Source: Paractinoplanes aksuensis | GTDB taxonomy: Bacteria; Actinomycetota; Actinomycetes; Mycobacteriales; Micromonosporaceae | Assembly: GCF_024137025.1 (NCBI RefSeq) | Contig: NZ_JAMYJR010000033.1 | Coordinates: forward strand, 62,001-126,000 | DNA: 64,000 nucleotides | Direction of reading: 5' to 3' | Shown: piece after piece, positions 1 through 64,000 of the stretch | How the letters are laid out: each line of letters opens with the position of its first letter | Position numbering within the stretch: position 1 is the stretch's first letter | Program-made: the position numbers and the translations under genes | Notes under the pieces: generated by a model | Told to the model about the DNA's origin: nothing | Database searches by the model: none | The model's input: the letters and a program-made list of their open reading frames with translations, nothing else

Positions 1-130
1 GGCCGAGTCTCTTGGCGGCGGCGCCGAGGTCGACCGGCCCGCCGGACAGCAGGTGCAGGGCCTTGTCCGCCCGCGTCCAGGGGTTTGAGGCGTAGTCGGG
101 TCGTTCTCCGGGAGTCGTCATCGAGGCCAT
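1..130 (-). CDS. N-terminal fragment of an unidentified protein (runs off the window)
   Basis: Only the first 40 or so codons are present; the gene continues leftward out of the window. The reading frame opens at ATG 130 or, three codons in, at ATG 121. Neither has a clear ribosome binding site. The visible peptide is soluble and contains the segment SNPWTRADKALHLLSGG, which I do not recognise. Coding is supported only by an open frame with G/C-rich third positions, so start and identity are both uncertain. Confidence 0.4.
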   Translation of the reverse strand, partial: MASMTTPGERPDYASNPWTRADKALHLLSGGPVDLGAAAKRLG

Positions 131-197
131 GGTAGGCGTTCGAGCTCAGCGTCCCCGGGTAGCAACCTGGGCGCCCGAGCGACAGTCGGTTGCTGCC

Positions 198-1454
198 CTA
201 TAAGCGCAGGTGGTAGAGGTTGCGGCGCGGAACACGGGCAGGGTCGACGTCCGGCGGCGGGATGAATTCGGGTTGGCCATCGGCGCCGAGGCGGATCTGC
301 CAGCCCGCCGTCGGGTGATGAATCAGCCGGTGGTGGCGGCGACAGAGCAACACCAGATTGCCGAGGCAGGTAGCGCCGCCCTCGGTCCAGGCGAGGACGT
401 GGTGGGCGTCCGTCCAGCGGGGTGGGCGGTCGCAGTCGGGGAAGGCACAACCCCGGTCGCGCAGGTGCAATGCGCGCCGCACCGTGCCGGTGGGCAAACG
501 TTGCGAGCGGCCGAGGTCGAGCACCTGGCCGGCACCGCCGAGGACCGCCGGCAGAATCTTGGCGTCGCAGGCCAGCCGGCGTAGCGATTCGGCCGACAGG
601 CGTACGCCGTCGTCGGTGGTGGCCGTGCCCAGCGCCTGGGTGAGCGGGTCGAACGCGACGGTGACCGACAGCTGGGCCGGTTCGCCGCCGGTGGCCGGCA
701 GCTCGCCCGTCCGCAATGCCAGGCGGCACACCTCGGCCAGGGCGTCGGCCCGCCGCTGGGCCGGGTTTCGCTCGTCGCCCACGATCGGGGCGCACAGCGG
801 GTCGAGCGCCGCCCGCACCAGCGCAGCATCTTCCACGCCGAGGGAGCCGGACAACCGGACCACCCCGGCGACCGGGGCCGACAGCGTGAACCCGCGGGCG
901 CGGTGGGCGCGCTCCTCCTGTTTGGTGAGCGCCAGCTCGTCGGTCCGCTCGGCCAGTTGCGGGGCGACGTGGGCGAGGATCCGCTCGCCGACCCGGCGCA
1001 ACTGCAAGGGCGGCAGCCGTTCGGCCAGCTCGATCATGGCGGTGGTGGCGTCGTGGGCCACGCGGCCGTCGGCGTCGGCGTCGCCGGCCTCGGCCAGTTC
1101 GGTGGCGACCGTGTCGATGGTCGCGGTGATGACGGTGGCCTGGCCGGTGTCGACCCGGCCGTCGAGCAACGCCTGTTCGACCTCGGGATGCCGGGCCAGG
1201 GCGGCGGCTCGCTCGCCGAGCTCACGCGCGGCGCGGCGGTCGATCAGCAGGTGCGACCGCAGCCAGCGCGGAGTGGTCTGGTGGCCGCGCACCTCGGCCT
1301 GCCGCACCAGCCGCGCCTGCAACGCCACGGCGATCTGTTCCAGCCGGTAGGCCGTCCGCAGGCCGTCGACAATGTCTTCGTCGGACAGCGACCACAGCGG
1401 GGCCGCGGCGAGCTTCGCCGCGTCCTCACTGATCTGCTGCACCTCGGCCAACAT
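198..1454 (-). CDS. DUF222 / HNH endonuclease (13E12-like)
   Basis: 418-residue protein with the actinobacterial 13E12 layout: a long helical DUF222 region over roughly residues 1-300, then a C-terminal HNH nuclease motif (RGCAFPDCDRPP, then DAHHVLAWTEGG and LCRRHHRLIHH) with paired Cys and His residues for zinc and catalysis. The start is placed at ATG 1454 because the upstream extension is low-complexity and DUF222 proteins usually begin just before such a segment. These genes occur in many paralogous copies in actinobacteria, and in mycobacteria members serve as prophage attachment sites. The physiological role is not known. It stands alone, with no operon partner. Confidence 0.85.
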   Translation of the reverse strand: MLAEVQQISEDAAKLAAAPLWSLSDEDIVDGLRTAYRLEQIAVALQARLVRQAEVRGHQTTPRWLRSHLLIDRRAARELGERAAALARHPEVEQALLDGRVDTGQATVITATIDTVATELAEAGDADADGRVAHDATTAMIELAERLPPLQLRRVGERILAHVAPQLAERTDELALTKQEERAHRARGFTLSAPVAGVVRLSGSLGVEDAALVRAALDPLCAPIVGDERNPAQRRADALAEVCRLALRTGELPATGGEPAQLSVTVAFDPLTQALGTATTDDGVRLSAESLRRLACDAKILPAVLGGAGQVLDLGRSQRLPTGTVRRALHLRDRGCAFPDCDRPPRWTDAHHVLAWTEGGATCLGNLVLLCRRHHRLIHHPTAGWQIRLGADGQPEFIPPPDVDPARVPRRNLYHLRL

Positions 1455-1741
1455 GCGACCATCTTCGAACACACGTACGACAGTTCCCGAGCCCGCCGGA
1501 GGCCGTCTCAGATGAAGCAAATTGCGGAGTTTCCCCGAGCCCGCCCTCACCGTCGTGGATCCACACATGGTGGTGTGCTGTGCCCTGTGCGCTGTCACTT
1601 GTGCCGCGTGCTGGGCATGCGTTGTGCGTCAGGGAGTTGAACCCTCGCGCCTGCCCCCGGCGCGCCAGGGAGTGAGTCGGATTACCCGCCGGCTCTCGGG
1701 TTCGTGTGCGCCTCCACGTCGGCTACCTGCTCCGCACTTCG

Positions 1742-2206
1742 TCAGTCGAGCAGGTCGACCTCCCAGTTGGTGCGCTGGATCAGCGTGTCGACCTCGCGGA
1801 TCTGCCGGGCCAGGTCGTCGGCCTGGCGGCGGATGTCGGCCACCGGCAGGGCCGGGATCATCTTGAGTTCGGAGCGCAACTGCCGGTACCCGCGCTGGCC
1901 CTCACCGGCCGCGGCGTTGGCGGCCGCGGTGATGACGCCGTGCCGCAGGCGCAGGACGTCGCGGCGAGCGAGCGCGTCGGTCAGAGTGCCGCCCTCGACG
2001 ACGGTGGCGGCGTTGGTGCGGTTGATCCGGCGGATCAACGTCTCGAGCTGGTCGAGCACCTCGCCCGCCTCGGCCAGCAGGGCCCCGGAGTCTTCGGCCG
2101 GCGTCTCGCCCTCCTGGTAGCGGGCGCTTCCGGTGATACGGGAGCGGAGCTGTTCGGTGCGGCGCGACGCATCCGCGCGCAGCGCAAGTGCCTCGGCGAG
2201 TTTCAT
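1742..2206 (-). CDS. DIP1984 family protein
   Basis: 154 residues starting at ATG 2206 (MKLAEALALRADASRRTEQL). The whole protein is a charged, predicted helical and coiled-coil polypeptide, matching the DIP1984 (septicolysin-like) family in length and in its opening MKLAEAL...R..L motif. No catalytic motif is visible and the function of the family is unsettled. The frame extends further upstream to 2359, but that part has atypical codon use and is excluded. It ends in a quiet intergenic stretch after the DUF222 gene. Confidence 0.7.
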   Translation of the reverse strand: MKLAEALALRADASRRTEQLRSRITGSARYQEGETPAEDSGALLAEAGEVLDQLETLIRRINRTNAATVVEGGTLTDALARRDVLRLRHGVITAAANAAAGEGQRGYRQLRSELKMIPALPVADIRRQADDLARQIREVDTLIQRTNWEVDLLD

Positions 2207-2296
2207 GGGGACAGTATGGACGCCCAAGATCTGCGGACGCCTCCCATTAAAGGTGACGTCCGGCCGATAGCCCGCGAAGACCCTGCCCACAGTCTT

Positions 2297-2311
2297 TATC
2301 TTCGAATTGTG
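2297..2311 (+). promoter_or_regulatory. Putative -10 element of a leaderless promoter
   Basis: TATCTT at 2297-2302 fits the TANNNT -10 consensus and lies six bases before the GTG at 2309, so transcription would begin at or next to the start codon. There is no Shine-Dalgarno sequence, as expected for leaderless mRNAs, which are common in actinobacteria. No convincing -35 is present. Confidence 0.35.
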
Positions 2312-2500
2312 ACTGCCACCCTGAAGTCCGTTGATCTGCCCGACGGAACGACCGCCCACGATGAGACCCTCGACCGCTGGTACGTGAAGAAGCCCGTCGG
2401 TTTCTTCCCGTGGCGGGCGCCCAACGGCGAGAAGCTGACCGATTTCGAGGTCGACAACTTCCTGCGGTCGGGCCGCATCAGCATCACGCTGCCTACGTGA
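2309..2500 (+). CDS. Small hypothetical protein (63 aa), probably leaderless
   Basis: GTG-initiated 63-codon gene. Third positions are almost all G or C, which argues that it is translated. The product has no signal peptide or membrane segment; its middle is aromatic and basic (DRWYVKKPVGFFPWRAPNGEKLTDFEVDNFL). No family recognised. Its stop codon falls in the first copy of a 21-bp tandem repeat that also supplies the stop of the convergent PucR gene. Confidence 0.5.
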   Translation: MTATLKSVDLPDGTTAHDETLDRWYVKKPVGFFPWRAPNGEKLTDFEVDNFLRSGRISITLPT

Positions 2501-2543
2501 GGCATCACGCTGCCTACGTGAGGCATCACGCTGCCTACGTGAG
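2481..2543. repeat. Three perfect tandem copies of a 21-bp unit
   Basis: Units at 2481-2501, 2502-2522 and 2523-2543 are identical (unit begins GCATCACGCTGCC and ends TACGTGAG). Each unit contains a TGA on the + strand and a TAG on the - strand, so the array holds the stop codons of both converging genes. The unit is a multiple of three, so changes in copy number would not shift frame. Confidence 0.95.
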
Positions 2544-4067
2544 TTCGTTGTTGCTCCACAGCGCGGTCAGGGCATAGCTGAGCACGTGCAGGGCCAGGCG
2601 CTGGCCGGGTTCGTCGTAGGTCAGGCCGAGCTGCCGGGCCCGGGCGAGCCGGGCCAGAACCGTATTGCGGTGTACGCCGAGCTGCTGCGACGCCTGGCTC
2701 AGGGAACCGCCCGAGTCGAGCACGGCCAGCACCGTCTGCACCAAAGCGGCCCGGTCCTTGGCGGCCATCAGCTCTTCCAGGGTCAGGTCGGCCACCTGCG
2801 CGATCTCGGTGGTGGGCAGCCAGGCCAGGGCCGCGTTCGCGCCCACCTGGTCGAACCACTGCACCGCGCCCGGTCCGTCCTCGCGGGCGACGTGGGCCGC
2901 CAGCCGGGCCTCGGCCACCGAGCGCATCAGCCCGGCCACCCCGGCGTGGGCCCGGCCGACGCCGATGACGAGACGGTGGGCGACGGCCGAGTCGCGGAAG
3001 CCGGCCAGGGCGCGGCGCAGCGAGGTCACGTCCGCAGGGTCGGCGCCGCTGTGCCACGAGATCCAGCCGTCGCCCTCGGCCACCAGCGGCCAGGTCGAGT
3101 GGCCGCGCTGCCAGGAGGCCCGGATGAGATAGGTGATCTCGGGCGGGGGTTCGCCGGACGGGCGCAGCGGGGCCAGCCACACCGCGCGGTTGGCCTCGCC
3201 CACCTGCCAGCCGAGTTCGCTGGTCCAGGGCGGCGCCTCGACGTCGGCCGGTGACGGCGCGGACGGCAGGCGCCGCAGCAGGTCGAAGGCGGCCTGTTCG
3301 TGGGCGGCGCGGGTGGCCGTGTCGAGGCGGCTCTGCGCCCACGCCGCCTGCAGCGAGGGCCGGGCCAGCCGCAGCAACGACTCGACCTGTTCGAGCGAGA
3401 CCGAAGCCGTGGCCGAGACCGAGGGGGAGGCCGGGCCGGTCGAGGGCACGGCGGCGATCAGGCGGGCCGCCGACCGCTCGCCCGGCGCCTGCACTTCGAC
3501 CTCGATCAGGCGTACCTGGGGGCGTTCGGTCAGGGCCGCGCTCTGCCCGGCGATGACTACGCCGCCCACCACCAGGGCCACCGGCACCTGTTGCAGTTCG
3601 CGGTTGAGCACGCCGAGCACGCCGCGGATGCCGGTCTGTTCGGCCAGCAGTTCGGCCAGCCGGGCCTGGCGCAGCGCCCGGGCCGCGGCGGGCGCGCTGA
3701 CCTGGCCCGCGAGTTGCAGGGCGACGTCGATCGGGTCGTCGTCGATGACGATCAGCGACATGTGCAGACGCTCGGCCAGGGCGACGCTGGAGCCGCCGGC
3801 CACCGAGCGCGCGACGACCACCGCCGACAGGTTGCGTTCCCAGGCCAGGTGCAGGGCCGCGGCCAGCGACCAGCCACCGGTGGCGGCCTCGTTGTGCAGC
3901 ACGACCAGCCCGTGCGGGGTGCAGCGGCGCAGCCGGTCGAACGTCTCGGCCAGCACCACCTGCTCGACCGGGCGCGACGGGTCGGCCAGGTGCGGCTCGG
4001 CGCCGGCCAGGGGCTGGATCCGGGCCAGCTCGCCCAGCGTGATGGGGAGGGTCGAGGAGCGTTTCAT
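2535..4067 (-). CDS. PucR-type transcriptional regulator
   Basis: 510-residue protein. The N-terminal part (about residues 1-130) resembles a PucR ligand-sensing domain. The C-terminus carries the PucR helix-turn-helix: SLSQASQQLGVHRNTVLARLARA at about residues 465-487. PucR proteins commonly control purine, allantoin and other nitrogen-ring catabolism. It is the last gene of the leftward hydantoinase operon, and its ATG (4067) overlaps the stop of the DUF917 gene by four bases (ATGA). It is therefore the probable regulator of the divergent regulon, responding to the substrate or a breakdown product. The ligand is unknown. Confidence 0.8.
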   Translation of the reverse strand: MKRSSTLPITLGELARIQPLAGAEPHLADPSRPVEQVVLAETFDRLRRCTPHGLVVLHNEAATGGWSLAAALHLAWERNLSAVVVARSVAGGSSVALAERLHMSLIVIDDDPIDVALQLAGQVSAPAAARALRQARLAELLAEQTGIRGVLGVLNRELQQVPVALVVGGVVIAGQSAALTERPQVRLIEVEVQAPGERSAARLIAAVPSTGPASPSVSATASVSLEQVESLLRLARPSLQAAWAQSRLDTATRAAHEQAAFDLLRRLPSAPSPADVEAPPWTSELGWQVGEANRAVWLAPLRPSGEPPPEITYLIRASWQRGHSTWPLVAEGDGWISWHSGADPADVTSLRRALAGFRDSAVAHRLVIGVGRAHAGVAGLMRSVAEARLAAHVAREDGPGAVQWFDQVGANAALAWLPTTEIAQVADLTLEELMAAKDRAALVQTVLAVLDSGGSLSQASQQLGVHRNTVLARLARARQLGLTYDEPGQRLALHVLSYALTALWSNNELT

Positions 4068-5173
4068 CGGCGCCGCGGGTGCACGAGGGGGATGCCGTGC
4101 GAGCCCATGCCGACCATCTCGATGCCGGCCGGCGAGTACCAGACGGCGTCGGCCGGGGTGACCAGCACGTCGATCAGGTCGCCCGGCTCGAGGCTGTCCA
4201 GCGTGGCCAGCGTGCCCCGGGAGACGTCGAGCAGGCACATCAGGTCGGGGGCGCCGGCGATCAGGGCGCCGTCGGCGAACACAGCCACGATCTCGCTGCG
4301 CAGCTCGATGCGCAGCTGGCGGCCGAGCCCGCCGACCTCGTCGACGACCAGGCTCGACGGGTGGGCCGGGATGGTGACGTCGCTGGGCCGGCTCAGGTGC
4401 TCGAGCTCGGCGATGCGGCCGCGAGCCAGGCGGCGGCAGCCGGTGATCGCGCCGAGCCGGGTGACCAGCCGGTCGGGGTCGGTCCGGTCGAGCAGCAGCC
4501 GCCCCACGTTGGCGATGCGGGACATGGTGCCGGGCAGCGCGGCCCGGCGCAGCACGCCCGCGGTGGTGGGGTAGGCCGCGAGGGCGGCCCAGCCGCCGAC
4601 GGTGTCCACGTTCGCGCGCAGCATGCGGTCGGCCCGCGGCCCGGCCGGCACCTCGATCAGCACGCTCTCGCCGGTCGGCCCGACCGCGGCCAGCGGCGTC
4701 GGCGACACCCCGGACAGGTGCATGGCGGTGTGGTGGATCAGCGCGAAGGCCCGGCCCATACCGTCCGCGTCGAGCAGCGGCACCCGCAGCTGGGCCGCGG
4801 TCACCACGGCCACCAGCGCGCTGATGGTGGCCGCGGCCAGCGGATAGATGGCGCCGAAGGTGATCTGCTGGAGGCGTTCGATCTGGCGGACGGCCAGCTC
4901 GAACTCGTCCCCGGCGGGTGGCAGGTCGGACATCGCCGAGCCCGAGCCGATCACGCACACCGACACGCAGGGGGTCTCGGGCGGCAGGGACTCGACCCGC
5001 AGCAGCGGCACCGGGCCGTTGCGGTCGAGCAGCCCGGCCAGCCACGAGTTGATCGACGTCTTGTTGGAGTCGCCGACCGCCGGGGAGTAGAACTTGGCCC
5101 CCTCGTACAGCGCGGGCACGTCCTCGGCGGTGATCGAGGAACTCGCTCCGACGTACCCGGAAACGCTGGTCAT
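4064..5173 (-). CDS. DUF917 family protein (S-methyl thiohydantoin desulfurase-like)
   Basis: 369 residues, close to the usual DUF917 length. The N-terminal segment (GYVGASSSITAEDVPALYEGAKFY) and a later region with PAHPSSLVVDEVGG are typical of this family. DUF917 proteins usually sit beside hydantoinase/oxoprolinase genes, and Pfam links the family to desulfuration of S-methyl thiohydantoins. That, with its coupling by 4-base overlaps to the HyuA-N-like gene upstream and the PucR gene downstream, suggests a step in breakdown of a hydantoin or thiohydantoin ring. The exact substrate is inference. Confidence 0.7.
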   Translation of the reverse strand: MTSVSGYVGASSSITAEDVPALYEGAKFYSPAVGDSNKTSINSWLAGLLDRNGPVPLLRVESLPPETPCVSVCVIGSGSAMSDLPPAGDEFELAVRQIERLQQITFGAIYPLAAATISALVAVVTAAQLRVPLLDADGMGRAFALIHHTAMHLSGVSPTPLAAVGPTGESVLIEVPAGPRADRMLRANVDTVGGWAALAAYPTTAGVLRRAALPGTMSRIANVGRLLLDRTDPDRLVTRLGAITGCRRLARGRIAELEHLSRPSDVTIPAHPSSLVVDEVGGLGRQLRIELRSEIVAVFADGALIAGAPDLMCLLDVSRGTLATLDSLEPGDLIDVLVTPADAVWYSPAGIEMVGMGSHGIPLVHPRRR

Positions 5174-6450
5174 CGCCGGGCCAGCGAGGTGTCGGGCAGG
5201 CCGGCCACCCGCACCCGCACCCGCACCGTGCCGGACGGGCTGTAGGGCACGGCGACCGTGGAGATCTCGGCGACGTGGGTGGTGCCGGGGGCGGCGCCGT
5301 TGGCCATGACCATCGCGGTCGCCCGTTCCTCGGCGTCGCGCCGCACCCGGTCGAGCTCGGCCCCGGACTCGATGAACGCCACCTCGTCGAGCCACGAGGC
5401 GGGCCGGCTGATCGCCGCGCCCACGCAGGCCAGCAGGGACGGCCCCTCGCGCGGGCGGATCACCGGCACGTCGTCGCCGGGCCGGGCCGGTGGCTCCGGG
5501 GTCAGCACCGCGGTCGGCACGACGAGTTCGGTGCCGATGCCGGCCGGCTCGTCGGGGCGGACGGCGGCCAGCCCGTGCCGCACCTCGCCGGCCAGGGCCC
5601 GGCCGTCGTGGGTGAGCAGCACGCGGCAGTCGTCGAGCCCGGCCAGGTGGGCCGCACCGCACAGTTCCAGAGCCTCGGTCGCGCCGAACGCCACGACCGG
5701 CGTGACCCGGATGCGCGAGGGGGTGCTGTAACCGCCGTCGCCCCGGGCCACGCGCAGCTCGAGCGAACCGGGCAGGCGGGCCAGCGTACGTTCGCAGCGG
5801 TCCAGCACTCGTTCGGTGAGCGCGGTCAGCGCGCAGTCGAGCACCACCGTCGTCTCCCGCGCGACCAGCCCCTGGCCGCCGTAGTCGCTGGCCACCGAGA
5901 TGCGCGCGCCCGGCACCGCGGCCAGCACGGCGTCGGCCACCTCACGCTCGTGGGCCGGGCGGGCCTGGGAGCCGGCGGCGACGACGGCCACGTGCCGGAT
6001 CCCGGTGCCGGCCAGCTCCTCGCACAGCAGGGCCAGCCCCTCGCCGTCGAGCGGGGCCAGTTCGTTGCCGAGCAGATCGTGCCCGCCGGACACGGTCCAG
6101 CGGCGGGCGATCCGGCGTTCCACCAGTTCGGCCGGCGAGCGGGCCAGCGCCGGGTCGGTGGCCGCGCGGGGCACGATCCGCACCGCGGCCACCGGGGGCA
6201 CTTCCGCTTCCGGGCGTACGAGCGTGTCGAGCAACAGCGGGGCCAGGTCGACCGTGACCGCGCCGGCTCCGCCGGGGGCGGCGCGCAACGCCACCCCCAC
6301 GGCGGCCGCGATCACGCCCTCCAGATCGGTGCGGGCCGGCGCCACCGGTTCCACCGCCCGGACGGTGGCACCGTGCACCACGGCGGCGTAGGCCCGGTGC
6401 GGCCGCAACGTCACCCCGATCTGCGCGACATCATCGCCCTGAGCAGGCAT
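5170..6450 (-). CDS. Hydantoinase/oxoprolinase N-terminal-like protein
   Basis: 426 residues, shorter than the ~680-residue HyuA at 10710. It begins QIGVTLRPHRAYAAVVHGATVRAVEP, a degenerate form of the phosphate-binding DVGGTFTD start of HyuA: the glycine-rich loop is not conserved here. A second nucleotide-fold segment (VACVGAAISRPASWLDEVAFIE) is near residue 345. It is translationally coupled to the DUF917 gene. Such pairs are recurrent, and the protein probably acts with DUF917 rather than as a free-standing ATP-dependent hydantoinase. Confidence 0.65.
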   Translation of the reverse strand: MPAQGDDVAQIGVTLRPHRAYAAVVHGATVRAVEPVAPARTDLEGVIAAAVGVALRAAPGGAGAVTVDLAPLLLDTLVRPEAEVPPVAAVRIVPRAATDPALARSPAELVERRIARRWTVSGGHDLLGNELAPLDGEGLALLCEELAGTGIRHVAVVAAGSQARPAHEREVADAVLAAVPGARISVASDYGGQGLVARETTVVLDCALTALTERVLDRCERTLARLPGSLELRVARGDGGYSTPSRIRVTPVVAFGATEALELCGAAHLAGLDDCRVLLTHDGRALAGEVRHGLAAVRPDEPAGIGTELVVPTAVLTPEPPARPGDDVPVIRPREGPSLLACVGAAISRPASWLDEVAFIESGAELDRVRRDAEERATAMVMANGAAPGTTHVAEISTVAVPYSPSGTVRVRVRVAGLPDTSLARR

Positions 6451-6468
6451 TTGATGATCGTACTCGCG

Positions 6469-7461
6469 CTACCGGGTACGTTTTCGCAGCCAGCGGTCCA
6501 TCGTCACGGCAAACAAGATCAGCAGGCCTTGCAGCACTTGCTGATAGATCGTGTCCCAGCCGAGCAGGTTGAAGCCGTTGCCGATCAGGGTCAGCAGCAG
6601 CGCGCCGACCAGGGCCCGCCACACCGCGCCCTCGCCGCCGAGGATGCTGGTGCCGCCGACCACGGCGGCCGCGATCGCGGTCAGTTCCATGCCGCTGGCC
6701 ATCGTCGACTGGGCCGAGCCCGCCCGCGAGGCCAGGATCAGCCCGGCCAGCGCCGAGCAGACTCCGCTGATCATGAACGCGGTGACGTGGATCGAGCCGA
6801 CCCGGATACCGGACAGGCGGGCCGCCTCGGCGTTGCCACCGACCGCGTAGAGGCGCCGGCCGAACGTCGTACGGGAAACCACGACGGCCAGGATCGCGAC
6901 CACCACGACGAACATGATGGTGGCCGACGTCAGCCCGAACAGCGAGGGCCAGGTCAGCATGCCGAAGGTCTCGGCCGATGCGGTCAGGGGATAGACGATG
7001 GCGCCGCCGGTCACCATGACGGCCAGGCCGCGGTAGACCATGCTCGTGGCCAGCGTGCCCACGAACGAGTTGACGCCGCTGCGGACCACCACCGTGCCGG
7101 TGACGAAGCCGAGCAGCGCCCCGGCCACCACGGCCGCGAGCATCCCGACGTAGACGTCGGTGACCCGGCCGACCTGCACCCCGATGATCGCCGAGAGGGC
7201 GAGCGTGGCGCTGGCCGTCAGGTCGAAGACGCCGCTGATGATGCAGATCGTGGCCCCCGTGGCCAGCAGGCCGATGACCGCGGTCTGGTCGAGCAGGTTG
7301 ACCAGGTTGCCGCTGGTCAGGAACGTGTCGGTGCTGACCGAGAGGGCGATCACGATGATCACCAGGGCGGCCACGATGCCGTAGTCGCGCATCCGGAACG
7401 CCAGGCGCGACATGTTGCCGGCCTCCGGCGCGGCGGTCTTGGGCAGGGTGTCGACGCTCAA
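6469..7461 (-). CDS. Sugar-type ABC transporter permease (RbsC-like)
   Basis: 330-residue, highly hydrophobic protein with about eight to ten membrane spans, matching the BPD_transp_2 (RbsC/XylH) family, with the typical segments FDLTASATLALSAIIG and GGTSILGGEGAVWRALVGA. The start is TTG 7461, chosen because AAGGAG sits seven bases upstream and because it overlaps the ATPase stop (TTGA). It forms the membrane channel of the importer encoded with the next two genes. In this regulon the substrate is probably a hydantoin-like or nucleoside-like ring rather than a sugar. Confidence 0.88.
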   Translation of the reverse strand: MSVDTLPKTAAPEAGNMSRLAFRMRDYGIVAALVIIVIALSVSTDTFLTSGNLVNLLDQTAVIGLLATGATICIISGVFDLTASATLALSAIIGVQVGRVTDVYVGMLAAVVAGALLGFVTGTVVVRSGVNSFVGTLATSMVYRGLAVMVTGGAIVYPLTASAETFGMLTWPSLFGLTSATIMFVVVVAILAVVVSRTTFGRRLYAVGGNAEAARLSGIRVGSIHVTAFMISGVCSALAGLILASRAGSAQSTMASGMELTAIAAAVVGGTSILGGEGAVWRALVGALLLTLIGNGFNLLGWDTIYQQVLQGLLILFAVTMDRWLRKRTR

Positions 7462-8969
7462 CGGGGTTCTCCTTCGTGCGAACCGAATGCGGCGGCGATG
7501 ACGACCTCCGGGCTGGTGCCGCGCGGGTACTCGCCGACCGGTTCGCCGTGCCGCAGCACGAGCACCCGGTGCGAGAGCGCCAGCAGTTCCTCGATCTCGG
7601 ACGACACGCAGACGACAGCCATGCCGTCGGCGGCCAGCCCGGTGATCAGGTGGTGGATCTGGGTCTTGGCGGCGACGTCGACGCCGCGGGTGGGCTCGTC
7701 GATGAGCAGCACCTTGGGCTTGCGCAGCAGCCACTTGGCGAACAGCGCCTTCTGCTGGTTGCCGCCGGACAGCGTCTCGATCGGGGCTTCCGGGTCGGCC
7801 GCACGGATGTCCACCGACTTGGCGATCTCGCCGACCGCCGTCTTCTCGGCCGGCCGCTTGACGAACGGTCCCGTACGGCGTCCGGAGAGCGACGACAAGG
7901 CCACGTTCTCGGCCACCGACCGCTGCATGACCAGGCCCTGTTCCTTGCGGGACTCGGGCACCAGGGCCACCCCGGCCGCCATCGCGGTCCGCGGCGAGTG
8001 CTGGGCCAGCGTGACCCCGTCGACCTCGACGACGCCGTCGGTGGCCCGGTCGGCCCCGAAGAGCAACCGCAGAGTTTCCGTACGACCGCTGCCGACCAGA
8101 CCGGCGATGCCGAGGATCTCGCCCGCGCGCACCTCGAGGTCGACGCCGTTGACCAGTCCCCGGCGCAGCCCGCGGGCCGCCAGCACGACCGGCGCGCCGT
8201 CCGGCACCGGCTGCGGGTCGGGGTAGAGCACGTCGATCTCGCGGCCGACCATGTGCCCGACCAGCTCGCGGGGCGACGTCTCGCCCGCGGTGAGCGTGCG
8301 GATCAGGGCGCCGTCGCGCAGCACGGTGATCCGGTCGGCGACCGACAGCACCTCCTCGAGGAAGTGCGAGACCAGGATGATGGTCGTGCCCCCGGCGGCC
8401 AGCGTGCGGATGAGCGCGAGCAAGTTCTCCTTCTCATGCTCGGCCAGCACCGCCGTCGGCTCGTCCATGGCGATGACCCGGGCCCCCCGGGCCAGCGAGC
8501 GCAGGATCTCGACCTGCTGCTGGACGCCGATCGGCAGACCGTCGACCCGCGCGTCGGGGTCGACCGTGAACCCGGTCGTCTCGATCAGGCCGGCCAGCCG
8601 CTTACGGTCGGCGCGGGCGCTGACCAGTCCCCCGCGGTGCGACCAGCGGGCCAGGAACACGTTGTCCAGCACCGACAGGGCCGGCACCAGCGCGCCCTCC
8701 TGCGAGATCAGGCTGATGCCGTGTTTGATGGCGTCGCGCGGGCTGCCCACGGTGACCTGCTCGCCGTCGAAGCTGAGGCCGCCGGCGTCGGCCTTGATCG
8801 CCCCGCCCAGGATCTTCAGCAGGGTGCTCTTGCCGGCCCCGTTCTCGCCGACCAGGCCGTGCACCTCGCCCGGCGCGATGTCCAGGTCGATGTCGTGCAG
8901 CACGCTGACGCCGCTGTAGCTCTTGCCGACGCCGCGCACCGCGATCGACGGCGCTTTCTGACTGCTCAT
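7458..8969 (-). CDS. Sugar-type ABC transporter ATP-binding protein (RbsA-like, two NBDs)
   Basis: 503 residues with two nucleotide-binding domains, as in RbsA/XylG/MglA. Domain 1 has Walker A GENGAGKST (about residue 40) and Walker B VIAMDEPTAVL. Domain 2 has the degenerate Walker A GLVGSGRTET and an intact LSGGNQQK signature with LLIDEPTRGVD. It energises the permease encoded immediately downstream. The ATG at 8969 follows a 49-bp gap after the binding-protein gene that contains a strong hairpin. Confidence 0.92.
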   Translation of the reverse strand: MSSQKAPSIAVRGVGKSYSGVSVLHDIDLDIAPGEVHGLVGENGAGKSTLLKILGGAIKADAGGLSFDGEQVTVGSPRDAIKHGISLISQEGALVPALSVLDNVFLARWSHRGGLVSARADRKRLAGLIETTGFTVDPDARVDGLPIGVQQQVEILRSLARGARVIAMDEPTAVLAEHEKENLLALIRTLAAGGTTIILVSHFLEEVLSVADRITVLRDGALIRTLTAGETSPRELVGHMVGREIDVLYPDPQPVPDGAPVVLAARGLRRGLVNGVDLEVRAGEILGIAGLVGSGRTETLRLLFGADRATDGVVEVDGVTLAQHSPRTAMAAGVALVPESRKEQGLVMQRSVAENVALSSLSGRRTGPFVKRPAEKTAVGEIAKSVDIRAADPEAPIETLSGGNQQKALFAKWLLRKPKVLLIDEPTRGVDVAAKTQIHHLITGLAADGMAVVCVSSEIEELLALSHRVLVLRHGEPVGEYPRGTSPEVVIAAAFGSHEGEPR

Positions 8970-8985
8970 CAGGCCTCCGTAACTT

Positions 8986-9013
8986 GAGGCGCCGGGGTTG
9001 CCCCCGGCGCCTC
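8986..9013 (-). promoter_or_regulatory. Intra-operon stem-loop between binding protein and ATPase genes
   Basis: A perfect 12-bp inverted repeat (arms GAGGCGCCGGGG and CCCCGGCGCCTC) with a 4-base loop and no U-tract. This position, just after the binding-protein gene, is typical of stem-loops that protect or partly terminate the transcript so that the binding protein is made in excess over the membrane components. Confidence 0.75.
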
Positions 9014-9018
9014 CGCCG

Positions 9019-10044
9019 TCAGTCCGAGTAGTCCGCCGTCTTGCCGGCCAGCTTGTCCTTGGTGCCCAGACACGCGTAGTCGGTCAGGGTCGAGCACGCG
9101 TCGGTCGCCTCGGGGACGGTCTCGCCGCGGGCCTTCTTGATGCCGAGTTCGGCCGCCTTGGCCCCCTGCGCCTTCTCGGGCATCGCGTACGTGCCGTACC
9201 AGGTGCCCTTCTCGACGAAGTCGTAGGCCTGCTGCGAGCCGCCGTTGCCGACGAACGTGATCTTCTTGCCGGCCGCCAGCGGGGTCGCGCCCTGCAGGGC
9301 CTGGGACGAGCCGATCACCACGTTGACGTCCGGGTGGGCCTGCAGCAGGTTCTGCATGGCGCCGCGTCCGCTGTCCGGGGTGTAGCCGCCGACGAAGTTC
9401 GAGATGACCTCGGACGCGCCGCCGGCCTTGAGCGCGTTGACCGCGGCCTCGGTGCGGGCGGTGTCGAGCGGGTAGTTGGCGAAGCCCTGGAAGTAGGCCA
9501 CCTTGCAGGCGCCGTCGGTGACCGTCTGGCAGCCCTCGAGGGCCATCTTGGCCAGGCCGTCACCGTTGACCGTGGGCGGGTCGATGATGTTGATGGTGCC
9601 GGGCACCTGGGGCTCGATGGTGTCGTACTTGCCGCCGATCGGGGTGAACTCGACGACCACGGTGATGCCGGCGGCGACCGCCTGCTTGACCGGGTTGACC
9701 ACCGCCGTGCCGTCGTTGGCCTGCACGATCATGACGTCGTAGCGCTTGGACGTCACCGCGTCCTGCAGCTGGTTGACCTGTGTGGGCCCGTCGAAGTTGG
9801 AGTCGAGGAAGGTGGCCTCGGCATTGTTGGCGTTGGCGTACTCCTGCACACCGGCCCAGGTGGCCTGGGCGAACGAGTTCGCCTTGGCGAAGCCGAAGAA
9901 GCCGATGCTGAGTTTCTTGTCGGCCGGGACCGCCGAGGCGGCCGCGCCGGTGCCGGCGTCGTTGTTGTTGTTGGGATTGCTGCAGGCGGTCAGCGCGGCC
10001 ACGGCGACCAGGCTGATGGCGAGGGGTCGGGCAACTCGTATCAC
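9019..10044 (-). CDS. Periplasmic-type substrate-binding lipoprotein of the ABC importer
   Basis: 341 residues starting at GTG 10044, with AGAGGAG five bases upstream. The N-terminus is a lipoprotein signal: basic start, hydrophobic stretch, then the lipobox LTAC with Cys at about position 21. The remainder is a Peripla_BP_4 (ribose/autoinducer-type) fold, with KKLSIGFFGFAKANSFAQATW opening the first lobe and DVMIVQANDGTAVVNPVKQA as the ligand hinge motif. It captures the substrate for the permease and ATPase encoded downstream. Several family members bind ring compounds other than sugars. Confidence 0.88.
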   Translation of the reverse strand: MIRVARPLAISLVAVAALTACSNPNNNNDAGTGAAASAVPADKKLSIGFFGFAKANSFAQATWAGVQEYANANNAEATFLDSNFDGPTQVNQLQDAVTSKRYDVMIVQANDGTAVVNPVKQAVAAGITVVVEFTPIGGKYDTIEPQVPGTINIIDPPTVNGDGLAKMALEGCQTVTDGACKVAYFQGFANYPLDTARTEAAVNALKAGGASEVISNFVGGYTPDSGRGAMQNLLQAHPDVNVVIGSSQALQGATPLAAGKKITFVGNGGSQQAYDFVEKGTWYGTYAMPEKAQGAKAAELGIKKARGETVPEATDACSTLTDYACLGTKDKLAGKTADYSD

Positions 10045-10054
10045 TGGTGCTCCT

Positions 10055-10378
10055 CTAATTCTGCGAAAGAGGCTCGACGAGCTCGAAGACTCCGCCAACG
10101 AGCGGCTCGTCGTCGTTTTTGTCCAGCAGTGCGAAGAGCCCCTCGGACAAGGAGGCTCGCCACGGGTCGTCGACCCAGTTGCGGTAGTCCGCGGCCGTGT
10201 CCCAGTCGGCGATGACCAGGTGGGTCGCGGGGCTGTCGTCAACGGATCGCAACAGTTCGGCAGCACGGCACCCGGGGAAGACCCGGGCCCGCTCCAGAAT
10301 CCGCCGATCCGCGTAGAAGGCTTCCAGCGCGTCGCCGTGGCCGGCGGCTGCTTGAAGGGTGAGGACGCTGCGGACCAT
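10055..10378 (-). CDS. Antibiotic biosynthesis monooxygenase (ABM) domain protein
   Basis: 107-residue single-domain protein. The dimeric ferredoxin-like ABM fold is suggested by MVRSVLTLQAAAGHGDALEAFY, then PGCRAAELLRS and THLVIADWDTAADYRNWV. Such proteins act as cofactor-free monooxygenases or heme-binding or quinone-handling proteins; many have no known substrate. It is the first gene of the leftward operon, 10 bp before the binding-protein gene, so it probably belongs to the same catabolic regulon. Confidence 0.75.
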   Translation of the reverse strand: MVRSVLTLQAAAGHGDALEAFYADRRILERARVFPGCRAAELLRSVDDSPATHLVIADWDTAADYRNWVDDPWRASLSEGLFALLDKNDDEPLVGGVFELVEPLSQN

Positions 10379-10709
10379 TGGTACCCCCGCTGTGTCGGGT
10401 GGTTGGAGTTGGCAAATGCTGACGGTGGCCGTTCCGCCACGGATGTGCGCTCAGCACAGCCGCGGGGCGCGCCGCTGTGCACGGCCACCTACGGGCCGGT
10501 TCACAGCTCTGAGCACTCCCACCAGCACCGATTGACACCTCAGAAACGGCTGTGACAGGTTCGGGGCCTCGCCGACGCCAACCGGTGACGACCATCCAGC
10601 TGACTCGCCCGTCGGACAACGGGCCGCTTTCTTCTCAGCTGCCACTTCCGCTTTCTCGAACGAACGGCGCGCGCCGCCGTGCGGAAAAACGGCGAAAGGC
10701 GATCCCACG
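10379..10709. promoter_or_regulatory. Divergent control region between the two hydantoinase operons
   Basis: 331 bp without a credible gene, lying between outward-facing operons. It contains a spaced inverted repeat, GCACAGC at 10454-10460 and GCTGTGC at 10474-10480, which is a candidate operator for the PucR protein, and a TTGACA at 10530-10535 that could be a -35 for the rightward operon, although the matching -10 is weak. The assignment to PucR is inference from gene context. Confidence 0.5.
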
Positions 10710-12755
10710 ATGACCAGCAACAGCCGCGTCGCGATCGACGTCGGCGGCACCTTCACCGACGTCGTCGAACTCCTTCCGGACAGCGGCGAGATCCGCTTCG
10801 GGAAGGTGCCGACCACGCCGTCACAGCCGACCGCGGGCGTCCTGGACGCGTTCGGCACGACCGAGGCGCCGATGGCCCAGGTCAGCATGTTCACCCACGG
10901 CACCACGCTCGGGCTCAACGCGCTGCTCACCCGCACCGGGGCCCGCACGGCGGTGGTCGGCACGGCCGGGTTCCGCGACGTCTACCTGCTCGGGCGCACC
11001 GACCGGCGGACGAACTACGACATCACGTACAAGAAGCCGAAGGCGCTGGTCGAGCGCTACGACACGTTCGAGGTGCCCGAGCGCAGTCTGTTCGACGGTT
11101 CGGTGCACCTGCCGCTGGACGAGGCGGCGGCCCGCGAGGTCGCCGCGACGATCGCCGAGCGGGGCTACGACTCGGTCGCGGTGGCGTTCCTGCACTCGTA
11201 CGCGAATCCGGCCCACGAATCCCTGATGCGGGAGATCCTGGCCGAGGTCGCGCCGGACGTGGTCGTGACCGTCTCGCACGAGCTGTCCCGCGAGTACCGC
11301 GAGTACGAGCGGACCAGCACCGCCGTGCTCGACGCCTACGTCAAGCCGATCGTGCGCCGCTACCTGGAACGGCTCGAGGGTGAGCTGGCCGGCGGCGGTT
11401 TCGGCGGGCGCTTCCTGATGACCCGCAGCGGCGGCGGCGCGATGACCGCCAGCTCGGCCCGCGAGCAGCCGGTCAGCCTGATCCTCTCCGGCCCGGCCGG
11501 CGGCGTCATCGGCGCCACCGCGTTCGGCCGGCTCATCGACCGGCCCAACCTGATCACCATCGACATGGGCGGCACCAGCCTGGACGCGTCGCTGGTGATC
11601 GACGGCGAGCCGGTGCTGCACCAGGGGGCCGAGTTCGAGAGCCTGCCGATCAACACGCCGTCGCTCTACATCCACACCATCGGGGCCGGCGGCGGTTCGA
11701 TCGCCTGGCTCGACGACGCGGGCGCGCTGCAGGTCGGCCCGCAGAGCGCCGGCGCCGACCCCGGCCCGGCCTCGTACGGCAAGGGCGGCACCCAGCCCAC
11801 CTTCACCGACGCCGCGCTGGCAGTCGGCTACATGGGCACGACGGCGGCGCTCGGCGGCCGGCTCAGCCTGGACGACCGGCTCGCCCTGAGCGCGCTGGAG
11901 CCGCTGGCCGAGAAGCTCGACATGACCCCGCTCGGCCTGGCCCGCGGCATGATCCGCATCTCGACCACGAAGATCATGGGCGCCGTCCGGGCCATCACGG
12001 TCGAGGTCGGGCGCGATCCCAAGGACTTCGCGCTGCTCTCGTTCGGCGGCGGGGGCGGCCTGGTCGCCGTCGACGTCGCGCAGGAGCTGGGCATCCCGAC
12101 CGTCGTCGTGCCGCCGGGGCAGGGCGCGTTCTCGGCCTTCGGCATGCTCTTCGCCGACGTGCAGCACGACTTCGCCCGGACGGCGGTGACCGCGCTGGCC
12201 GAGCTGGACACCCCGGCCGTGGCCGCGAGCTACTCCGAGATGGCCGCCGAGGCCGCCGACGCGCTGGCCGCCGAGGGCTTCACGCCCGAGAACCGGGTGC
12301 TGACCCGCAGCGTCGACGTGCGCTACGCCGGTCAGGAGCACACCGTCACGGTCCCGGTTCCCGAGGGTACGACCGGGATCGCGGCCGTGGTCGAGCAGGA
12401 GTTCACCGAGCTCCACGAGCGCCAGTACGGCCACGTGATGGACGACCCGATCGAGATCACCACGCTCCGGCTGCGTGCCTCGGGGCAGGTCGACAAGCCG
12501 GAGTTGCCCCGGCTCGGCGTACGGGAATCGGGCCCGGCTCAACCCGAGGGCCACCGCGACGTGTACGTCTCGGCCGAGCAACCGGCCGTGCCGTACGCGC
12601 TGTTCACCCGCGAGGAGTTGCTGGCCGGCGACGAGATCGCCGGACCGGCCGTGATCCATGAGCACACCGCGACCACCGTCATCCACGCCGGCGACCACCT
12701 GCGCGTCGGGGAGCACGGCGAAATGGTCATCACCGTTCAAGGGGCAGCCGCATGA
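10710..12755 (+). CDS. hyuA: Hydantoinase/oxoprolinase subunit A
   Basis: 681 residues, the usual HyuA length. The ATP phosphate loop DVGGTFTD is at residues 10-17, followed by the Hydantoinase_A core (SGPAGGVIGA, then TIDMGGTSLDASLVIDGEP) and the C-terminal domain. The family hydrolyses cyclic amides (hydantoins, 5-oxoproline, N-methylhydantoin) in an ATP-dependent reaction together with a B subunit. It opens the rightward operon and overlaps hyuB by four bases. The natural substrate cannot be read from sequence. Confidence 0.92.
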   Translation: MTSNSRVAIDVGGTFTDVVELLPDSGEIRFGKVPTTPSQPTAGVLDAFGTTEAPMAQVSMFTHGTTLGLNALLTRTGARTAVVGTAGFRDVYLLGRTDRRTNYDITYKKPKALVERYDTFEVPERSLFDGSVHLPLDEAAAREVAATIAERGYDSVAVAFLHSYANPAHESLMREILAEVAPDVVVTVSHELSREYREYERTSTAVLDAYVKPIVRRYLERLEGELAGGGFGGRFLMTRSGGGAMTASSAREQPVSLILSGPAGGVIGATAFGRLIDRPNLITIDMGGTSLDASLVIDGEPVLHQGAEFESLPINTPSLYIHTIGAGGGSIAWLDDAGALQVGPQSAGADPGPASYGKGGTQPTFTDAALAVGYMGTTAALGGRLSLDDRLALSALEPLAEKLDMTPLGLARGMIRISTTKIMGAVRAITVEVGRDPKDFALLSFGGGGGLVAVDVAQELGIPTVVVPPGQGAFSAFGMLFADVQHDFARTAVTALAELDTPAVAASYSEMAAEAADALAAEGFTPENRVLTRSVDVRYAGQEHTVTVPVPEGTTGIAAVVEQEFTELHERQYGHVMDDPIEITTLRLRASGQVDKPELPRLGVRESGPAQPEGHRDVYVSAEQPAVPYALFTREELLAGDEIAGPAVIHEHTATTVIHAGDHLRVGEHGEMVITVQGAAA

Positions 12756-14443
12756 CAACCGTCGACTCGATCACCATCGAGGTCATCCGGCACGGCCTGC
12801 TGGCCGCGGCCGAGGAGATGGCCCGCAACCTGTGCCGCACGGCCTACAACACGGTCGTCTACGAGATTCACGACTACGGCATCGGGATCCACGACGCGAA
12901 CGGCGACGTGGTGGCCGACGCGCCCGGCATCGCCGTGTTCACCCGCGGCAACGACCACGGCATCAAGAAGGCGGTCGAGTTCCTCGGCGTCGAGAAGCTG
13001 CTGCCGGGCGACGTGTTCATCATCAACTACCCCTACTGGTCGTCGGCGCACACGCTCGACCCGCTGGTGTTCGCGCCCATCCACAGCGCGAAGGGCGAGC
13101 TGATCGGCTACTCCTCGTGCCGGATCCACGTGCTCGACCTGAAGCAGAAGGACGCCGGCTACGTCCTCGACTCGACCGACATGTACCAGGAAGGCATCTT
13201 CTTCACCGCGGCCAAGCTGTACCGCGAGGGGGAGATGAACGAGGACATCTTCAACGTCGTCAAGTTCAACAGCCGCATGCCCGAGCGCACCATCGGCGAC
13301 CTGCAGGCCCAGGTCTCGGCGTGTTTCTCGGGCGTACGCCGTACGCAGGAAATCGCGGCCAAATACGGCGCGGACACGCTGACCGAGGCGATGGCCGCGA
13401 TCAACGACCACGGCGAGCGCCTGGCCCGGATCGCCCTGGCCAAGCTGCCCAAGGGCACGTGGACGGCGCACGACTTCGTCGACCAGGACGGCGTCGACCT
13501 CGACCGCATGATCCGGATGAACGTCACCGTGACCGTCACCGACGACGAGATGATCGTCGACTGGACCGGCAGCGAGAAGAACGTCCGCGGCCCGATCAAC
13601 CTGCCCGTGGGCCAGACCGAGGCGTTCTGCAGCCTCATCTTCAAGTCGCTGACCACGCCCGACACCCCGGTCGTGGCCGGCAACTTCCGGCCGCTGCGGG
13701 TGATCACCGAGCCCGGCTCGGTCATGCACGCCGTACCGCCGATGCCGACCTTCACGCTGTGGACCGGGCTGCTCGGCGGCGAGGTGGTGCTCAAGGCGCT
13801 GGCCCAGGGCATGCCCGACCTGGTGCCGGCCTGCTCCGGGGGCGACGTCTGCTCGATGATGGGGCTGGGCGTGAACCCGCGCAACGGCGAGGCCTGGCTC
13901 GAGGCGACGAACGAGGCGGTCGGCTTCGGCGGGCACGCCCACGGCGACGGCGCCGACGGGATCATGCACATCAGCGAGCCGGGTTGCCGCAACAACCCGG
14001 TCGAGGTGCTGGAGACCAAGTCGCCGATGTTCATCGAGTCGTACGGGTATCGGCCCGACACGGGCGGGGCGGGGCGCAACCGCGGCGGTGTCGGCGTGCA
14101 GCGGTCGTACCGGTTCACGGCCCCGTCGACCGGCATCTGCATCGTCTACAAGACCAAGACCAAGCCGTGGTCGATCGACGGGGGCGGCGAGGGCGACAAC
14201 AACCACATCGTGCTCAACCCGGGCACCGACCGCGAGACGGTCACCGGGGGCAGCTACAACCGGCTCGACACGGGTGACGTGCTGGTCAACAACACCGGTG
14301 GTGGCGGTGGCTACGGCAACCCGTTCGAGCGGGACGTTCTGAAGGTGGCGGCCGATGTCCGCAACGGCTTCGTGTCGATCTCGTCCGCTTTGAACGACTA
14401 CGGTGTCGTGGTGGACCCGGTGACGTTCGAGGCCTCCCGATGA
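12752..14443 (+). CDS. hyuB: Hydantoinase/oxoprolinase subunit B
   Basis: 563 residues with the HyuB pattern: VIRHGLLAAAEEMARNLCRTAYNTVVYEIHDYG at the start, the FTRGNDHGIKKAVEFL region, and the glycine-rich C-terminal block GGAGRNRGGVGVQRSYRF followed by GGGGGYGNPFERD. It is the partner subunit of HyuA in ATP-dependent opening of a cyclic amide ring. Start ATG 12752 overlaps the hyuA stop (ATGA) and its own stop overlaps the amidohydrolase start in the same way, indicating tight translational coupling. Confidence 0.92.
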   Translation: MTTVDSITIEVIRHGLLAAAEEMARNLCRTAYNTVVYEIHDYGIGIHDANGDVVADAPGIAVFTRGNDHGIKKAVEFLGVEKLLPGDVFIINYPYWSSAHTLDPLVFAPIHSAKGELIGYSSCRIHVLDLKQKDAGYVLDSTDMYQEGIFFTAAKLYREGEMNEDIFNVVKFNSRMPERTIGDLQAQVSACFSGVRRTQEIAAKYGADTLTEAMAAINDHGERLARIALAKLPKGTWTAHDFVDQDGVDLDRMIRMNVTVTVTDDEMIVDWTGSEKNVRGPINLPVGQTEAFCSLIFKSLTTPDTPVVAGNFRPLRVITEPGSVMHAVPPMPTFTLWTGLLGGEVVLKALAQGMPDLVPACSGGDVCSMMGLGVNPRNGEAWLEATNEAVGFGGHAHGDGADGIMHISEPGCRNNPVEVLETKSPMFIESYGYRPDTGGAGRNRGGVGVQRSYRFTAPSTGICIVYKTKTKPWSIDGGGEGDNNHIVLNPGTDRETVTGGSYNRLDTGDVLVNNTGGGGGYGNPFERDVLKVAADVRNGFVSISSALNDYGVVVDPVTFEASR

Positions 14444-15630
14444 CTTCGCTGTCGATCGTCAACGCCGCGATCTTCGACGGCGTGGCCGACGAGCTGACCG
14501 AGGGCGCGGTGCACGTCGTCGACGGCCGGATCACGGACGTCGGCGGGGCGCCGCAGCCGGCGGACCGGACCATCGACGCCCGCGGGCGGACCGTGCTGCC
14601 CGGCCTGATCGATGCGCACTGTCATGCGTACGGAATCGGTCTGAACATGCTCGAGATCGAGTCGCGCCCGCTGAGCTACGTCGCGCTGGTGGCGGCGCAG
14701 CGTCTGCGGGCGGCGCTGTCGCGCGGATTCACGACCGTCCGTGACCCCTCGGGGGGCGACGCGGGGCTCGACCGGGCGATCCGCGAGGGGCTGCTGCCGT
14801 CGCCGCGCTATCTGTGGACGGGCGCGGCGCTGAGCCAGACCGGCGGGCACGGCGACTTCCGGGCGGCCGACTCCGACGTGTGCGGCTGCAACACGCACAC
14901 GTGCGAGGTCGTCGACGGCGTCGACAACCTGCGGGTGGCCGTGCGTGAGCGGCTGCGCCGCGGCGCCCACGCCATCAAGATCATGGCGTCGGGCGGGGTG
15001 GTGTCGCTGACCGACCCGATCCGCATCCCGCAGTACTCGCCGGAAGAGATCCGGGCCGTCACCTCGGAGGCGGCGCAGCGCGGCAGTTACGTGGCCGCGC
15101 ACGCCTACTCCCCCGAGTCGATCCGGCACGCCATCGACAACGGCGTGCGCACGATCGAGCACGGCAACCTGCTCGACGCGCCGACCGCGGCGGCGATGGC
15201 GACGGCCGGGGCGTTCCTGGTGCCGACGCTGGCCGCCTACGACGCGATGGACCGGCGCGGGCCTCAGTTGGGCATGACGCCGGTGCAGCAGGCCAAGAAC
15301 GCCGAGGTGCTCGAATCCGGCCGCGAGGCGGTTCGCCTGGCGCGGGCGGCCGGTGTACGCGTCGGATTCGGCACCGACCTCATGGGCCTTCTCGAGGACG
15401 AGCAGCTCAACGGCCTGCGGCTGCAGGTCGAGGTGGACGGCGCGCTGACCGCGCTGAAGTCGGCCACCTCGGTCAACGCCGCGTTGTTGCGCCGCGACGA
15501 TCTGGGCCGGGTGGCGCCGGGCGCCGTGGCCGATCTGCTCATCGTCGACGGCGACCCGCTCTCGGATCCCGCCGTGCTCTGGGGCCCGCCCTCGGGACGC
15601 ACCGTCGTGCAGGGCGGCGTCGTCGCCTAG
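14440..15630 (+). CDS. Metal-dependent amidohydrolase (imidazolonepropionase/prolidase-like)
   Basis: 396-residue TIM-barrel amidohydrolase. Metal ligands are visible in order: LIDAHCHAYG (first His pair, about residue 57), AIKIMASGG with a lysine that may be carboxylated, AAHAYS, TIEHGN and GFGTD. The closest recognisable groups are imidazolonepropionase-like and Xaa-Pro-dipeptidase-like amidohydrolases. As third gene of the hyu operon it probably hydrolyses the open-chain ureido or amide product, or a related ring. It converges on the DUF302 gene with the two stop codons overlapping in CTAG. Confidence 0.85.
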   Translation: MTSLSIVNAAIFDGVADELTEGAVHVVDGRITDVGGAPQPADRTIDARGRTVLPGLIDAHCHAYGIGLNMLEIESRPLSYVALVAAQRLRAALSRGFTTVRDPSGGDAGLDRAIREGLLPSPRYLWTGAALSQTGGHGDFRAADSDVCGCNTHTCEVVDGVDNLRVAVRERLRRGAHAIKIMASGGVVSLTDPIRIPQYSPEEIRAVTSEAAQRGSYVAAHAYSPESIRHAIDNGVRTIEHGNLLDAPTAAAMATAGAFLVPTLAAYDAMDRRGPQLGMTPVQQAKNAEVLESGREAVRLARAAGVRVGFGTDLMGLLEDEQLNGLRLQVEVDGALTALKSATSVNAALLRRDDLGRVAPGAVADLLIVDGDPLSDPAVLWGPPSGRTVVQGGVVA

Positions 15631-16124
15631 ACGGCTCCGCGCAGCAGGGTCAGCACCGCTTCGTCGAGGCGACGGGCCACGTCAAGAGCCTCCTCATTCC
15701 CGTACGGGGTGAGGAGGCTCGCCGTCGTGTCGTAGGCCACGCGTACGGTGTCGCCGTCCTCCCACACCAGCAGCGTGATCGGCGCGTAGGCTCCGGCCTC
15801 CGGCACGTGCCGGGTCATCTTGGTCATCGTGAACGGGTTGCCGACGAGCAGGCGGACCAACCGCTGCGGGGTGCGCCCCGGGATCTTGTTGAGCACCGCG
15901 TCCTGGTCGAGCCGCAGGAACTGCAACAACCCGGACGGGCCGGCCGCCTCGGTGGCCAGCTGCCCGAATTCCTCGTACGTCCCGGCGGTGTTCCAGCCCT
16001 TGACGGCGGCCGGCAGGTCGGGGCGGGACACGCCCTCGTAGATCCCGGCCAGCACGTCGTCGAACTTCTTGGTGGTCGCTAAGGTGACCCGCTCGACGGG
16101 CACCTGACTCCTGGTCTCGGTCAT
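15627..16124 (-). CDS. DUF302 family protein
   Basis: 165 residues from ATG 16124. The central segment (GGLLQFLRLDQDAVLNKIPG-type, then LLVGNPFTMTKM and AYAPITLLVWEDGDTVRVAYD) matches DUF302, a small alpha/beta domain of unknown function often found near redox or stress genes. It is the last gene of a leftward four-gene operon headed by the NAD(P)-binding protein, 10 bp after the NAD kinase stop. Confidence 0.7.
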   Translation of the reverse strand: MTETRSQVPVERVTLATTKKFDDVLAGIYEGVSRPDLPAAVKGWNTAGTYEEFGQLATEAAGPSGLLQFLRLDQDAVLNKIPGRTPQRLVRLLVGNPFTMTKMTRHVPEAGAYAPITLLVWEDGDTVRVAYDTTASLLTPYGNEEALDVARRLDEAVLTLLRGAV

Positions 16125-16134
16125 GCTCCCGACG

Positions 16135-17067
16135 TTAGGCCGGTCCGTCGGCCGGTACATCCGTCAGACGACGGGCCCTGTCCCGCAGCTCCTCGGGCAC
16201 CAGCTCGACCAGTTGGTCGGGGCGCAGGGGCAGGTCGAGCACGCTCAGCTTGACCCGGGCCCGGGCGCCGTGGGTGTTCTGGTCGAACCGGACCACGTTG
16301 GCCGCGTTGGCCCGCATGCGCAGCACCATGTCGGTGTCCGGGGCGATCGTCAGCACCGTGGCGCCGTCGAGCGAGAGCCGCGTCTCGCGACCGGGCGCGC
16401 GCAGCAGCACCGTCTCGTCGCCACCCAGCACGATCGGGCGGCTGATGCCGGACATGGGCGCGACCGGGGTCAGCCCGATGAGCGGCGCCGACGGCGAGAT
16501 GATCGGGCCACCGGCGGCGTAGTTGTAGGCGGTCGAGCCGGTCGGCGTGCACACCACCACGGCGTCGCTGCGGTAGTAGCCGTGCTTCACGTCGTTGATC
16601 TCGAGATCGAGGCTGACCGCGGTCCACGGGGTCGTCGCCGTCAGAACCACGTCGTTGAAGGCCAGCGCGGCATCACCGGGCCCGGTGAGCTCGAGGCAGC
16701 TGTGCGGTTCGAGGCTGAAGTCGCCGGCGATCAGCCGGTCGAGGGCCCGCGGCAGTTCCCGGGGCGTGACCTCGATGAGGAAGCCGATGTTGCCGTGGTT
16801 GACCCCGAGCACCGGGGTCGGCCGCCCGGCCACCAGTCGCATGGCGCCGAGCATCGTGCCGTCGCCGCCCAGGCTGAACACGAAATCCACCTGGTCGGCG
16901 AACTTGTCCTCGTCCAGCGGCTCGACGCCGGGGCCCAGGCGGGCGGCGTCGGGCGGGCGCGCGACCACGCGGATACCGTGCTCGCCCGCCAGCGCCGTCA
17001 CCGTCGCGACCGACTCGCTGACGTCGTTGCGGGGATGAACCACCAGACCGAGGACGCGATTACCCAT
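16135..17067 (-). CDS. nadK: NAD(+) kinase
   Basis: 310-residue ATP-NAD kinase that makes NADP from NAD in the cytosol. Diagnostic motifs are GGDGTMLG at residues 67-74, GVNHGNIGFL, the NE/D-like FNDVVL segment, and CTPTGSTAYNYAAGGPI. ATG 17067 gives the expected N-terminus (MGNRVLGLVVHPRND) and overlaps the upstream membrane-protein gene by 8 bp. Actinobacteria often have a second NAD kinase near recN; this copy lies in a different context and may be a paralog. Confidence 0.92.
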   Translation of the reverse strand: MGNRVLGLVVHPRNDVSESVATVTALAGEHGIRVVARPPDAARLGPGVEPLDEDKFADQVDFVFSLGGDGTMLGAMRLVAGRPTPVLGVNHGNIGFLIEVTPRELPRALDRLIAGDFSLEPHSCLELTGPGDAALAFNDVVLTATTPWTAVSLDLEINDVKHGYYRSDAVVVCTPTGSTAYNYAAGGPIISPSAPLIGLTPVAPMSGISRPIVLGGDETVLLRAPGRETRLSLDGATVLTIAPDTDMVLRMRANAANVVRFDQNTHGARARVKLSVLDLPLRPDQLVELVPEELRDRARRLTDVPADGPA

Positions 17068-17500
17068 GCTCCGACGATGCCACAGCGTCCTTGACCGGCA
17101 ACCTTCTGACCGGGAGCAGCAGCAGGATCGACAACACGAGAACACCGCCCAGGCTGACCGCGTTGCCGATCTTGTCGATGGTCTCGAACATCTCGAGGTG
17201 CAGCATGTGCCACAGGAAGTGGATCGAGTTGAAGATCAGCCAGGCCCCACCGGTGACCCGCATCGCGTCGGCCGTCGGGCGCCGCCACGCCCATACGCTG
17301 AGCACCAGCAACGCCAGATAGAGGGCGCCGACGTCGCGGACCAGATGTTCGCTGTACGGGCCCAGGATCGACACCCAGTTCTTGCGGGGTCCCGGGAAGT
17401 CGTTGTAGAAGGAGACCGGGAACGCCGCCGCCCACACCCCCACGTACGCGGCCGACACAGCCAGAAGCCCGGCGATCCAGCGCTTGACGGCCAGGGTCAT
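17060..17500 (-). CDS. Small integral membrane protein
   Basis: 146 residues with about four predicted membrane spans (near residues 5-25, 50-70, 78-100 and 112-132). The segment GGAWLIFNSIHFLWHMLHLEMFETIDKIGN, rich in His and acidic residues between helices, could bind a cofactor or metal, but I recognise no family. Start ATG 17500 overlaps the stop of the preceding NAD(P)-binding gene by four bases. It is the second gene of the NAD kinase operon. Confidence 0.75.
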   Translation of the reverse strand: MTLAVKRWIAGLLAVSAAYVGVWAAAFPVSFYNDFPGPRKNWVSILGPYSEHLVRDVGALYLALLVLSVWAWRRPTADAMRVTGGAWLIFNSIHFLWHMLHLEMFETIDKIGNAVSLGGVLVLSILLLLPVRRLPVKDAVASSEHG

Positions 17501-18222
17501 CGCGCCGCGGCCCACTGCTCGAACGTGATCCGGCCCTGGTTGTAGTCGCCGGTCGGCAGCAACCCGCCGCGGGCCATCGACCGCGAGGCGGCGTCCGGCA
17601 GCGGCACGTTCAGCACCAGCTTGCCCTTGGCCACGCGCTTCACCATGTCACCCATCCGCAGCACCTCCGGACCGGCCAGTTCGGTGGTCCGGCCCTGGGC
17701 CGGCCCTTCGGCCAGGCGGACCAGTTCGGCCGCCACGTCCGCGGCGGCGACCGGGCGGGTCACCATCGTCGGCACCAGCTTGACCGGGCCGGGGATCTGG
17801 GCCATGACCTGCTCGGTGAACTCGAAGAACTGCGTCGCCCGCAGGATGGTGACCGGGATCGGGCCGGCCAGGGCCAGTTCCTCCTGGCGGCGCTTGCCCG
17901 CGTAATAGGCCGAGTCGACCCGGTCGACGCCGACGACCGAGACCACGACGTAGTGCTTGACGCCGGCCCGCTCCTGCGCGGCGAGCAGATTGCGGGTCGT
18001 GGTCTCGAAGAACCCGATCGCGACCTTACGGTTGAGCGTGACCTTGTTGGCCACGTCGATCACCACGTCGACGCCGCGCAGGGCCTCGTCGAGCCCGGCC
18101 CCGGTGAGCAGATCGACCCCGTTCGAGCGCGAGATCACCACGACCTCATGGCCCTGGGCCCGCGCCTTCTCCACGACCAGTTTGCCGAGCCAGCCGGTGC
18201 CACCGGCGACCGCCATCCGCAT
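17497..18222 (-). CDS. NAD(P)H-binding, NmrA-like atypical SDR protein
   Basis: 241 residues with a Rossmann start VAGGTGWLGKLV and the NmrA/NAD(P)H-binding pattern: VISRS, VDVVIDVAN, HYVVVSVVGVDRVDSAYYAGKRRQEE and TILRATQFFEF. Either a sensor or a reductase without the classical SDR catalytic Tyr-Lys pair. ATG 18222 is preferred over the in-frame ATG 18231 because GAGAAGG is then at a usable distance. It leads the NAD kinase operon, consistent with a role tied to NADP status. Confidence 0.8.
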   Translation of the reverse strand: MRMAVAGGTGWLGKLVVEKARAQGHEVVVISRSNGVDLLTGAGLDEALRGVDVVIDVANKVTLNRKVAIGFFETTTRNLLAAQERAGVKHYVVVSVVGVDRVDSAYYAGKRRQEELALAGPIPVTILRATQFFEFTEQVMAQIPGPVKLVPTMVTRPVAAADVAAELVRLAEGPAQGRTTELAGPEVLRMGDMVKRVAKGKLVLNVPLPDAASRSMARGGLLPTGDYNQGRITFEQWAAAR

Positions 18223-18327
18223 TGTGTCCATCCTTCTCGTCGAATCGGCTACCTGAAGGGAGGACGAGACGGTCGAAGCTGGTGTGACGCGGTGTGGCCC
18301 GAGCCATAACGCGGATAGCCTGCCGAA

Positions 18328-19000
18328 GTGACGACGCGTGTGGTGGTGCTGGGCGCCGGCTTCGGCGGACTGGAATTGGCGACAACCGTCGGAGGCTCGG
18401 CGGCCGACGTCGAAGTTACCCTGATCGACCAGGCCGAGGGATTCGTCTTCGGTTTCTCGAAACTCGACGTGATGTTCGGGCGGTCCGCCCCCGCTCAAGT
18501 GCTGCACCGCTACGCCGACATGGTGAACCCCGGCGTGCGCTTCGTGAACGCAGAGGTCACGGCCATCGACCCGCAGGCGAGACGCGTACGGACCAGCGCC
18601 GGCCCGTTCGAGGCCGACATCCTGGTGGTGGCGCTGGGGGCCGACCTCGACCCGGCGGCCACCCCGGGCCTGCTCGAGGGCGGCCACGAGTTCTACACGG
18701 TGGCGGGCGCGTTCGCGGCGGCCGACGCCCTGGCCGCGTTCGAGGGCGGACGGGTGGTCGTGGCGGTCACCTCGACGCCGTTCAAGTGCCCGCCGGCGCC
18801 GAGCGAGACCGCCCTGCTGACCCACGAGTTCCTGACGGCGCGCGGCCGGCCGGGCCAAGGTCGACGTGAAGTTCGTGGCCGGCCGCCCGCCCGTCGGCTC
18901 CCTCGTCGGCCCGTCGCCCGCCCTGATGGCCGACAAGCAGGACTTCGGCCGCGACCGGATCCAGCGCTGGTTCGGCCACCCCTGGCCCACCGAAAGCTAG
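18328..19000 (+). pseudogene. FAD/NAD(P)-dependent oxidoreductase with internal deletion and frameshift
   Basis: GTG 18328 opens a sulfide:quinone-reductase-like flavoprotein: dinucleotide motif LGAGFGGLELA, then the conserved FKCPPAPSETALL. At about 18850 the homology breaks off. A different frame then resumes the family's C-terminal tail (KVDVKFVAGRPPVGS, then KQDFGRDRIQRWFG) and ends at TAG 18998-19000. About 150 to 180 central residues are missing and the frame is shifted at the join. This is a decayed gene, assuming the assembly is correct. Confidence 0.75.
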
Positions 19001-19022
19001 CCGCCGGCGCGCGGGGGCGGGG

Positions 19023-20429
19023 TCAGGCGCGGGCGCCGATGGCCAGGGCGCGCAGCAGGAAGCGGGGTTCGGTGAGCGCGCTCGGATGCGCGAGCATGGT
19101 CGTGACCTGCCCGAGGCGCTGGCTGATCGTCTGATCGCGCATCGACGCCTTGAACACGAGCCCGCTGAGCCAGCTGATGGCCTTGTAGCCCTTCGGGTAC
19201 GGCCCGTCGACGTGCGGCAGCGCGAGGTCGGCCATCGTCGAGACCTGCCAGGCCGCGTCCACGACGACTTTCACGTCCCGGAAGTACGACAGGGCCGGCT
19301 GGGCCAGATCGGCCCCGCCTCGCAGATACTCGGACAGCGCCGAGGCATGCAGCGTGGCCGAGGTCATGCCCTGCCCGTACACCGGGTTGAACGAGGCCAC
19401 GGCGTCCCCCACCGCGACCAGCCGCGCCGGGAACCGGGTCAGCCGGTGGAAGTCCCGCCGCCGGCTGTCCGCTTGGTGGTACGTGATGACGTCACCGACC
19501 TGCACGGCCGTCGTCGCCACCGCCCCGAACTCGGCCGGGAAGTCGCCCACGCACCGCTCCCGGAACTCGCCCGCGTCGCGCCCCGGCCGGTCGTCGGCGT
19601 ACCCGGAGACCAGCACGGTCCACCGGTCGCCCTCGATCGGCGTGAACCCGCCGATCCGCGCCACCTTGCCCGGCCCCGGGTTGGCGATCGAGATGCAGGT
19701 CAGCACCTTGGCGTCGGCCGGCCGCCGGAACAGCGCCGTCGCGTAGTTGAGCTTGATGCCCATCCTCTGCATCGGCGGCTTGGCGAACCCGTGCGACTCG
19801 AGCCAGTCGCCGAGCCGGCTCGACCGCCCCATCGCGTCGACGACGAAGTCGGCCGGCACCTCCTCGTCCCCGTGACGAACGCCGACGACCCGGTCGCCGT
19901 CCAGCACGATCCCGTCGGCCCGCCCGTGCGCCGTACGCACGTTGGGCAGGGCCAGCACCCGGTGCCGGATCAGCGCCTCGAGAAAGGGCCGGCTGGACAC
20001 CAGAGCCTGCGCGGCCGGCCCGCTCGGCGGCTCCTCGCGCAGCTTGCCGTCCATGTAGAACCGGTTGGTGTCAGGCGAAGGATCGACCGCCCCCGCCGCC
20101 AGAGCCGCCTCGATGAAGCCCGGAAAGAACCGCTCCAGCTGATTCAGCCCCGACGGAAGCAGAGCGTGCACCTGGCTGCCCTGCGGAACCCCCGGCCGCG
20201 GCCCGACCGCGTTCTCCGGGTCGGCCGCGATCTGCTCATCGGCCACGTCGAGCCCGACGAGGTCGTCACGCTCGATGATCAGCACCTGCTCGGCGTGATC
20301 GCTGAGCACCCGGGCCGCCATCAGCCCCGCGATGCTGCCCCCGAGCACGACAGCCTGCCGGAACAACACCCGCTGCCCCGTCGGCGGCTCGGACGTCGAA
20401 ATAGCAGCGAACCTGTGCGCAGCAGACAC
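19023..20429 (-). CDS. FAD-dependent monooxygenase / oxidoreductase
   Basis: 468 residues. FAD-binding Rossmann motif VVLGGSIAGLMAARVL near residue 27, a DG-like segment (DFVVDAMGRSSRLGDWLE) and the second FAD motif VAVGDAVASFNPVYGQGMTSA near residue 350. This is the pattern of group A flavin monooxygenases and halogenase-like proteins. Starts at GTG 20429 with a G-rich ribosome site upstream. It stands alone. Substrate unknown; the tail after residue 400 has an extended helical region seen in squalene-epoxidase-like relatives. Confidence 0.85.
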   Translation of the reverse strand: MSAAHRFAAISTSEPPTGQRVLFRQAVVLGGSIAGLMAARVLSDHAEQVLIIERDDLVGLDVADEQIAADPENAVGPRPGVPQGSQVHALLPSGLNQLERFFPGFIEAALAAGAVDPSPDTNRFYMDGKLREEPPSGPAAQALVSSRPFLEALIRHRVLALPNVRTAHGRADGIVLDGDRVVGVRHGDEEVPADFVVDAMGRSSRLGDWLESHGFAKPPMQRMGIKLNYATALFRRPADAKVLTCISIANPGPGKVARIGGFTPIEGDRWTVLVSGYADDRPGRDAGEFRERCVGDFPAEFGAVATTAVQVGDVITYHQADSRRRDFHRLTRFPARLVAVGDAVASFNPVYGQGMTSATLHASALSEYLRGGADLAQPALSYFRDVKVVVDAAWQVSTMADLALPHVDGPYPKGYKAISWLSGLVFKASMRDQTISQRLGQVTTMLAHPSALTEPRFLLRALAIGARA

Positions 20430-20576
20430 CCGAGCCCCCCGATAAACATTAAAGTTTCTTTTCCGGCCCCACGATAGCGGTGCATCGAGAACCGTCGCTA
20501 CCAGGCTGCCCAGCGTAAACGCCCGACCTGACGCCCGCGCCCCGCCCGTGTCGTTCCCGCCTTCGGCACCCGAGGT

Positions 20577-20669
20577 TCAGCGCAAGTAGGAGGCTCCGTT
20601 CAGGTCGAGGACAGCGCCCGACGACCACAGCGCCTCGGGCGAGCTCAGGTGGACCACGGCCTGTCGGCA
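20577..20669 (-). pseudogene. C-terminal remnant of an SDR-type dehydrogenase
   Basis: About 30 codons ending at TGA 20577-20579 read VVHLSSPEALWSSGAVLD followed by LNGASYLR, the classical C-terminus of FabG-like short-chain dehydrogenases. No Rossmann or Tyr-x-x-x-Lys part is present upstream; instead the sequence becomes unrelated. The fragment is interpreted as the leftover end of a deleted gene, at the left edge of the tRNA array region. Confidence 0.65.
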
Positions 20670-20753
20670 ACACTCATGCGGCAACTCCTTCCGACGCTCC
20701 CGGTGGGACCGGGAGGTGGCTCGACGATAGCTCTTTCCGGCCCCGTCCAAGCG

Positions 20754-20781
20754 TTATCCACAGGTCGCGAAGTTATCCACA
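20754..20781 (+). promoter_or_regulatory. Two consensus DnaA boxes
   Basis: TTATCCACA occurs exactly at 20754-20762 and at 20773-20781, in the same orientation and 19 bp apart, about two helical turns. This is the bacterial DnaA-box consensus and is rare in such GC-rich DNA. It may be a DnaA-binding regulatory or titration site, or a remnant of a replication module. There is no dnaA or dnaN gene nearby. Confidence 0.6.
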
Positions 20782-20859
20782 TTCCGGCGGTCCGGGATTG
20801 CCTCCGGACGGCCTTTTCCAGTACGGGCGCCGACTTCAAGAAAGTGGCAGTAAATAGCG

Positions 20860-20888
20860 TTGCCAACCGGCGGCGGGCGGCCTACCGT
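20860..20888 (+). promoter_or_regulatory. Promoter for the small gene before the tRNA array
   Basis: TTGCCA at 20860-20865 and TACCGT at 20883-20888 are separated by 17 bp, a good fit to a housekeeping sigma factor promoter. Transcription would start near 20895, about 33 bases before the ATG at 20928. The transcript is closed by a terminator at 21064-21099. Confidence 0.55.
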
Positions 20889-20927
20889 AGTCATCACACC
20901 GGGAACGACAGAGACAGGGAGAGACCG

Positions 20928-21041
20928 ATGTCGCGGCACGCCTCGATTACACCGCAGCTGCTCAAGCCGCATGTCGGTGCCGTCCTGACGTGCGGCCTTG
21001 CACCCTACGGCAAGCCCTACCGGGCCCGGTGGCGCAGCTAG
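20928..21041 (+). CDS. 37-residue hypothetical peptide upstream of the tRNA array
   Basis: ATG 20928 is preceded by a purine-rich site (GGGAGAGACCG). The peptide begins MSRHASITPQLLKPHVG, has a single Cys (LTCG) and ends in a basic tail (KPYRARWRS). It is flanked by its own promoter and an intrinsic terminator, forming a complete small transcription unit of about 200 bases. It could be a real small protein or the leader of a small RNA. No family recognised. Confidence 0.5.
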   Translation: MSRHASITPQLLKPHVGAVLTCGLAPYGKPYRARWRS

Positions 21042-21063
21042 CGAACGCTAGCGCAGAAACTCG

Positions 21064-21099
21064 CCGCCGAACCCGACAAGGGGACGGCGGTTTTTCGTT
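21064..21099 (+). terminator. Intrinsic terminator
   Basis: CCGCCG pairs with CGGCGG around an inner CCC/GGG stem with a small AA/GA internal loop. The hairpin (21064-21090) is followed directly by TTTTTCGTTT. A hairpin with a U-tract is unusual in this GC-rich genome and makes a convincing end for the small transcript that starts near 20895. Confidence 0.85.
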
Positions 21100-21215
21100 T
21101 CTCGACCAATTTTACATCGGCACTGTGGGCCATTCCACGCTGCCCTGATAATTGCACCGGCCGCCGCCGGAAGCGATTGCTAATTGACAACTCCACAGCG
21201 GATGGCACAACAAAT

Positions 21216-21287
21216 CCGGAGCGAGGGAGACGGCAACCCGCGCGCCTTGGGAGCGTGAGACACCCCGTTCGACTCGGGGGCTCCGGA
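21216..21287 (+). tRNA. tRNA-Pro (TGG anticodon)
   Basis: Perfect 7-bp acceptor stem CCGGAGC/GCTCCGG, 3-bp D stem GGG/CCC, anticodon stem CGCGC/GCGTG with loop CTTGGGA, T stem CCCCG/CGGGG with loop TTCGACT, discriminator A. No CCA is encoded. Position 8 is G instead of the near-universal U. It is the first member of the array and the only one whose anticodon starts with T. Confidence 0.85.
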
Positions 21288-21339
21288 CGACACATCTTGG
21301 GAAGACACAGCTGCCGACCAGAGATGGACGGCGGCTCAC

Positions 21340-21413
21340 GCGGTTGTAGCTCAGCCAGGCAGAGCGCCACCCCGCCAAGGTGGAGGCCGCCGGTTCGATC
21401 CCGGCCAGCCGCT
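21340..21413 (+). tRNA. tRNA-Gly (GCC anticodon), C33
   Basis: Acceptor GCGGTTG/CAGCCGC with one G-U pair, D stem GCTC/GAGC, anticodon stem CCACC/GGTGG and loop CCGCCAA, T stem GCCGG/CCGGC with loop TTCGATC. Discriminator T, no CCA encoded. The base before the anticodon is C rather than the usual U33; the stem pairing leaves no other register. Confidence 0.85.
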
Positions 21414-21417
21414 TCCC

Positions 21418-21489
21418 GCCCTCGTAGCCCAACGGCAGAGCACGACGTCGAGAACGTCGCCAGTGCGCGTTCAAATCGCGCCGAGGGCA
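21418..21489 (+). tRNA. tRNA with Leu anticodon GAG, short variable loop, C33
   Basis: Perfect acceptor GCCCTCG/CGAGGGC, anticodon stem CGACG/CGTCG with loop TCGAGAA, T stem GCGCG/CGCGC and loop TTCAAAT. The anticodon reads Leu codons, but the variable region is only five bases (CCAGT), whereas bacterial tRNA-Leu has a long variable arm. The D stem is weak and position 33 is C. Charging identity is therefore uncertain. Confidence 0.75.
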
Positions 21490-21504
21490 CGCACCACCGC
21501 CGGT

Positions 21505-21537
21505 CCGGCGCTGCGCGAATCGTCCGCGCAGCGCCGG
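21505..21537. other. 13-bp perfect hairpin between tRNA genes
   Basis: CCGGCGCTGCGCG at 21505-21517 and its exact reverse complement at 21525-21537 flank a 7-base loop AATCGTC. It lies in the 65-bp gap between the GAG and CGT tRNA genes. There is no U-tract. It may be a processing signal, a terminator of the type common in actinobacteria, or a remnant of another element. Confidence 0.8.
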
Positions 21538-21554
21538 GGCGGGCTCAGCACCAG

Positions 21555-21628
21555 GCCGGTGCAGCACGAATGGCTCGTGCAGCCGACTCGTAATCGGCAG
21601 GTTGTGGGTTCGAGTCCCGCCGCCGGCT
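21555..21628 (+). tRNA. tRNA-Thr (CGT anticodon)
   Basis: Acceptor GCCGGTG/CGCCGGC with one G-U pair, D stem GCAC/GTGC, anticodon stem GCCGA/TCGGC and loop CTCGTAA with normal U33, T stem GTGGG/CCCGC and loop TTCGAGT. Discriminator T, no CCA. Position 8 is C instead of U. Confidence 0.85.
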
Positions 21629-21631
21629 CAC

Positions 21632-21704
21632 GCCCGGGTAGCCCAATGGCAGAGGCACGCCGCTCAGGACGGCGCCAGTGCGCGTTCGAATCGCGCTCCG
21701 GGTA
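21632..21704 (+). tRNA. tRNA with Leu anticodon CAG, short variable loop
   Basis: Acceptor GCCCGGG/TCCGGGT with G-U pairs at both ends, 3-bp D stem GCC/GGC, anticodon stem CGCCG/CGGCG and loop CTCAGGA, variable CCAGT, T stem GCGCG/CGCGC with loop TTCGAAT. It shares its T arm and variable loop with the GAG tRNA at 21418, so the two are probably duplicates. It too lacks the long variable arm of a true tRNA-Leu. Confidence 0.75.
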
Positions 21705-21746
21705 CGCATCCGTAGTCATAGATGTCATGAATATCCTGAATGTTTA

Positions 21747-21819
21747 GGGCTCGTAGCTCATCTGGTAGAGCGCCGCTCTCGCACAGCGGAGGTGGCCGGT
21801 TCGACCCCGGCCGGGTCCA
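21747..21819 (+). tRNA. tRNA-Ala (CGC anticodon)
   Basis: Acceptor GGGCTCG/CGGGTCC with two G-U pairs, D stem GCTC/GAGC, anticodon stem CCGCT/AGCGG and loop CTCGCAC, T stem GCCGG/CCGGC with loop TTCGACC, discriminator A. The canonical alanine identity pair G3-U70 is present. It ends three bases before the stop codon of the gene on the opposite strand. Confidence 0.9.
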
Positions 21820-21821
21820 CG

Positions 21822-22700
21822 TCACGGGGTGCCCCGCAGCACGATCACGGCCTGCACGGTGGCGTAACCCCGCCATTCCAGGGCCGCGGCCGGGCTGAAC
21901 GCCGTGAACGTGATGTCCCACCCGCCGTCCGGCTTCTGCTGGCCGGCCAGGCGGGTCAGGTCGGTCTGGACGGCGTCCCGATCGAACATCTGCCTCGAGG
22001 GCGCGTCGGCATGCGGGGTGAAGTCGAGCGGATGAAGCACTTCACCCTCGATGCCGCCGGCCACCGGGGTCGGGCCGTCCGTGCGTACGTGGGAAACGAA
22101 CCCGTCGAGAAGCGAGCGGGCCCGGGCCGAGGTGGGCGCCACCGCGTCCAGGAAGTGCATAGCGAACATGACCTCGTGCGCGGACGGCGTCCCGGTCGTC
22201 TGCTCGATCCGGTCCAGGCAGTAGTCGGTCGACGCCTGCAGCCACGGGTGGTCGGCGACGTCCTCGCGGTGCCGGGCCAGCCGGTGCGCCTGCGCGGCCA
22301 ACTGGGTGGCCATCTGGAGCGACGACGTGTCCACGTCGGCGGTGATCCAGTGCGGCGCGCTGCCGTCGGCGTCCACGAAGGGCAGCGCGAACGGGATGCC
22401 GCCGTCGGGCCGCGAATGCGTGGCCAGCCAGTCGCACAGCTCGATCGACCGGCGGCTGGTGTCACGGACCTCGGCCAGAACTTCGAGGGCGTGCATCGCC
22501 GCCACTGGTTGGCTGGTCACCGAGCGCAGGTCCGGTTCCAGCGCCCACCCGTACCCGCCGTCGGGGTTGCGATGGGCGTCGAGTGCCGGCAGCACCTCGT
22601 CGGCCGAACCCTCCCCCAGCAGGTGGCGCAACCGGCGTCGCTCGAGGACGCGGGCATGGGTCGTCACGAATGAGATCGCCGCATCGAGATCAAGGCTCAT
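21822..22700 (-). CDS. Prenyltransferase/squalene-oxidase-repeat-like protein opposed to the tRNA array
   Basis: 292 residues from ATG 22700. It carries repeats of the alpha/alpha-toroid type found in prenyltransferase and terpene cyclase folds: NPDGGYGWALEPD, RPDGGIPFALPF and KPDGGWDITFTAFSP, each with the DGG(W/Y/I) core. No DxDD or metal-binding cyclase motif is seen, so catalysis is unclear. It lies inside the tRNA array but on the other strand, filling the space between the Ala and Ile tRNA genes with almost no gap. It may have travelled with the array. Confidence 0.75.
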   Translation of the reverse strand: MSLDLDAAISFVTTHARVLERRRLRHLLGEGSADEVLPALDAHRNPDGGYGWALEPDLRSVTSQPVAAMHALEVLAEVRDTSRRSIELCDWLATHSRPDGGIPFALPFVDADGSAPHWITADVDTSSLQMATQLAAQAHRLARHREDVADHPWLQASTDYCLDRIEQTTGTPSAHEVMFAMHFLDAVAPTSARARSLLDGFVSHVRTDGPTPVAGGIEGEVLHPLDFTPHADAPSRQMFDRDAVQTDLTRLAGQQKPDGGWDITFTAFSPAAALEWRGYATVQAVIVLRGTP

Positions 22701-22717
22701 CCGAGCATCCTGGCCCA

Positions 22718-22791
22718 GTCGCCGTAGCTCAGCAGGTCGGAGCGCCGCCCTGATAAGGCGGAGGCCGGTGGTTCGAACCCACCCGGCGACA
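22718..22791 (+). tRNA. tRNA-Ile (GAT anticodon)
   Basis: Perfect acceptor GTCGCCG/CGGCGAC, D stem GCTC/GAGC, anticodon stem CCGCC/GGCGG and loop CTGATAA with U33, T stem GGTGG/CCACC and loop TTCGAAC, discriminator A, no CCA encoded. This is the best preserved tRNA of the array. It begins 18 bases beyond the start codon of the opposed gene. Confidence 0.92.
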
Positions 22792-22809
22792 CGATCCACC
22801 GGAAATCCC

Positions 22810-22896
22810 GGAGACGCCAGCCGATGGGCGCCGGCCGCCGCCTCGAAAGCGGTTGGGGGGTCACACCCCGTGGGCGTTCGACTCGCCCCGTCTCCG
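22810..22896 (+). tRNA. tRNA-Ser (CGA anticodon), long variable arm
   Basis: Perfect acceptor GGAGACG/CGTCTCC, anticodon stem GCCGC/GCGGT and loop CTCGAAA, a long paired variable arm (GGGG...CCCC), T stem GGGCG/CGCCC with loop TTCGACT, discriminator G as in serine tRNAs. Position 8 is C instead of U. Class II structure agrees with the anticodon. Confidence 0.88.
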
Positions 22897-22932
22897 CTTG
22901 TTCCAGCACGTCACGCATTTCCAACACATCAA

Positions 22933-23005
22933 GCGCCGCTAGCTCAACTGGTAGAGCAACGGACTCTTAATCCGTGGGTTCGGGGTTCGATTCCCCGGCG
23001 GCGCA
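22933..23005 (+). tRNA. tRNA-Lys (CTT anticodon)
   Basis: Perfect acceptor GCGCCGC/GCGGCGC, D stem GCTC/GAGC, anticodon stem ACGGA/TCCGT and loop CTCTTAA, T stem CGGGG/CCCCG with loop TTCGATT, discriminator A. All canonical bases (U8, U33, T54, A58) are present. It ends one base before the next tRNA gene. Confidence 0.93.
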
Positions 23006-23006
23006 C

Positions 23007-23082
23007 TGCAGGGTGGAGGAGTTCGGTCGTCCTCGCCGGTCTCATAAGCCGGAAACCGCGGGTTCGAATCCCGCCCCTGCTC
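23007..23082 (+). tRNA. Initiator-like tRNA-Met (CAT anticodon)
   Basis: Laid out as TGCAGGG ... CCCTGCT, the acceptor has a T-T mismatch at position 1-72. The D stem GAGG/CCTC has A11-U24, and the D loop AGTTCGGT matches bacterial initiator tRNA. The 1-72 mismatch and A11-U24 are both initiator features. The anticodon stem CCGGT/GCCGG has two of the three G-C pairs usual for initiators, the third being U-G. Loop CTCATAA. Confidence 0.82.
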
Positions 23083-23084
23083 CC

Positions 23085-23156
23085 GTTCCGGTAGCTCAGC
23101 GGGAGAGCGCCGCCTCGACAAGGCGGAAGTCGCTGGTTCGATCCCAGCCCGGAGCA
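23085..23156 (+). tRNA. tRNA-Val (GAC anticodon), C33
   Basis: Acceptor GTTCCGG/CCGGAGC with one G-U pair, D stem GCTC/GAGC, anticodon stem CCGCC/GGCGG and loop TCGACAA, T stem GCTGG/CCAGC with loop TTCGATC, discriminator A. Position 33 is C. It follows the initiator-like gene by two bases. Confidence 0.88.
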
Positions 23157-23171
23157 CGCAAGGAAAGGCCG

Positions 23172-23243
23172 GTCCGTATGGCTCAGCGGGAGAGCGTCCC
23201 CCTCACACGGGGAAGGTCCCAGGTTCGAATCCTGGTACGGACA
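23172..23243 (+). tRNA. tRNA-Val (CAC anticodon)
   Basis: Perfect acceptor GTCCGTA/TACGGAC, D stem GCTC/GAGC, anticodon stem TCCCC/GGGGA with loop CTCACAC, T stem CCAGG/CCTGG and loop TTCGAAT, discriminator A. Normal U33. Confidence 0.93.
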
Positions 23244-23245
23244 CT

Positions 23246-23317
23246 GTGGCTGTAGCTCAGCGGTAGAGCGCCGGGACGTGGCCCCGGAGGTCGCCGGTTC
23301 GAGACCGGCCAGCCACC
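23246..23317 (+). tRNA. tRNA-His (GTG anticodon), C33, no encoded G-1
   Basis: Perfect acceptor GTGGCTG/CAGCCAC, D stem GCTC/GAGC, anticodon stem CCGGG/CCCGG and loop ACGTGGC, T stem GCCGG/CCGGC with loop TTCGAGA. Discriminator is C73, as needed for histidine. The preceding base is T, so the extra G-1 normally encoded in bacterial tRNA-His is absent. Position 33 is C. Confidence 0.82.
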
Positions 23318-23322
23318 CCAGT

Positions 23323-23407
23323 GCGCGTCGTGGACGGCGGCACGTCCAGCGGTCCGTAAAACCGTCGCCTTGTGGCAGACCTGGGTCGGCACCAGGGACG
23401 CGCACCA
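23323..23407 (+). tRNA. tRNA-Tyr-like gene (GTA anticodon) with degenerate T loop and encoded CCA
   Basis: All stems pair: acceptor GCGCGTC/GACGCGC, D stem GGAC/GTCC, anticodon stem GCGGT/ACCGT with loop CCGTAAA, a 14-base variable arm with GCC/GGC, T stem CCTGG/CCAGG. Discriminator A is followed by an encoded CCA, the only one in the array. The T loop is GTCGGCA, lacking T54 and A58, position 8 is G, and position 33 is C. Standard search programs may miss it. It is either an unusual tRNA-Tyr or a decaying copy. Confidence 0.6.
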
Positions 23408-23408
23408 C

Positions 23409-23479
23409 AGTCGCATGCCCGAGTGGTCAGGGGCCCGCCTGCAAAGCGGTCTACGCCGGTTCGAATCCGGCTGCGGCTT
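23409..23479 (+). tRNA. tRNA-Cys (GCA anticodon)
   Basis: Acceptor AGTCGCA/TGCGGCT with one T-G pair, 3-bp D stem CCC/GGG typical of bacterial tRNA-Cys, anticodon stem CCGC/GCGG (outermost pair unmatched) with loop CTGCAAA, T stem GCCGG/CCGGC and loop TTCGAAT, discriminator T (U73 is the main cysteine identity base). Last member of the array. Confidence 0.88.
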
Positions 23480-23490
23480 CGATTGCCATC

Positions 23491-23532
23491 CGCTGTGGGG
23501 TCATAGAGAAGCGCTGTGGAGTCATAGAGAGA
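23491..23532. repeat. Imperfect 21-bp tandem duplication after the array
   Basis: Two adjacent 21-bp copies, each beginning CGCTGTGG and containing GTCATAGAGA, at 23491-23511 and 23512-23532, differing at about two positions. They sit directly downstream of the last tRNA. A short motif CCCCAGTGCGCGTCG also occurs both here (from 23545) and just before the Tyr-like gene (from 23316), suggesting duplications within the array. Confidence 0.75.
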
Positions 23533-23588
23533 GCTTGGCCGACGCCCCAGTGCGCGTCGGCTGCTGTTGAGGGCTGGACGTCGTGCGC

Positions 23589-23629
23589 GGCCGTGGTGTT
23601 CCGGTGCATTGCGGTGGAACACCACGGCC
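23589..23629. terminator. Hairpin terminator between the tRNA array and the convergent membrane-protein gene
   Basis: GGCCGTGGTGTTCC at 23589-23602 is matched by its exact reverse complement at 23616-23629 around a 13-base loop. It has no U-tract, as is common for actinobacterial terminators, and by symmetry can act on both converging transcripts. Confidence 0.7.
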
Positions 23630-23633
23630 ACGA

Positions 23634-24311
23634 TCAGTGGGCGTTGGCCAGGGTGGGCTCGGCGGCGGTCACGTCGGCCGCCGTTCGGCGCAGCAGGCGC
23701 AGGCCGATCAGGAACAGCGGGGCGCAGCAGAGGGCGCCGGCCACGCTTCCGGCCAGTGGGGAGACCATGCCGCCGATCATCGGGCCGCCGATCATCGGGA
23801 GGAGCGCGACGGGGGTGGCCCACCAGCCGATGATGCCGTTGCGGGCCAGACCGGCCATGAGCACGGCCGGCATGAGCAGGCCCAGGACAACACCGGAGCG
23901 CAGCCAGACGACCATCGAGGGGTCGCCGTTGACCTTGTCGAAGATGGTCACGGCCTGGTCCATGGTGACGACGGTGGGCAGGGCGGCGTTCATCCAGTCG
24001 GCGAAGAGGACGCCGGACATCTGGATCGCTCCGATGACCGTCGCCACCGCGCCGATGGTGGCCAGGACCTGACCGCGGGGGCCGCGGAGCAGGGTCAGGG
24101 CGGCCGGGATGCCCAGCGCGATCGCCAACCAGTAGTAGTGGAAGAGGTTGGCCGACAGGATCGACAGGTCCCAGTCCCGGGCCAGCGAGTCGATGTAGGC
24201 CCGGGGTGAGTCGTCGTCCTGCGGCGGGGAGGTCACCATCGCGCCGAGCAGCAGGGCGGGGGTGGTCACGAGGGCGGCGCCGGCCAGGCGGCGGAAGAGG
24301 TTGTTCGTCAT
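23634..24311 (-). CDS. Integral membrane protein
   Basis: 225 residues with about six predicted membrane spans (near residues 8-26, 55-75, 85-108, 138-160, 165-185 and 188-208) and a short extracellular loop after the first helix (SPPQDDDSPRAYIDSLARDWD). No family motif recognised. It is transcribed away from the neighbouring histidine kinase operon, which may control it; kinases of this type are often next to the membrane protein they regulate. Confidence 0.75.
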   Translation of the reverse strand: MTNNLFRRLAGAALVTTPALLLGAMVTSPPQDDDSPRAYIDSLARDWDLSILSANLFHYYWLAIALGIPAALTLLRGPRGQVLATIGAVATVIGAIQMSGVLFADWMNAALPTVVTMDQAVTIFDKVNGDPSMVVWLRSGVVLGLLMPAVLMAGLARNGIIGWWATPVALLPMIGGPMIGGMVSPLAGSVAGALCCAPLFLIGLRLLRRTAADVTAAEPTLANAH

Positions 24312-24503
24312 GGTTCAGACGCTATGAAGCGGACCGGGGGCTCCGGATCATCGTGGGCGGCCGATCGTTGTGCGACCGGTGGGCGCCGGATCACGGGCGG
24401 GGTCCTCCCCCGGGATGACCGGGCGTCGTCTCCGGAGAGGATCCGGCGGGACGGCACGATCACTAACGTCGGGCGCGTAGAGGCTGGCCGGAAAGGAGCG
24501 CAC

Positions 24504-25643
24504 GTGCGGGTACCGCAGAGTCGGCGGCAGTGGCTGGTGGTCGGGCTCGTCGCGGGCGCCGTTTGGGCTGTGGTGGCCGTGGCTGAGATGACGGGGAGCA
24601 AGGTTCCGGCCGGGGCGGGGTGGGGCGAGGTCAGCGCTTCGGTGGTGCTGTTCCTCTGTTTTCCGCTGGCAGCCTGGTTCCCGATCAGCGCCATGGTGGT
24701 TTCGGTGCTTGTCGTGCCGTACATCGTGATTCTGGATCTTCCGGGGGTTGGCGGGTCGCAGCTCATCGCGCAGCTGGTGTTGGTGGCGCACGCTGCGTTT
24801 CGGCAACCGGCTCGGCGGACTGTTCCGGCTGCGGGTGCCGCCTTTCTGATTCCGTCGACCGCGTTGTTCCTCACCGGGGAGACGTCTTGGGAGTTCGTGT
24901 TCTTCGCGGTGCTCGAGACGTTCGGGTGGAGCGTGGGGGCTCTGCTGCGGCGGGAGAAGTTCCGGTCGGCGCAGCTGGCGCAGCTGGCGGCCGAACTCGC
25001 GGCCGAGCGGGAAGCGCGGGCGCGGGCCGCGGTGGATGAGGAGCGGGCGCGGATATCGCGCGAGTTGCACGATGCTGTCGCGCATACGGTCAGTGTGATG
25101 ACCATGCAGGCGGGGGTGCTTCGGCGGCGGTTGAGTGATCGGCCGGTCGAGCGGGATGCGCTGGCTCAGGTCGAGGAGCTCGGGCGGCGCAGCGTGCAAG
25201 AGATCCGGCGGGTGGTGGGATTGTTGCGGCCGGACGATGCCGATGGGCTCGGGCCGGCGCCCTCGCTGCGGCGCCTGGACGACCTGCTCGCGCACGTGCG
25301 GGCGGCGGGGCTCGAGGTCGAGCTGCTTGTCACCGGAGAGCCGGAAGAGCTGCCCACGGCGTTGGACATGTCGGCTTACCGGGTGACGCAGGAGGCTTTG
25401 ACTAACGTTCTGCGGCACGCCGGGGCGAGCCGGGCCACGGTCGAGGTGTCGTACGGGCCGGGGGAAGTGACCTTGACTGTGACGGATGACGGGCGGGGCG
25501 CGTCCGGCGAGGGCAGCGGGCACGGGCTCGTCGGGATGCGAGAGCGGGTCGGGCTTTTCGGCGGGCAGCTGCGGACCGGGACGCGCGCCGAGGGCGGCTA
25601 CCGGGTGAGCGCGACCTTCCCGCTGAGCGAGGTGGTTCGGTGA
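24504..25643 (+). CDS. NarL-type sensor histidine kinase (HisKA_3)
   Basis: 379 residues from GTG 24504, chosen because AAAGGAG lies five bases upstream. Four to five N-terminal membrane helices (residues 8-145), then a coiled-coil rich in Ala and Glu, then the dimerisation box EERARISRELHDAVAHTVSVM with the phospho-accepting His, and an ATPase domain with TDDGRGASGEGSGHGLVGMRERV. It lacks an extracytoplasmic sensor domain, so it probably senses a membrane signal. It overlaps the response regulator gene by four bases (GTGA). Confidence 0.9.
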   Translation: MRVPQSRRQWLVVGLVAGAVWAVVAVAEMTGSKVPAGAGWGEVSASVVLFLCFPLAAWFPISAMVVSVLVVPYIVILDLPGVGGSQLIAQLVLVAHAAFRQPARRTVPAAGAAFLIPSTALFLTGETSWEFVFFAVLETFGWSVGALLRREKFRSAQLAQLAAELAAEREARARAAVDEERARISRELHDAVAHTVSVMTMQAGVLRRRLSDRPVERDALAQVEELGRRSVQEIRRVVGLLRPDDADGLGPAPSLRRLDDLLAHVRAAGLEVELLVTGEPEELPTALDMSAYRVTQEALTNVLRHAGASRATVEVSYGPGEVTLTVTDDGRGASGEGSGHGLVGMRERVGLFGGQLRTGTRAEGGYRVSATFPLSEVVR

Positions 25644-26302
25644 GCGGGCGGGTCATCCGGATCGTGCTGGCTGATGATGAGGCGATCATGCGGGCGGGGC
25701 TGCGGATGCTGCTGTCCGACGAGCCGGACATGGAAGTGGTCGGGGAAGCCGCGGACGGTAATGAGGTTGTGCGGCTCGTGGAGCGGGTGCGGCCCGACGT
25801 GGTGCTGATGGACGCGCGGATGCCGGGGCTCGACGGGATCGGGGCGGCGCGGCTGATCGGGGAACGGCATCCCGGCGTACGCGTGCTGGTGTTGACCACG
25901 TTCGACGAGGAAGTGCTGGTCGACGGGGCGTTGCGGGCGGGTGTGGCCGGTCTTCTGCTCAAGGTGTCGCCGCCCGAGCAGCTGCTGGACGCCCTGCGCG
26001 AGGTGGCGGCGGGGCGCGGGCTGCTCGATCCGGCGGTCGTTCCGCGGGTCATTCACCGGTACGCGGGCACGCCGCAGGCCCGGCCGCGCGACCCGGCCCT
26101 CGATCTGCTCACTCCGCGTGAGGCCGAGGTGCTGGCGCTGGTCGGGCGGGGGCTGTCCAACCCGGAGGTCGCGGCCGCGCTGCACCTGGGCGAGACGACG
26201 GTCAAGACCCATCTCGGGCGGGCCCTGGACAAGCTCGGGCTGCGGGATCGGGCGCGGGCCATCGCGTACGCGTACACGAGCGGCCTGATCGAGCCCGAGT
26301 AG
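25640..26302 (+). CDS. NarL/LuxR-family response regulator
   Basis: 220 residues. Receiver domain with VLADDEAIMRAGLRML, phospho-acceptor Asp in DVVLMDARMPGLDG, conserved Thr in LVLTTFDEE and Lys in LLLKVSPPEQLL. The C-terminal LuxR helix-turn-helix is LTPREAEVLALVGRGLSNPEVAAAL, continuing TTVKTHLGRALDKLG. It receives phosphate from the kinase encoded just upstream. Targets are unknown; candidates are the adjacent membrane-protein gene and the operon itself. Confidence 0.92.
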   Translation: MSGRVIRIVLADDEAIMRAGLRMLLSDEPDMEVVGEAADGNEVVRLVERVRPDVVLMDARMPGLDGIGAARLIGERHPGVRVLVLTTFDEEVLVDGALRAGVAGLLLKVSPPEQLLDALREVAAGRGLLDPAVVPRVIHRYAGTPQARPRDPALDLLTPREAEVLALVGRGLSNPEVAAALHLGETTVKTHLGRALDKLGLRDRARAIAYAYTSGLIEPE

Positions 26303-26303
26303 C

Positions 26304-27083
26304 GTGACGCGGGTGCCAGAGATCGTCACCGAGGTTCGCGACGGCGTCGGCTGGGTCACCATGAGTAACCCGGCTCGCCGTAACGCGCTGTCCACCGCCA
26401 TGCTCGCCGCGCTCGAGAACGCCGTACGGGAACTCGATCTTGATCTTGAGGTTCGGGTTGTCGTGCTGCGCGGGGCGGGCGAGACGTTCACGGCGGGGGC
26501 GGACATCTCCGAGTTCGCGGCCCACCACGACTCGACCGCGGCCCGGGAGACGTGGGAGCGGACGCTGACCGGGCTGTTCGAGACGCTGAGCGGGCTGACC
26601 ACGCCGCTGATCGCGATGATCCGCGGGCACTGTTTCGGGGCCGGCATGGCGCTCGCGCTCAGCGCCGACCTGCGGATCGCGGCCGAGGGCAGCACGTTCG
26701 GCATCCCCGCGGCCCGGCTCGGCATCGGCTACCCGTTCGCGCTGGCCCAGACCCTCGTGCACGTCGTCGGGCCGGCCCACGCGGGCGAGATGTTGTTCAC
26801 GGCCCGGGCCTACGCGGACACCGAGGCCCTCGGCGCGGGCCTGGTCAACCGCCTGGTGCCGGCCGGCGACCTCGAGGCCGACGCGCTGGCCACGGCCCGC
26901 GCGATCGCGGCCAACGCCCCGCTCGCGGTGCGCGCGGCCAAGGCGGCGATCAAGGCCGCCGCGTACCCGTCGATGATCGAACGGGCCCACGAGCTGATCG
27001 CCGCCACGACCGGGTCCGAGGACGAGCGCGAGGGGCAGCGCGCGTTCATGGAGCGACGCTCACCAATATTTCGAGGCCACTAG
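26304..27083 (+). CDS. Enoyl-CoA hydratase/isomerase family protein
   Basis: 259 residues of crotonase fold. Oxyanion-hole segments FTAGADISEFAA and IRGHCFGAGMALALSADLRIA are visible, followed by FGIPAARLGIGYPF. The catalytic region (AARLGIGYPF) has Gly where the first Glu of true enoyl-CoA hydratases is expected, so this may be an isomerase or another crotonase-fold enzyme. GTG 26304 lies one base after the response regulator stop, so it is probably co-transcribed with the two-component system. Confidence 0.82.
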   Translation: MTRVPEIVTEVRDGVGWVTMSNPARRNALSTAMLAALENAVRELDLDLEVRVVVLRGAGETFTAGADISEFAAHHDSTAARETWERTLTGLFETLSGLTTPLIAMIRGHCFGAGMALALSADLRIAAEGSTFGIPAARLGIGYPFALAQTLVHVVGPAHAGEMLFTARAYADTEALGAGLVNRLVPAGDLEADALATARAIAANAPLAVRAAKAAIKAAAYPSMIERAHELIAATTGSEDEREGQRAFMERRSPIFRGH

Positions 27084-27088
27084 ATATA

Positions 27089-27118
27089 TTGACGACTATT
27101 AGTAAGTCTTGCTAAAAG
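27089..27118 (+). promoter_or_regulatory. Putative chitinase promoter
   Basis: TTGACG at 27089-27094 and TAAAAG at 27113-27118 are 18 bp apart, within a conspicuously AT-rich 60-bp stretch between the crotonase gene and the chitinase. Nearby TTAGTAAG and TTAGTGAC hint at a repeated binding half-site, but no known chitinase operator is recognisable. Confidence 0.45.
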
Positions 27119-27184
27119 TTAGTGACCCGAGTCATCCCCACGGCGCGTTCCCCTCGCGGCCGGACACGAAGGGTCACCATCCCC

Positions 27185-28558
27185 ATGGCAATCAGAAGAA
27201 GCCGGTGGGCCGCCGCGGCCACCGCGTTCACCGTCGCCGCCGTCGGCACCCTCACGGCGCTGGCCGTCCAGGGCCCATCCCAAGCGGCCGTGCTGCCCAA
27301 CGGGTTCAAGAGCGTCGGCTACATGCCGTCGTGGGCCGGCAGCGTCACCAGCATCCAGTACTCGAAGCTGACCCACATCAACTACTCGTTCGCACTGCCC
27401 AACGCGAACGGCACCCTGCAACCGATCGAGAACACGTCGAAGCTCCAGCAGCTCGTCACCCTCGGTCACCAGAACAACGTCAAGGTCTCGCTGGCCATCG
27501 GCGGCTGGAACGACGGCAACGACTCCGCCTTCGAGTCGCTCGCCGCCAACTCCGGCACCCGCACGGCGTTCGTCAACAACGTCATGAACACCGTCCGGCA
27601 GTACGGGCTCGACGGCGTCGACATGGACTGGGAGTACCCGGACCCCGGCGCCTCCGGCAACAACTACACGGCGCTCATGCAGCAGCTCAGCACGGCCCTG
27701 CACAACGAGGGCAAGCTGCTCACGGCCGCGGTCGTCAGCGAGGGCGGCACCGCCAACGGCGTCCAGCCGGCCGTGTTCGGCTACGTCGACTGGCTCAACA
27801 TCATGGCGTACGACGGCGGGTCGCCCCACGCCAACTACGACTGGTCGATCAACGCCGCCAACTTCTGGAAGAACCGCGGCCTGCCCAAGGCCAAAACGGT
27901 GCTCGGGGTGCCGTTCTACAGCCGGCCCGGCTACCTGACGTACGCGCAGCTGGTGGCCCAGGATCCGGCCAACGCCAACCGCGACTGCACGCCGTCGGGC
28001 GAGTGCTACAACGGCATCCCGACCGTCAAGCGCAAGACCCAGTGGGCGATGGCCAACGCCGGCGGCATCATGAACTGGGAGCTCTCGCAGGACGCGACCG
28101 GCGCCAACTCGCTGGTCAGCGCCATCTACGACACCGTCATGGGCGGCGGCGGCCCGACCACCCCGCCGCCGACCGGACGCACCGGGCGGATCACTGGCCT
28201 CGCCGGCAAGTGTGTCGACATCGCTGCCGCCAGCAGCGCCAACGGCACGGCCGTCCAGCTGTACGACTGCAACGGCACCAACGCCCAGAACTGGACCGTG
28301 GCCACCGACGGCACGATCCGCGGCCTGGGCAAATGCCTGGACGTGAACGCGGCCGGCACCGCCAACGGATCGCTCGTCCAGATCTACGACTGCAACGGCA
28401 CGAACGCGCAGAAGTGGACGGCCCAGTCCAACGGCACCCTGATCAACACCGGCAGCAACAAGTGTCTGGACGCCTCGAACAACTCGTCGGCCAACGGCAC
28501 CCGCCTGCACATCTGGGACTGCTTCGCCGGCGCCAACCAGCGCTGGGTCCTTCCCTGA
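27185..28558 (+). CDS. Secreted GH18 chitinase with C-terminal ricin-type (CBM13) lectin domain
   Basis: 457 residues. An N-terminal signal peptide (MAIRRSRW, then a hydrophobic stretch ending PSQAAV) exports it. The GH18 domain (about residues 37-320) has the catalytic DGVDMDWEYP at about 142-151, the last Glu being the proton donor, plus SLAIGGW and LNIMAYDGG. A PTTPPPTGR linker leads to a ricin-B-like domain with three QxW-type repeats (AQNWT, AQKWT, NQRWV). It would cleave chitin outside the cell. The ATG at 27185 is chosen for the signal peptide. Confidence 0.93.
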   Translation: MAIRRSRWAAAATAFTVAAVGTLTALAVQGPSQAAVLPNGFKSVGYMPSWAGSVTSIQYSKLTHINYSFALPNANGTLQPIENTSKLQQLVTLGHQNNVKVSLAIGGWNDGNDSAFESLAANSGTRTAFVNNVMNTVRQYGLDGVDMDWEYPDPGASGNNYTALMQQLSTALHNEGKLLTAAVVSEGGTANGVQPAVFGYVDWLNIMAYDGGSPHANYDWSINAANFWKNRGLPKAKTVLGVPFYSRPGYLTYAQLVAQDPANANRDCTPSGECYNGIPTVKRKTQWAMANAGGIMNWELSQDATGANSLVSAIYDTVMGGGGPTTPPPTGRTGRITGLAGKCVDIAAASSANGTAVQLYDCNGTNAQNWTVATDGTIRGLGKCLDVNAAGTANGSLVQIYDCNGTNAQKWTAQSNGTLINTGSNKCLDASNNSSANGTRLHIWDCFAGANQRWVLP

Positions 28559-28573
28559 CCGATTGAGTACGAC

Positions 28574-28604
28574 AGCGGCCCGCCCCGGCTCGGGGCGGGC
28601 CGCT
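28574..28604 (+). terminator. Terminator after the chitinase gene
   Basis: A 14-bp perfect stem (AGCGGCCCGCCCCG with its complement) and a 3-base loop, 15 bases after the stop codon. There is only a weak T-rich tail (CCGTTGTCT), which is usual in this genome. Confidence 0.85.
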
Positions 28605-28739
28605 CCGTTGTCTCCGACGGGTTAGGCCGGGCGGCCGACCGCCGCTCTTCCGGGCGACTGACCGGTGGCGCCCCGCTCGGCACGATCGCCGCATGCGCAG
28701 TTGTGTATCCAGCCTCGGCGACCGGAACCCCTCCCCCTC

Positions 28740-29768
28740 GTGACGTGGATGCTGGCGGTCGCGGCGCTGGCCGCCGTGGCCTGGGGGATCTCCGACTTTC
28801 TGGCCGGGCTGCTCGCCCGCCGCCTACCGGTCCTGACCGTCCTGATCGGCTCGAAGCTGGCCGCCATGGGGCTGGCCCTGGCCGTCGTCGCCGTCCGCGG
28901 TGTCGCGCTGCCGGCGGATCCGCGCTTGTGGCTGGGCGTGGCGGCCGGGCTCGTCGGCCTGCCGGCGATGGGGCTGCTCTATCGGGCCATGCGGGACGGG
29001 TCGCTCGTCGTGGTGGCGCCGGTTGCCGCCGGGGCGGCCCTGGTACCCGTCGGGTGGGGACTGCTGCACGGCGAACGGCTCGGGGTGGTGGCCGGGCTCG
29101 GTGTCGTGGTCGGGCTGTTCGGGATGACGATGTCCAGTTGGCCGGTGGCGTCGGCAGGGTCGGCGCGGGCGTTTCGGTCGGCGCGGTGGTGCTCGCTGGG
29201 GGCGGCAGTGGGGCTGGGCGTCTATTTCGTGCTGCTCCACGAGGCCGGGGTGGTCGATGAGATCTGGGCGACCGCGCTGGCCCGGATCACCGGGGGCAGT
29301 CTGGCGCTGCTCGTCCTGATTGCCCTGCGGCAGCGGCAGGTGGCTGTCGTTCTGAAGATCGCGTCGGCAAAGATCGCCGCCGCCAAGATCGCTATTTTCA
29401 AGATCGCCGTAAGCCACCGCCTCCCCCGCCCACCCAGGGACGTGGGCGAAGCTAGTCGAAATTTGGGGTACGAAGCGGCTTGTCCACAGGTCGGCTTTCG
29501 TCCCCAGGCCGGGTTGCGGGTCGGGGCGAAACGCCTCGGGCTCGGGGTTGCCGTGTCGGTCGTTCTGGTCGGAGCCACCGACGCCCTCGCGGACGGAGCA
29601 TTCATCGTGGCGGCGTCGGCAGCCCTGGCCCCGGCGGCGGTGATCGCCTCGCTCTATCCGGCGGTCACGCTTGTGCTCAATCGGTCCCTGTTGCGGGAAC
29701 GGCTGCACACCATTCATTTGTACGGAGTGTTGGCCGCGCTCTTCGCCGTCGCCTGCCTCGCCCGCTGA
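28740..29768 (+). CDS. EamA/DMT-family transporter with in-frame insert
   Basis: 342 residues in a frame open across the whole stretch. It begins VTWMLAVAALAAVAWGISDFLAG, has ten potential membrane helices in two EamA repeats, and ends TIHLYGVLAALFAVACLAR. Between helix 6 and helix 7 (about residues 205-265) a non-family segment interrupts the fold: KIASAKIAAAKIAIFKIAVS and then a Pro/Arg-rich stretch. Removing it would restore an ordinary EamA transporter. GTG 28740 is a likely start; ATG 28749 is possible. Substrate unknown. Confidence 0.78.
   Translation: MTWMLAVAALAAVAWGISDFLAGLLARRLPVLTVLIGSKLAAMGLALAVVAVRGVALPADPRLWLGVAAGLVGLPAMGLLYRAMRDGSLVVVAPVAAGAALVPVGWGLLHGERLGVVAGLGVVVGLFGMTMSSWPVASAGSARAFRSARWCSLGAAVGLGVYFVLLHEAGVVDEIWATALARITGGSLALLVLIALRQRQVAVVLKIASAKIAAAKIAIFKIAVSHRLPRPPRDVGEASRNLGYEAACPQVGFRPQAGLRVGAKRLGLGVAVSVVLVGATDALADGAFIVAASAALAPAAVIASLYPAVTLVLNRSLLRERLHTIHLYGVLAALFAVACLAR
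29352..29535 (+). other. In-frame inserted element in the EamA gene: four 15-bp iterons plus a DnaA box
   Basis: AAGATCGC recurs at 29355, 29370, 29385 and 29400, exactly 15 bp apart, giving four direct repeats (KIAxx in protein). It is followed by an inverted repeat CGCCCAC/GTGGGCG (about 29427-29451) and by TTGTCCACA at 29480-29488, the actinobacterial DnaA-box consensus. The limits of the element are estimated from where transporter-like sequence stops and resumes. Confidence 0.6.
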
Positions 29769-29822
29769 GCCCGCCGCCGCCCACCCGGCCCTGAGCTCGC
29801 CGTCGCCTGCCTCGCCCGCTGA
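29744..29822 (+). repeat. 25-bp direct repeat including the EamA stop codon
   Basis: The last 25 bases of the EamA gene (29744-29768, ending CCCGCTGA) recur exactly at 29798-29822, 54 bp downstream. The copy is not part of a gene. It suggests a local duplication of the gene end. The rest of 29823-30019 shows no gene. Confidence 0.85.
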
Positions 29823-30019
29823 CCGCGCCACCGCCCGCTTGAACGCTGATCGGGCCTTCGTCGCCCGCCTGACCAGCTCGTTGGATCTATCCGACCAACG
29901 AACAGAGTTCCTACGCCGATCTTCGTGGCACGCCGATTCGTCGTCCGGCGCGAAAGTGGGAGCAGCCCTCCAAACGGCGTCTGGCGGCCCACCTCGAACT
30001 GCTGAAGTGACACCGCGAA

Positions 30020-30406
30020 CTACTTGCGCAAGGCCGCGATGAGCTGCTTTTTCGTCATCGTGGAGCGGCCCGGGATCTTCTTGCGCCGGGCCTCGGCGTA
30101 CAGCTCCTTCTTGGGGGCCTGGGTCCGCGGCTTGTCGGAGGAGCGGCGGGCCTTCGACGGCTTGCCCAGTTCGCGCCAGCTGGTTTCGGTCATGTCGATG
30201 CCGAACTTGGTGGCGGCCTTCTTGAGGCGCTTGAAGGCTTCGTCCCGCTCCTTGTCGGTCACGTCGCGGACCTGGTCGAAGCGGGCGATCGCGTTCCGCA
30301 CGTGGCGGGCGTCGTTGAGGGGCTCCTTGCGGACGCGGGGGAACGCGAACGTGCTGTCGGGCAGCGCGTTGCGCTCGTCGGCGTCCAGCGGTTTCTTCGC
30401 GGCCAT
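30020..30406 (-). CDS. Small basic protein (DUF6582-like) with Rho-N/SAP-like tail
   Basis: 128 residues, highly charged and basic, ATG 30406. The central part (LPDSTFAFPRVRKEPLNDARHVRNA, then DVTDKERDEAFKRLKKAATKFGID) is of the type annotated as DUF6582, also seen in phage proteins. The C-terminus, ELYAEARRKKIPGRSTMTKKQL, resembles a Rho-N or SAP-like nucleic-acid-binding helix pair. A DNA- or RNA-binding role is plausible but unproven. It lies three bases downstream of the TetR gene and may share its transcript. Confidence 0.7.
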   Translation of the reverse strand: MAAKKPLDADERNALPDSTFAFPRVRKEPLNDARHVRNAIARFDQVRDVTDKERDEAFKRLKKAATKFGIDMTETSWRELGKPSKARRSSDKPRTQAPKKELYAEARRKKIPGRSTMTKKQLIAALRK

Positions 30407-30409
30407 GGG

Positions 30410-30934
30410 CTAGCGGATACCCCGCAGGTAGGCCTCAATCACCTCGTCCGCGTTGTCGACCCGGGATCCGGCCACCCGGTCGAACAGCAGGCCGTCGACC
30501 AGGGCGATCAGGCCGGGGGCGTGCCGCCCGGGGTCGGCCACCCCGGCCTGGGTCAGGGCGGCCTCGGCCGTGGCCAGGAACTGGGCCCGGACCGGTGAGG
30601 CGGTGGTCAGCAGCGGATGCAGGTCGGGGTCGCCGGCCAGGTCGACCATCAGGGCGTAGCGCACCCGGTGGTCGGCGGCCCGCACGGCCAGCCGGTCGAG
30701 CAGCGAGGCGGGGCCGGCGGCCATGTCGGCCTGGGTGCGGTTGGCCAGGCGGTGGACCATCAGTTCGATCAGCTGGCGGCGGGTGCGGGCGTAGTACGAC
30801 GTCGACCCGGCCGGCAACTCCAGGGCGCGGTCGATCGCCCGGTGGGTCAGCGACCGTAATCCTTCCGCGGCGACGAGCGTGATGGCCGCGTCGGCGATGG
30901 CCTCGCGGCGATCTGTGTTCGGTGACACCTTCAC
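30410..30934 (-). CDS. TetR-family repressor
   Basis: 174 residues from GTG 30934. The N-terminal helix-turn-helix is AIADAAITLVAAEGLRSLTHRAIDRAL, continuing AGSTSYYARTRRQLIELMV. The C-terminal domain is a TetR ligand pocket without a recognised subfamily. It is divergent from a flavin monooxygenase gene, and two matching 16-bp palindromes fill the gap between the start codons. The likely arrangement is autorepression plus repression of the monooxygenase and perhaps the peroxidase downstream, relieved by a small aromatic ligand. Confidence 0.88.
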   Translation of the reverse strand: MKVSPNTDRREAIADAAITLVAAEGLRSLTHRAIDRALELPAGSTSYYARTRRQLIELMVHRLANRTQADMAAGPASLLDRLAVRAADHRVRYALMVDLAGDPDLHPLLTTASPVRAQFLATAEAALTQAGVADPGRHAPGLIALVDGLLFDRVAGSRVDNADEVIEAYLRGIR

Positions 30935-30975
30935 ACGGTCACTCTACATGCGTAGAGTCCTCTACATGGGTAGAG
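30930..30975. promoter_or_regulatory. Twin TetR operators overlapping a leaderless promoter
   Basis: Two palindromes CTCTACATGNGTAGAG lie at 30942-30957 and 30960-30975, 18 bp centre to centre. On the + strand TTCACA (30930-30935) and TAGAGT (30953-30958) form a promoter with 17-bp spacing, and the ATG at 30966 is only seven bases after the -10. On the - strand TAGAGT sits six bases before the TetR GTG. Operator 1 covers the -10 and operator 2 covers the start codon. Confidence 0.8.
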
Positions 30976-32042
30976 TCGCGATCATCGGGGCCGGCATCGG
31001 CGGCCTCGCCACCGCCATCGGGCTGCAGCGGCACGGCTGGGACGTCGCCGTCTTCGAGCGTTCGGGGCCGAACTCGCAGGTCGGCGCCGGGCTCTCGCTG
31101 TTCGCCAACGGGTTCCGCGCGCTCGACGCCTTGGAAATCGGCGATGCCGTACGCGCCATCGCCGGGGAACAGCAGCCGCTGATCAACGGGCAGCGCCGCC
31201 GCGACGGCCGGTGGCTGGCCACGATGCCCGCGAGCGCGACCCGCGAGCTGCGCGTCGTGCACCGGGCCGACCTCCATCGCGTGCTCACGGACGCACTCGA
31301 GCCGGGCTCCATCACGTACGGAACGGAAGTTGTTGATCTGCCGACCGGCTTCGACGTGGTGGTCGCGGCGGACGGGCTGCGGTCACCCACCCGGGGGACG
31401 GCGGTGCGCTACAGCGGCTGTACGAGCTGGCGCGGCGTCACCGAGCGGCCGGTCGACCTGCTGGGCGGGGCCGGGGAATCGCTCGGGCGGGGTGAGCGGT
31501 TCGGCCTGGCCCCGCTGCCCGACGGGCGCGTCTACTGGTTCGGTGTCGTCTCGATGCCGGCCGGCAGCACCTTTCCCGACGAGTTCGCCGAGGTGCGCCG
31601 CCGCTTCGCCGGGTGGCACGCGCCGATCGCCGAGGTGCTGGACGCGACCGACCCGGCGGCCGTCGTGCGCACCGACATCCACGACCTCGCGCGGCCGTTG
31701 CCGTCGTTCGTCCGGGGCACGACCGTGCTGCTCGGCGACGCCGCCCACGCGATGACGCCCGACCTCGGCCAGGGCGCCAACATGGCCCTCGAGGACGCGG
31801 CCACATTAACCCGGCTGCTGTCGACACTGCCAAGATCAGAAGCCCTTATTACGTACGACCGGAAGCGGCGCCCGCGCACCCAGGCCACCGCCCGCAAGGC
31901 CCGAACGATGGGCCGTCTGCTGCAGAGCCGCAGCCCCCTGCGCGACGTGCTGCTGCGCCTGACCCCGCCGTCGGTGGCCGCCCACCAACTGGCCGCCTTG
32001 CAGGACTGGTCACAACCCGAGGTGCCGTCCGGTCGTAGCTGA
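30966..32042 (+). CDS. FAD-dependent monooxygenase (group A)
   Basis: 358 residues. FAD motif VAIIGAGIGGLATAIGLQRHGWDVAVFER at the start, DG motif VVAADGLRS at about residue 137, and the GD motif LLGDAAHAMTPDLGQGANMALED at about 256. This is the p-hydroxybenzoate hydroxylase-like family, which hydroxylates aromatic or polyketide substrates using NAD(P)H. Start ATG 30966 is preferred over the in-frame ATG 30948 because it fits a leaderless promoter. One base separates its stop codon from the peroxidase start. Confidence 0.88.
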   Translation: MGRVAIIGAGIGGLATAIGLQRHGWDVAVFERSGPNSQVGAGLSLFANGFRALDALEIGDAVRAIAGEQQPLINGQRRRDGRWLATMPASATRELRVVHRADLHRVLTDALEPGSITYGTEVVDLPTGFDVVVAADGLRSPTRGTAVRYSGCTSWRGVTERPVDLLGGAGESLGRGERFGLAPLPDGRVYWFGVVSMPAGSTFPDEFAEVRRRFAGWHAPIAEVLDATDPAAVVRTDIHDLARPLPSFVRGTTVLLGDAAHAMTPDLGQGANMALEDAATLTRLLSTLPRSEALITYDRKRRPRTQATARKARTMGRLLQSRSPLRDVLLRLTPPSVAAHQLAALQDWSQPEVPSGRS

Positions 32043-32043
32043 C

Positions 32044-33321
32044 ATGACCGTGAACCACTGTCTCAGCCTGGTCCGTGCCGTCGACCGCCCGACCGGGGCG
32101 GCCCGCTACGGCCGCATGTTCCCGGGTCTGGAGCCGCTCGGCGCCGACACCCAGCTGCTGATGCGAGCGGGCGACAACGGCGGGGTGTGCGACGCCGCGG
32201 CCGTGCTCGACGCCCTCGCGCCGGGTGGCGACGACGCGACCGGCGCCGCCGGGTGGCCGTTCTTCGGCCAGCTGATCGCGCACGACATCACCGCCGACCG
32301 GTCGGCCCTGATGGGCGGCACGCACACCGAAGCGCTCAAGAACGCGCGGGCGCCGAAGCTCGACCTGGAAATGATCTATTCGGACGGCCCGGTCGGCTCG
32401 CCGTTCCTGTTCGACGTCAACGACCCCGCGAAGTTCCTGGTCGGCGCCGACGTGCCCCGGAACTCGCAGGGGGTGGCGCTGATCGGCGATCCGCGCAACG
32501 ACGTGCACCGGTTCTCGCTGGCGCTGCACATCGCGCTGCTGCACGCGCACAACCGCCTGGTCGACCGGCTGGGCGACTTCGACCGTGCGCGTATCACGCT
32601 CACCTGGCACTACCAGTGGACCGTCGTGCACGACTTCCTGCCCCGGCTGGTCGGCGCCGAGCTGACCGAGCAGGTGCTGACCGAGGGCGGCCGCTGGTTC
32701 CACCCGGCGCAGGGCGAGGCGTTCATCCCGCTCGAGTTCGCCGACGCCGCGTTCCGCTACGGGCACGGCCAGATCCGCCACACGTACCAGCTGGTCGAGG
32801 GGGGCCCGGCCGTGCCGCTCTTCCCCGACCTGGTCGGCTTCGGCCCGCTCGCCCCGGACCAGCGCATCGACCTGGCCCGCCTGTTCGACGTGCCCGGCCG
32901 CCCGCCCGCGCAACGGGCCAAGCGCCTCGACGGCACGCTCGCGGCCAGCCTGATCGGCCTGCCCCACCAGGTCACCGGGGACGTCGACACCGGCGCCTAC
33001 CGCTCGCTGGCCGTCCGTGACCTGCTGCGTGGCGAGACGACCCAGCTGCCCAGCGGCGAGGATGTGGCCCGGCTGCTCGGAGTCGAGCCCATCGCCCTGA
33101 AGGAGGAATGGCCGAACGGCACGCCGCTGTGGTTCTACATCCTGAAGGAGGCCGAGGACGGCGACCGGCTCGGGCCGGTCGGGGGCCGGATCGTGGCCGA
33201 GGTGCTGCTGGGGCTGCTGCGGGCCGACCCGGCCGGCTACCTGAGCCTGGATCCAGATTGGCAGCCGTTGCTACCGGCCCGCGGAGCGGCGTTCGACCTG
33301 GCAGACTTGCTCATCCCCTGA
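32044..33321 (+). CDS. Animal-type heme peroxidase family protein
   Basis: 425 residues of the An_peroxidase family, uncommon in bacteria. The distal His is in FFGQLIAHDITAD (about residues 73-85), the catalytic Arg region is LIGDPRNDVHRFS, and the proximal heme-ligand His is in FRYGHGQIRHTY (about 237-248). There is no signal peptide, so it is cytosolic. It directly follows the flavin monooxygenase in the TetR-controlled unit, and the pair may oxidise one aromatic substrate in sequence; that is inference. Confidence 0.85.
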   Translation: MTVNHCLSLVRAVDRPTGAARYGRMFPGLEPLGADTQLLMRAGDNGGVCDAAAVLDALAPGGDDATGAAGWPFFGQLIAHDITADRSALMGGTHTEALKNARAPKLDLEMIYSDGPVGSPFLFDVNDPAKFLVGADVPRNSQGVALIGDPRNDVHRFSLALHIALLHAHNRLVDRLGDFDRARITLTWHYQWTVVHDFLPRLVGAELTEQVLTEGGRWFHPAQGEAFIPLEFADAAFRYGHGQIRHTYQLVEGGPAVPLFPDLVGFGPLAPDQRIDLARLFDVPGRPPAQRAKRLDGTLAASLIGLPHQVTGDVDTGAYRSLAVRDLLRGETTQLPSGEDVARLLGVEPIALKEEWPNGTPLWFYILKEAEDGDRLGPVGGRIVAEVLLGLLRADPAGYLSLDPDWQPLLPARGAAFDLADLLIP

Positions 33322-33398
33322 TCAGGAATGAAGAAGCAAAGTGGCCGCAATGGCCCCTAGAGTTCCCGGGGGGAAGCCGACGAACGAGGGAGCCGGGG

Positions 33399-35750
<2,352 letters not shown>

Positions 35751-35760
35751 GCTCACTCGC

Positions 35761-35852
35761 GTTGCGCCCGTCGGTGTCGAGGGCGCCAAAAACGGCTAGG
35801 CGAAGCCGAGGGCGTTTTTGGTGGCCTCGACACCGACCTCCCGGGGCGCAAC
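35761..35852. repeat. 92-bp imperfect palindromic element
   Basis: Nested inverted repeats fold the whole stretch: GTTGCGCCC with GGGCGCAAC at the ends, GTCGGTGTCGAGG with CCTCGACACCGAC inside, and CCAAAAACG with CGTTTTTGG near the loop (GGCTAGGCGAAGCC). It begins 10 bp after the UvrA-like stop and ends just before the next gene's ribosome site. It can act as a strong terminator, and its structure suggests a REP-like repeat family. Confidence 0.85.
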
Positions 35853-35880
35853 GCCGCCGAGCGGAGGCGAGGCCATATAG

Positions 35881-36846
35881 ATGGAGAGCATCACCAAGAA
35901 CCGGCAGTCGCTCGCGACCCTGCGAGCGATGGTGGCGCGAGCCTACGGACCGGATCAAGTTCCCTCCGGTACGACGGAATGGGTGCACGAACTGGGCCAC
36001 GGCTGGTTCAACGTGGCCTACCGCCTCCGCCTGCGCGACGGCTACCAGGCGGTCCTCAAGGTCGCGCCACCGGCCGGGGTCGAGGTGATGACGTACGAGC
36101 GCCGGGCCATGGCCACCGAGCTGGCCGCCCTGGCCCTCCTGGCTCAGACAAGCGTGCCGGTGCCGCGGGTCGACTTCGCGGACACGTCCCGCGATCTGGT
36201 TTACGCTGACTGGTTCGTCATGCGCTACGTCGACGCCGACAACTACGGCGTCATCCGCTCGTCGCTGTCCCCCTGCGAACAGGAACAACTCGACGTGGAA
36301 GTGGGGGCGGCGACCCGCTCGCTGAACGCGCTGACCGGTTCCGCCTTCGGCCCGCTCGGCGGCCCCGGCGTCCCGACCTGGCGGCAGTGCTTCCTCGGCC
36401 TGCTCGAAGACGTCCTGCACGACGGCGAACGCCGCGCGGTCGACCTCGACTACGCCGGCATCCGCGCCCGGGCCAAGACCCATGCCCACCACCTCGACGA
36501 GGTCACGACCCCCCACTTCGTCGAGTGGGACCTGTGGCCCAGCAACGTCCTGATCCGCGACGGCCGCATCGTCTGCCTGATCGACCACGAACGCGCCTTC
36601 TACGGCGACCCCCTCATCGAGGCCGGCTTCGTGGCCACCCAACTACCAGCCTTCGGCAACCCCACAGCCTTCCTGCGCGGCTACGGCCGGCCCCCGCTGA
36701 CCGAGCCCGAACGCACCCGCCGCCGCCTCTACAACCTCTATCTGACCACCACCATGGTCGTCGAGGCCGTCTACCGGGGCCGCACCGATCCTGACCGCAA
36801 CGCTTGGGCCCGGGCCCGCTACACCGAGGCTCTGGCTGCCCTCTGA
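35881..36846 (+). CDS. Phosphotransferase of the aminoglycoside/choline kinase (APH) family
   Basis: 321 residues. Nucleotide-binding N-lobe (VHELGHGWFNVAYRLRL, then YQAVLKVAP with the ATP-contacting Lys). The catalytic Brenner motif is VEWDLWPSNVLI, where HGD is changed to EWD but the catalytic Asp and the Asn are kept. The metal-binding motif is CLIDHERAFYGDP. Such enzymes phosphorylate antibiotics or small metabolites. It lies alone after the palindromic element. A resistance role is possible, but nothing identifies the substrate. Confidence 0.85.
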   Translation: MESITKNRQSLATLRAMVARAYGPDQVPSGTTEWVHELGHGWFNVAYRLRLRDGYQAVLKVAPPAGVEVMTYERRAMATELAALALLAQTSVPVPRVDFADTSRDLVYADWFVMRYVDADNYGVIRSSLSPCEQEQLDVEVGAATRSLNALTGSAFGPLGGPGVPTWRQCFLGLLEDVLHDGERRAVDLDYAGIRARAKTHAHHLDEVTTPHFVEWDLWPSNVLIRDGRIVCLIDHERAFYGDPLIEAGFVATQLPAFGNPTAFLRGYGRPPLTEPERTRRRLYNLYLTTTMVVEAVYRGRTDPDRNAWARARYTEALAAL

Positions 36847-36865
36847 CGCCGGCATCGGATGACGA

Positions 36866-36896
36866 ACGGGCGGCAGCCCGTACGGCTGCCGCCCGT
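36866..36896. terminator. Bidirectional terminator
   Basis: An 11-bp stem (ACGGGCGGCAG with its exact complement) around CCCGTACGG, placed between the converging phosphotransferase and DUF397 genes, 20 bp after the first and 40 bp after the second. Confidence 0.8.
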
Positions 36897-36935
36897 CGCA
36901 CCGGCTGATCGACGTTTGATGCTCAGTGGCTCCGG

Positions 36936-37151
36936 TCAGTCCAGGAGGTCGTCGAACTCGCCTTTCTTGGCTCCGTCGAGGAACGCGGCGAACTCGGGCT
37001 GCGTATAAAGGACCATCGCGCCGTCCGGGCGCTTGGAGTTTCTTACCGCAATGAATTCTTCGGCGCGGGCGATCTCCACGCAATTGCCACCGGCGCTCCG
37101 CTCGGCGATTCGCCAGGCAAGCGCTTCACGGTCGATATCAACAAGGCTCAT
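36936..37151 (-). CDS. DUF397 protein
   Basis: 71 residues matching DUF397: ALAWRIAERSAGGNCVEIAR, then FIAVRNSKRPDGAMVLYTQPEFAAFLDGAKKGEFDDLL. In Streptomyces small DUF397 proteins are partners of WhiJ-type regulators with a DUF5753 domain, and the pairs influence development. Here the regulator is encoded 20 bp upstream, so the two are probably co-transcribed and interact. Confidence 0.92.
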   Translation of the reverse strand: MSLVDIDREALAWRIAERSAGGNCVEIARAEEFIAVRNSKRPDGAMVLYTQPEFAAFLDGAKKGEFDDLLD

Positions 37152-37171
37152 GGTGTCGTTTCCCTGAGTTT

Positions 37172-38035
37172 CTAGGATAGGTCGCGGATTCGTTCGTCGA
37201 TCATGCGCAGTGAGCTTTCCGGGTCGAGGGCGATGCCGGCCAGCGCGTCGAAGGCGCGCCGAATGCGGGTGACTTCTGCCGGTTCGTCCTCGAAAATCTG
37301 GCCGAGCTGACCCTCGGTGTAGATGACGGGCGGCAGCAGATCCTCGGCGAAATCGAGCACCGAGAATGGCCCGTCCAGCCCCGGGTTCACGCCGGCCGAG
37401 AACGGCAGGATCTGCACGGAGACATGCGGCAGCTCGGTCGCCAGTTGCCTGATGTGAAGCATTTGTTCGCGCAGCACGGCCGACCCACCCACGATCCGAT
37501 GGACGATTGTCTCGTCGATGATCGCGTGAAATCGTGGAGGATTCTCACCCGTCAGGATCCGCTGACGTTGAATCCTGGACTCTACCGTTTCGGCCAGCTG
37601 ATCCGCGGTGAAATGCCGCCGGAGCGGCGCGATCACCTCGCGCGCGTAATCGTGCGTCTGCAGCAGCCCGGGCGCGACCGCCATCTCGAAGTTGTCGATC
37701 GAGACGGCGGCCGTCTCCAGGTCGAGGTAGGTCGCGGTCGGGGACTCGAGGTCGTACCGCTGCCACCAACCCGGCTGGGAGCCCTCTTTGGCCAACTGGA
37801 CCAGGCGCTCGGTGGTTCGATCGTCCAGCCCGTAATAGCTGCAGAGCGCGCGGACGTTGGGCGCGCCGGATCGCGGGGACGACCTCGCGGCCGTTTCCAG
37901 CCGGCTGATCGCCGCCGGCGACAGGCCGACGTCCCGAGCCACCTGGACAGCCGTGAGGTTTCTGTCCTCGCGGTACCGCCGGAGGAGCGCACCGAGCTCA
38001 CGGTTGCGCACCGTCGGGCTGCTCCGCCTAGTCAC
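37172..38035 (-). CDS. Helix-turn-helix regulator with DUF5753 domain (WhiJ/Scr1-like)
   Basis: 287 residues from GTG 38035, with TAGGAG seven bases upstream. XRE-type helix-turn-helix at about residues 12-68 (LGALLRRYREDRNLTAVQVARDVGLSPAAISRLE). DUF5753 follows, with the signatures APGLLQTHDYAREV, RQRILTGENPPRFHAIIDET and VSVQILPFSAG. It pairs with the DUF397 gene downstream. Its upstream region holds two perfect 14-bp palindromes that may be its operators. Confidence 0.92.
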   Translation of the reverse strand: MTRRSSPTVRNRELGALLRRYREDRNLTAVQVARDVGLSPAAISRLETAARSSPRSGAPNVRALCSYYGLDDRTTERLVQLAKEGSQPGWWQRYDLESPTATYLDLETAAVSIDNFEMAVAPGLLQTHDYAREVIAPLRRHFTADQLAETVESRIQRQRILTGENPPRFHAIIDETIVHRIVGGSAVLREQMLHIRQLATELPHVSVQILPFSAGVNPGLDGPFSVLDFAEDLLPPVIYTEGQLGQIFEDEPAEVTRIRRAFDALAGIALDPESSLRMIDERIRDLS

Positions 38036-38084
38036 CAGTCAACTCCTACCACCATGCCGTGATCATTGTCAAGGCGTCTGATGG

Positions 38085-38139
38085 CAACGGCGCCGTTGGA
38101 AAAACTTAGTGTGTCAACTTGAGTTTTGGCAATTGCCAA
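38085..38139. promoter_or_regulatory. Two perfect 14-bp palindromes in the divergent gap
   Basis: CAACGGCGCCGTTG at 38085-38098 and TTGGCAATTGCCAA at 38126-38139 lie between the DUF5753 gene and the divergent small membrane-protein gene. A further half-site TTGCCAA is at 38149-38155. These are good candidates for binding by the adjacent XRE-type regulator. Confidence 0.6.
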
Positions 38140-38276
38140 CTCGGCGTGTTGCCAAGCAAACTGAGCGTAGGCCCAGAGTCGGGCCGGAACGGGACGAGCA
38201 CCCCCGGCTGCCACCGGAGGTGCTCACTTGTCCAACCGTCCCCCCACCCGGTCACGCGGATCGAAAGGACGAGCCG

Positions 38277-38504
38277 GTGAAAAGTCTAGTACTCGATTTG
38301 TCCGCACAACAGCCGCCACCCGCACACGACGCCTCAATAGTTATGGTCCTGGGCGCGGCAATCCTGCTCATCTTCGCGCTGCGATTGATCGCGAGGTCGT
38401 TGCAACCGGTGGTGGAGGTACTGAAGTCGGCCGCCGCCATGGGCCTGGCGATCGTGTTCGCGGTAATCGCCCTGGCCCTCGTCGTCCTCTCGTTGTTCGC
38501 CTGA
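38277..38504 (+). CDS. Small membrane protein (75 aa)
   Basis: GTG 38277 with AAAGGAC seven bases upstream. The product has two hydrophobic helices (VMVLGAAILLIFALRLIA and MGLAIVFAVIALALVVLSL) joined by a short loop, with a soluble N-terminus rich in Gln and Pro. No family recognised. It sits between two DUF5753 regulators, divergent from the first and convergent with the second, and may be a target of either. Confidence 0.7.
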   Translation: MKSLVLDLSAQQPPPAHDASIVMVLGAAILLIFALRLIARSLQPVVEVLKSAAAMGLAIVFAVIALALVVLSLFA

Positions 38505-38506
38505 AT

Positions 38507-39262
38507 TCAGGCCCACGCTGTCAGCAACGGAACCGCCAGGCCGGACAAAGTGTCGAAGCGTTCGCGATGGATGTGAACTTCGTCCGGCCCGGTGCGCACG
38601 ACGTCGCCCTTCTCGCCTTCCAGATAAAGCAGCTCGGGCCGCTCGAGGACGACGAACGGACCTTTCAACCCGTCATGCAGGCCGGCGCTGTAGGGCACGA
38701 TCCGGATGTCGATCCGCGGGTGGCGAGCGAGCAGCCGCAGCCGGTCGAGCTGAGCCCGCATGATCTCGGGTCCGTCGCCGGTCGCCCCGGCCCAGCGGTG
38801 CAGCGCGGACTCGTCGATCAGGAAGCGCATCGGCGGACGGTCGTCGCGGTCCAACAGAGCCTGCCGGGCCAGGCGGGCCTCGACCAGGGGCCCGACCGCG
38901 TCGCGGGCGGCGAACAGACCCAGCGCGACCTCGGCGTACTGCCGGGTCTGGAGCAGGCCCGGGACCAGGGCCGGCTCGAACGAGCGGATGCTCGAGGCCT
39001 CCGCTTCGTAGGTCGCGAGAAGCCGGACCTCCCGGCTCAGCAGATCCTCCCCCAGCCCGGCCACCGGGATCGCGTGGTCGAGCAAGCCGTAGTGATCGAG
39101 CAGCGCGGACAGGCGCCCGTCGTCGATCGGGCCGGCGACCGCCTCGACGGCCAGGAAATCGACGAGAGACCAGCCCAGGGCGTCGGCCACCTGCGCCGGA
39201 CTCGCGCCGGAATCCGTTCGCGCTGTTCTGAGCCGGTTCCGCAGGGCGGGGCGGGGATCCAT
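38507..39262 (-). CDS. Second helix-turn-helix regulator with DUF5753 domain
   Basis: 251 residues from ATG 39262. A shortened XRE-like N-terminus (LRTARTDSGASPAQVADALGWSLVDFLAVE) is followed by DUF5753 with EPALVPGLLQTRQYAEVAL, ARQALLDRDDRPPMRFLIDESAL and IDIRIVPYSAG. No DUF397 gene lies next to it. It is a divergent paralog of the regulator at 37172. Its stop is two bases beyond the end of the small membrane-protein gene. Confidence 0.88.
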   Translation of the reverse strand: MDPRPALRNRLRTARTDSGASPAQVADALGWSLVDFLAVEAVAGPIDDGRLSALLDHYGLLDHAIPVAGLGEDLLSREVRLLATYEAEASSIRSFEPALVPGLLQTRQYAEVALGLFAARDAVGPLVEARLARQALLDRDDRPPMRFLIDESALHRWAGATGDGPEIMRAQLDRLRLLARHPRIDIRIVPYSAGLHDGLKGPFVVLERPELLYLEGEKGDVVRTGPDEVHIHRERFDTLSGLAVPLLTAWA

Positions 39263-39635
39263 GCGATCAGCTCCTCAGGGCTTGACGAAACGGATTGGCG
39301 AGGGTGTGGTCCCTTCTCGTCGGCTCAAGATCGGTAACTCGTGGCAGCACCATGCTACCTATCGACCTGCCGAATTGAGCTATACCGGAGGCCGGCGGAT
39401 AACCCGCACTCACGGCATCGGCATTGACGGTGGCGCCGGAGGGTATTCGTGAGTTCCGGCCGATCCCGACTTCCCGTATAATCGCGCAGGTCGCCGAAAA
39501 CAACGCTCGCGGCGAAGCCCCGCCAAACGACACCCGGTCCAGGTTGCGGAATTTGTCTCTTCGGGGACGTTCGAGTGTTTGCACTCGGGCCAGCAACCGG
39601 ACGGCGCCCTTCATCACCCGAACGACGCGGCCCGA
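39263..39635. other. 373-bp stretch without a recognisable gene
   Basis: No frame with coding character is seen. A perfect TATAAT at 39477-39482, with TTCCGG 17 bp upstream (39454-39459), points rightward, where no + strand gene follows. A short inverted repeat TCGCCG/CGGCGA lies just downstream. A small RNA or antisense transcript into the 39636 gene is possible. Confidence 0.35.
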
Positions 39636-40112
39636 TCAGCGCGGCGGGCGGACCGGGAGGTTCTCGCCGTCGAGGAGGCGACGGCCGGCTTCGATCTTGG
39701 CGTCGGCCGGGTCGTGCAGGTTCCACAGGCGGGCCAGCTTTTCGGCCTCGGTCCAGCTGTAGCCGGCCTCGAAGAAGGCGTTCATCTCGACCTCGCCGGG
39801 AGGCAGCGACGGAGTCGGTTCCGGCGGTGGCGGCAGCGGGTCGGTGGTGGGCGGCGAGGACGGGACCACGGCGCTGGGGGTGGCCGCCGGGGGCAGGGCT
39901 GTCACGCCGCCCTGGATGAAGGTGTGCATCTGGACCAGGCCGGCCACCAGGCCCGCGCTGAGCACCACGCTGCCGGCCGAGCGCAGGATCAGGCTGCGGC
40001 GCCGGTAGATCTGCGCGAGTATCTCGATCCGGGCCCAGACCGTGGCCTGGTCGGGGACCAGGTGCTCGTGCTCCTCCATCGTTTCGCGGAGCCGTTCCTC
40101 GGGGTCACACAC
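39636..40112 (-). CDS. Single-span membrane protein with Pro-rich linker
   Basis: 158 residues, GTG 40112 (ATG 40079 is an alternative). A short cytoplasmic N-terminus (CDPEERLRETMEEHEHL) precedes one membrane helix (LILRSAGSVVLSAGLVAGLV) and an extracytoplasmic Pro/Ser/Thr-rich linker. The C-terminal part, NAFFEAGYSWTEAEKLARLWNL, is a small helical domain. Its Glu-rich start is reminiscent of proteins that bind other envelope components. Function unknown; no operon partner. Confidence 0.65.
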   Translation of the reverse strand: MCDPEERLRETMEEHEHLVPDQATVWARIEILAQIYRRRSLILRSAGSVVLSAGLVAGLVQMHTFIQGGVTALPPAATPSAVVPSSPPTTDPLPPPPEPTPSLPPGEVEMNAFFEAGYSWTEAEKLARLWNLHDPADAKIEAGRRLLDGENLPVRPPR

Positions 40113-40135
40113 ATCTGCTTAAGACGCCGCTCGGG

Positions 40136-40612
40136 TCACGTTTGTGCAGTTCCGCGCGTGTCCAACTGCTCCGCGTAAGCGTCCATGGTCTGGCAGACGT
40201 CGGTCAGCAGGCGGGTGAATTCGGCCAGCGCCTCGGGCGGGTACCGGTTCATCACCTCGGCCATGCGGTCGGCCAGCGGGGTGAAGAAGCGTTCCAGCGG
40301 GGCGTCGACGTTGTCGCCGGCGTGCAGGGTGACCACGCGGCGGTCGGCGGTGTCGCGGACGCGGCGGATGCGGCCGGCCCCCTCGAGGCGGTTGATCAGG
40401 GACGACATGGCGCCGGGGGTGAGGCCGACCCGCCGGGCCAGCGCGGACTGGGTCAGGGGAACGCCGCGCTCGTGCGCGCTCAGGATCTCGACCAGGGCGA
40501 TGGCGTCGGTGACGTGCAGGCCGATCGCCGCGCCGAACCGGCGACCCAGTTCGCCGTACGCCATGCCGTGTTCGTGCAGGGCCGCCACCAGGCGGTCCGA
40601 GGAACTTGCCAT
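40136..40612 (-). CDS. MarR-family transcriptional regulator
   Basis: 158 residues from ATG 40612 (an in-frame TTG two codons upstream is possible). The winged helix is visible: LTQSALARRVGLTPGAMSSLINRLEGAGRIRRVRDTADRRVVTLH, with the usual DxRxxxxxL wing. It is divergent from a flavin monooxygenase gene and very probably represses it, releasing DNA on binding a phenolic ligand or oxidant. An 8-bp inverted repeat in the intergenic gap is the likely operator. Confidence 0.92.
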   Translation of the reverse strand: MASSSDRLVAALHEHGMAYGELGRRFGAAIGLHVTDAIALVEILSAHERGVPLTQSALARRVGLTPGAMSSLINRLEGAGRIRRVRDTADRRVVTLHAGDNVDAPLERFFTPLADRMAEVMNRYPPEALAEFTRLLTDVCQTMDAYAEQLDTRGTAQT

Positions 40613-40633
40613 CGCCAAACCGTATCAGCGCTT

Positions 40634-40656
40634 GATAGTTTGACCGTGAAACTATC
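40634..40656. promoter_or_regulatory. Probable MarR operator
   Basis: GATAGTTT at 40634-40641 and its exact complement AAACTATC at 40649-40656, 7 bp apart. It lies in the 55-bp gap between the divergent MarR and monooxygenase genes, directly before the monooxygenase ribosome site (GAGGAGG). Confidence 0.75.
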
Positions 40657-40667
40657 GAGGAGGCCTC

Positions 40668-41837
40668 TTGAGCGCACGGATTCTGGTCACGGGAGCGGGC
40701 ATCGCCGGTCCGGCCGTGGCGTACTGGCTGGCCGAAGCCGGCTTCGAGGTGGTCGTGGCCGAGCGGGCGGGGGCGCTGCGCGAGGGTGGGCAGAACATCG
40801 ACGTACGGGCCACCGGGCGCGAGGTGATCCGCCGGATGGGCCTGGAGGACGCCGTCCGCGGGCGCAACACCGGCGAGATCGGCACCCGGTTCGTCACCGA
40901 GGCCGGCTCGGTCGTCTCGGAGTTCCCGGTCGGCGGCGACGGCGGGCCGACGGCCGAGCTCGAGATCCTGCGCGGCGCGTTGTCGAGGCTGCTGGTCGAC
41001 GCCTGCCCCGAAGACGTGGACTGGCGGTTCGGAGCCGAGATCGTCGCGATCGAGCAGGACGACCACGGCGCCGAGGTCACCTTCGCGACGGGGCGGGAGC
41101 GCTTCGACCTGGTCGTGATCGCCGAGGGGGCCGGCTCCGCGACCCGGCGGCTGGTCTTCGGGGACGAGCCGCGCGAGCGCGAACTCGGCATGTACGTCAC
41201 CTACGGCACCATCGAGCGCGAACCCCAGGACGACAACTGGTGGAACTTCCTGGTCACACCCGAAGCTCGGCAGATCTCGCTGCGCCCCGACGACGTCGGC
41301 ACCATGCGGGCGATGCTCAATTTCCGGGCCGACACCCCGGTGCTCGAGGGTCTGAGCGCGTACGAGACCAGGCGCGAACTGTGCCGCCGTTTCGCCGATC
41401 TGGGGTGGGAGGTGCCGCGCATCCTGGACGGTTTCGAGGTCGCCGACGACCTGTACGTCGAATGGCTGCGCCAGATCCAGTGCCCGGCGTGGCACCGCGG
41501 CCGGGTCGTGCTGCTCGGCGACGCCGCCTGGTGCGTCACCCCGATCGGGGGCGGCGGCACGTCGCTCGCGCTCACCGGCGCGTACGTGCTGGCGGCCTTT
41601 CTCTCCCGAGGCGAGCCCGCCGAGGCCTTCGCCCGCTACGAGGAGTGGATGCGCCCGCTGGTCGACGACGCGCAGCAGCTGCCGCCCGGCGTCCCCCGGA
41701 TCGCCGCCCCCGAGAGCTGGGCCGGCGTCCAAGCGCTGCGGCTGGGCACCAAGGTGGCCGCCCTGCCGCTGGTCCGCACCCTGGCCGGCCGGCTGACCTC
41801 GGGACCGGTAGCGGAACGGGACCTGCCCGAGTTATAG
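40668..41837 (+). CDS. FAD-dependent monooxygenase (TetX/PHBH-like)
   Basis: 389 residues from TTG 40668, with CGAGGAGG at optimal distance. FAD motif ILVTGAGIAGPAVAYWLAEAGFEVVVAERA, an NID-R segment (GGQNIDVRATGREV), a DG motif LVVIAEGAGSATR, and LLGDAAWCVTPIGGGGTSLALTGAYVL. The GGGTSLA tail is typical of TetX-like and related monooxygenases that act on polycyclic aromatics or antibiotics. It is controlled by the divergent MarR gene, so a detoxification role is reasonable. It overlaps the convergent phosphatase gene by six bases. Confidence 0.9.
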   Translation: MSARILVTGAGIAGPAVAYWLAEAGFEVVVAERAGALREGGQNIDVRATGREVIRRMGLEDAVRGRNTGEIGTRFVTEAGSVVSEFPVGGDGGPTAELEILRGALSRLLVDACPEDVDWRFGAEIVAIEQDDHGAEVTFATGRERFDLVVIAEGAGSATRRLVFGDEPRERELGMYVTYGTIEREPQDDNWWNFLVTPEARQISLRPDDVGTMRAMLNFRADTPVLEGLSAYETRRELCRRFADLGWEVPRILDGFEVADDLYVEWLRQIQCPAWHRGRVVLLGDAAWCVTPIGGGGTSLALTGAYVLAAFLSRGEPAEAFARYEEWMRPLVDDAQQLPPGVPRIAAPESWAGVQALRLGTKVAALPLVRTLAGRLTSGPVAERDLPEL

Positions 41838-43055
41838 ACGGCCCGGGATGCGGACGGCCAGCATGGCGATGTCGTCGGCGCGGTCGCCCGGCATCTCGCC
41901 GGCCAGGCGGGTCAGCAGGTCGCGGGGCATGCCGAAGTTGCGGATGCTCAGGCGGCGGTAGAGGCGGGCGAAGCCCTCGTCGATGTTGTGGGCCCGGTTC
42001 TCGACCAGGCCGTCGGTGTGCAGCAGCACGGTCGAGCCGGCCGCCAACGGCGCCGTGTACGTGTGGCGAGGGTTCCCCCGGCGGGCCCCGAGCAGCATGT
42101 CGTTGCCGGTCAGCGCGCGCACTTCGCCGTCGGGCTGGATCACCACCGGGGGCGGGTGGCCCGCGTTCGACCAGCGCAGCCGGTGACCCCCGTTCGGAGC
42201 GCGGTCGATGAACGCGACGACCGCGGTGGCCATGGTCGGCTCGCCCAGCGCGTGGTTGGCCGCGTCGAGCCGGCGCAGCAGGGCCGACGGCGGTTCGCGC
42301 CGGTCGACCAGGTAGGCCCGCAGCATGTTGCGGAGCTGACCCATCTTGGCCGCGGCCGCCGTGTCATGACCGACCACGTCGCCGATGACCAAGGCCAGCC
42401 GGTCGTTGGGGCCGGGAATCACGTCGTACCAGTCACCGCCGACCCGCTGCGACGCGGCCGCCCGGTAGTAGGCGGCCAGGTCGTAGTCGTCGACGTCGGG
42501 CAGCTGCGACATCATGGCCGACTGCAGGGTCTCGGTGATCGCGGCCCGGGCGTCGTGCTTGACCGCCCGGTCGAGGGCCTGACCGATGTAGAGGGCGAGC
42601 GTGGCGATCACGGCCCGGTCGAAGACGTAGAACGTCTGCGGCTCGTCCCAGGCGATCAGCACCGCACCGGCCAGGTCGGGCAGCGGGGCGCAGACCACGG
42701 CCTGCCAGCCGAGCTCGTCGAGGCCGTCGGCCAGTCCCGGGTGGACGACCATGAGGTCCATCGGGCTCTCGTAGTACTGGGAGTGACGGTCGCTGATCGC
42801 CCTCCCGGTCAGCGCGTCGGAGACACTGCCGGCGGTCCCGCCGCGCGGGCTCGGGGTGATCCCGGCCAGCACCACGGCGGCGTGCGTGGCGGACAACGCG
42901 TCGCGCAGCAGGGCCGGCACGGTCACGAGGACGTCGGCGGTGGTGGACGTGGCGGCCAGGGCCTCACTCGCGTGCAGCAACAGGCGGCTGCGGCGCAGGG
43001 CCGCGTCGCTCTGGACGGCCGGTTCCAGCTTCACGGGATTTCGCTCGGTCAACAT
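41832..43055 (-). CDS. GAF-PP2C (SpoIIE/RsbU-type) protein phosphatase
   Basis: 407 residues. A GAF-like sensory region occupies about residues 25-165, and the PP2C-type phosphatase domain follows. Metal-binding Asp residues are visible in GGDWYDVIP, LVIGDVVGHD, LLHTDGLVE and DDIAMLAVRIP. Such proteins dephosphorylate anti-sigma-factor antagonists and so control stress sigma factors. No anti-sigma or antagonist gene is nearby, so it probably acts on partners encoded elsewhere. Confidence 0.88.
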   Translation of the reverse strand: MLTERNPVKLEPAVQSDAALRRSRLLLHASEALAATSTTADVLVTVPALLRDALSATHAAVVLAGITPSPRGGTAGSVSDALTGRAISDRHSQYYESPMDLMVVHPGLADGLDELGWQAVVCAPLPDLAGAVLIAWDEPQTFYVFDRAVIATLALYIGQALDRAVKHDARAAITETLQSAMMSQLPDVDDYDLAAYYRAAASQRVGGDWYDVIPGPNDRLALVIGDVVGHDTAAAAKMGQLRNMLRAYLVDRREPPSALLRRLDAANHALGEPTMATAVVAFIDRAPNGGHRLRWSNAGHPPPVVIQPDGEVRALTGNDMLLGARRGNPRHTYTAPLAAGSTVLLHTDGLVENRAHNIDEGFARLYRRLSIRNFGMPRDLLTRLAGEMPGDRADDIAMLAVRIPGRL

Positions 43056-43228
43056 CGATCTGCTCCCCCCAGGTCTTGGGTTAGAGCCTGCCGATCCGAG
43101 CGCTACCGTGCATCCGCCATTTTACTGTCGTCTTCCCTGGTTGCGGTCGCAGGCATGCCCATTGCGCCGCTGACGCCGCCCGTTGATTACCGATTTGGGA
43201 TAGACGGGGAGCAGATGTGCCGACGCCG

Positions 43229-43831
43229 TCAGTTGTGGCGGCCGTCGCACTCCTGGATCTGGAGGATGAGGTCGGCGCTGTCCCGCTCCAGCGGGAAGAA
43301 CGCGTCGAAGCTGATCGCGACCCACTGCCCGACGGTCACCGGACGCGACCATTTCATCGTCAGGTCGTCGTTGTAATAGGCGACCGTCTTCGTGGCCGAC
43401 GCCGCGCCGTCCGGGATCGGGCTCCAGTAATTGATCGACAACATGTAGCGGCCCTGGTCGTCGCCGGGGAAGTCGAACTGCCCCTCCTGCCGCGGGACGC
43501 GGAACCACTCGTCGAGCACGACCGTGCCGGGGTCGGGCGCATCGAGCGAGGGAATGCCGTCCGCGCAGGAGACGTCGGCCAGCTTGCCGGCCCCGGTCTC
43601 CGGGTCGAAGGGCTGCTTGGCCAGCGTCATGCCGGTCGGCCAGGGCTCCCCGTCCCGGGTCGGCGGCGGCGAAGCAACCTGGATCCGCCGGAACAGCGAC
43701 TCCGGTGTGCCACCCTCATCGGCCAGCGGACGCGCGTAGGGATACCCCAGCGGAGCCCCGAAGGCGAACCGCAGCGAGTGGACGCATGCTCCGAAGAGTT
43801 GGAAAGCTGCGTCGCTACTGCCCACAGTCAT
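43229..43831 (-). CDS. Hypothetical protein (200 aa)
   Basis: ATG 43831. No family recognised. The protein is soluble and lacks a signal peptide. Its C-terminal half (GRYMLSINYWSPIPDG, then KTVAYYNDDLTMKW and VGQWVAISFDAFFPLERDSADLILQIQEC) reads as a beta-rich fold, possibly a jelly-roll. Two Cys residues (FGACVHS, ISCADG-like) are far apart. It is divergent from the giant cyclase-like gene, about 70 bp away, so the two may share a control region. Confidence 0.65.
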   Translation of the reverse strand: MTVGSSDAAFQLFGACVHSLRFAFGAPLGYPYARPLADEGGTPESLFRRIQVASPPPTRDGEPWPTGMTLAKQPFDPETGAGKLADVSCADGIPSLDAPDPGTVVLDEWFRVPRQEGQFDFPGDDQGRYMLSINYWSPIPDGAASATKTVAYYNDDLTMKWSRPVTVGQWVAISFDAFFPLERDSADLILQIQECDGRHN

Positions 43832-43899
43832 AACTTGCTCCCCATTGGCGACAGTCGCGCCGAGAGTGATGATTGTTCCTCGACAGTAGGATCAGAAAG

Positions 43900-46800
43900 G
43901 TGGCCGCACAAAGCGTGACGCAGGAGCCGCCGGGGACCCCACCGTCACAGATCGTGAGCGAGTTGGCCGCGACCTGGCGGTCCTACCTGCCCGAACATAC
44001 GCTGCGGTTGCTCTTGACGGCCGACAGTGTCGGCAAGCCGCCAGTAACCCAGCGCGCCGAGGCGGTCGTGCTTTACGCCGACGTGGTCGGCTTCACCGCT
44101 CTGGCCGAGAGTTTCGCCGGTTCCGGCAGCTACGGCACTGAGCAGCTGACCAGAATCATCAACCATTGGTTCGCGGTCACTGCCGACGCCATCGCCGCCT
44201 CCGGCGGCAGTGTGGTCGACTTCGCCGGTGACGCTCTGGTCGGCATGTTCGACTACACCCCTGACAATGCGGCCGCTGTCGCACGCCGGGCCATTCGGTG
44301 CGCCGAACTCATCCGGGAGGCTACTGCCGGGGTCCCGCCGGTCCCCACGCCCGACGGTGCCCGTTCTTTGACAATCCGCGTCGGTATGGCCGCCGGTCCC
44401 CTGCTCCTGATGCTGCTCGGCGATCCCGCGACCCGGTTGCAGCATCTCATCGCCGGTCCGGCTCTCGCGAAAGCCATCGATGCTCTGCATCGGGCCGAAC
44501 GCGGCGAGATCGTCGTGGAGCCGACGCTTCTGCAGATTGCCGGGCCGTTGGCGACTCCCGATGCGCCCTACGCGCCACCAGCACCGCCCACCGCCGAGCT
44601 CGAGAGGCTTATCGAGCCCTTCCTGCATCCGGCCATCCGGACGCGGCTGCGCTTCGGCCGGCACGAGTTGGTCAACGAGCATCGCAAGGTCACCACGGCC
44701 TTCGTCCGGCTGCCCGACATGTCGATCGACGACCCTGACACTGTCGAAGCGCTGCAGCGCTATCTGGCCGAGGCAGTCCGGGTCATCGACCGGTACGGTG
44801 GCCACCTGCGTCACCTGATGGCTGATGACAAGGGCACCGTGCTCGTAGCCGTCTTCGGCACGCCGGTCAGCTACGAGGACGACGAGGAGCGCTCGCTGCG
44901 GTGCTGCCTCGAACTGCTGGCACTTCCCGGGGGCGCCCGCAGCGGCGGAGTCACAACGGGGCCGGTCTTCTCAGGCGAAGTCGGCTCCGACGTGCGCCGG
45001 GAGTACGCCGTGGTCGGAGACGCGGTCAACTTGGCCGCCCGGCTCATGCAGGCCGCCCCCACAGGTCATCTCCTCATCGACCGGTCCACCTTCGAGCGCC
45101 TCCCCGATCTGCTGGTGGCTGACGGACCGATCGAGGTGACCGCCAAGGGCAAGGCGGCACCGCTGGCGGCCTGGGTGGTCCGGGCTGTCCGTGAGTCCCC
45201 GCACACAAGCCCGATTCCCGCACCCGCATCGGGTGTCCTGGTGGGACGGGCCACCGAGGTGGCTCGGCTGCGCGCGCTCGTTCACGAGTCCCTGGCTGGT
45301 GGAGGGCGCATCGCCTGGGTACACGGCGAGGCCGGGATCGGTAAATCACGCCTGGCCGCGGAGACCTGCCGGATCACCGGGACGCTCGGCTTCACCGGAT
45401 ACGGCGGCAGCTGCCGCTCGCACGGCACCAGCTCCAGCTACCTGGTCTGGCGTTCGATCTGGCGGGAGCTGCTCGAAATCGACGCGTCGCTCGGCCTGGA
45501 AGATCAGCGGGCGGCCCTGACTGATCGAATCGCGCGCTACGACGGCACCGGCCTCCGAGCGCCGTTGGTGGCGGCAATCATCGACCTGCCCATGCCCGAC
45601 AACGACCTCACGGCGCAACTCGATCGGGCCGGCCGCGACGTCCTGCTCCGGTCGACGTTGCTGGCCTGTCTACGGGAACGCGCCGCGGCCGGGCCACTGG
45701 TGCTTCTCCTTGAGGACTGCCACTGGATCGACCCCGCTTCGCTCAGCCTGCTCGAACTTCTTGCCGACCGGCTCGCGGAGCTGCCCGTCCTTCTGCTGGC
45801 AACCTCCCGTGAGCCCGCGCCGGGCCGACTGACCGAGGCCGAGCACGTGACGGATGTGCGGCTCAACCAAATGACCAGCACCGACGCCCGGCGCTTGGCC
45901 ACTCTGCGACTGCGCGAACGCTACGGGAACGAAGCCGAGATCGCAGACGGCCTGGTCGGCCAGATCGACGAGCAGACCGGCGGCAACGCGTTCTACATCG
46001 AGGAACTCATCGCGTACCTGCACGGCACCGGGGTCGACCCCGCCGATCCGGCTGGACTCGCCGCCCTGCACCTGCCGGACAGTCTCCAGCGCTTGGTGAT
46101 GGCCCGCATCGACCAGCTCACCGACGACGAGAAAGCCGCCATCAAGGTGGCCAGCGTGATCGGCCGTCGCTTCCAGCCACCGTGGATCGCCTCGATCTAC
46201 CCGGCAGCCGGCTCGTCCGCTCAGGTCGCGGCTCATCTCGGCCGGCTGCACATGCTCGAGCTCACGCCGCGGATCGCGACCGACCCCGAACCGGAGTTCG
46301 AGTTCAAACACCCGATCACGCAGGAGACGGCCTACCAGAGCATCACCTACGACACTCGGGCCACTTTGCACGAACGGGCCGGCCTTCTCATCGAGAAGAC
46401 CTACGCCGACCGTCTCGCCCAGTACGTCGACCTGCTCGCCCATCACTACGCACGTACCGATCGCCGCGACAAGCAGAGGATCTGGTTCCGGGCCGCCGGC
46501 GACCGGGCCCGAGCGATCTTTGCCAACCAGGCGGCTACCTACTTCTACGAGCGTCTGCTGCCACTGTTGCCCGAGGCCGAGCAGGCGGCGCTCCATGTCG
46601 AGATCGGGGCCGTCTACCACCTGACCGGACAGTGGGCCGACGCCGAGAACCACTATCGGCTCGCCATGCGGGCCGCAGCGTCCTCCGGACGCCGCGACAT
46701 CGTTGCCGCCGGGCAGCGCCAACTCGGCGATCTGCTCATGTACACCAGCTCGCACGCCGAATCTCTGAGCTGGCTCGAGCGTGCTCTGGCCGGTTTCGAG

Positions 46801-47922
46801 AGTGTCGGGGACGCCGACGGCCTGTCCCGCACGATGGACCGCATCACTTTCGTTCTCTGGCGGCAGGGCGAGTACGGGGAAGCCATCGCGATGGCGCACC
46901 GCCACCTCGCCATGGCGACCGAAGCGGGCGATGCGTCAGCGATGTGCGCCGCGCTCAATCACCTCGGCCTGTGTCTGATCGTCACCGGCCGAGCGGAAGA
47001 GGCACTCGACCACCTCAACCGCGCCTTCCAGGCGGCCGAACACGCCGGCGATCGGCACTGGATGCTGCACAGCGCCAACAATCGGGGCTGGGCGTTCCGG
47101 CGGACCGCCGATCACAAACAGTCCGTCGCGTCGTATCGGCAGGCCTTGGACGTCGCGCGTGAGATCGGTGATCGGCAGACATCCAGCATCGCTGTCGGCA
47201 ACATGGGAGAGATATACCGGGACGAGGGTGACTTCGTGCGGGCTCGAGCCTGCGCGATGTACTCGCTTCGGGTCAGCGTCGAGTTGCGTGACTGGATCAC
47301 TCTTGTCGACCGCGTGACGGGGCTGGGCGCGACGGCTGCGGCCGAGGGTCAGCCGAAGCAGGCTCAACTCCTGTTGGAACACGTCGTCCCGCTGGCCCGT
47401 GAGCTGGACGCGCCCAACTATCTCTGCGAATCGTTGCACCGGCTGGCCCGACTGCATCTGAGCGCGGGGCGGCCGGCGGTGGCCGAGCGGCTCAATTCGG
47501 AGGCTCTACGCGTGGCCGAAGAGCACGACGAGCGGGACATCCAGGTGAACGCGTACATCCTCGCCGTCCGGCTACGGGTCGGCCGGGGCGAGCTGGACCC
47601 GGCCTTCGCGGCCCGATCTCTACGCAAGGCAGCCGAAAGGTGGACCGAGCCCCACGAGATCGCGGCCTTGCTCGACGCCGCCTGGCAGTCCGACGTCGCC
47701 GATGAGGAGGCACGCATCGGGGCCGCAAAGATCTACGAGCAGCTCTATGCCCGGGCCCCCAGCCTCGAATACCGGGACGCCTACTTGCGGCTCACCGGTG
47801 TGCGGCTGCCGCCCGGGCCACCGTTGCCGGCTCTCCCTCAGTGGATCATCGCGGACACGGGTCCCGACCTGGAGACGCTCCTTCAGCGCATCGACCGTAT
47901 GCCGCGCCAGACGGCGGGTTAG
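43900..47922 (+). CDS. Soluble-adenylyl-cyclase-like protein: two cyclase domains, AAA ATPase, TPR
   Basis: 1340 residues. Cyclase domain 1 (about 50-200) has the metal Asp in VVLYADVVGFTALAE and DFAGDALVGMF. Domain 2 (about 255-430) begins TTAFVRLPDMS, has lost the first metal Asp, and keeps DDKGTVLVAVFG and REYAVVGDAVNLAARLM. An STAND/AAA module follows, with Walker A GEAGIGKSRLA (about 476) and Walker B LVLLLEDCHWID (about 600). TPR-like repeats fill 880-1230. This is the architecture of mammalian soluble adenylyl cyclase. GTG 43900 is chosen for its AGGA site; the cyclase may be active or degenerate. Confidence 0.85.
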   Translation: MAAQSVTQEPPGTPPSQIVSELAATWRSYLPEHTLRLLLTADSVGKPPVTQRAEAVVLYADVVGFTALAESFAGSGSYGTEQLTRIINHWFAVTADAIAASGGSVVDFAGDALVGMFDYTPDNAAAVARRAIRCAELIREATAGVPPVPTPDGARSLTIRVGMAAGPLLLMLLGDPATRLQHLIAGPALAKAIDALHRAERGEIVVEPTLLQIAGPLATPDAPYAPPAPPTAELERLIEPFLHPAIRTRLRFGRHELVNEHRKVTTAFVRLPDMSIDDPDTVEALQRYLAEAVRVIDRYGGHLRHLMADDKGTVLVAVFGTPVSYEDDEERSLRCCLELLALPGGARSGGVTTGPVFSGEVGSDVRREYAVVGDAVNLAARLMQAAPTGHLLIDRSTFERLPDLLVADGPIEVTAKGKAAPLAAWVVRAVRESPHTSPIPAPASGVLVGRATEVARLRALVHESLAGGGRIAWVHGEAGIGKSRLAAETCRITGTLGFTGYGGSCRSHGTSSSYLVWRSIWRELLEIDASLGLEDQRAALTDRIARYDGTGLRAPLVAAIIDLPMPDNDLTAQLDRAGRDVLLRSTLLACLRERAAAGPLVLLLEDCHWIDPASLSLLELLADRLAELPVLLLATSREPAPGRLTEAEHVTDVRLNQMTSTDARRLATLRLRERYGNEAEIADGLVGQIDEQTGGNAFYIEELIAYLHGTGVDPADPAGLAALHLPDSLQRLVMARIDQLTDDEKAAIKVASVIGRRFQPPWIASIYPAAGSSAQVAAHLGRLHMLELTPRIATDPEPEFEFKHPITQETAYQSITYDTRATLHERAGLLIEKTYADRLAQYVDLLAHHYARTDRRDKQRIWFRAAGDRARAIFANQAATYFYERLLPLLPEAEQAALHVEIGAVYHLTGQWADAENHYRLAMRAAASSGRRDIVAAGQRQLGDLLMYTSSHAESLSWLERALAGFESVGDADGLSRTMDRITFVLWRQGEYGEAIAMAHRHLAMATEAGDASAMCAALNHLGLCLIVTGRAEEALDHLNRAFQAAEHAGDRHWMLHSANNRGWAFRRTADHKQSVASYRQALDVAREIGDRQTSSIAVGNMGEIYRDEGDFVRARACAMYSLRVSVELRDWITLVDRVTGLGATAAAEGQPKQAQLLLEHVVPLARELDAPNYLCESLHRLARLHLSAGRPAVAERLNSEALRVAEEHDERDIQVNAYILAVRLRVGRGELDPAFAARSLRKAAERWTEPHEIAALLDAAWQSDVADEEARIGAAKIYEQLYARAPSLEYRDAYLRLTGVRLPPGPPLPALPQWIIADTGPDLETLLQRIDRMPRQTAG

Positions 47923-49358
47923 TCGGCCAGCTCTTCGTCGCCGGCCAGTTGGTGCAGGGTGGGGCGGGACGGGGCGAAGGCGTAGACGCTGCCGGTCGTG
48001 GTGACGAAGCCGCCGTACGCGGGCTTGGGGATGTTCTTGGCGATCGGGGCCGCCAGGCGTTTGCCGGCGTCCTCGGCGCTGTCGCCCAGCACCGGGTCGA
48101 GGCCGTCGACGCGGGGTGGGTCGGTGGGGGTCAGGCGGCCGTACTGTTCCAGGGTCTCGGAGGGGAAGCGGGCGTAGTTGGCCCAGCGCCGCTGCACGAA
48201 CTCGAACTGCTCCTCGATGCTGGTCAGGTACGAGTTGAAGATGATGCCGCGCGGTTCGTCGGTCGGCTTCTCGGGGTCGTAGAGCGGCCCGAACGGCAGC
48301 CCCCGGCGCAGCATCTTGTGGTTGCGGTCGCGGAAGACCACGTCCTCGCGCGGGTTGACCTTGCGGATGTGGGCGTAGTGCGGCGTCTTCGTCCCGTCCG
48401 GGTCGTCGGTGAAGTCGAAGTCGTTCTCCTCGCCCCGGGCCGCGTCGGGCTTCGCCAGCGGCTTGCCGTCGAGACGGCGGCCGAGGGCCCGGGCCGCCGC
48501 GTCCTGCGGGGTCTCGCCGGGGGCGGCCAGCTCGGCCATGTGGTCCCACCAGCCGGGGACGTCCTGCACCAGGCGGCGGTAGACCTGGAACGAGCCGCCC
48601 CGCATCCATTTGGGCGCGGCCGGCTTCGGCTTCCAGGACGGGGGACGGCGCTCGCCCGGGCAGCCGACGATGAATTCGCCGGCCGCGATGACCGGGGAGC
48701 CGAAGAGCGCCTCGCTGTCGGGGAAGCCCCGGACGGCCGGCTGCGAGATGCCGTCGGCGAAGCCGAAGTGCTCGATGCGGTGGTGGCCGACCGGGTCGCG
48801 GTGCACCACGCCGACCTGGGTGTGCAGCTCTTTCAGGCCCTCGGCGGCGGCTCCATCGAGTTCGCGCCGCACCGCGTCGGTCAGGGTCTGCTCGTCGCCG
48901 GCGGCGATGGTCAGCAGCGCGTCGACCGTGGGGCCGCGACCGCCGACCTCCCAGTTCAGGGGGTCGTTGCGGCCGGTGTCGCCGATCAGGGCGGGCGTGG
49001 TGGTGAGCCGGTTGGCGTCGTCGAGCCGGGGGCCGAGCGGGCCGGCCCAGAACGCCTCGAACGCGGCCAGCCGACCGGCCGTCTCGGGGTGCAGGACGAC
49101 CAGGCCGGGCGCGGTCAGCCCCACGTTGAGCAGGGTCTGCCCGGGCGCGAGGCGCGTCTCGCCCCGGGGGGCGCGGGCCGGCACGTCGTCGGTGCCGGCT
49201 ACGCGGGTGGCGAGTTCGGCCAGCCAGCGGCGGGCGCCCGGCTGGTTGTTGGCGAACGACAGGGCCAGGAAGGCCTGGTGCCCGCCACCGAACGGACGCA
49301 GGATATTGCCCTGGATCTGGTCGGGACGGGCCAGCGGTGAGTCGGCGGGTGTCGCCAT
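47919..49358 (-). CDS. DyP-type heme peroxidase
   Basis: 479 residues. Family signature GFADGISQP at about residues 197-205, with the distal Asp. The proximal heme-ligand His is in PHYAHIRKVNP (about 328), and the distal Arg/Phe region is RGIIFNSYLTSIEEQFEFVQRRW. There is no signal peptide or Tat motif, so it is cytosolic or encapsulated; no encapsulin gene is present. It oxidises dyes and phenols with hydrogen peroxide. Its stop overlaps the convergent cyclase-like gene by four bases. Confidence 0.92.
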   Translation of the reverse strand: MATPADSPLARPDQIQGNILRPFGGGHQAFLALSFANNQPGARRWLAELATRVAGTDDVPARAPRGETRLAPGQTLLNVGLTAPGLVVLHPETAGRLAAFEAFWAGPLGPRLDDANRLTTTPALIGDTGRNDPLNWEVGGRGPTVDALLTIAAGDEQTLTDAVRRELDGAAAEGLKELHTQVGVVHRDPVGHHRIEHFGFADGISQPAVRGFPDSEALFGSPVIAAGEFIVGCPGERRPPSWKPKPAAPKWMRGGSFQVYRRLVQDVPGWWDHMAELAAPGETPQDAAARALGRRLDGKPLAKPDAARGEENDFDFTDDPDGTKTPHYAHIRKVNPREDVVFRDRNHKMLRRGLPFGPLYDPEKPTDEPRGIIFNSYLTSIEEQFEFVQRRWANYARFPSETLEQYGRLTPTDPPRVDGLDPVLGDSAEDAGKRLAAPIAKNIPKPAYGGFVTTTGSVYAFAPSRPTLHQLAGDEELAD

Positions 49359-49413
49359 GGCTCGGGGTACCCCCTCGGTCGAGTTCAGGCGCGACCGATG
49401 GTAGTCCCGGTTG

Positions 49414-51363
49414 TTACTGGCCAGTCAGGACTGTCGTGATTCGGTCGTTCGCGTAAGAGGGAACCGGCGGGGTCAGGGTCATCGTGAGCGGGGCCGGGCG
49501 GATCGTGCGGTCGACGAAGATGGCCCACCACAGGCTGAACATGGCCACCGTCCACACCTTGCGGGAGTTGTCGGCCTGGCCGGCCCGGTGTTCGGTGAGC
49601 AGGCGCAGCGCGTAGTCCACGTCGATCAGGTGGCGGGGGGCGGAGCCGCTGATCAGGCCGCCGATCCAGTCGCCGATGCCGCCCTTGAGCCAGAGGCGGG
49701 TCGGGGTCGGGAAGCCGAGCTTGCGGCGTTCACGGACCGACTCGGGGACGATGCCGCGCATGGCCTCGCGCAGGGCGTGCTTGGTGGTGGTGCTGTGCGG
49801 GGGCAGCTTCATGTCGGTCGGCAGGCCGGCCGCGGCCGCGTACACGGCCTGGTCGAGGAACGGCACGCGCAGTTCGAGCGAGTGGGCCATGGACATCCGG
49901 TCGGCCTTGCACAGGATGTCGCCGGGCAGCCAGGTGTGCAGGTCGACGTACTGCATGGAGATCACGTCGTCGACGTCGGCGGTCTCGGCGTACAGGTGGC
50001 TGGTGACCGCCGTGTGGGGGTCGGCCGTGAACCGGAGCAGCTGGGCCTTCTCCTCGGGCGAGAAGATGCGGGCGTTGCCGTAGTAGCGCTCCTCGATCGG
50101 GGTGGTGCCGCGTTCGAGGAAGCTGCGGCCGCGCACGCCCTCGGGGATGGCGTGGGCCAGGCCGCGCAGGCCGCGCTTCATGCCGTTGGGCAGGCGCTCG
50201 ATGGACGACAGGGAGGCCGGCTCGCGATAGATGGTGTAGCCGCCGAACAGCTCGTCGGAGCCCTCGCCCGAGAGCGTGACCGTGACGTAGCGCGACGCCG
50301 TCTGGGCCAGGAAGTAGAGCGGGACCAGCGACGGGTCGGCCACCGGGTCGTCGAGCAGCTGCACGATGCGGGGCAGTTCGCGGATCACGTCGTCCTCGGT
50401 GACCACGGTCGGGGTGATCCGCACGCCGAGCTGGGCCGCCGTGTCCTGGGCGATCTCGATCTCGGAGTAGCCGTCGGCCGCGAACCCGGCCGTGAAGACG
50501 TGCAGGTCGGGCTTGACCTCGCGGGCCAGGGCGACCACGGCCGACGAGTCGACGCCGCTGGACAGGAACGCGCCGACCGGCACGTCGGCGTGCAGGTGCT
50601 TGTGCACGCTGTCGCGCAGCGCGTCGCGGATGGCGGCCTGGGCGTCCTCGGGGCTGCTGTGCAGGGGGCGCAGCTTGGGGCGGAAGTAACGCTCGGTGCG
50701 TACGCCGCCGCCGGCGGTCCAGGTCAGCCGGTGCCCCGGGGGCAGGCGGCGGATGTTGCGGTGCAGCGTGAGCGGGTCCGGCACGTACTGGAAGGTGAAG
50801 TAGTGGGCCAGCGCGTCGGTGTCGATCGACGGGCCGGAACCGGCCGCGAACGGCAGCAGGGCCTTGCGCTCGCTGGCCAGGAAGAGGCCGTCCACGGTCT
50901 CCAGCAGGTAGAGCGGTTTGATGCCGAAGGGGTCGCGCGCCGCGTGCAGCGTGCCGGTCCACTGGTCGTAGGCGGCGAAGGCGAACATGCCGCGCAGCCG
51001 GGGCAAGGCGCCCGGGCCCCAGAAGTGGAACGCCGCGGCCAGCACCTCGCTGTCACCCTCCGTGGCGAACGTGGCCCCGTGCTCGTGGATCAGCTCGGCC
51101 CGCAGCTCCCGGTAGTTGTAGATCTCGCCGTTGAAGACGACGGTCCACCGGTCGCGGTAGTGCACGGGCTGGGCGGCCTCCTCGCGGTCGATGATCGCGA
51201 GGCGCTTGAAGCCGAACGCGGCGCCGTCGGCGAACTCCACGCGGGTGTCGTCCGGGCCGCGGTGGTGCATGGTCTCCAGCGCGGCGGAGAACGCGGCGGC
51301 GGTCGCCTGGTCCGGCGCTCCCGCGGCCGGGCGGCTGCTCACGAAGACGTTCAGCCCACACAT
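49414..51363 (-). CDS. asnB: Asparagine synthetase (glutamine-hydrolysing)
   Basis: 649 residues. The catalytic Cys is residue 2 (MCGLN), as required for the class II glutaminase domain. RLAIID, NGEIYNYREL and EGDSEVL are in the N-terminal half. The synthetase half has the PPi loop SSGVDSS at about 268-274, SGEGSDELFGGY, and LPGDILCKADRMSMAHSLELRVPFLD. It makes asparagine from aspartate, glutamine and ATP, or amidates a related carboxylate. It stands alone. Confidence 0.93.
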   Translation of the reverse strand: MCGLNVFVSSRPAAGAPDQATAAAFSAALETMHHRGPDDTRVEFADGAAFGFKRLAIIDREEAAQPVHYRDRWTVVFNGEIYNYRELRAELIHEHGATFATEGDSEVLAAAFHFWGPGALPRLRGMFAFAAYDQWTGTLHAARDPFGIKPLYLLETVDGLFLASERKALLPFAAGSGPSIDTDALAHYFTFQYVPDPLTLHRNIRRLPPGHRLTWTAGGGVRTERYFRPKLRPLHSSPEDAQAAIRDALRDSVHKHLHADVPVGAFLSSGVDSSAVVALAREVKPDLHVFTAGFAADGYSEIEIAQDTAAQLGVRITPTVVTEDDVIRELPRIVQLLDDPVADPSLVPLYFLAQTASRYVTVTLSGEGSDELFGGYTIYREPASLSSIERLPNGMKRGLRGLAHAIPEGVRGRSFLERGTTPIEERYYGNARIFSPEEKAQLLRFTADPHTAVTSHLYAETADVDDVISMQYVDLHTWLPGDILCKADRMSMAHSLELRVPFLDQAVYAAAAGLPTDMKLPPHSTTTKHALREAMRGIVPESVRERRKLGFPTPTRLWLKGGIGDWIGGLISGSAPRHLIDVDYALRLLTEHRAGQADNSRKVWTVAMFSLWWAIFVDRTIRPAPLTMTLTPPVPSYANDRITTVLTGQ

Positions 51364-51504
51364 GGTGTTCCTCCCCTGTCGGTTGGACGGGAAAGTTAGG
51401 CCGGATTCTGTGAAGAACTTGTGGGGCCATCGGTATCGGTTCAGTTCTTCATCGGAATCTCACATTCGTTGGTGGGGGTGGCGCGCTGAGGTCACAATCG
51501 CGGC

Positions 51505-52188
51505 GTGACCGCACGTATCCTGGTGGCCGACGACGACCCGAAGCATGCCCAGCTCATCCGGCTCTACCTCGAGAAGGAGGGGCACCAGGTCATCACCGTG
51601 GGTGATGGCCGCTCCGCGCTCGAGGTGGCTCGCGCCCGCAAGCCCGACCTGGTCGTGCTCGACGTGATGATGCCGCTGGTGGACGGCCTGGACGTGTGCC
51701 GCATCCTGCGGGCCGAGTCGTCGGTGGCGATCATCATGGTCACCGCCCGCTCGTCGGAGAACGACATGCTGCTCGGGCTGGACATCGGGGCCGACGACTA
51801 CCTGCCCAAGCCGGTGAGCCCGCGCGAGCTGACGGCCCGGGTGCGGGCGCTGCTGCGGCGCACGGGCGCGGCCGACGGGCCCTCCTCGATCCTGCGGGTG
51901 GGCGATCTGGAGGTGGACGCGGGCCGGTTCGAGGTGCGGGTCCGGGGCGAGGCGGTCACGCTCACGGCCAAGGAGTTCGGGATCCTGGAGCTGCTGGCCC
52001 GCGAGCCGGGCCGGGTGTTCACCCGGGGCCAGATCATCGACAAGACGTTCGGCTTCGAGCACGACGTCTCGGCCCGCACGGTCGACGCGCACGTGGTCAA
52101 CCTGCGCCGCAAGATCGAGGCCGACCCGGCCGAGCCGCGTTACGTGCAGACCGTCTACGGCCGCGGGTACCGGATGGCCGAGCAGTGA
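51505..52188 (+). CDS. OmpR/PhoB-family response regulator
   Basis: 227 residues from GTG 51505. Receiver: ILVADDDPKHAQLIRLYL, phospho-Asp in LVVLDVMMPLVDGL, Thr/Lys in MVTARSSEND and DYLPKPVSPREL. The winged-helix DNA-binding domain ends in ARTVDAHVVNLRRKIE then YVQTVYGRGYRM. It is coupled to the kinase by a GTGA overlap. The preceding 140 bp are the likely promoter region shared with the divergent asnB gene. Confidence 0.94.
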   Translation: MTARILVADDDPKHAQLIRLYLEKEGHQVITVGDGRSALEVARARKPDLVVLDVMMPLVDGLDVCRILRAESSVAIIMVTARSSENDMLLGLDIGADDYLPKPVSPRELTARVRALLRRTGAADGPSSILRVGDLEVDAGRFEVRVRGEAVTLTAKEFGILELLAREPGRVFTRGQIIDKTFGFEHDVSARTVDAHVVNLRRKIEADPAEPRYVQTVYGRGYRMAEQ

Positions 52189-53903
52189 GTTTCCGCCTGC
52201 GCATCTTCGTGCTCGTGCTGCTGGTGGCCTCGACCGCGATCGGCGCCACGGCCTGGCTCACGCTCAAGCTGAGCTCGCGCGAGGTGTCGCAGGCGCTGGA
52301 GGCCCAGAACCGGCACCGGGCCGACATCATCGCCGAGATCCAGCAGTACGGCTTGAAGCACGGACGCTGGCCCGGGGTCGACCAGGTCGTCGCCGGCCTG
52401 TCCGAGCGCACCGGCCTGCACATCCAGCTGCAGACGGCCGAGGGCGAGGTGCTGGTCGACTCGGACATCCAGGCCAACCGCCCGTCCGGGCCGGTCCAGC
52501 CCGTGGCGTACGACATCGACCCGCTCCCGGCGCCGCGGTTCTCCCCGACGGCAGCCCCGGCGAGCAAGGTCGTGCGGGTCAACTACATCCCGAGGGACGT
52601 GTTCGGGAAGGCGGACCCGGTCCGCGACGACGCGGCCCGGCTGACCCTGCGGCAGGCCGCGCAGTACCGGGCGGGCCTGGTCCTCGTCCGCTGCCTGGGT
52701 GACGCCACGGGCGCCGACCCGGCCCTGGCCGGCACCCAGGCCCCGTACGTGTCCCAGGCCCAGCTGACGCAGTCGCCCGAATGCCTGCAGAAGGCCACGA
52801 CCCGGGTGCTGGGCGACGAGTACTGGTTCCAGGGCTACTGGGACTATCTGACGCGCTGCGAGCGGCTCAAGCCGGGCGAGGGCATGGACGCCGACCTGAC
52901 CAACACGGCCTGCCTGCGCGGGGCGTTCAACGACACGGTGGTGACCAGCTCGGCCGTTCCGCTGCTGCTCTACCTCGGCGGCCGCAACACGGTCGAGGTG
53001 GCCGACTTCGGGCGCCCGGCGCTGGCCGGCGCGGCCGGGCTGCTGATCGTGGCCCTGGCCGGCACGTTCCTGATCGCACGTCAGGTCAGCCGGCCGGTGC
53101 GGCGGCTCACCGGGGCCTCGATCCTGCTCGCGGCCGGTCAGCACGACGTGCGGGTGCGCGACGAGGGCCACGGCGAGCTGGCCCAGCTGTCCCGGTCGTT
53201 CAATGCGATGGCCAAGGCGGTGCAGGAGAGCGAGGAGCGGCAGCGCCGGCTCGTGGCCGACGTCGCGCACGAGATGCGTACGCCGTTGTCGAACCTGCGG
53301 GGTTATCTCGAGGGCCTGGCCGACGGAGTGATCGAGCCCAGCCGGGAGCTGTTCGCCTCGCTGCACGAGGAGACCCTGCTGCAGCGCCGCATCCTGGACG
53401 ACCTGCAGGTGCTGGCCCTGGCCGAGGCGGGCGACCTCGGATACACCCGGACGCCGACCGACCTGGCCGAGCTGGCCACGGCCGGGGTGACCGCGCAGCT
53501 GGCGGTGGCGGCCGCGGCCGGGGTGACGCTCGAGGTCGAGGCGGACACGCCGGTCATGGTCTCGGCCGACCAGGACCGGATGCGCCAGGTGCTGGGCAAC
53601 CTGCTGACCAACGCCATCCGCTACACCGACCGGGGCGGGCGGGTGGTCGTCCGGGCCCGGGCCGAGGCGGGCGAGGCGTGGCTGTCCGTCGAGGACACCG
53701 GCGTCGGGATCGCCCCCGGCGACGTGCCACATGTGTTCGAGCGGTTCTGGCGGGCCGACCCGGCCCGGCAGCGCGCCACCGGCGGCAGTGGACTCGGGCT
53801 GACGATCGCGCAACGCATCGTGACCGACCACGGTGGCCGCATCGAGGTGGTCAGCCGCCCGCACCTGGGTACGACGTTCACCGTGCGTATTCCACTGTCC
53901 TAG
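52185..53903 (+). CDS. Membrane sensor histidine kinase (HAMP-HisKA-HATPase)
   Basis: 572 residues. First membrane helix near residues 6-26, then an extracytoplasmic sensor of about 245 residues with three or four Cys (VRCLGDATG, SPECLQKA, LTRCERL, TACLRG) that may form disulfides. The second helix is at about 275-298. HAMP follows, then the H-box ADVAHEMRTPLSNLRGYLEGL (about 357) and the ATPase with NLLTNAIRYTD, VEDTGVGIAPGD and GGSGLGLTIAQRIV. It phosphorylates the adjacent OmpR-type regulator. Confidence 0.92.
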   Translation: MSFRLRIFVLVLLVASTAIGATAWLTLKLSSREVSQALEAQNRHRADIIAEIQQYGLKHGRWPGVDQVVAGLSERTGLHIQLQTAEGEVLVDSDIQANRPSGPVQPVAYDIDPLPAPRFSPTAAPASKVVRVNYIPRDVFGKADPVRDDAARLTLRQAAQYRAGLVLVRCLGDATGADPALAGTQAPYVSQAQLTQSPECLQKATTRVLGDEYWFQGYWDYLTRCERLKPGEGMDADLTNTACLRGAFNDTVVTSSAVPLLLYLGGRNTVEVADFGRPALAGAAGLLIVALAGTFLIARQVSRPVRRLTGASILLAAGQHDVRVRDEGHGELAQLSRSFNAMAKAVQESEERQRRLVADVAHEMRTPLSNLRGYLEGLADGVIEPSRELFASLHEETLLQRRILDDLQVLALAEAGDLGYTRTPTDLAELATAGVTAQLAVAAAAGVTLEVEADTPVMVSADQDRMRQVLGNLLTNAIRYTDRGGRVVVRARAEAGEAWLSVEDTGVGIAPGDVPHVFERFWRADPARQRATGGSGLGLTIAQRIVTDHGGRIEVVSRPHLGTTFTVRIPLS

Positions 53904-54135
53904 TAGGGCTCGCGCGCTGCTTTCGACTGATGCCGCAAAAGTTTTGTTCGTCGATCCAAAAGTCTGGACAGGACTGTTCCTTACTTCATAACGTGAAGCC
54001 CACTACGGGATTGTTTCCGGCACGTGACGGCCCCCACCGTCGCGGCCTGGAAGCACGCCCGCAAGCCACAGCAATCCCCGGCTGCGGCGCGGCGGCACGC
54101 GCCCCGCCTGGCGACTCGAGTCAGGAAGGGACCAC

Positions 54136-56979
54136 GTGAACAAAAGGATCCATGTCCATCGAAGAACAGCGATGGGAACGGCTGCTCTTCTGCTCTCCTC
54201 CGTCCTCACGGTGGCCGTCATGCCGGCCTCCCCAGCCGCCGCGGTGATCAACCCGGCCGACTTCCAGCAGGTCACGCTGGCCAAAGGTGTGGCCGAGACC
54301 GGCGAGCCGATGAGCATCGCCGTGCTGCCCGACCGGTCGGTGCTGCACACCGCCCGCAACGGCACACTGCGGCGCACCGACGCGGCCGGCGCCACCACGG
54401 TCATCGCGAACATCCCCGTCTACACCCACGACGAGGAGGGTCTGCAGGGCGTGGCGGTCGACCCCGGTTTCGCCACCAACCGGCAGATCTTCCTGTTCTA
54501 CGCGCCGCCGCTGAACACCCCGGCCGGTGACGCCCCGGCCACCGGTACGGCGGCCACGTGGGCCACCTGGGCCGGGGTCAACCGGCTGTCGCGGTTCACC
54601 CTCAACACCGACTTCTCGGTCAACATGTCGAGCCAGGTCAACGTGCTCGACGTCGCGACCGACCGGGGCCAGTGCTGCCACGTCGGCGGCGACATGGACT
54701 GGGACGCAGCCGGCAACCTGTACATCTCGACCGGCGACGACTCCAACCCGTTCGACTCGGCCGGCTACTCCCCGATCGACGAGCGGACCGACCGCAACCC
54801 GGTCTTCGACGCCCAGCGCAGCGCGGGCAACACCAACGACCTGCGCGGCAAGATCCTGCGGATCAAGCCCAACACCAACGGGACGTACTCGATCCCGTCG
54901 GGCAACCTGTTCGCCCCGGGTACGGCCGGCACCCGGCCCGAGATCTACGCCATGGGGTTCCGCAACCCGTTCCGGATCAGCGTCGACAAGGCCACCGGCG
55001 TGGTCTGGGTCGGCGACTACGGTCCGGACGCGGGCACCACGTCGTCCACCCGCGGACCGTCCGGGCAGGTCGAGTTCGACCGGGTCACGGCGCCCGGCAA
55101 CTTCGGCTGGCCGTACTGCACCGGCACCAACACGACCACCGAGACGTACAACGAGTGGAACTTCGCGACCAACGCGACCGGCCCCAAGTACAACTGCACG
55201 GGCGGGCCGGCCAACAACTCGTTCCGCAACACCGGTCTCGGCACGCTGCCCCCGGCCCAGCCGGCCTGGATCCGGTACGCCGGTGACGCCGGCACCCCGT
55301 CCGAGTTCGGCGGCGGCTCCGAGTCGCCGATGGCCGGCCCGGTCTACCGGTACAACGCGAGCAACCCCTCCACCACGAAGTTCCCGCAGGTGTTCGACGG
55401 CAACTTCTTCGCCGGTGAGCTCGGCCGGGGCTGGATCAAGCCGATCGTGGTCAACGCCAACGGCACCCGGGGCGCGATCGACACCTTCCCGTGGAACGGC
55501 AAGCAGGTCATGGACATGGCGTTCGGGCCGGACGGCGCGCTCTACGTCCTCGACTACGGCACCGGCTACTTCAACGGGGACGCCAACTCGGCGCTCTACC
55601 GGTACGACTACGTGGCCGGCGGCAACCGGGCGCCGACGGCTCAGGCCAGTGCGACGCCGACGTCGGGTTCGGCCCCGCTCAGCGTGCAGTTCTCGTCGGC
55701 CGGGAGCAGCGACCCCGACGGTGGGGCGCTGACCTATTCGTGGGCGTTCGGCGACGGTACGACGTCGACGGCCGCGAACCCCGCCAAGACGTACAGCAGC
55801 AATGGCTCGTACACAGCGACCTTGACTGTGCGTGACCCACAGGGCGCGACCGGGACGGCGAGCGTGACCGTCACGGTCGGCAACACCGCACCCAGGGTGA
55901 CCATCAATGCCCCGGCCGCGGGTCAGCTCGCCTCGTTCGGCGACAGCATCCCGTGGAGCGTCACGGTCACCGACCCCGAGGACGGCACGATCGACTGCAC
56001 GAAGGTGACCATGGCCTACGTGCTCGGTCACGACCAGCACGGTCACCAGATCACGTCGCAGACCGGGTGCTCGGGCACGATCACCATCCCGACCGACGGC
56101 GAGCACGACGACGCCGCGAACATCTTCCCGATCTTCGACGCGTCCTACACCGACAAGGGCGGGCTGGTCGGCAACGCCCAGCACATCCTGGCTCCGCGCA
56201 AGCGGCAGGCCGAGCACTACAAGACGGCCCAGGGCGTCACCAAGATGTCCAAGACCACGGCCGAGGGCGGGCAGACCGTCGGTGACATCAACAACGGCGA
56301 CTGGATCCAGTTCGATCCGTACAAGCTGAACAACGCCACGTCCTTCACGGCCCGGGTCTCCTCGGCCGGCATCGGCGGTACGCTCCAGCTGCGTACGGGC
56401 TCGGCCACCGGCACGGTCATCGGCTCGGCCGCGGTCGCGCCGACCGGGTCGTGGGACACCTTCGTCAATGTCACCGGGTCGATCAGCGGGGCGCCGGCCG
56501 GCACCACGTCGCTCTACCTGACGTTCGCCGGCGGCACCACGGGCGCGCTGTTCGACCTGGACAGCTTCTCGTTCACCACCGGCACGGCGCAGAGCCTGCT
56601 CTCGCTCAACAAGACGGCCACCGCCTCGAGCGTCGAGAACGCCACCTACCCGGCGTCCGCCGCGGTGGACGCCTCGGCCACCACCCGCTGGTCGAGCGCT
56701 TTCAGCGACCCGCAATGGATCCAGGTCGACCTGGGCCAGACCTACAACATTTCCCGCGTACGCCTGCAGTGGGAGGCCGCCTACGGGTCGGCCTACCAGA
56801 TCCAGACGTCGACCAACGGCACCACCTGGGCCACCGCGCGCTCGATCACCGGTGGCAACGGTGGCGAGGACGACAACGTCGGCCTCAGCGCGCAAGCACG
56901 GTACGTCCGCATCAACGCCACCACCCGGGCCACGGCGTGGGGCTACTCGCTCTTCAACTTCGAGGTGTACGGCAGCTGA
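54136..56979 (+). CDS. Secreted PQQ-type sugar dehydrogenase with PKD, CBM6-like and discoidin domains
   Basis: 947 residues from GTG 54136 (ribosome site AGGAAGG). Signal peptide ends near PASPAAA. Residues about 38-490 form a glucose/sorbosone dehydrogenase beta-propeller (THDEEGLQGVAVDPGF, YAMGFRNPFRISVD, DMAFGPDGALYVLDYG). A PKD domain (500-585, SYSWAFGDGTT-like), a further beta domain, a CBM6-like module and a C-terminal F5/8-type discoidin domain (about 825-947) follow. It likely oxidises or binds a polysaccharide-derived sugar outside the cell. Confidence 0.88.
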   Translation: MNKRIHVHRRTAMGTAALLLSSVLTVAVMPASPAAAVINPADFQQVTLAKGVAETGEPMSIAVLPDRSVLHTARNGTLRRTDAAGATTVIANIPVYTHDEEGLQGVAVDPGFATNRQIFLFYAPPLNTPAGDAPATGTAATWATWAGVNRLSRFTLNTDFSVNMSSQVNVLDVATDRGQCCHVGGDMDWDAAGNLYISTGDDSNPFDSAGYSPIDERTDRNPVFDAQRSAGNTNDLRGKILRIKPNTNGTYSIPSGNLFAPGTAGTRPEIYAMGFRNPFRISVDKATGVVWVGDYGPDAGTTSSTRGPSGQVEFDRVTAPGNFGWPYCTGTNTTTETYNEWNFATNATGPKYNCTGGPANNSFRNTGLGTLPPAQPAWIRYAGDAGTPSEFGGGSESPMAGPVYRYNASNPSTTKFPQVFDGNFFAGELGRGWIKPIVVNANGTRGAIDTFPWNGKQVMDMAFGPDGALYVLDYGTGYFNGDANSALYRYDYVAGGNRAPTAQASATPTSGSAPLSVQFSSAGSSDPDGGALTYSWAFGDGTTSTAANPAKTYSSNGSYTATLTVRDPQGATGTASVTVTVGNTAPRVTINAPAAGQLASFGDSIPWSVTVTDPEDGTIDCTKVTMAYVLGHDQHGHQITSQTGCSGTITIPTDGEHDDAANIFPIFDASYTDKGGLVGNAQHILAPRKRQAEHYKTAQGVTKMSKTTAEGGQTVGDINNGDWIQFDPYKLNNATSFTARVSSAGIGGTLQLRTGSATGTVIGSAAVAPTGSWDTFVNVTGSISGAPAGTTSLYLTFAGGTTGALFDLDSFSFTTGTAQSLLSLNKTATASSVENATYPASAAVDASATTRWSSAFSDPQWIQVDLGQTYNISRVRLQWEAAYGSAYQIQTSTNGTTWATARSITGGNGGEDDNVGLSAQARYVRINATTRATAWGYSLFNFEVYGS

Positions 56980-56992
56980 TCCTTCCCCTTAG

Positions 56993-57028
56993 GAGTGGGC
57001 GCCCGTTCCCCCAAGCGGGCGCCCACTC
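56993..57028 (+). terminator. Stem-loop between the two secreted-protein genes
   Basis: A 13-bp perfect stem, GAGTGGGCGCCCG with its exact complement, around a 10-base loop. It ends 21 bp before the next start codon, so it may partly terminate or separate expression of the two genes. Confidence 0.8.
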
Positions 57029-57049
57029 TCCCCGAGCACAGGAGGTTTC

Positions 57050-58753
57050 ATGCGCAAGCTGATAGCCGGCACGGCGACCCTGGTCGCCCTCGCCGCCTGC
57101 ACGTTCACGGCTTCACCCGCAGCAGCGGCCGACGCACCGTACGACGTACTGGTCTTCTCCAAGACGGCCGGCTTCCGTCACGACGCGATCCCGGTCGGCA
57201 TCCAGACGATCCGCGACCTGGGCGCGGCCAACAACTTCTCGGTCACGGCGACCGAGGACGCCAACGCGTTCACCACGGCCAACCTGGCCCAGTACGAGAC
57301 GGTGGTCTTCCTCAACACCACCGGCGACGTGCTCAACGCCACGCAGCAAACCGCTTTCGAGTCGTACGTGCGAGGCGGCGGCGGTTATGCCGGCGTCCAC
57401 GCCGCGGCCGACACCGAGTACGACTGGCCGTTCTACGGCAACCTGGTCGGGGCGTACTTCCACTCGCACCCGGCGATCCAGACCGTCACGGCCCGGGTCC
57501 AGAACCGGGCCCACCCGAGCAGCGCCCACCTGCCGCAGAACTGGACCCGCAACGACGAGCTCTACAACTACCGCACCAACCCCCGCAGCAGCGCGGCCGT
57601 GCTGGCCACGCTGGACGAGTCGACGTACTCGGGCGGCAACATGGGCGCGGACCACCCGATCTCGTGGTGCAAGACGGTCGACAGCGGACGGTCGTGGTAC
57701 ACCGGCTTCGGCCACACCCAGGCCTCGTACGCCGAAGCGAACTTCCGCAGCCACCTGCTGGGCGGCCTCCGCTACACGGCCAACCGGGCCAAGGCCGACT
57801 GCCGGCCCGAGACCGGCTACACCGCGATCTACAACGGCAGCACCACCGGCTGGACGCAGGCCGGGCCGGGCAGCTTCACCAACAGCGACGCCACGCTGAG
57901 CTCGACCGGCGGCATGGGTCTCTACTGGTACTCGGCCAAGCAGTTCACGTCGTACTCGCTCAAGGCCGACTGGCGGCTCACCGGCGACAGCAACTCGGGC
58001 ATCTTCGTCGGCTTCCCCAACCCCAACAACGACCCCTGGGTGGCCGTCAACCAGGGGTACGAGGTGCAGATCGACGCCACCGACGCGGCCGACCGCACGA
58101 CCGGCGCCATCTACACCTTCAAGTCGGCCGACCTCGCCGCCCGCGACGCCGCGCTGAACCCGGCCGGTGAATGGAACTCCTACGAGCTGCTCGTCGAGGG
58201 CCAGCGCATCCGGGTCTACCTGAACGGCAAGCTGGTCAACGACTTCACCAACACCGACCCGGCCCGCAACCTGGACGGCTACATCGGCATCCAGAACCAC
58301 GGCGCCGGCGACCAGGCCGCCTTCCGCAACATCCGGGTCAAGGAGCTCACCGGGCAGCCGCCGGTGACCAACCTGGCCCTGAACAAGACGGCCACCGCCT
58401 CCAGCGTCGAGAACGCCTCGTACCCGGCCTCGGCCGCGGTCGACGCCAGCACCAGCACCCGCTGGTCGAGCGCGTTCAGCGACCCGCAGTGGATCCAGGT
58501 CGACCTGGGTGCAACCTACAACGTTTCCCGCGTACGCCTGCAGTGGGAGGCCGCCTACGGGTCGGCGTACCAGATCCAGACGTCGGCCAACGGCAGCACC
58601 TGGACCACCGCCCGGTCGGTGACCGGGGGCAACGGCGGCGAGGACGACCTCACCGGACTGAACGCGCAGGCCCGGTACGTGCGCGTGCTCGGCACCACCC
58701 GGGCCACGGCCTGGGGCTATTCCCTCTTCAACTTCGAGGTCTACGGCAACTAG
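57050..58753 (+). CDS. Secreted ThuA-DUF1080-discoidin protein
   Basis: 567 residues, ATG 57050 with AGGAGG upstream. Signal peptide ends ASPAAA. ThuA-like domain (about 30-245: VLVFSKTAGFRHDAIPVG, GGGYAGVHAAADTEYDWPFYG, HPISWCK, WYTGFGHT). DUF1080 / 3-keto-disaccharide hydrolase domain (about 258-435: GIFVGFPNPNNDPW, GYEVQIDATD). C-terminal discoidin domain (about 440-567). ThuA and DUF1080 proteins take part in 3-keto-sugar metabolism, so with the upstream dehydrogenase this suggests an extracellular 3-keto-glycoside route. Confidence 0.88.
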   Translation: MRKLIAGTATLVALAACTFTASPAAAADAPYDVLVFSKTAGFRHDAIPVGIQTIRDLGAANNFSVTATEDANAFTTANLAQYETVVFLNTTGDVLNATQQTAFESYVRGGGGYAGVHAAADTEYDWPFYGNLVGAYFHSHPAIQTVTARVQNRAHPSSAHLPQNWTRNDELYNYRTNPRSSAAVLATLDESTYSGGNMGADHPISWCKTVDSGRSWYTGFGHTQASYAEANFRSHLLGGLRYTANRAKADCRPETGYTAIYNGSTTGWTQAGPGSFTNSDATLSSTGGMGLYWYSAKQFTSYSLKADWRLTGDSNSGIFVGFPNPNNDPWVAVNQGYEVQIDATDAADRTTGAIYTFKSADLAARDAALNPAGEWNSYELLVEGQRIRVYLNGKLVNDFTNTDPARNLDGYIGIQNHGAGDQAAFRNIRVKELTGQPPVTNLALNKTATASSVENASYPASAAVDASTSTRWSSAFSDPQWIQVDLGATYNVSRVRLQWEAAYGSAYQIQTSANGSTWTTARSVTGGNGGEDDLTGLNAQARYVRVLGTTRATAWGYSLFNFEVYGN

Positions 58754-58774
58754 CAACAAAGGAAAGAGGTTCGG

Positions 58775-59914
58775 ATGACGACTGGCGTGTGGTTGATCGG
58801 AGCACGAGGATCTGTGGCCGTGACCAGCATGGTCGGGGCCACCGCACTACGCGCCGGGCTCGCCGAGCCGCTCGGTTGCGTCACCGAACTGCCGGAGCTG
58901 GCCGGCCCGGCCCTCCCGGGTCTGGCCGAGCTGGTCTTCGGCGGGCACGACATCAGTGACATCACCCTCGAGAAGAAGGTGGAAGACCTGGTCGCCGCAG
59001 GCGTGCTGCCCGCACGCCTGGCGGCGGCCGTGGCCGACCAGCTGGACGGGCTGCAGCGCGAGCTGCGGCCCGTGCCGACGGCCTCGACGCAGGCCGAGGT
59101 GGCCCGGCTGGTTGCCCAGGACATCGACGACTTCCGGCGGCGGCGTGGCCTGTCCCAGGTCGTCGTCGTCAACGTCTCGTCGACCGAGCCCATCTTCGAG
59201 TCGGGAGCGGCTCATTCGTCGCTCGCGGCACTCGAGGAGGCACTGGCTCAGGGCTCGCCGCTGCCGCCGAGCTCGCTCTACGCGTACGCCGCCTTCAATG
59301 CCGGCTGCGCCTTCGTGGACTTCACGCCGTCCACCGGGGCGAGGCTGCCGGCCCTGCGCGAGCTGGCCGAGCGGGAGGGCCTGCCCTACGCCGGTCACGA
59401 CGGCAAGACCGGCGAGACGCTGGTCAAATCGGTGCTGGCCCCCATGTTCGCGATGCGCCATCTGCGCGTACGCACGTGGAGCGGCACCAACCTGCTGGGC
59501 GGCGGCGACGGCGCCAACCTGGCCGACCCCGCCGCCAACGCGGCCAAGGCCACCAGCAAGCAGCGGGTGCTGGCCGAAACCCTCGGCTACCAGCCCCAGG
59601 GCACCAGCCACATCGAGTACGTGGACGACATCGGCGACTTCAAGACCGCGTGGGACCTGATCACGTTCAGCGGCTTCCTGGGCACCCAGATGCGGATGGA
59701 GTTCTCGTGGCACGGCTGCGACTCGGCCCTGGCCGCGCCGCTGATCCTCGACCTGGCCCGGATCACGGCGGCCGCCCACGCGGCCGGGCGGGGCGGGGCG
59801 CTGACCGAGCTGGCGTTCTTCTTCAAGGACCCGATCGGCGAGGTGCCGCACGCGCTGGCCGAGCAGTGGGCGACGCTGGCCGCGTTCGTGCGGGGGCTCC
59901 ATGCGCCTGCGTGA
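58775..59914 (+). CDS. Inositol-3-phosphate synthase family protein
   Basis: 379 residues. NAD-binding start VWLIGARGSVAVTSMVGATAL and the family core: VVNVSSTEP, SLYAYAAFNAGCAFVDFTPS, AGHDGKTGETLVKSVLAPMF, GTNLLGGGDGANL and FKTAWDLITFSGFLGTQMRMEF. The canonical enzyme isomerises glucose-6-phosphate to inositol-3-phosphate; this copy belongs to the ebo cluster and may act on another sugar phosphate. AAAGGAAAGAGG lies upstream of ATG 58775. It overlaps the UbiA gene by 14 bp. Confidence 0.88.
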   Translation: MTTGVWLIGARGSVAVTSMVGATALRAGLAEPLGCVTELPELAGPALPGLAELVFGGHDISDITLEKKVEDLVAAGVLPARLAAAVADQLDGLQRELRPVPTASTQAEVARLVAQDIDDFRRRRGLSQVVVVNVSSTEPIFESGAAHSSLAALEEALAQGSPLPPSSLYAYAAFNAGCAFVDFTPSTGARLPALRELAEREGLPYAGHDGKTGETLVKSVLAPMFAMRHLRVRTWSGTNLLGGGDGANLADPAANAAKATSKQRVLAETLGYQPQGTSHIEYVDDIGDFKTAWDLITFSGFLGTQMRMEFSWHGCDSALAAPLILDLARITAAAHAAGRGGALTELAFFFKDPIGEVPHALAEQWATLAAFVRGLHAPA

Positions 59915-60917
59915 CCTGGCCGAACTCGTACGGGCACCGGCCGCGCTGTCGGTGCCCGGGGACACGGTGGCGGGGGCGGCCGCGTCAGGCGGGCTGCGCC
60001 GGTCGACGCCGGGGCTGGCCGCCGCGTCGGTCTGCCTGTACTGGGGTGGCATGGCCGCCAACGACTGGGCCGACCGCGAACTCGACGCGCACGAACGGCC
60101 GGAACGGCCCATCCCGTCCGGGCGGATCGGGGCGGGGCAGGCGTTGCTGGCCGCGGCCGGGCTGACCGCGGCCGGGGTCGGGTTGGCCGCGCTGGCCGGC
60201 GGCAGACGGGCTGCGGCGGTCGCAGTGCCGCTGGCGGGGGCGGTGTGGATCTACGACTTGTGGGCCAAGAACACCGCTGCTGGGCCGCCGATGATGGCTC
60301 TGTGCCGTGGGTTGGATGTGCTGCTCGGCGCCAGCGGCGGTGATGTGCGTAGGGCGGTGCCGGCGGCGCTCACCGTTGCTGCCCATACGTACACGGTGAC
60401 AGCGTTGTCACGGCACGAAGTGTCGGGGGCGACGCCCGCGCTGCCGTTGAGCACGCTGGCCGGCACGGTGGGGGTGGCCGCTGCGGCAGCCGCGGCGAAG
60501 TCTCGTTTCGATCATGCGCGAACCCACCACCGAGCCCACCCTCCCAAGGGGGAGCCCCCTCGTCCATTTTCGCAAGCGAGCGGGCGGCTTCGGGCTTCGA
60601 ATGCTGTGGCCTGTGGACAGGGCGACGATGTGGACAACGCCCGAAGCCGGTCCACGCGTGTTATGCCGGCTGCGGGCACCATCGCGACCACAGCGCTCGC
60701 AGCCTGGTACCTCAACGGATACGGCCGAGCCCAACTCCGCGCGGCCGCCGACCCCACCGCCGCCCCGATCCGCGCGGCCGTCGGCGCCGGCATCACCGAG
60801 CTGCCATCGCTGCAGGGAGCACTGACGGCAAAGGCCGGCTCCCCCGCGTACGGGATCGGTCTGGCCCTGATGGCGCCCCTGGCCCGCCGCCTGGCTCGAA
60901 AGGTGTCGCCGACATGA
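59901..60917 (+). CDS. eboC: UbiA-family prenyltransferase (EboC-like) with in-frame insert
   Basis: 338 residues, polytopic. The first Asp-rich motif is NDWADRELDAHERPERPIPSG (about 52-72), which binds prenyl diphosphate through magnesium. The second is weaker (YDLWAKNTAAGPPMMALCRGLD). Ebo clusters always carry such a gene. After the helix ending TVGVAAAAAAA, about 57 residues of hydrophilic, Arg/His/Pro-rich sequence interrupt the protein before the fold resumes at AAGTIATTALAAWYL. Start and stop overlap neighbouring genes, so the frame is translated through the insert. Confidence 0.82.
   Translation: MRLRDLAELVRAPAALSVPGDTVAGAAASGGLRRSTPGLAAASVCLYWGGMAANDWADRELDAHERPERPIPSGRIGAGQALLAAAGLTAAGVGLAALAGGRRAAAVAVPLAGAVWIYDLWAKNTAAGPPMMALCRGLDVLLGASGGDVRRAVPAALTVAAHTYTVTALSRHEVSGATPALPLSTLAGTVGVAAAAAAAKSRFDHARTHHRAHPPKGEPPRPFSQASGRLRASNAVACGQGDDVDNARSRSTRVMPAAGTIATTALAAWYLNGYGRAQLRAAADPTAAPIRAAVGAGITELPSLQGALTAKAGSPAYGIGLALMAPLARRLARKVSPT
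60498..60670 (+). other. In-frame inserted element in the UbiA gene with DnaA box and inverted repeats
   Basis: The segment has lower coding bias than its surroundings. It contains an 11-bp inverted repeat CGGCTTCGGGC/GCCCGAAGCCG flanking about 44 bp, within which lie the palindrome CCTGTGGACAGG and TGTGGACAA (60629-60637, a DnaA-box consensus on the other strand). The edges are estimated from where UbiA-like sequence stops and resumes. Confidence 0.55.
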
Positions 60918-61738
60918 GATTCGGATACGGGACCAACGGGTTCGGCAATCACCGGTTGCCCGAGGCCTTGGCCGTCATCGCCGACCTCGGTTACGACGGG
61001 GTTGCCCTCACACTGGACACCAACCATCTCGATCCTTTCGAGAGCGGCCTGGCCCACCGCACGGCTGAGGTGGCGGCTGAGCTCGGCAGGAGGAACCTCG
61101 CTGTCGTCATCGAGACCGGCGCCCGGTATCTGCTCGATCCTTGGCGTAAGCACTCCCCCACGCTCATGGACGACCACCCGGAGAAGCGTCTCGAATACCT
61201 GCGCCGGGCCGTCCGCGTGGGGGCCGAGCTGGGAGCCGAGGCCGTCTCGTTCTGGGCGGGCATCGGGTCGCCGGAGCACTGGGACCGTCTGGTCGACGGC
61301 ACCGGGCAGATCGTCGAGTTCGCGCAGAAGCATCGCGTGACGCTGGGTTTCGAGCCGGAGCCGGGCATGCTCGTCAACGACATCGCGGACTGGCGCCGCC
61401 TGCACGCGGACCTCGGCCAACCGAAGAACTTCGGCATCACCCTCGACATCGGACACTGCCGCTGCCTCGAGGATCTGCCGGTGGCGGACTGTGTGACGGC
61501 GGTGGCCGATCACCTCGTCAACGTGCAGATCGACGACATGCGACGCGGGGTGCACGAGCATCTCGAGTTCGGGACCGGCGAGATCGACTTCCCACCCGTT
61601 CTCGCGGCGCTGTCGGCCAATTATCGGGGGCTCGTGTCCGTCGAGTTGCCCCGGCATTCCCATGCGGCGCCGACGATCGCCGCGCAGTCCCTGGACTTCC
61701 TGCGCAACGCCGCCAAAGAGGCAGGAGACCGATCATGA
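60914..61738 (+). CDS. Xylose-isomerase-like TIM-barrel protein (sugar phosphate isomerase/epimerase)
   Basis: 274 residues of the AP_endonuc_2 fold. Metal-binding residues are likely in RYLLDPW, FEPEPGMLVNDIADW (Glu), ITLDIGHCRCLED (Asp, His) and VQIDDMRRGVHEH (Asp, His). The ATGA overlap with the UbiA stop and with the next gene shows tight coupling. In ebo clusters such a protein is a regular member; it is predicted to isomerise a cyclitol or sugar intermediate. Substrate unknown. Confidence 0.85.
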   Translation: MRFGYGTNGFGNHRLPEALAVIADLGYDGVALTLDTNHLDPFESGLAHRTAEVAAELGRRNLAVVIETGARYLLDPWRKHSPTLMDDHPEKRLEYLRRAVRVGAELGAEAVSFWAGIGSPEHWDRLVDGTGQIVEFAQKHRVTLGFEPEPGMLVNDIADWRRLHADLGQPKNFGITLDIGHCRCLEDLPVADCVTAVADHLVNVQIDDMRRGVHEHLEFGTGEIDFPPVLAALSANYRGLVSVELPRHSHAAPTIAAQSLDFLRNAAKEAGDRS

Positions 61739-62277
61739 CCACGTTGGACGAGCTACGGACCTTTCTGACGATCGACGATTTCAAGCCGGCCGATGTGCCG
61801 GCGCTGTTCCCGGCGGCGGGCCGCCGTTACGGGCGGGAGCCGCTCACCGAGGGCTGGACGACGGACGAGGCCGCGCGGGCGCTTCTGCTCGCTGCGGTGC
61901 CGCCGGCCGAGATTCATGAGATCTACCGGTACGGGGACACGGCCGAGAAACTGGCCGTGCTGAAGGCGCTGCCGTTGCTGCCGATCGGTGACGATGCTGT
62001 GCCGTTGCTCGAGGACGCGCTGCGCACCAACGACACCCGGCTGGTGGCGGCGGCCCTGGGCCCGTACGCGGATCGGCTGAGTCTCCAGGCGTGGCGCCAG
62101 GCCGTGCTCAAGTGCGTCTTCATGGGCGTGCCGCTGAGCAGTGTGCACCGGCTGCACGAGCGCGCCGACGCCGAACTGGGCGCGATGTTGCGCGCCTTCG
62201 CCCATGAACGTTCCGCCGCGGGCCGCGACATGCCGCCCGATGCGACCGCTCTGCTCGAACGGCTCCAGGAGGTCTGA
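61735..62277 (+). CDS. eboA: EboA domain protein
   Basis: 180 residues, all-helical, HEAT-like. Characteristic segments are GWTTDEAARALLLAAV, IYRYGDTAEKLAVLKALPLLP and AVLKCVFMGVPLSSVHRLHERADAELGAMLRAFAHERSAAGRDMPPD, the last being the EboA signature region. No catalytic residues. It is thought to be a scaffold or carrier in the ebo system, which in cyanobacteria is needed to export a scytonemin precursor. It overlaps the EboB gene by one base. Confidence 0.88.
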   Translation: MTTLDELRTFLTIDDFKPADVPALFPAAGRRYGREPLTEGWTTDEAARALLLAAVPPAEIHEIYRYGDTAEKLAVLKALPLLPIGDDAVPLLEDALRTNDTRLVAAALGPYADRLSLQAWRQAVLKCVFMGVPLSSVHRLHERADAELGAMLRAFAHERSAAGRDMPPDATALLERLQEV

Positions 62278-63128
62278 TGCGCATCTTCGATCCGCACATC
62301 CACATGACGTCGCGCACCACCGACGACTACCAGCGGATGGCCGAGGCCGGGGTGCGGGCCGTGGTCGAGCCGGCGTTCTGGCTCGGTCAGCCGCGGACCA
62401 ACCCGGGCTCGTTCACCGACTACTTCGACGCGATCATCGGCTGGGAGCCGTTCCGGGCCTCGCAGTACGGCATCCGGCACCACGCCACGATCGCGCTGAA
62501 CCCGAAGGAGGCCAACGACCCGCGCTGCCGTCCGGTACTCGACCTGCTGCCGCGCTACCTGGCCAAGGACGGCGTGGTGGCGGTGGGCGAGATCGGGTAC
62601 GACTCGATGACCCCGGCCGAGGACGAGGTGTTCGCGGCCCAGCTGGCCCTGGCCCTCGACCACGACCTGCCTGCGCTGGTGCACACCCCGCACCGGGACA
62701 AGGCGCGCGGCACCCAGCGCAGCATCGACGTCGTGAAGGAGTCGGGCATCGCCCCGGGGCGGGTGCTGCTCGACCACCTGAACGAGGTGACCGTGGCCGC
62801 CGCGCTCGAAGCGGGGCTGTGGGCCGGGTTCTCCATCTATCCGGACACGAAGATGTCGCCGGACCGGATGGTGGCGATCCTGCGGGAGTACGGGGTCGAG
62901 CGGGTGCTGGTCAACTCGGCCGCCGACTGGGGCAAGTCGGATCCGCTGCTCACCGTGCGGACGGCCGAGGCCATGCTGGCCGGCGGGTTCGACAAGGACG
63001 ACGTGGACCGGGTGCTGTGGCGCAACCCGGTCGAGTTCTACGGGCAGTCGGGGCGGCTCGACCTGTCCGACATCGCGGAGACCGAGGCCACGTTCGCCGG
63101 CAACTCGATCCTGCGCGGGGGCAGCTGA
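62277..63128 (+). CDS. eboB: EboB, TatD-family metal-dependent hydrolase
   Basis: 283 residues. Metal ligands at FDPHIHMTSRTTDD (His pair, residues 4-10), GEIGYDS (Glu), LVHTPHRDK (His), LLDHLNE (His) and VNSAADWG (Asp). The arrangement is that of TatD/amidohydrolase barrels but with family-specific spacing. In ebo clusters it lies beside EboA, as here. It overlaps EboA and EboE by one base each (TGATG), so the whole cluster is one translational unit. Confidence 0.88.
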   Translation: MRIFDPHIHMTSRTTDDYQRMAEAGVRAVVEPAFWLGQPRTNPGSFTDYFDAIIGWEPFRASQYGIRHHATIALNPKEANDPRCRPVLDLLPRYLAKDGVVAVGEIGYDSMTPAEDEVFAAQLALALDHDLPALVHTPHRDKARGTQRSIDVVKESGIAPGRVLLDHLNEVTVAAALEAGLWAGFSIYPDTKMSPDRMVAILREYGVERVLVNSAADWGKSDPLLTVRTAEAMLAGGFDKDDVDRVLWRNPVEFYGQSGRLDLSDIAETEATFAGNSILRGGS

Positions 63129-64000
63129 TGCACCTGAGCTACTGCACCAATGTGCATCCGGCCGAGGACCTGGCCGGGGTCATAGAGCAGCTCGACACGT
63201 ACGCCGGTCCGATCCGGCAACGGCTGGGGGCCGACGTTCTCGGGCTGGGGTTGTGGCTGGCCGCGCCGGCCGCGGCGGCCCTGGCCGACGATCCTGCGCT
63301 GCGCCGGCGGTTGCGGGCCGAACTCGACGCGCGCGGGCTGGAAGTGGTCACGCTCAACGGTTTCCCGTACGAGGCGTTCCAGGCGCCGGTGGTCAAGCAC
63401 GCCGTCTACTACCCGGACTGGACCTCGCGGGACCGGCTCGACTACACGCTCGACCTGGCCCGGGTGCTCGGCGATCTGATGCCGGAGCCGGCCGCGTACG
63501 GGTCGATCTCGACGCTGCCGCTGGCCTGGCGCACGCCCTGGGACCCGGAGCGGGCCGACCAGGCCCGGCGGCACCTCGACGAGCTCGCCCTCGGGCTCGA
63601 GAAGCTGGCCGGGGAGACCGGGCGGACGATCAAGGTCGGGTTCGAGCCGGAGCCGGGCTGCATCGTCGAGAACACCACGCAGGCCGCCGACCTGCTGGGC
63701 GGCGTGGACACCCGGTGGCTGGGCGTCTGCCTCGACCTGGCCCACCTGGCCTGCGCGTGGGAGCAGCCGGCCCAGGCGCTCGACCGGCTCGCCGCGGCGG
63801 GCGTGCCCGTGGTGAAGGTGCAGGTGTCGGCCGCCCTGCAGGCCGATGACCCGGCCGCTGCGGCTGAGGTCCTGCAGGCGTACGTGGAACCGCGTTTCCT
63901 TCATCAGACGCGCTCCTCGCTCGGCGGGGCGACCGACGACCTGGACGCGGCTCTGGGCGAGCAGCTGCCCGGGCCGTGGCGCATCCACTACCACGTACCG
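63128..64000 (+). CDS. eboE: EboE metabolite traffic protein (C-terminus beyond the window)
   Basis: At least 291 residues; the frame is open to the window end. It starts at ATG 63128 with MHLSYCTNVHPAEDLAGVIEQLDTY, the hallmark of EboE. Other TIM-barrel segments are VVTLNGFPYEAFQAP, KVGFEPEPGCIVENT (Glu), LGVCLDLAHLACAWE (Asp, His) and VKVQVSAAL. It is related to the 60914 gene. It is named for its role in moving a metabolite precursor; the molecular mechanism is unknown. Confidence 0.88.
   Translation, partial: MHLSYCTNVHPAEDLAGVIEQLDTYAGPIRQRLGADVLGLGLWLAAPAAAALADDPALRRRLRAELDARGLEVVTLNGFPYEAFQAPVVKHAVYYPDWTSRDRLDYTLDLARVLGDLMPEPAAYGSISTLPLAWRTPWDPERADQARRHLDELALGLEKLAGETGRTIKVGFEPEPGCIVENTTQAADLLGGVDTRWLGVCLDLAHLACAWEQPAQALDRLAAAGVPVVKVQVSAALQADDPAAAAEVLQAYVEPRFLHQTRSSLGGATDDLDAALGEQLPGPWRIHYHVP

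What the first reader, a model, noticed from the sequence alone, without database searches (positions are those of the whole stretch)
21216..23479. Dense array of 15 tRNA genes with many noncanonical members
Fifteen tRNA-like genes lie in 2.26 kb on one strand, most a few bases apart, for twelve amino acids. Nearly all anticodons start with G or C and so suit the G/C-ending codons of this genome. Several deviate from canonical tRNA structure, and only one encodes CCA. Left of it lie an SDR remnant and DnaA boxes. tRNA array units are known from mycobacteria, phages and plasmids; this one looks like an acquired or decaying array that supplements the core set.
Basis: partly seen in the sequence, partly recalled or inferred. 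Interest (0 to 1): 0.85.

Follow-up and report, generated by a model that had tools for sequence, protein, structure and literature searches.

The report
tRNA array under translation-stress leader control
A soil actinobacterium carries a dense block of spare tRNA genes behind a promoter, short reading frame, terminator and ribosomal-RNA-type signal that look built to switch the block on when protein synthesis stalls, which would explain what such puzzling tRNA blocks are for.

Summary
In detail: 14 ARAGORN tRNAs plus one degenerate tRNA-Tyr (15 genes, 13 amino acids) lie on the + strand at 21216-23480. All 15 anticodons are duplicated elsewhere in the genome. It is not simply an acquired, decaying array: 22 of 23 same-genus genomes sampled have tRNA arrays, mostly in one gene order, in 18 context groups, with many compensatory stem changes.

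Strict promoter: 31 of 55 arrays, 0 of 40 other tRNA upstreams, one site in 1.65 Mb. Leader ORF plus terminator: 52 of 55, 0 of 40, 5 of 1,686 background windows. boxA: 34 of 55 (27 of 28 long arrays). I infer that the array is induced by stalled translation and supplies back-up tRNAs. Array tRNAs are unusual (short-arm tRNA-Leu, C33 before G34). tRNA arrays are known; this control architecture was not found in the papers searched. No expression data were available.

The parts
20754..20781 (+). pair of DnaA-box sequences TTATCCACA, about 70 nt upstream of the promoter
   Evidence: 2 found, 0.03 expected; of 9 array loci checked, the window included, 5 have a pair, 3 a single box, 1 none
20851..20888 (+). 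WhiB7/WblC-type promoter: TAAATA-GCG-TTGCCA-N17-TACCGT
   Evidence: same architecture as the genome's own whiB7 promoter
20928..21041 (+). leader ORF (uORF), 37 aa, ending RARWRS*, with AGGGAGAG Shine-Dalgarno-like sequence
21027..21034 (+). CGGTGGCG, antiterminator arm inside the end of the uORF
   Evidence: pairs with 21062-21069 in the fold truncated before the 3' arm; group test
21037..21052 (+). GCTAGC hairpin at the uORF stop codon, inside the antiterminator
21062..21095 (+). intrinsic terminator (attenuator) CGCCGCC...CGGCGG-TTTTT
   Evidence: about -21 kcal/mol alone; not found by the generic scan
21184..21207 (+). boxA-like site TTGACAACTCCACAGCGGATGGCA, like the rRNA-operon leader TTCTTTGAGAACTCAACAGGGTGC of two relatives
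21216..21288 (+). tRNA-Pro(TGG)
21340..21413 (+). tRNA-Gly(GCC), C33
21418..21490 (+). tRNA-Leu(GAG), short variable arm, C33
21555..21629 (+). tRNA-Thr(CGT)
21632..21705 (+). tRNA-Leu(CAG), short variable arm
21747..21820 (+). tRNA-Ala(CGC), keeps G3:U70
21822..22700 (-). protein gene (about 292 aa from the likely ATG, placed by eye) interrupting the array; no Pfam match, an insignificant resemblance to squalene cyclases
   Evidence: homologues outside arrays in relatives
22718..22792 (+). tRNA-Ile(GAT)
22810..22897 (+). tRNA-Ser(CGA)
22933..23006 (+). tRNA-Lys(CTT)
23007..23084 (+). tRNA-Met(CAT), initiator-like (U1:U72 mismatch; A11:U24 by eye)
23085..23157 (+). tRNA-Val(GAC), C33
23172..23244 (+). 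tRNA-Val(CAC)
23246..23320 (+). tRNA-His(GTG), C33, no G-1, CCA encoded
23323..23407 (+). tRNA-Tyr(GTA), missed by ARAGORN; unusual T loop GTCGGCA, C33 (by eye), CCA encoded
23409..23480 (+). tRNA-Cys(GCA)

Best explanation
The block is a back-up tRNA operon of the translation-stress response. Shown by sequence: a promoter of the WhiB7/WblC type, a 37-aa leader ORF with a ribosome-binding site, an intrinsic terminator that can be replaced by an antiterminator formed with the end of that ORF, an rRNA-type boxA, then the tRNAs, all duplicates of core isoacceptors by anticodon. Inferred working: in unstressed cells WhiB7 is low and ribosomes finishing the leader ORF cover its GGTGGCG end, so the terminator forms and the tRNAs stay silent. 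When ribosomes stall (antibiotic, tRNA cleavage, amino-acid or tRNA shortage) WhiB7 rises and activates the promoter, the uncovered GGTGGCG pairs with the terminator's 5' arm, RNA polymerase reads through, boxA recruits the rRNA antitermination factors so that the long untranslated transcript is completed, and extra tRNAs, some with altered anticodon loops, keep translation going.
For: Promoter: strict form before 31 of 55 distinct arrays, relaxed 45 of 55; 0 of 40 stretches upstream of other tRNA genes of this genome in either form; the strict form once in 1,646,236 nt (both strands) of the rest of the loci. A genome-wide pattern gives 5 sites in 10 Mb (reversed control 1), among them this array and whiB7 itself (whiB7 identified by AT-hook RGRP and EPW-GVWGG; these marks are given in PMC10727445). 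Published: AT-rich tract 3 bp before -35 in all 56 M. abscessus WhiB7 ChIP regions (PMC10727445, passages); the same placing in S. coelicolor, where WblC directly controls six tRNA genes (PMC7157823, passages). Leader: uORF with Shine-Dalgarno-like sequence followed within 15-60 nt by the terminator's 3' arm in 52 of 55 arrays, 0 of 40 other tRNA upstreams, 5 of 1,686 background windows; with the relaxed promoter as well, 43 of 55. Antiterminator: uORF end against terminator arm better than the mean of shuffles in 43 of 48 tested, mean z -1.33, 15 with p<=0.05; in the window it is the minimum-energy fold before the 3' arm is made. boxA: 34 of 55 arrays, 27 of 28 with >=7 tRNAs against 7 of 27 shorter ones; 2 sites in 731,727 nt of background; 0 of 40 other tRNA upstreams. 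Constraint: 98.4% of stem cells paired, 220 of 408 stem positions with double changes against at most 111 in shuffles. Redundancy with core. Precedent: Anabaena's 26-tRNA operon is silent and induced by translation-blocking antibiotics (PMC10272220, abstract and one section).
Against: No transcript or expression data. 10 of 55 arrays have no promoter even by the relaxed rule, 3 of 55 no uORF-terminator, and short arrays mostly lack boxA. Only 15 of 48 antiterminator duplexes are individually significant and 5 of 48 do not beat the shuffle mean. The arrays are related to each other, so counts over 55 are not independent. The generic scan found no sigma-70 promoter and no terminator in 20600-23800: the -10 is weak and the terminator has an internal loop. 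ARAGORN only reports foldable tRNAs, which inflates the figures. The published S. coelicolor motif is GAAAWY; the array has TAAATA. Substitutions in the uORF between close relatives are too few to prove translation. Whether the altered tRNAs are charged and used is unknown (array tRNA-His lacks G-1).
Confidence: 0.66

Rival explanations
1. The array is a counter-measure against tRNA-cutting enzymes (VapC-type toxins, phage-defence anticodon nucleases, bacteriocins): its tRNAs replace cut ones because their anticodon loops are altered. This concerns what the array is for and can be true together with the control above.
For: C33 in 46 of 135 array tRNAs with G34, 5 of 146 with C34, 4 of 39 with U34, 0 of 11 with A34, and 0 of 49 tRNAs called elsewhere in this genome. 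Phage tRNAs carry anticodon-loop changes at nuclease sites (PMC10264068, passages). VapC5 cleavage of tRNA-Ser(CGA) makes whiB7 the most induced transcript in M. abscessus (PMC10287673, passages); arrays are called a putative antidefence system (PMC12803027, abstract).
Against: None of the nine neighbouring proteins scanned matched a nuclease family (three had no match). Several array loops equal the core ones (Lys, Ile, Cys, Ser(CGA), Thr(CGT), Met). Core tRNAs of relatives were not compared.
Confidence: 0.35
2. An acquired, decaying array that adds to the core tRNA pool with no special control.
For: Redundant with core; fewer tRNAs than relatives; degenerate Tyr; interrupted by a protein gene; many contexts in relatives.
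Against: Arrays in 22 of 23 same-genus genomes sampled; gene order mostly kept (tau >=0.9 with the 31-tRNA reference in 36 of 47 loci, or 30 of 41 without 6 duplicates); compensatory stem changes; conserved leader.
Confidence: 0.12
3. The leader is an independent unit (small RNA or peptide) that ends at its terminator, and the array has its own constitutive promoter at TTGACA near 21184.
For: TTGACA is present there; the terminator is strong (about -21 kcal/mol).
Against: No TANNNT -10 at 16-19 nt (read by eye); the site resembles the rRNA leader boxA of relatives and lies after the first tRNA in Trp-first arrays.
Confidence: 0.12
4. The attenuator senses a particular tRNA rather than ribosome stress in general: tRNA-Trp in arrays whose first gene is tRNA-Trp.
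For: A Trp codon among codons 2-5 of the uORF in 12 of 14 Trp-first arrays with a uORF but 6 of 38 others.
Against: Found after looking at the data, and leaders are related, so the p value of 6e-6 overstates it; the window's own array has no tRNA-Trp and its uORF has Trp only near the end.
Confidence: 0.15

Closest known systems
tRNA array units of Mycobacterium chromosomes, plasmids and phages (PMC5966550 passages, PMC12803027 sections)
   Same: dense clusters of tRNA genes redundant with the core set, on chromosomes and plasmids; in M. avium each array tRNA differs in sequence from its core counterpart
   Different: the window's array has 15 tRNAs, below the published minimum of 20; gene order differs (tau -0.1 to 0.35 with five plasmid arrays of Mycolicibacterium, Tsukamurella, Arthrobacter, M. 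intracellulare and Pseudarthrobacter); no WhiB7 promoter or leader is mentioned in the passages read. Three of those five (L145, L148, and L149 inside the array) have a boxA-like site within 3 mismatches
WhiB7/WblC regulon and the whiB7 uORF attenuator of actinobacteria (PMC7157823, PMC10727445, PMC11550727; passages)
   Same: promoter architecture, uORF, intrinsic terminator and alternative antiterminator; WblC directly controls six tRNA genes in S. coelicolor
   Different: here the attenuator precedes an operon of tRNA genes, followed by boxA; uORF sequence unlike that of whiB7
Anabaena trn operon under TrcR (PMC10272220; abstract and one section)
   Same: large redundant tRNA operon, silent until translation is inhibited
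   Different: controlled by an RHH repressor, on a megaplasmid, in cyanobacteria; no attenuator described in the parts read
rRNA operon boxA antitermination
   Same: site close to the relatives' rRNA leader boxA region
   Different: placed before tRNA genes only, after an attenuator

Membership tests
tRNA array unit (definition quoted in PMC5966550) | 20 or more tRNA genes | tested here: not met
   14 by ARAGORN plus tRNA-Tyr = 15; relatives G023, G016 and G010 have 31, 23 and 20
tRNA array unit (definition quoted in PMC5966550) | at least 2 tRNA genes per kb | tested here: met
   15 in 2.27 kb
WhiB7/WblC-activated promoter | AT-rich tract 3 bp upstream of the -35, 16-19 bp spacer, TANNNT -10 | tested here: met
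   TAAATA-GCG-TTGCCA-N17-TACCGT
WhiB7/WblC-activated promoter | GAAAWY as the AT-rich motif (S. coelicolor consensus) | tested here: inconclusive
   TAAATA here; the genome's own whiB7 promoter has TTAATT and also departs from it
WhiB7/WblC-activated promoter | WhiB7 binding and WhiB7-dependent transcription | not testable with these tools
   needs ChIP-seq and RNA-seq
uORF-mediated transcription attenuator | short ORF with ribosome-binding site followed by an intrinsic terminator | tested here: met
   20928-21041 and 21062-21095; 52 of 55 arrays, 0 of 40 other tRNA upstreams, 5 of 1,686 background windows
uORF-mediated transcription attenuator | mutually exclusive antiterminator using the uORF | tested here: met
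   prediction only
uORF-mediated transcription attenuator | readthrough rises when uORF translation stalls | not testable with these tools
   needs a reporter
rRNA-type boxA antitermination site | match to the boxA region of the host clade's rRNA leader | tested here: met
   compared with two relatives because the window's own assembly gave no 16S match; which part of the rRNA leader is boxA is recalled
rRNA-type boxA antitermination site | binding of NusB/NusE | not testable with these tools
   needs biochemistry

The most novel reading that the evidence does not exclude
tRNA arrays of Micromonosporaceae are an inducible tRNA-replacement system: a leader ORF reads the state of the cell's tRNAs and ribosomes (in Trp-first arrays tRNA-Trp itself) and, with WhiB7, switches on a parallel set of tRNAs whose anticodon loops and shapes (C33 before G34, short-arm tRNA-Leu, His without G-1) have diverged so that tRNA-cutting toxins or drugs that disable the normal set do not disable the spare one.
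Probability: 0.22. Interest if true: 0.9.

Novelty: new variant of a known kind. Interest (0 to 1): 0.72.

Why it matters
What redundant tRNA arrays do in bacteria is an open question; the M. avium paper (PMC12803027, introduction) still calls their role unknown. A shared control region that joins a WhiB7-type promoter, a ribosome-sensing attenuator and an rRNA antitermination signal points to induction by stalled translation and turns the question into a simple experiment (sub-inhibitory antibiotic, RNA-seq, whiB7 and array deletions in a harmless soil actinomycete). It would add a tRNA operon to the intrinsic antibiotic-response regulon of actinobacteria and tie it to tRNA cleavage, which is reported to induce whiB7.

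Tried and rejected
Recent acquisition from phage or plasmid: blastn of the array against phages and plasmids (336 and 100 records) gave, in the 20 rows listed for each, matches to one to three tRNA-sized pieces and one match (Nonomuraea gerenzanensis) to the embedded protein gene; the Leu(CAG) tRNA matched two phages (Phabba, GodonK) and one Nonomuraea plasmid in those collections, too thin to claim origin. Sole-copy essential tRNAs: rejected, all 15 anticodons have other copies. An identity change of the short-arm tRNA-Leu (by eye they resemble tRNA-Gly bodies) was considered; A73 is kept in 38 of 38 and I do not call them misacylating. My first promoter pattern was mis-spaced and found nothing; one search found only the array; one search used the corrected spacing. 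Background for the promoter is mostly coding DNA, so the fairer control is the 40 upstream stretches of other tRNA genes (0 of 40); one of these is only 132 nt and one 584 nt, and two (L163, L175) belong to a remnant second array, which makes the control harsher; tRNAs that follow another tRNA closely were not given a stretch of their own. From 67 array loci, 12 were dropped before counting: 7 duplicates of another locus (L109, L113, L123, L128, L130, L136, L138) and 5 with under 400 nt upstream (L118, L120, L121, L126, L129); the antiterminator test used 48 of 55. One search printed '52 of 55 with promoter-uORF-terminator order'; on checking, the promoter was not required there: all three occur in 43 of 55. 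The context groups depend on my simple gene calling and on contig ends and may be over-split. Five fetched loci (L094-L097, L100) hold the embedded gene's homologue without tRNAs. G008 gave 3 matches and was not examined further; of the 16 same-order genomes only G035 and G038 were fetched. The generic promoter/terminator scan found nothing. Paper searches: 'tRNA arrays' with 'Actinoplanes' none; 'WhiB7' with 'tRNA array' none; antitermination, boxA, attenuation with tRNA array: none of the 20 listed of 727 held 'tRNA array'; WhiB7 with tRNA genes or Actinoplanes: 20 of 48 listed, none seen to describe this; subscription journals are mostly missing from the library.

Full report
WHAT IS THERE. 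ARAGORN reports 14 tRNA genes on the + strand between 21216 and 23480, 12 of them above Rfam's gathering score. A fifteenth, tRNA-Tyr(GTA), lies at 23323-23407; ARAGORN misses it in the window but calls its homologue in L081, identical at 79 of 85 positions. The 15 genes serve 13 amino acids. The genome has 63 Rfam tRNA matches in 10.0 Mb, the array's 12 included. In the 49 tRNAs that ARAGORN calls in the fetched stretches outside the array every one of the 15 anticodons occurs again, so the array is redundant. A protein gene on the other strand (about 21822-22700) splits the array; it has no Pfam match and homologues in stretches of relatives that hold no tRNA.

UNUSUAL tRNAs. Both tRNA-Leu lack the long variable arm: 5 nt against 15-17 nt in the five core tRNA-Leu. 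In relatives' arrays (the window included) 20 of 20 Leu(CAG) and 18 of 18 Leu(GAG) have it, all with A73, so this is not decay. An exact pattern for this tRNA found 31 stretches in the genome collection; 30 are titled Actinoplanes, Paractinoplanes, Winogradskya, Amorphoplanes, Symbioplanes, Dactylosporangium, Virgisporangium, Phytohabitans, Couchioplanes, Pseudosporangium, Micromonospora or Actinocatenispora, one is a metagenome bin of Actinomycetes; 11 of these 12 names stand in the family Micromonosporaceae in the NCBI list (Amorphoplanes is not in it). Position 33 is U in all 49 tRNAs outside the array; among 331 array tRNAs (321 distinct, 36 loci, 24 genomes) it is C in 46 of 135 whose anticodon starts with G, 5 of 146 with C, 4 of 39 with U and 0 of 11 with A. 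Array tRNA-His lacks G-1 in 7 of 10 (the core one has it), all 30 array tRNA-Ala keep G3:U70, and the window's tRNA-Met has an initiator-like 1:72 mismatch. Across 24 isoacceptor groups (280 sequences) 98.4% of stem cells pair and 220 of 408 positions show a double change against at most 111 in 300 shuffles; ARAGORN's own selection for foldable sequences inflates this.

RELATIVES. A blastn of the array against 40 genomes (the own one, 23 of the genus, 16 of the order) and 40 fetched stretches show clusters of at least 4 tRNAs in 22 of 23 same-genus genomes (not seen in G008) and in one genome of another family (G035; of the other same-order genomes only G038 was fetched, for the embedded gene). 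Gene order mostly agrees with the 31-tRNA array of G023: Kendall tau at least 0.9 in 36 of 47 loci with four or more shared types, 30 of 41 after removing 6 duplicates; lowest 0. Flanking genes sort 36 array loci into 18 context groups; the window's group also holds G002, G003 and G011. So the array is old in this clade and has moved or been rearranged; the window's copy is a shortened version. The genome also holds a remnant second array (C89:73647-74453) with a related-looking leader.

THE LEADER. Upstream of the array lie, in order: AT-rich TAAATA, GCG, TTGCCA, 17 nt, TACCGT (20851-20888); an ORF of 37 codons with a Shine-Dalgarno-like sequence (20928-21041); a GCTAGC hairpin at its stop; an intrinsic terminator (21062-21095); a boxA-like site (21184-21207); then tRNA-Pro at 21216. 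After dropping 12 of 67 loci (7 duplicates, 5 with too little upstream DNA) 55 arrays remained. These loci were picked by similarity to the array or by the tRNA-Leu pattern, not by their leaders.

PROMOTER TEST. The strict form occurs in the 700 nt before 31 of 55 arrays and once in 1,646,236 nt (both strands) of the other parts of the loci; relaxed, 45 of 55. In 40 stretches before other tRNA genes of this genome it occurs in 0 of 40, strict or relaxed. The genome's whiB7 (AT-hook RGRP; EPW before GVWGG) has TTAATT-CGT-TTGCCT-N18-TAGCCT, a long uORF and a terminator-like hairpin with T run. A pattern covering both finds 5 sites in the genome (reversed control: 1): whiB7, this array and three others; by eye one of these precedes an HNH nuclease gene with a 20-aa ORF, one a MarR-MFS pair, one nothing I could assign. 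Published WhiB7 sites have an AT-rich tract 3 bp before the -35 (PMC10727445, PMC7157823; passages read), and S. coelicolor WblC directly regulates six tRNA genes.

ATTENUATOR TEST. An ORF with Shine-Dalgarno-like sequence followed within 15-60 nt by the terminator's 3' arm occurs before 52 of 55 arrays, in 0 of 40 upstream stretches of other tRNA genes and in 5 of 1,686 background windows of 700 nt; with the relaxed promoter in place as well, 43 of 55. The uORFs have 10 to 58 aa, with the stop a median 42.5 nt before the terminator's 3' arm; 41 of 52 have Trp among the last six residues, many as RWR. The underlying GGTGGCG can pair with the terminator's CGCCGCC. The duplex is better than the mean of dinucleotide shuffles in 43 of 48 leaders (mean z -1.33; 15 with p<=0.05). 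In the window the antiterminator (21027-21034 with 21062-21069) is the minimum-energy fold until the terminator's 3' arm is transcribed, after which the terminator wins. Early Trp codons go with arrays whose first gene is tRNA-Trp (12 of 14 against 6 of 38), noticed after seeing the data and among related leaders.

boxA TEST. Complete relatives G017 and G023 have TTCTTTGAGAACTCAACAGGGTGC before 16S rRNA; the window's assembly gave no 16S match. A boxA-like site with at most 3 mismatches lies before the tRNAs, or after a leading tRNA-Trp, in 34 of 55 arrays: 27 of 28 with seven or more tRNAs and 7 of 27 shorter ones; background 2 in 731,727 nt; 0 of 40 other tRNA upstreams. This fits a need for antitermination in long untranslated transcripts. 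Outside the family, a linear plasmid of Nonomuraea has, read by eye, a uORF and terminator, then tRNA-Trp, a boxA-like site and a 35-tRNA array in the same arrangement; its order agrees only partly (tau 0.49). Of five other plasmid arrays, L145, L148 and L149 (there 640 nt inside the array) have a boxA-like site within 3 mismatches, L146 and L147 do not.

HOW IT MOST LIKELY WORKS. Shown: anatomy and its conservation. Inferred: WhiB7 activation, stalling-dependent readthrough, boxA-dependent completion, use of the tRNAs in translation. The nearest experimental parallels are the antibiotic-induced tRNA operon of Anabaena (PMC10272220) and induction of whiB7 after tRNA cleavage by VapC5 (PMC10287673). 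The loop changes would suit tRNAs that escape anticodon nucleases, as proposed for phage tRNAs (PMC10264068), but this was not tested.

NOVELTY. Dense redundant tRNA arrays are known (PMC5966550, PMC12803027); by the published definition of 20 genes this one is below the threshold though relatives pass it. The attenuated, WhiB7-type, boxA-bearing control region of such arrays was not found in print in the searches made, in a library that lacks most subscription journals. I file it as a new variant of a known kind.

Noticed in passing
window 20754-20781: Two perfect DnaA boxes 19 nt apart just upstream of the array promoter; of 9 loci checked (window included) 5 have such a pair, 3 a single box at -400 to -439 from the first tRNA, 1 none.
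   Followed up: partly
G000:C89:73647-75254 (L014, L026, L163, L175): Remnant second array in the same genome: tRNA-Trp, a tRNA-Met(CAT) with an Ile-like body and a fragment, behind what looks by eye like a degenerate promoter and a uORF related to those of L076/L077/L093.
   Followed up: partly
L192 (G000:C24:151453): The array-type promoter, with a TACCGTAGAGATCACC start region and a 20-aa uORF containing GGTGGCG, precedes what looks by eye like an HNH endonuclease gene; an HNH gene is embedded in M. avium arrays (PMC12803027).
   Followed up: no
L144 (Nonomuraea sp. NBC_00507 linear plasmid): 35-tRNA array with leader ORF, terminator, tRNA-Trp and boxA-like site in a different order of actinobacteria.
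   Followed up: partly
window 21822-22700: Uncharacterised gene inside the array in the window and in G011 and G002, found at other places without tRNAs in relatives (L094-L097, L100).
   Followed up: partly
window 23582-23636: Strong inverted repeat (GGCCGTGGTGTTCC...GGAACACCACGGCC) downstream of the last tRNA, possibly the array's end signal; no T run.
   Followed up: no
L040 (G000:C6:189573-189699): Rfam tRNA match of 127 nt that ARAGORN does not call; by eye a tRNA broken by an insert near the anticodon arm.
   Followed up: no
window 21500-21545: Perfect hairpin GGCGCTGCGCG/CGCGCAGCGCC between tRNA-Leu(GAG) and tRNA-Thr.
   Followed up: no
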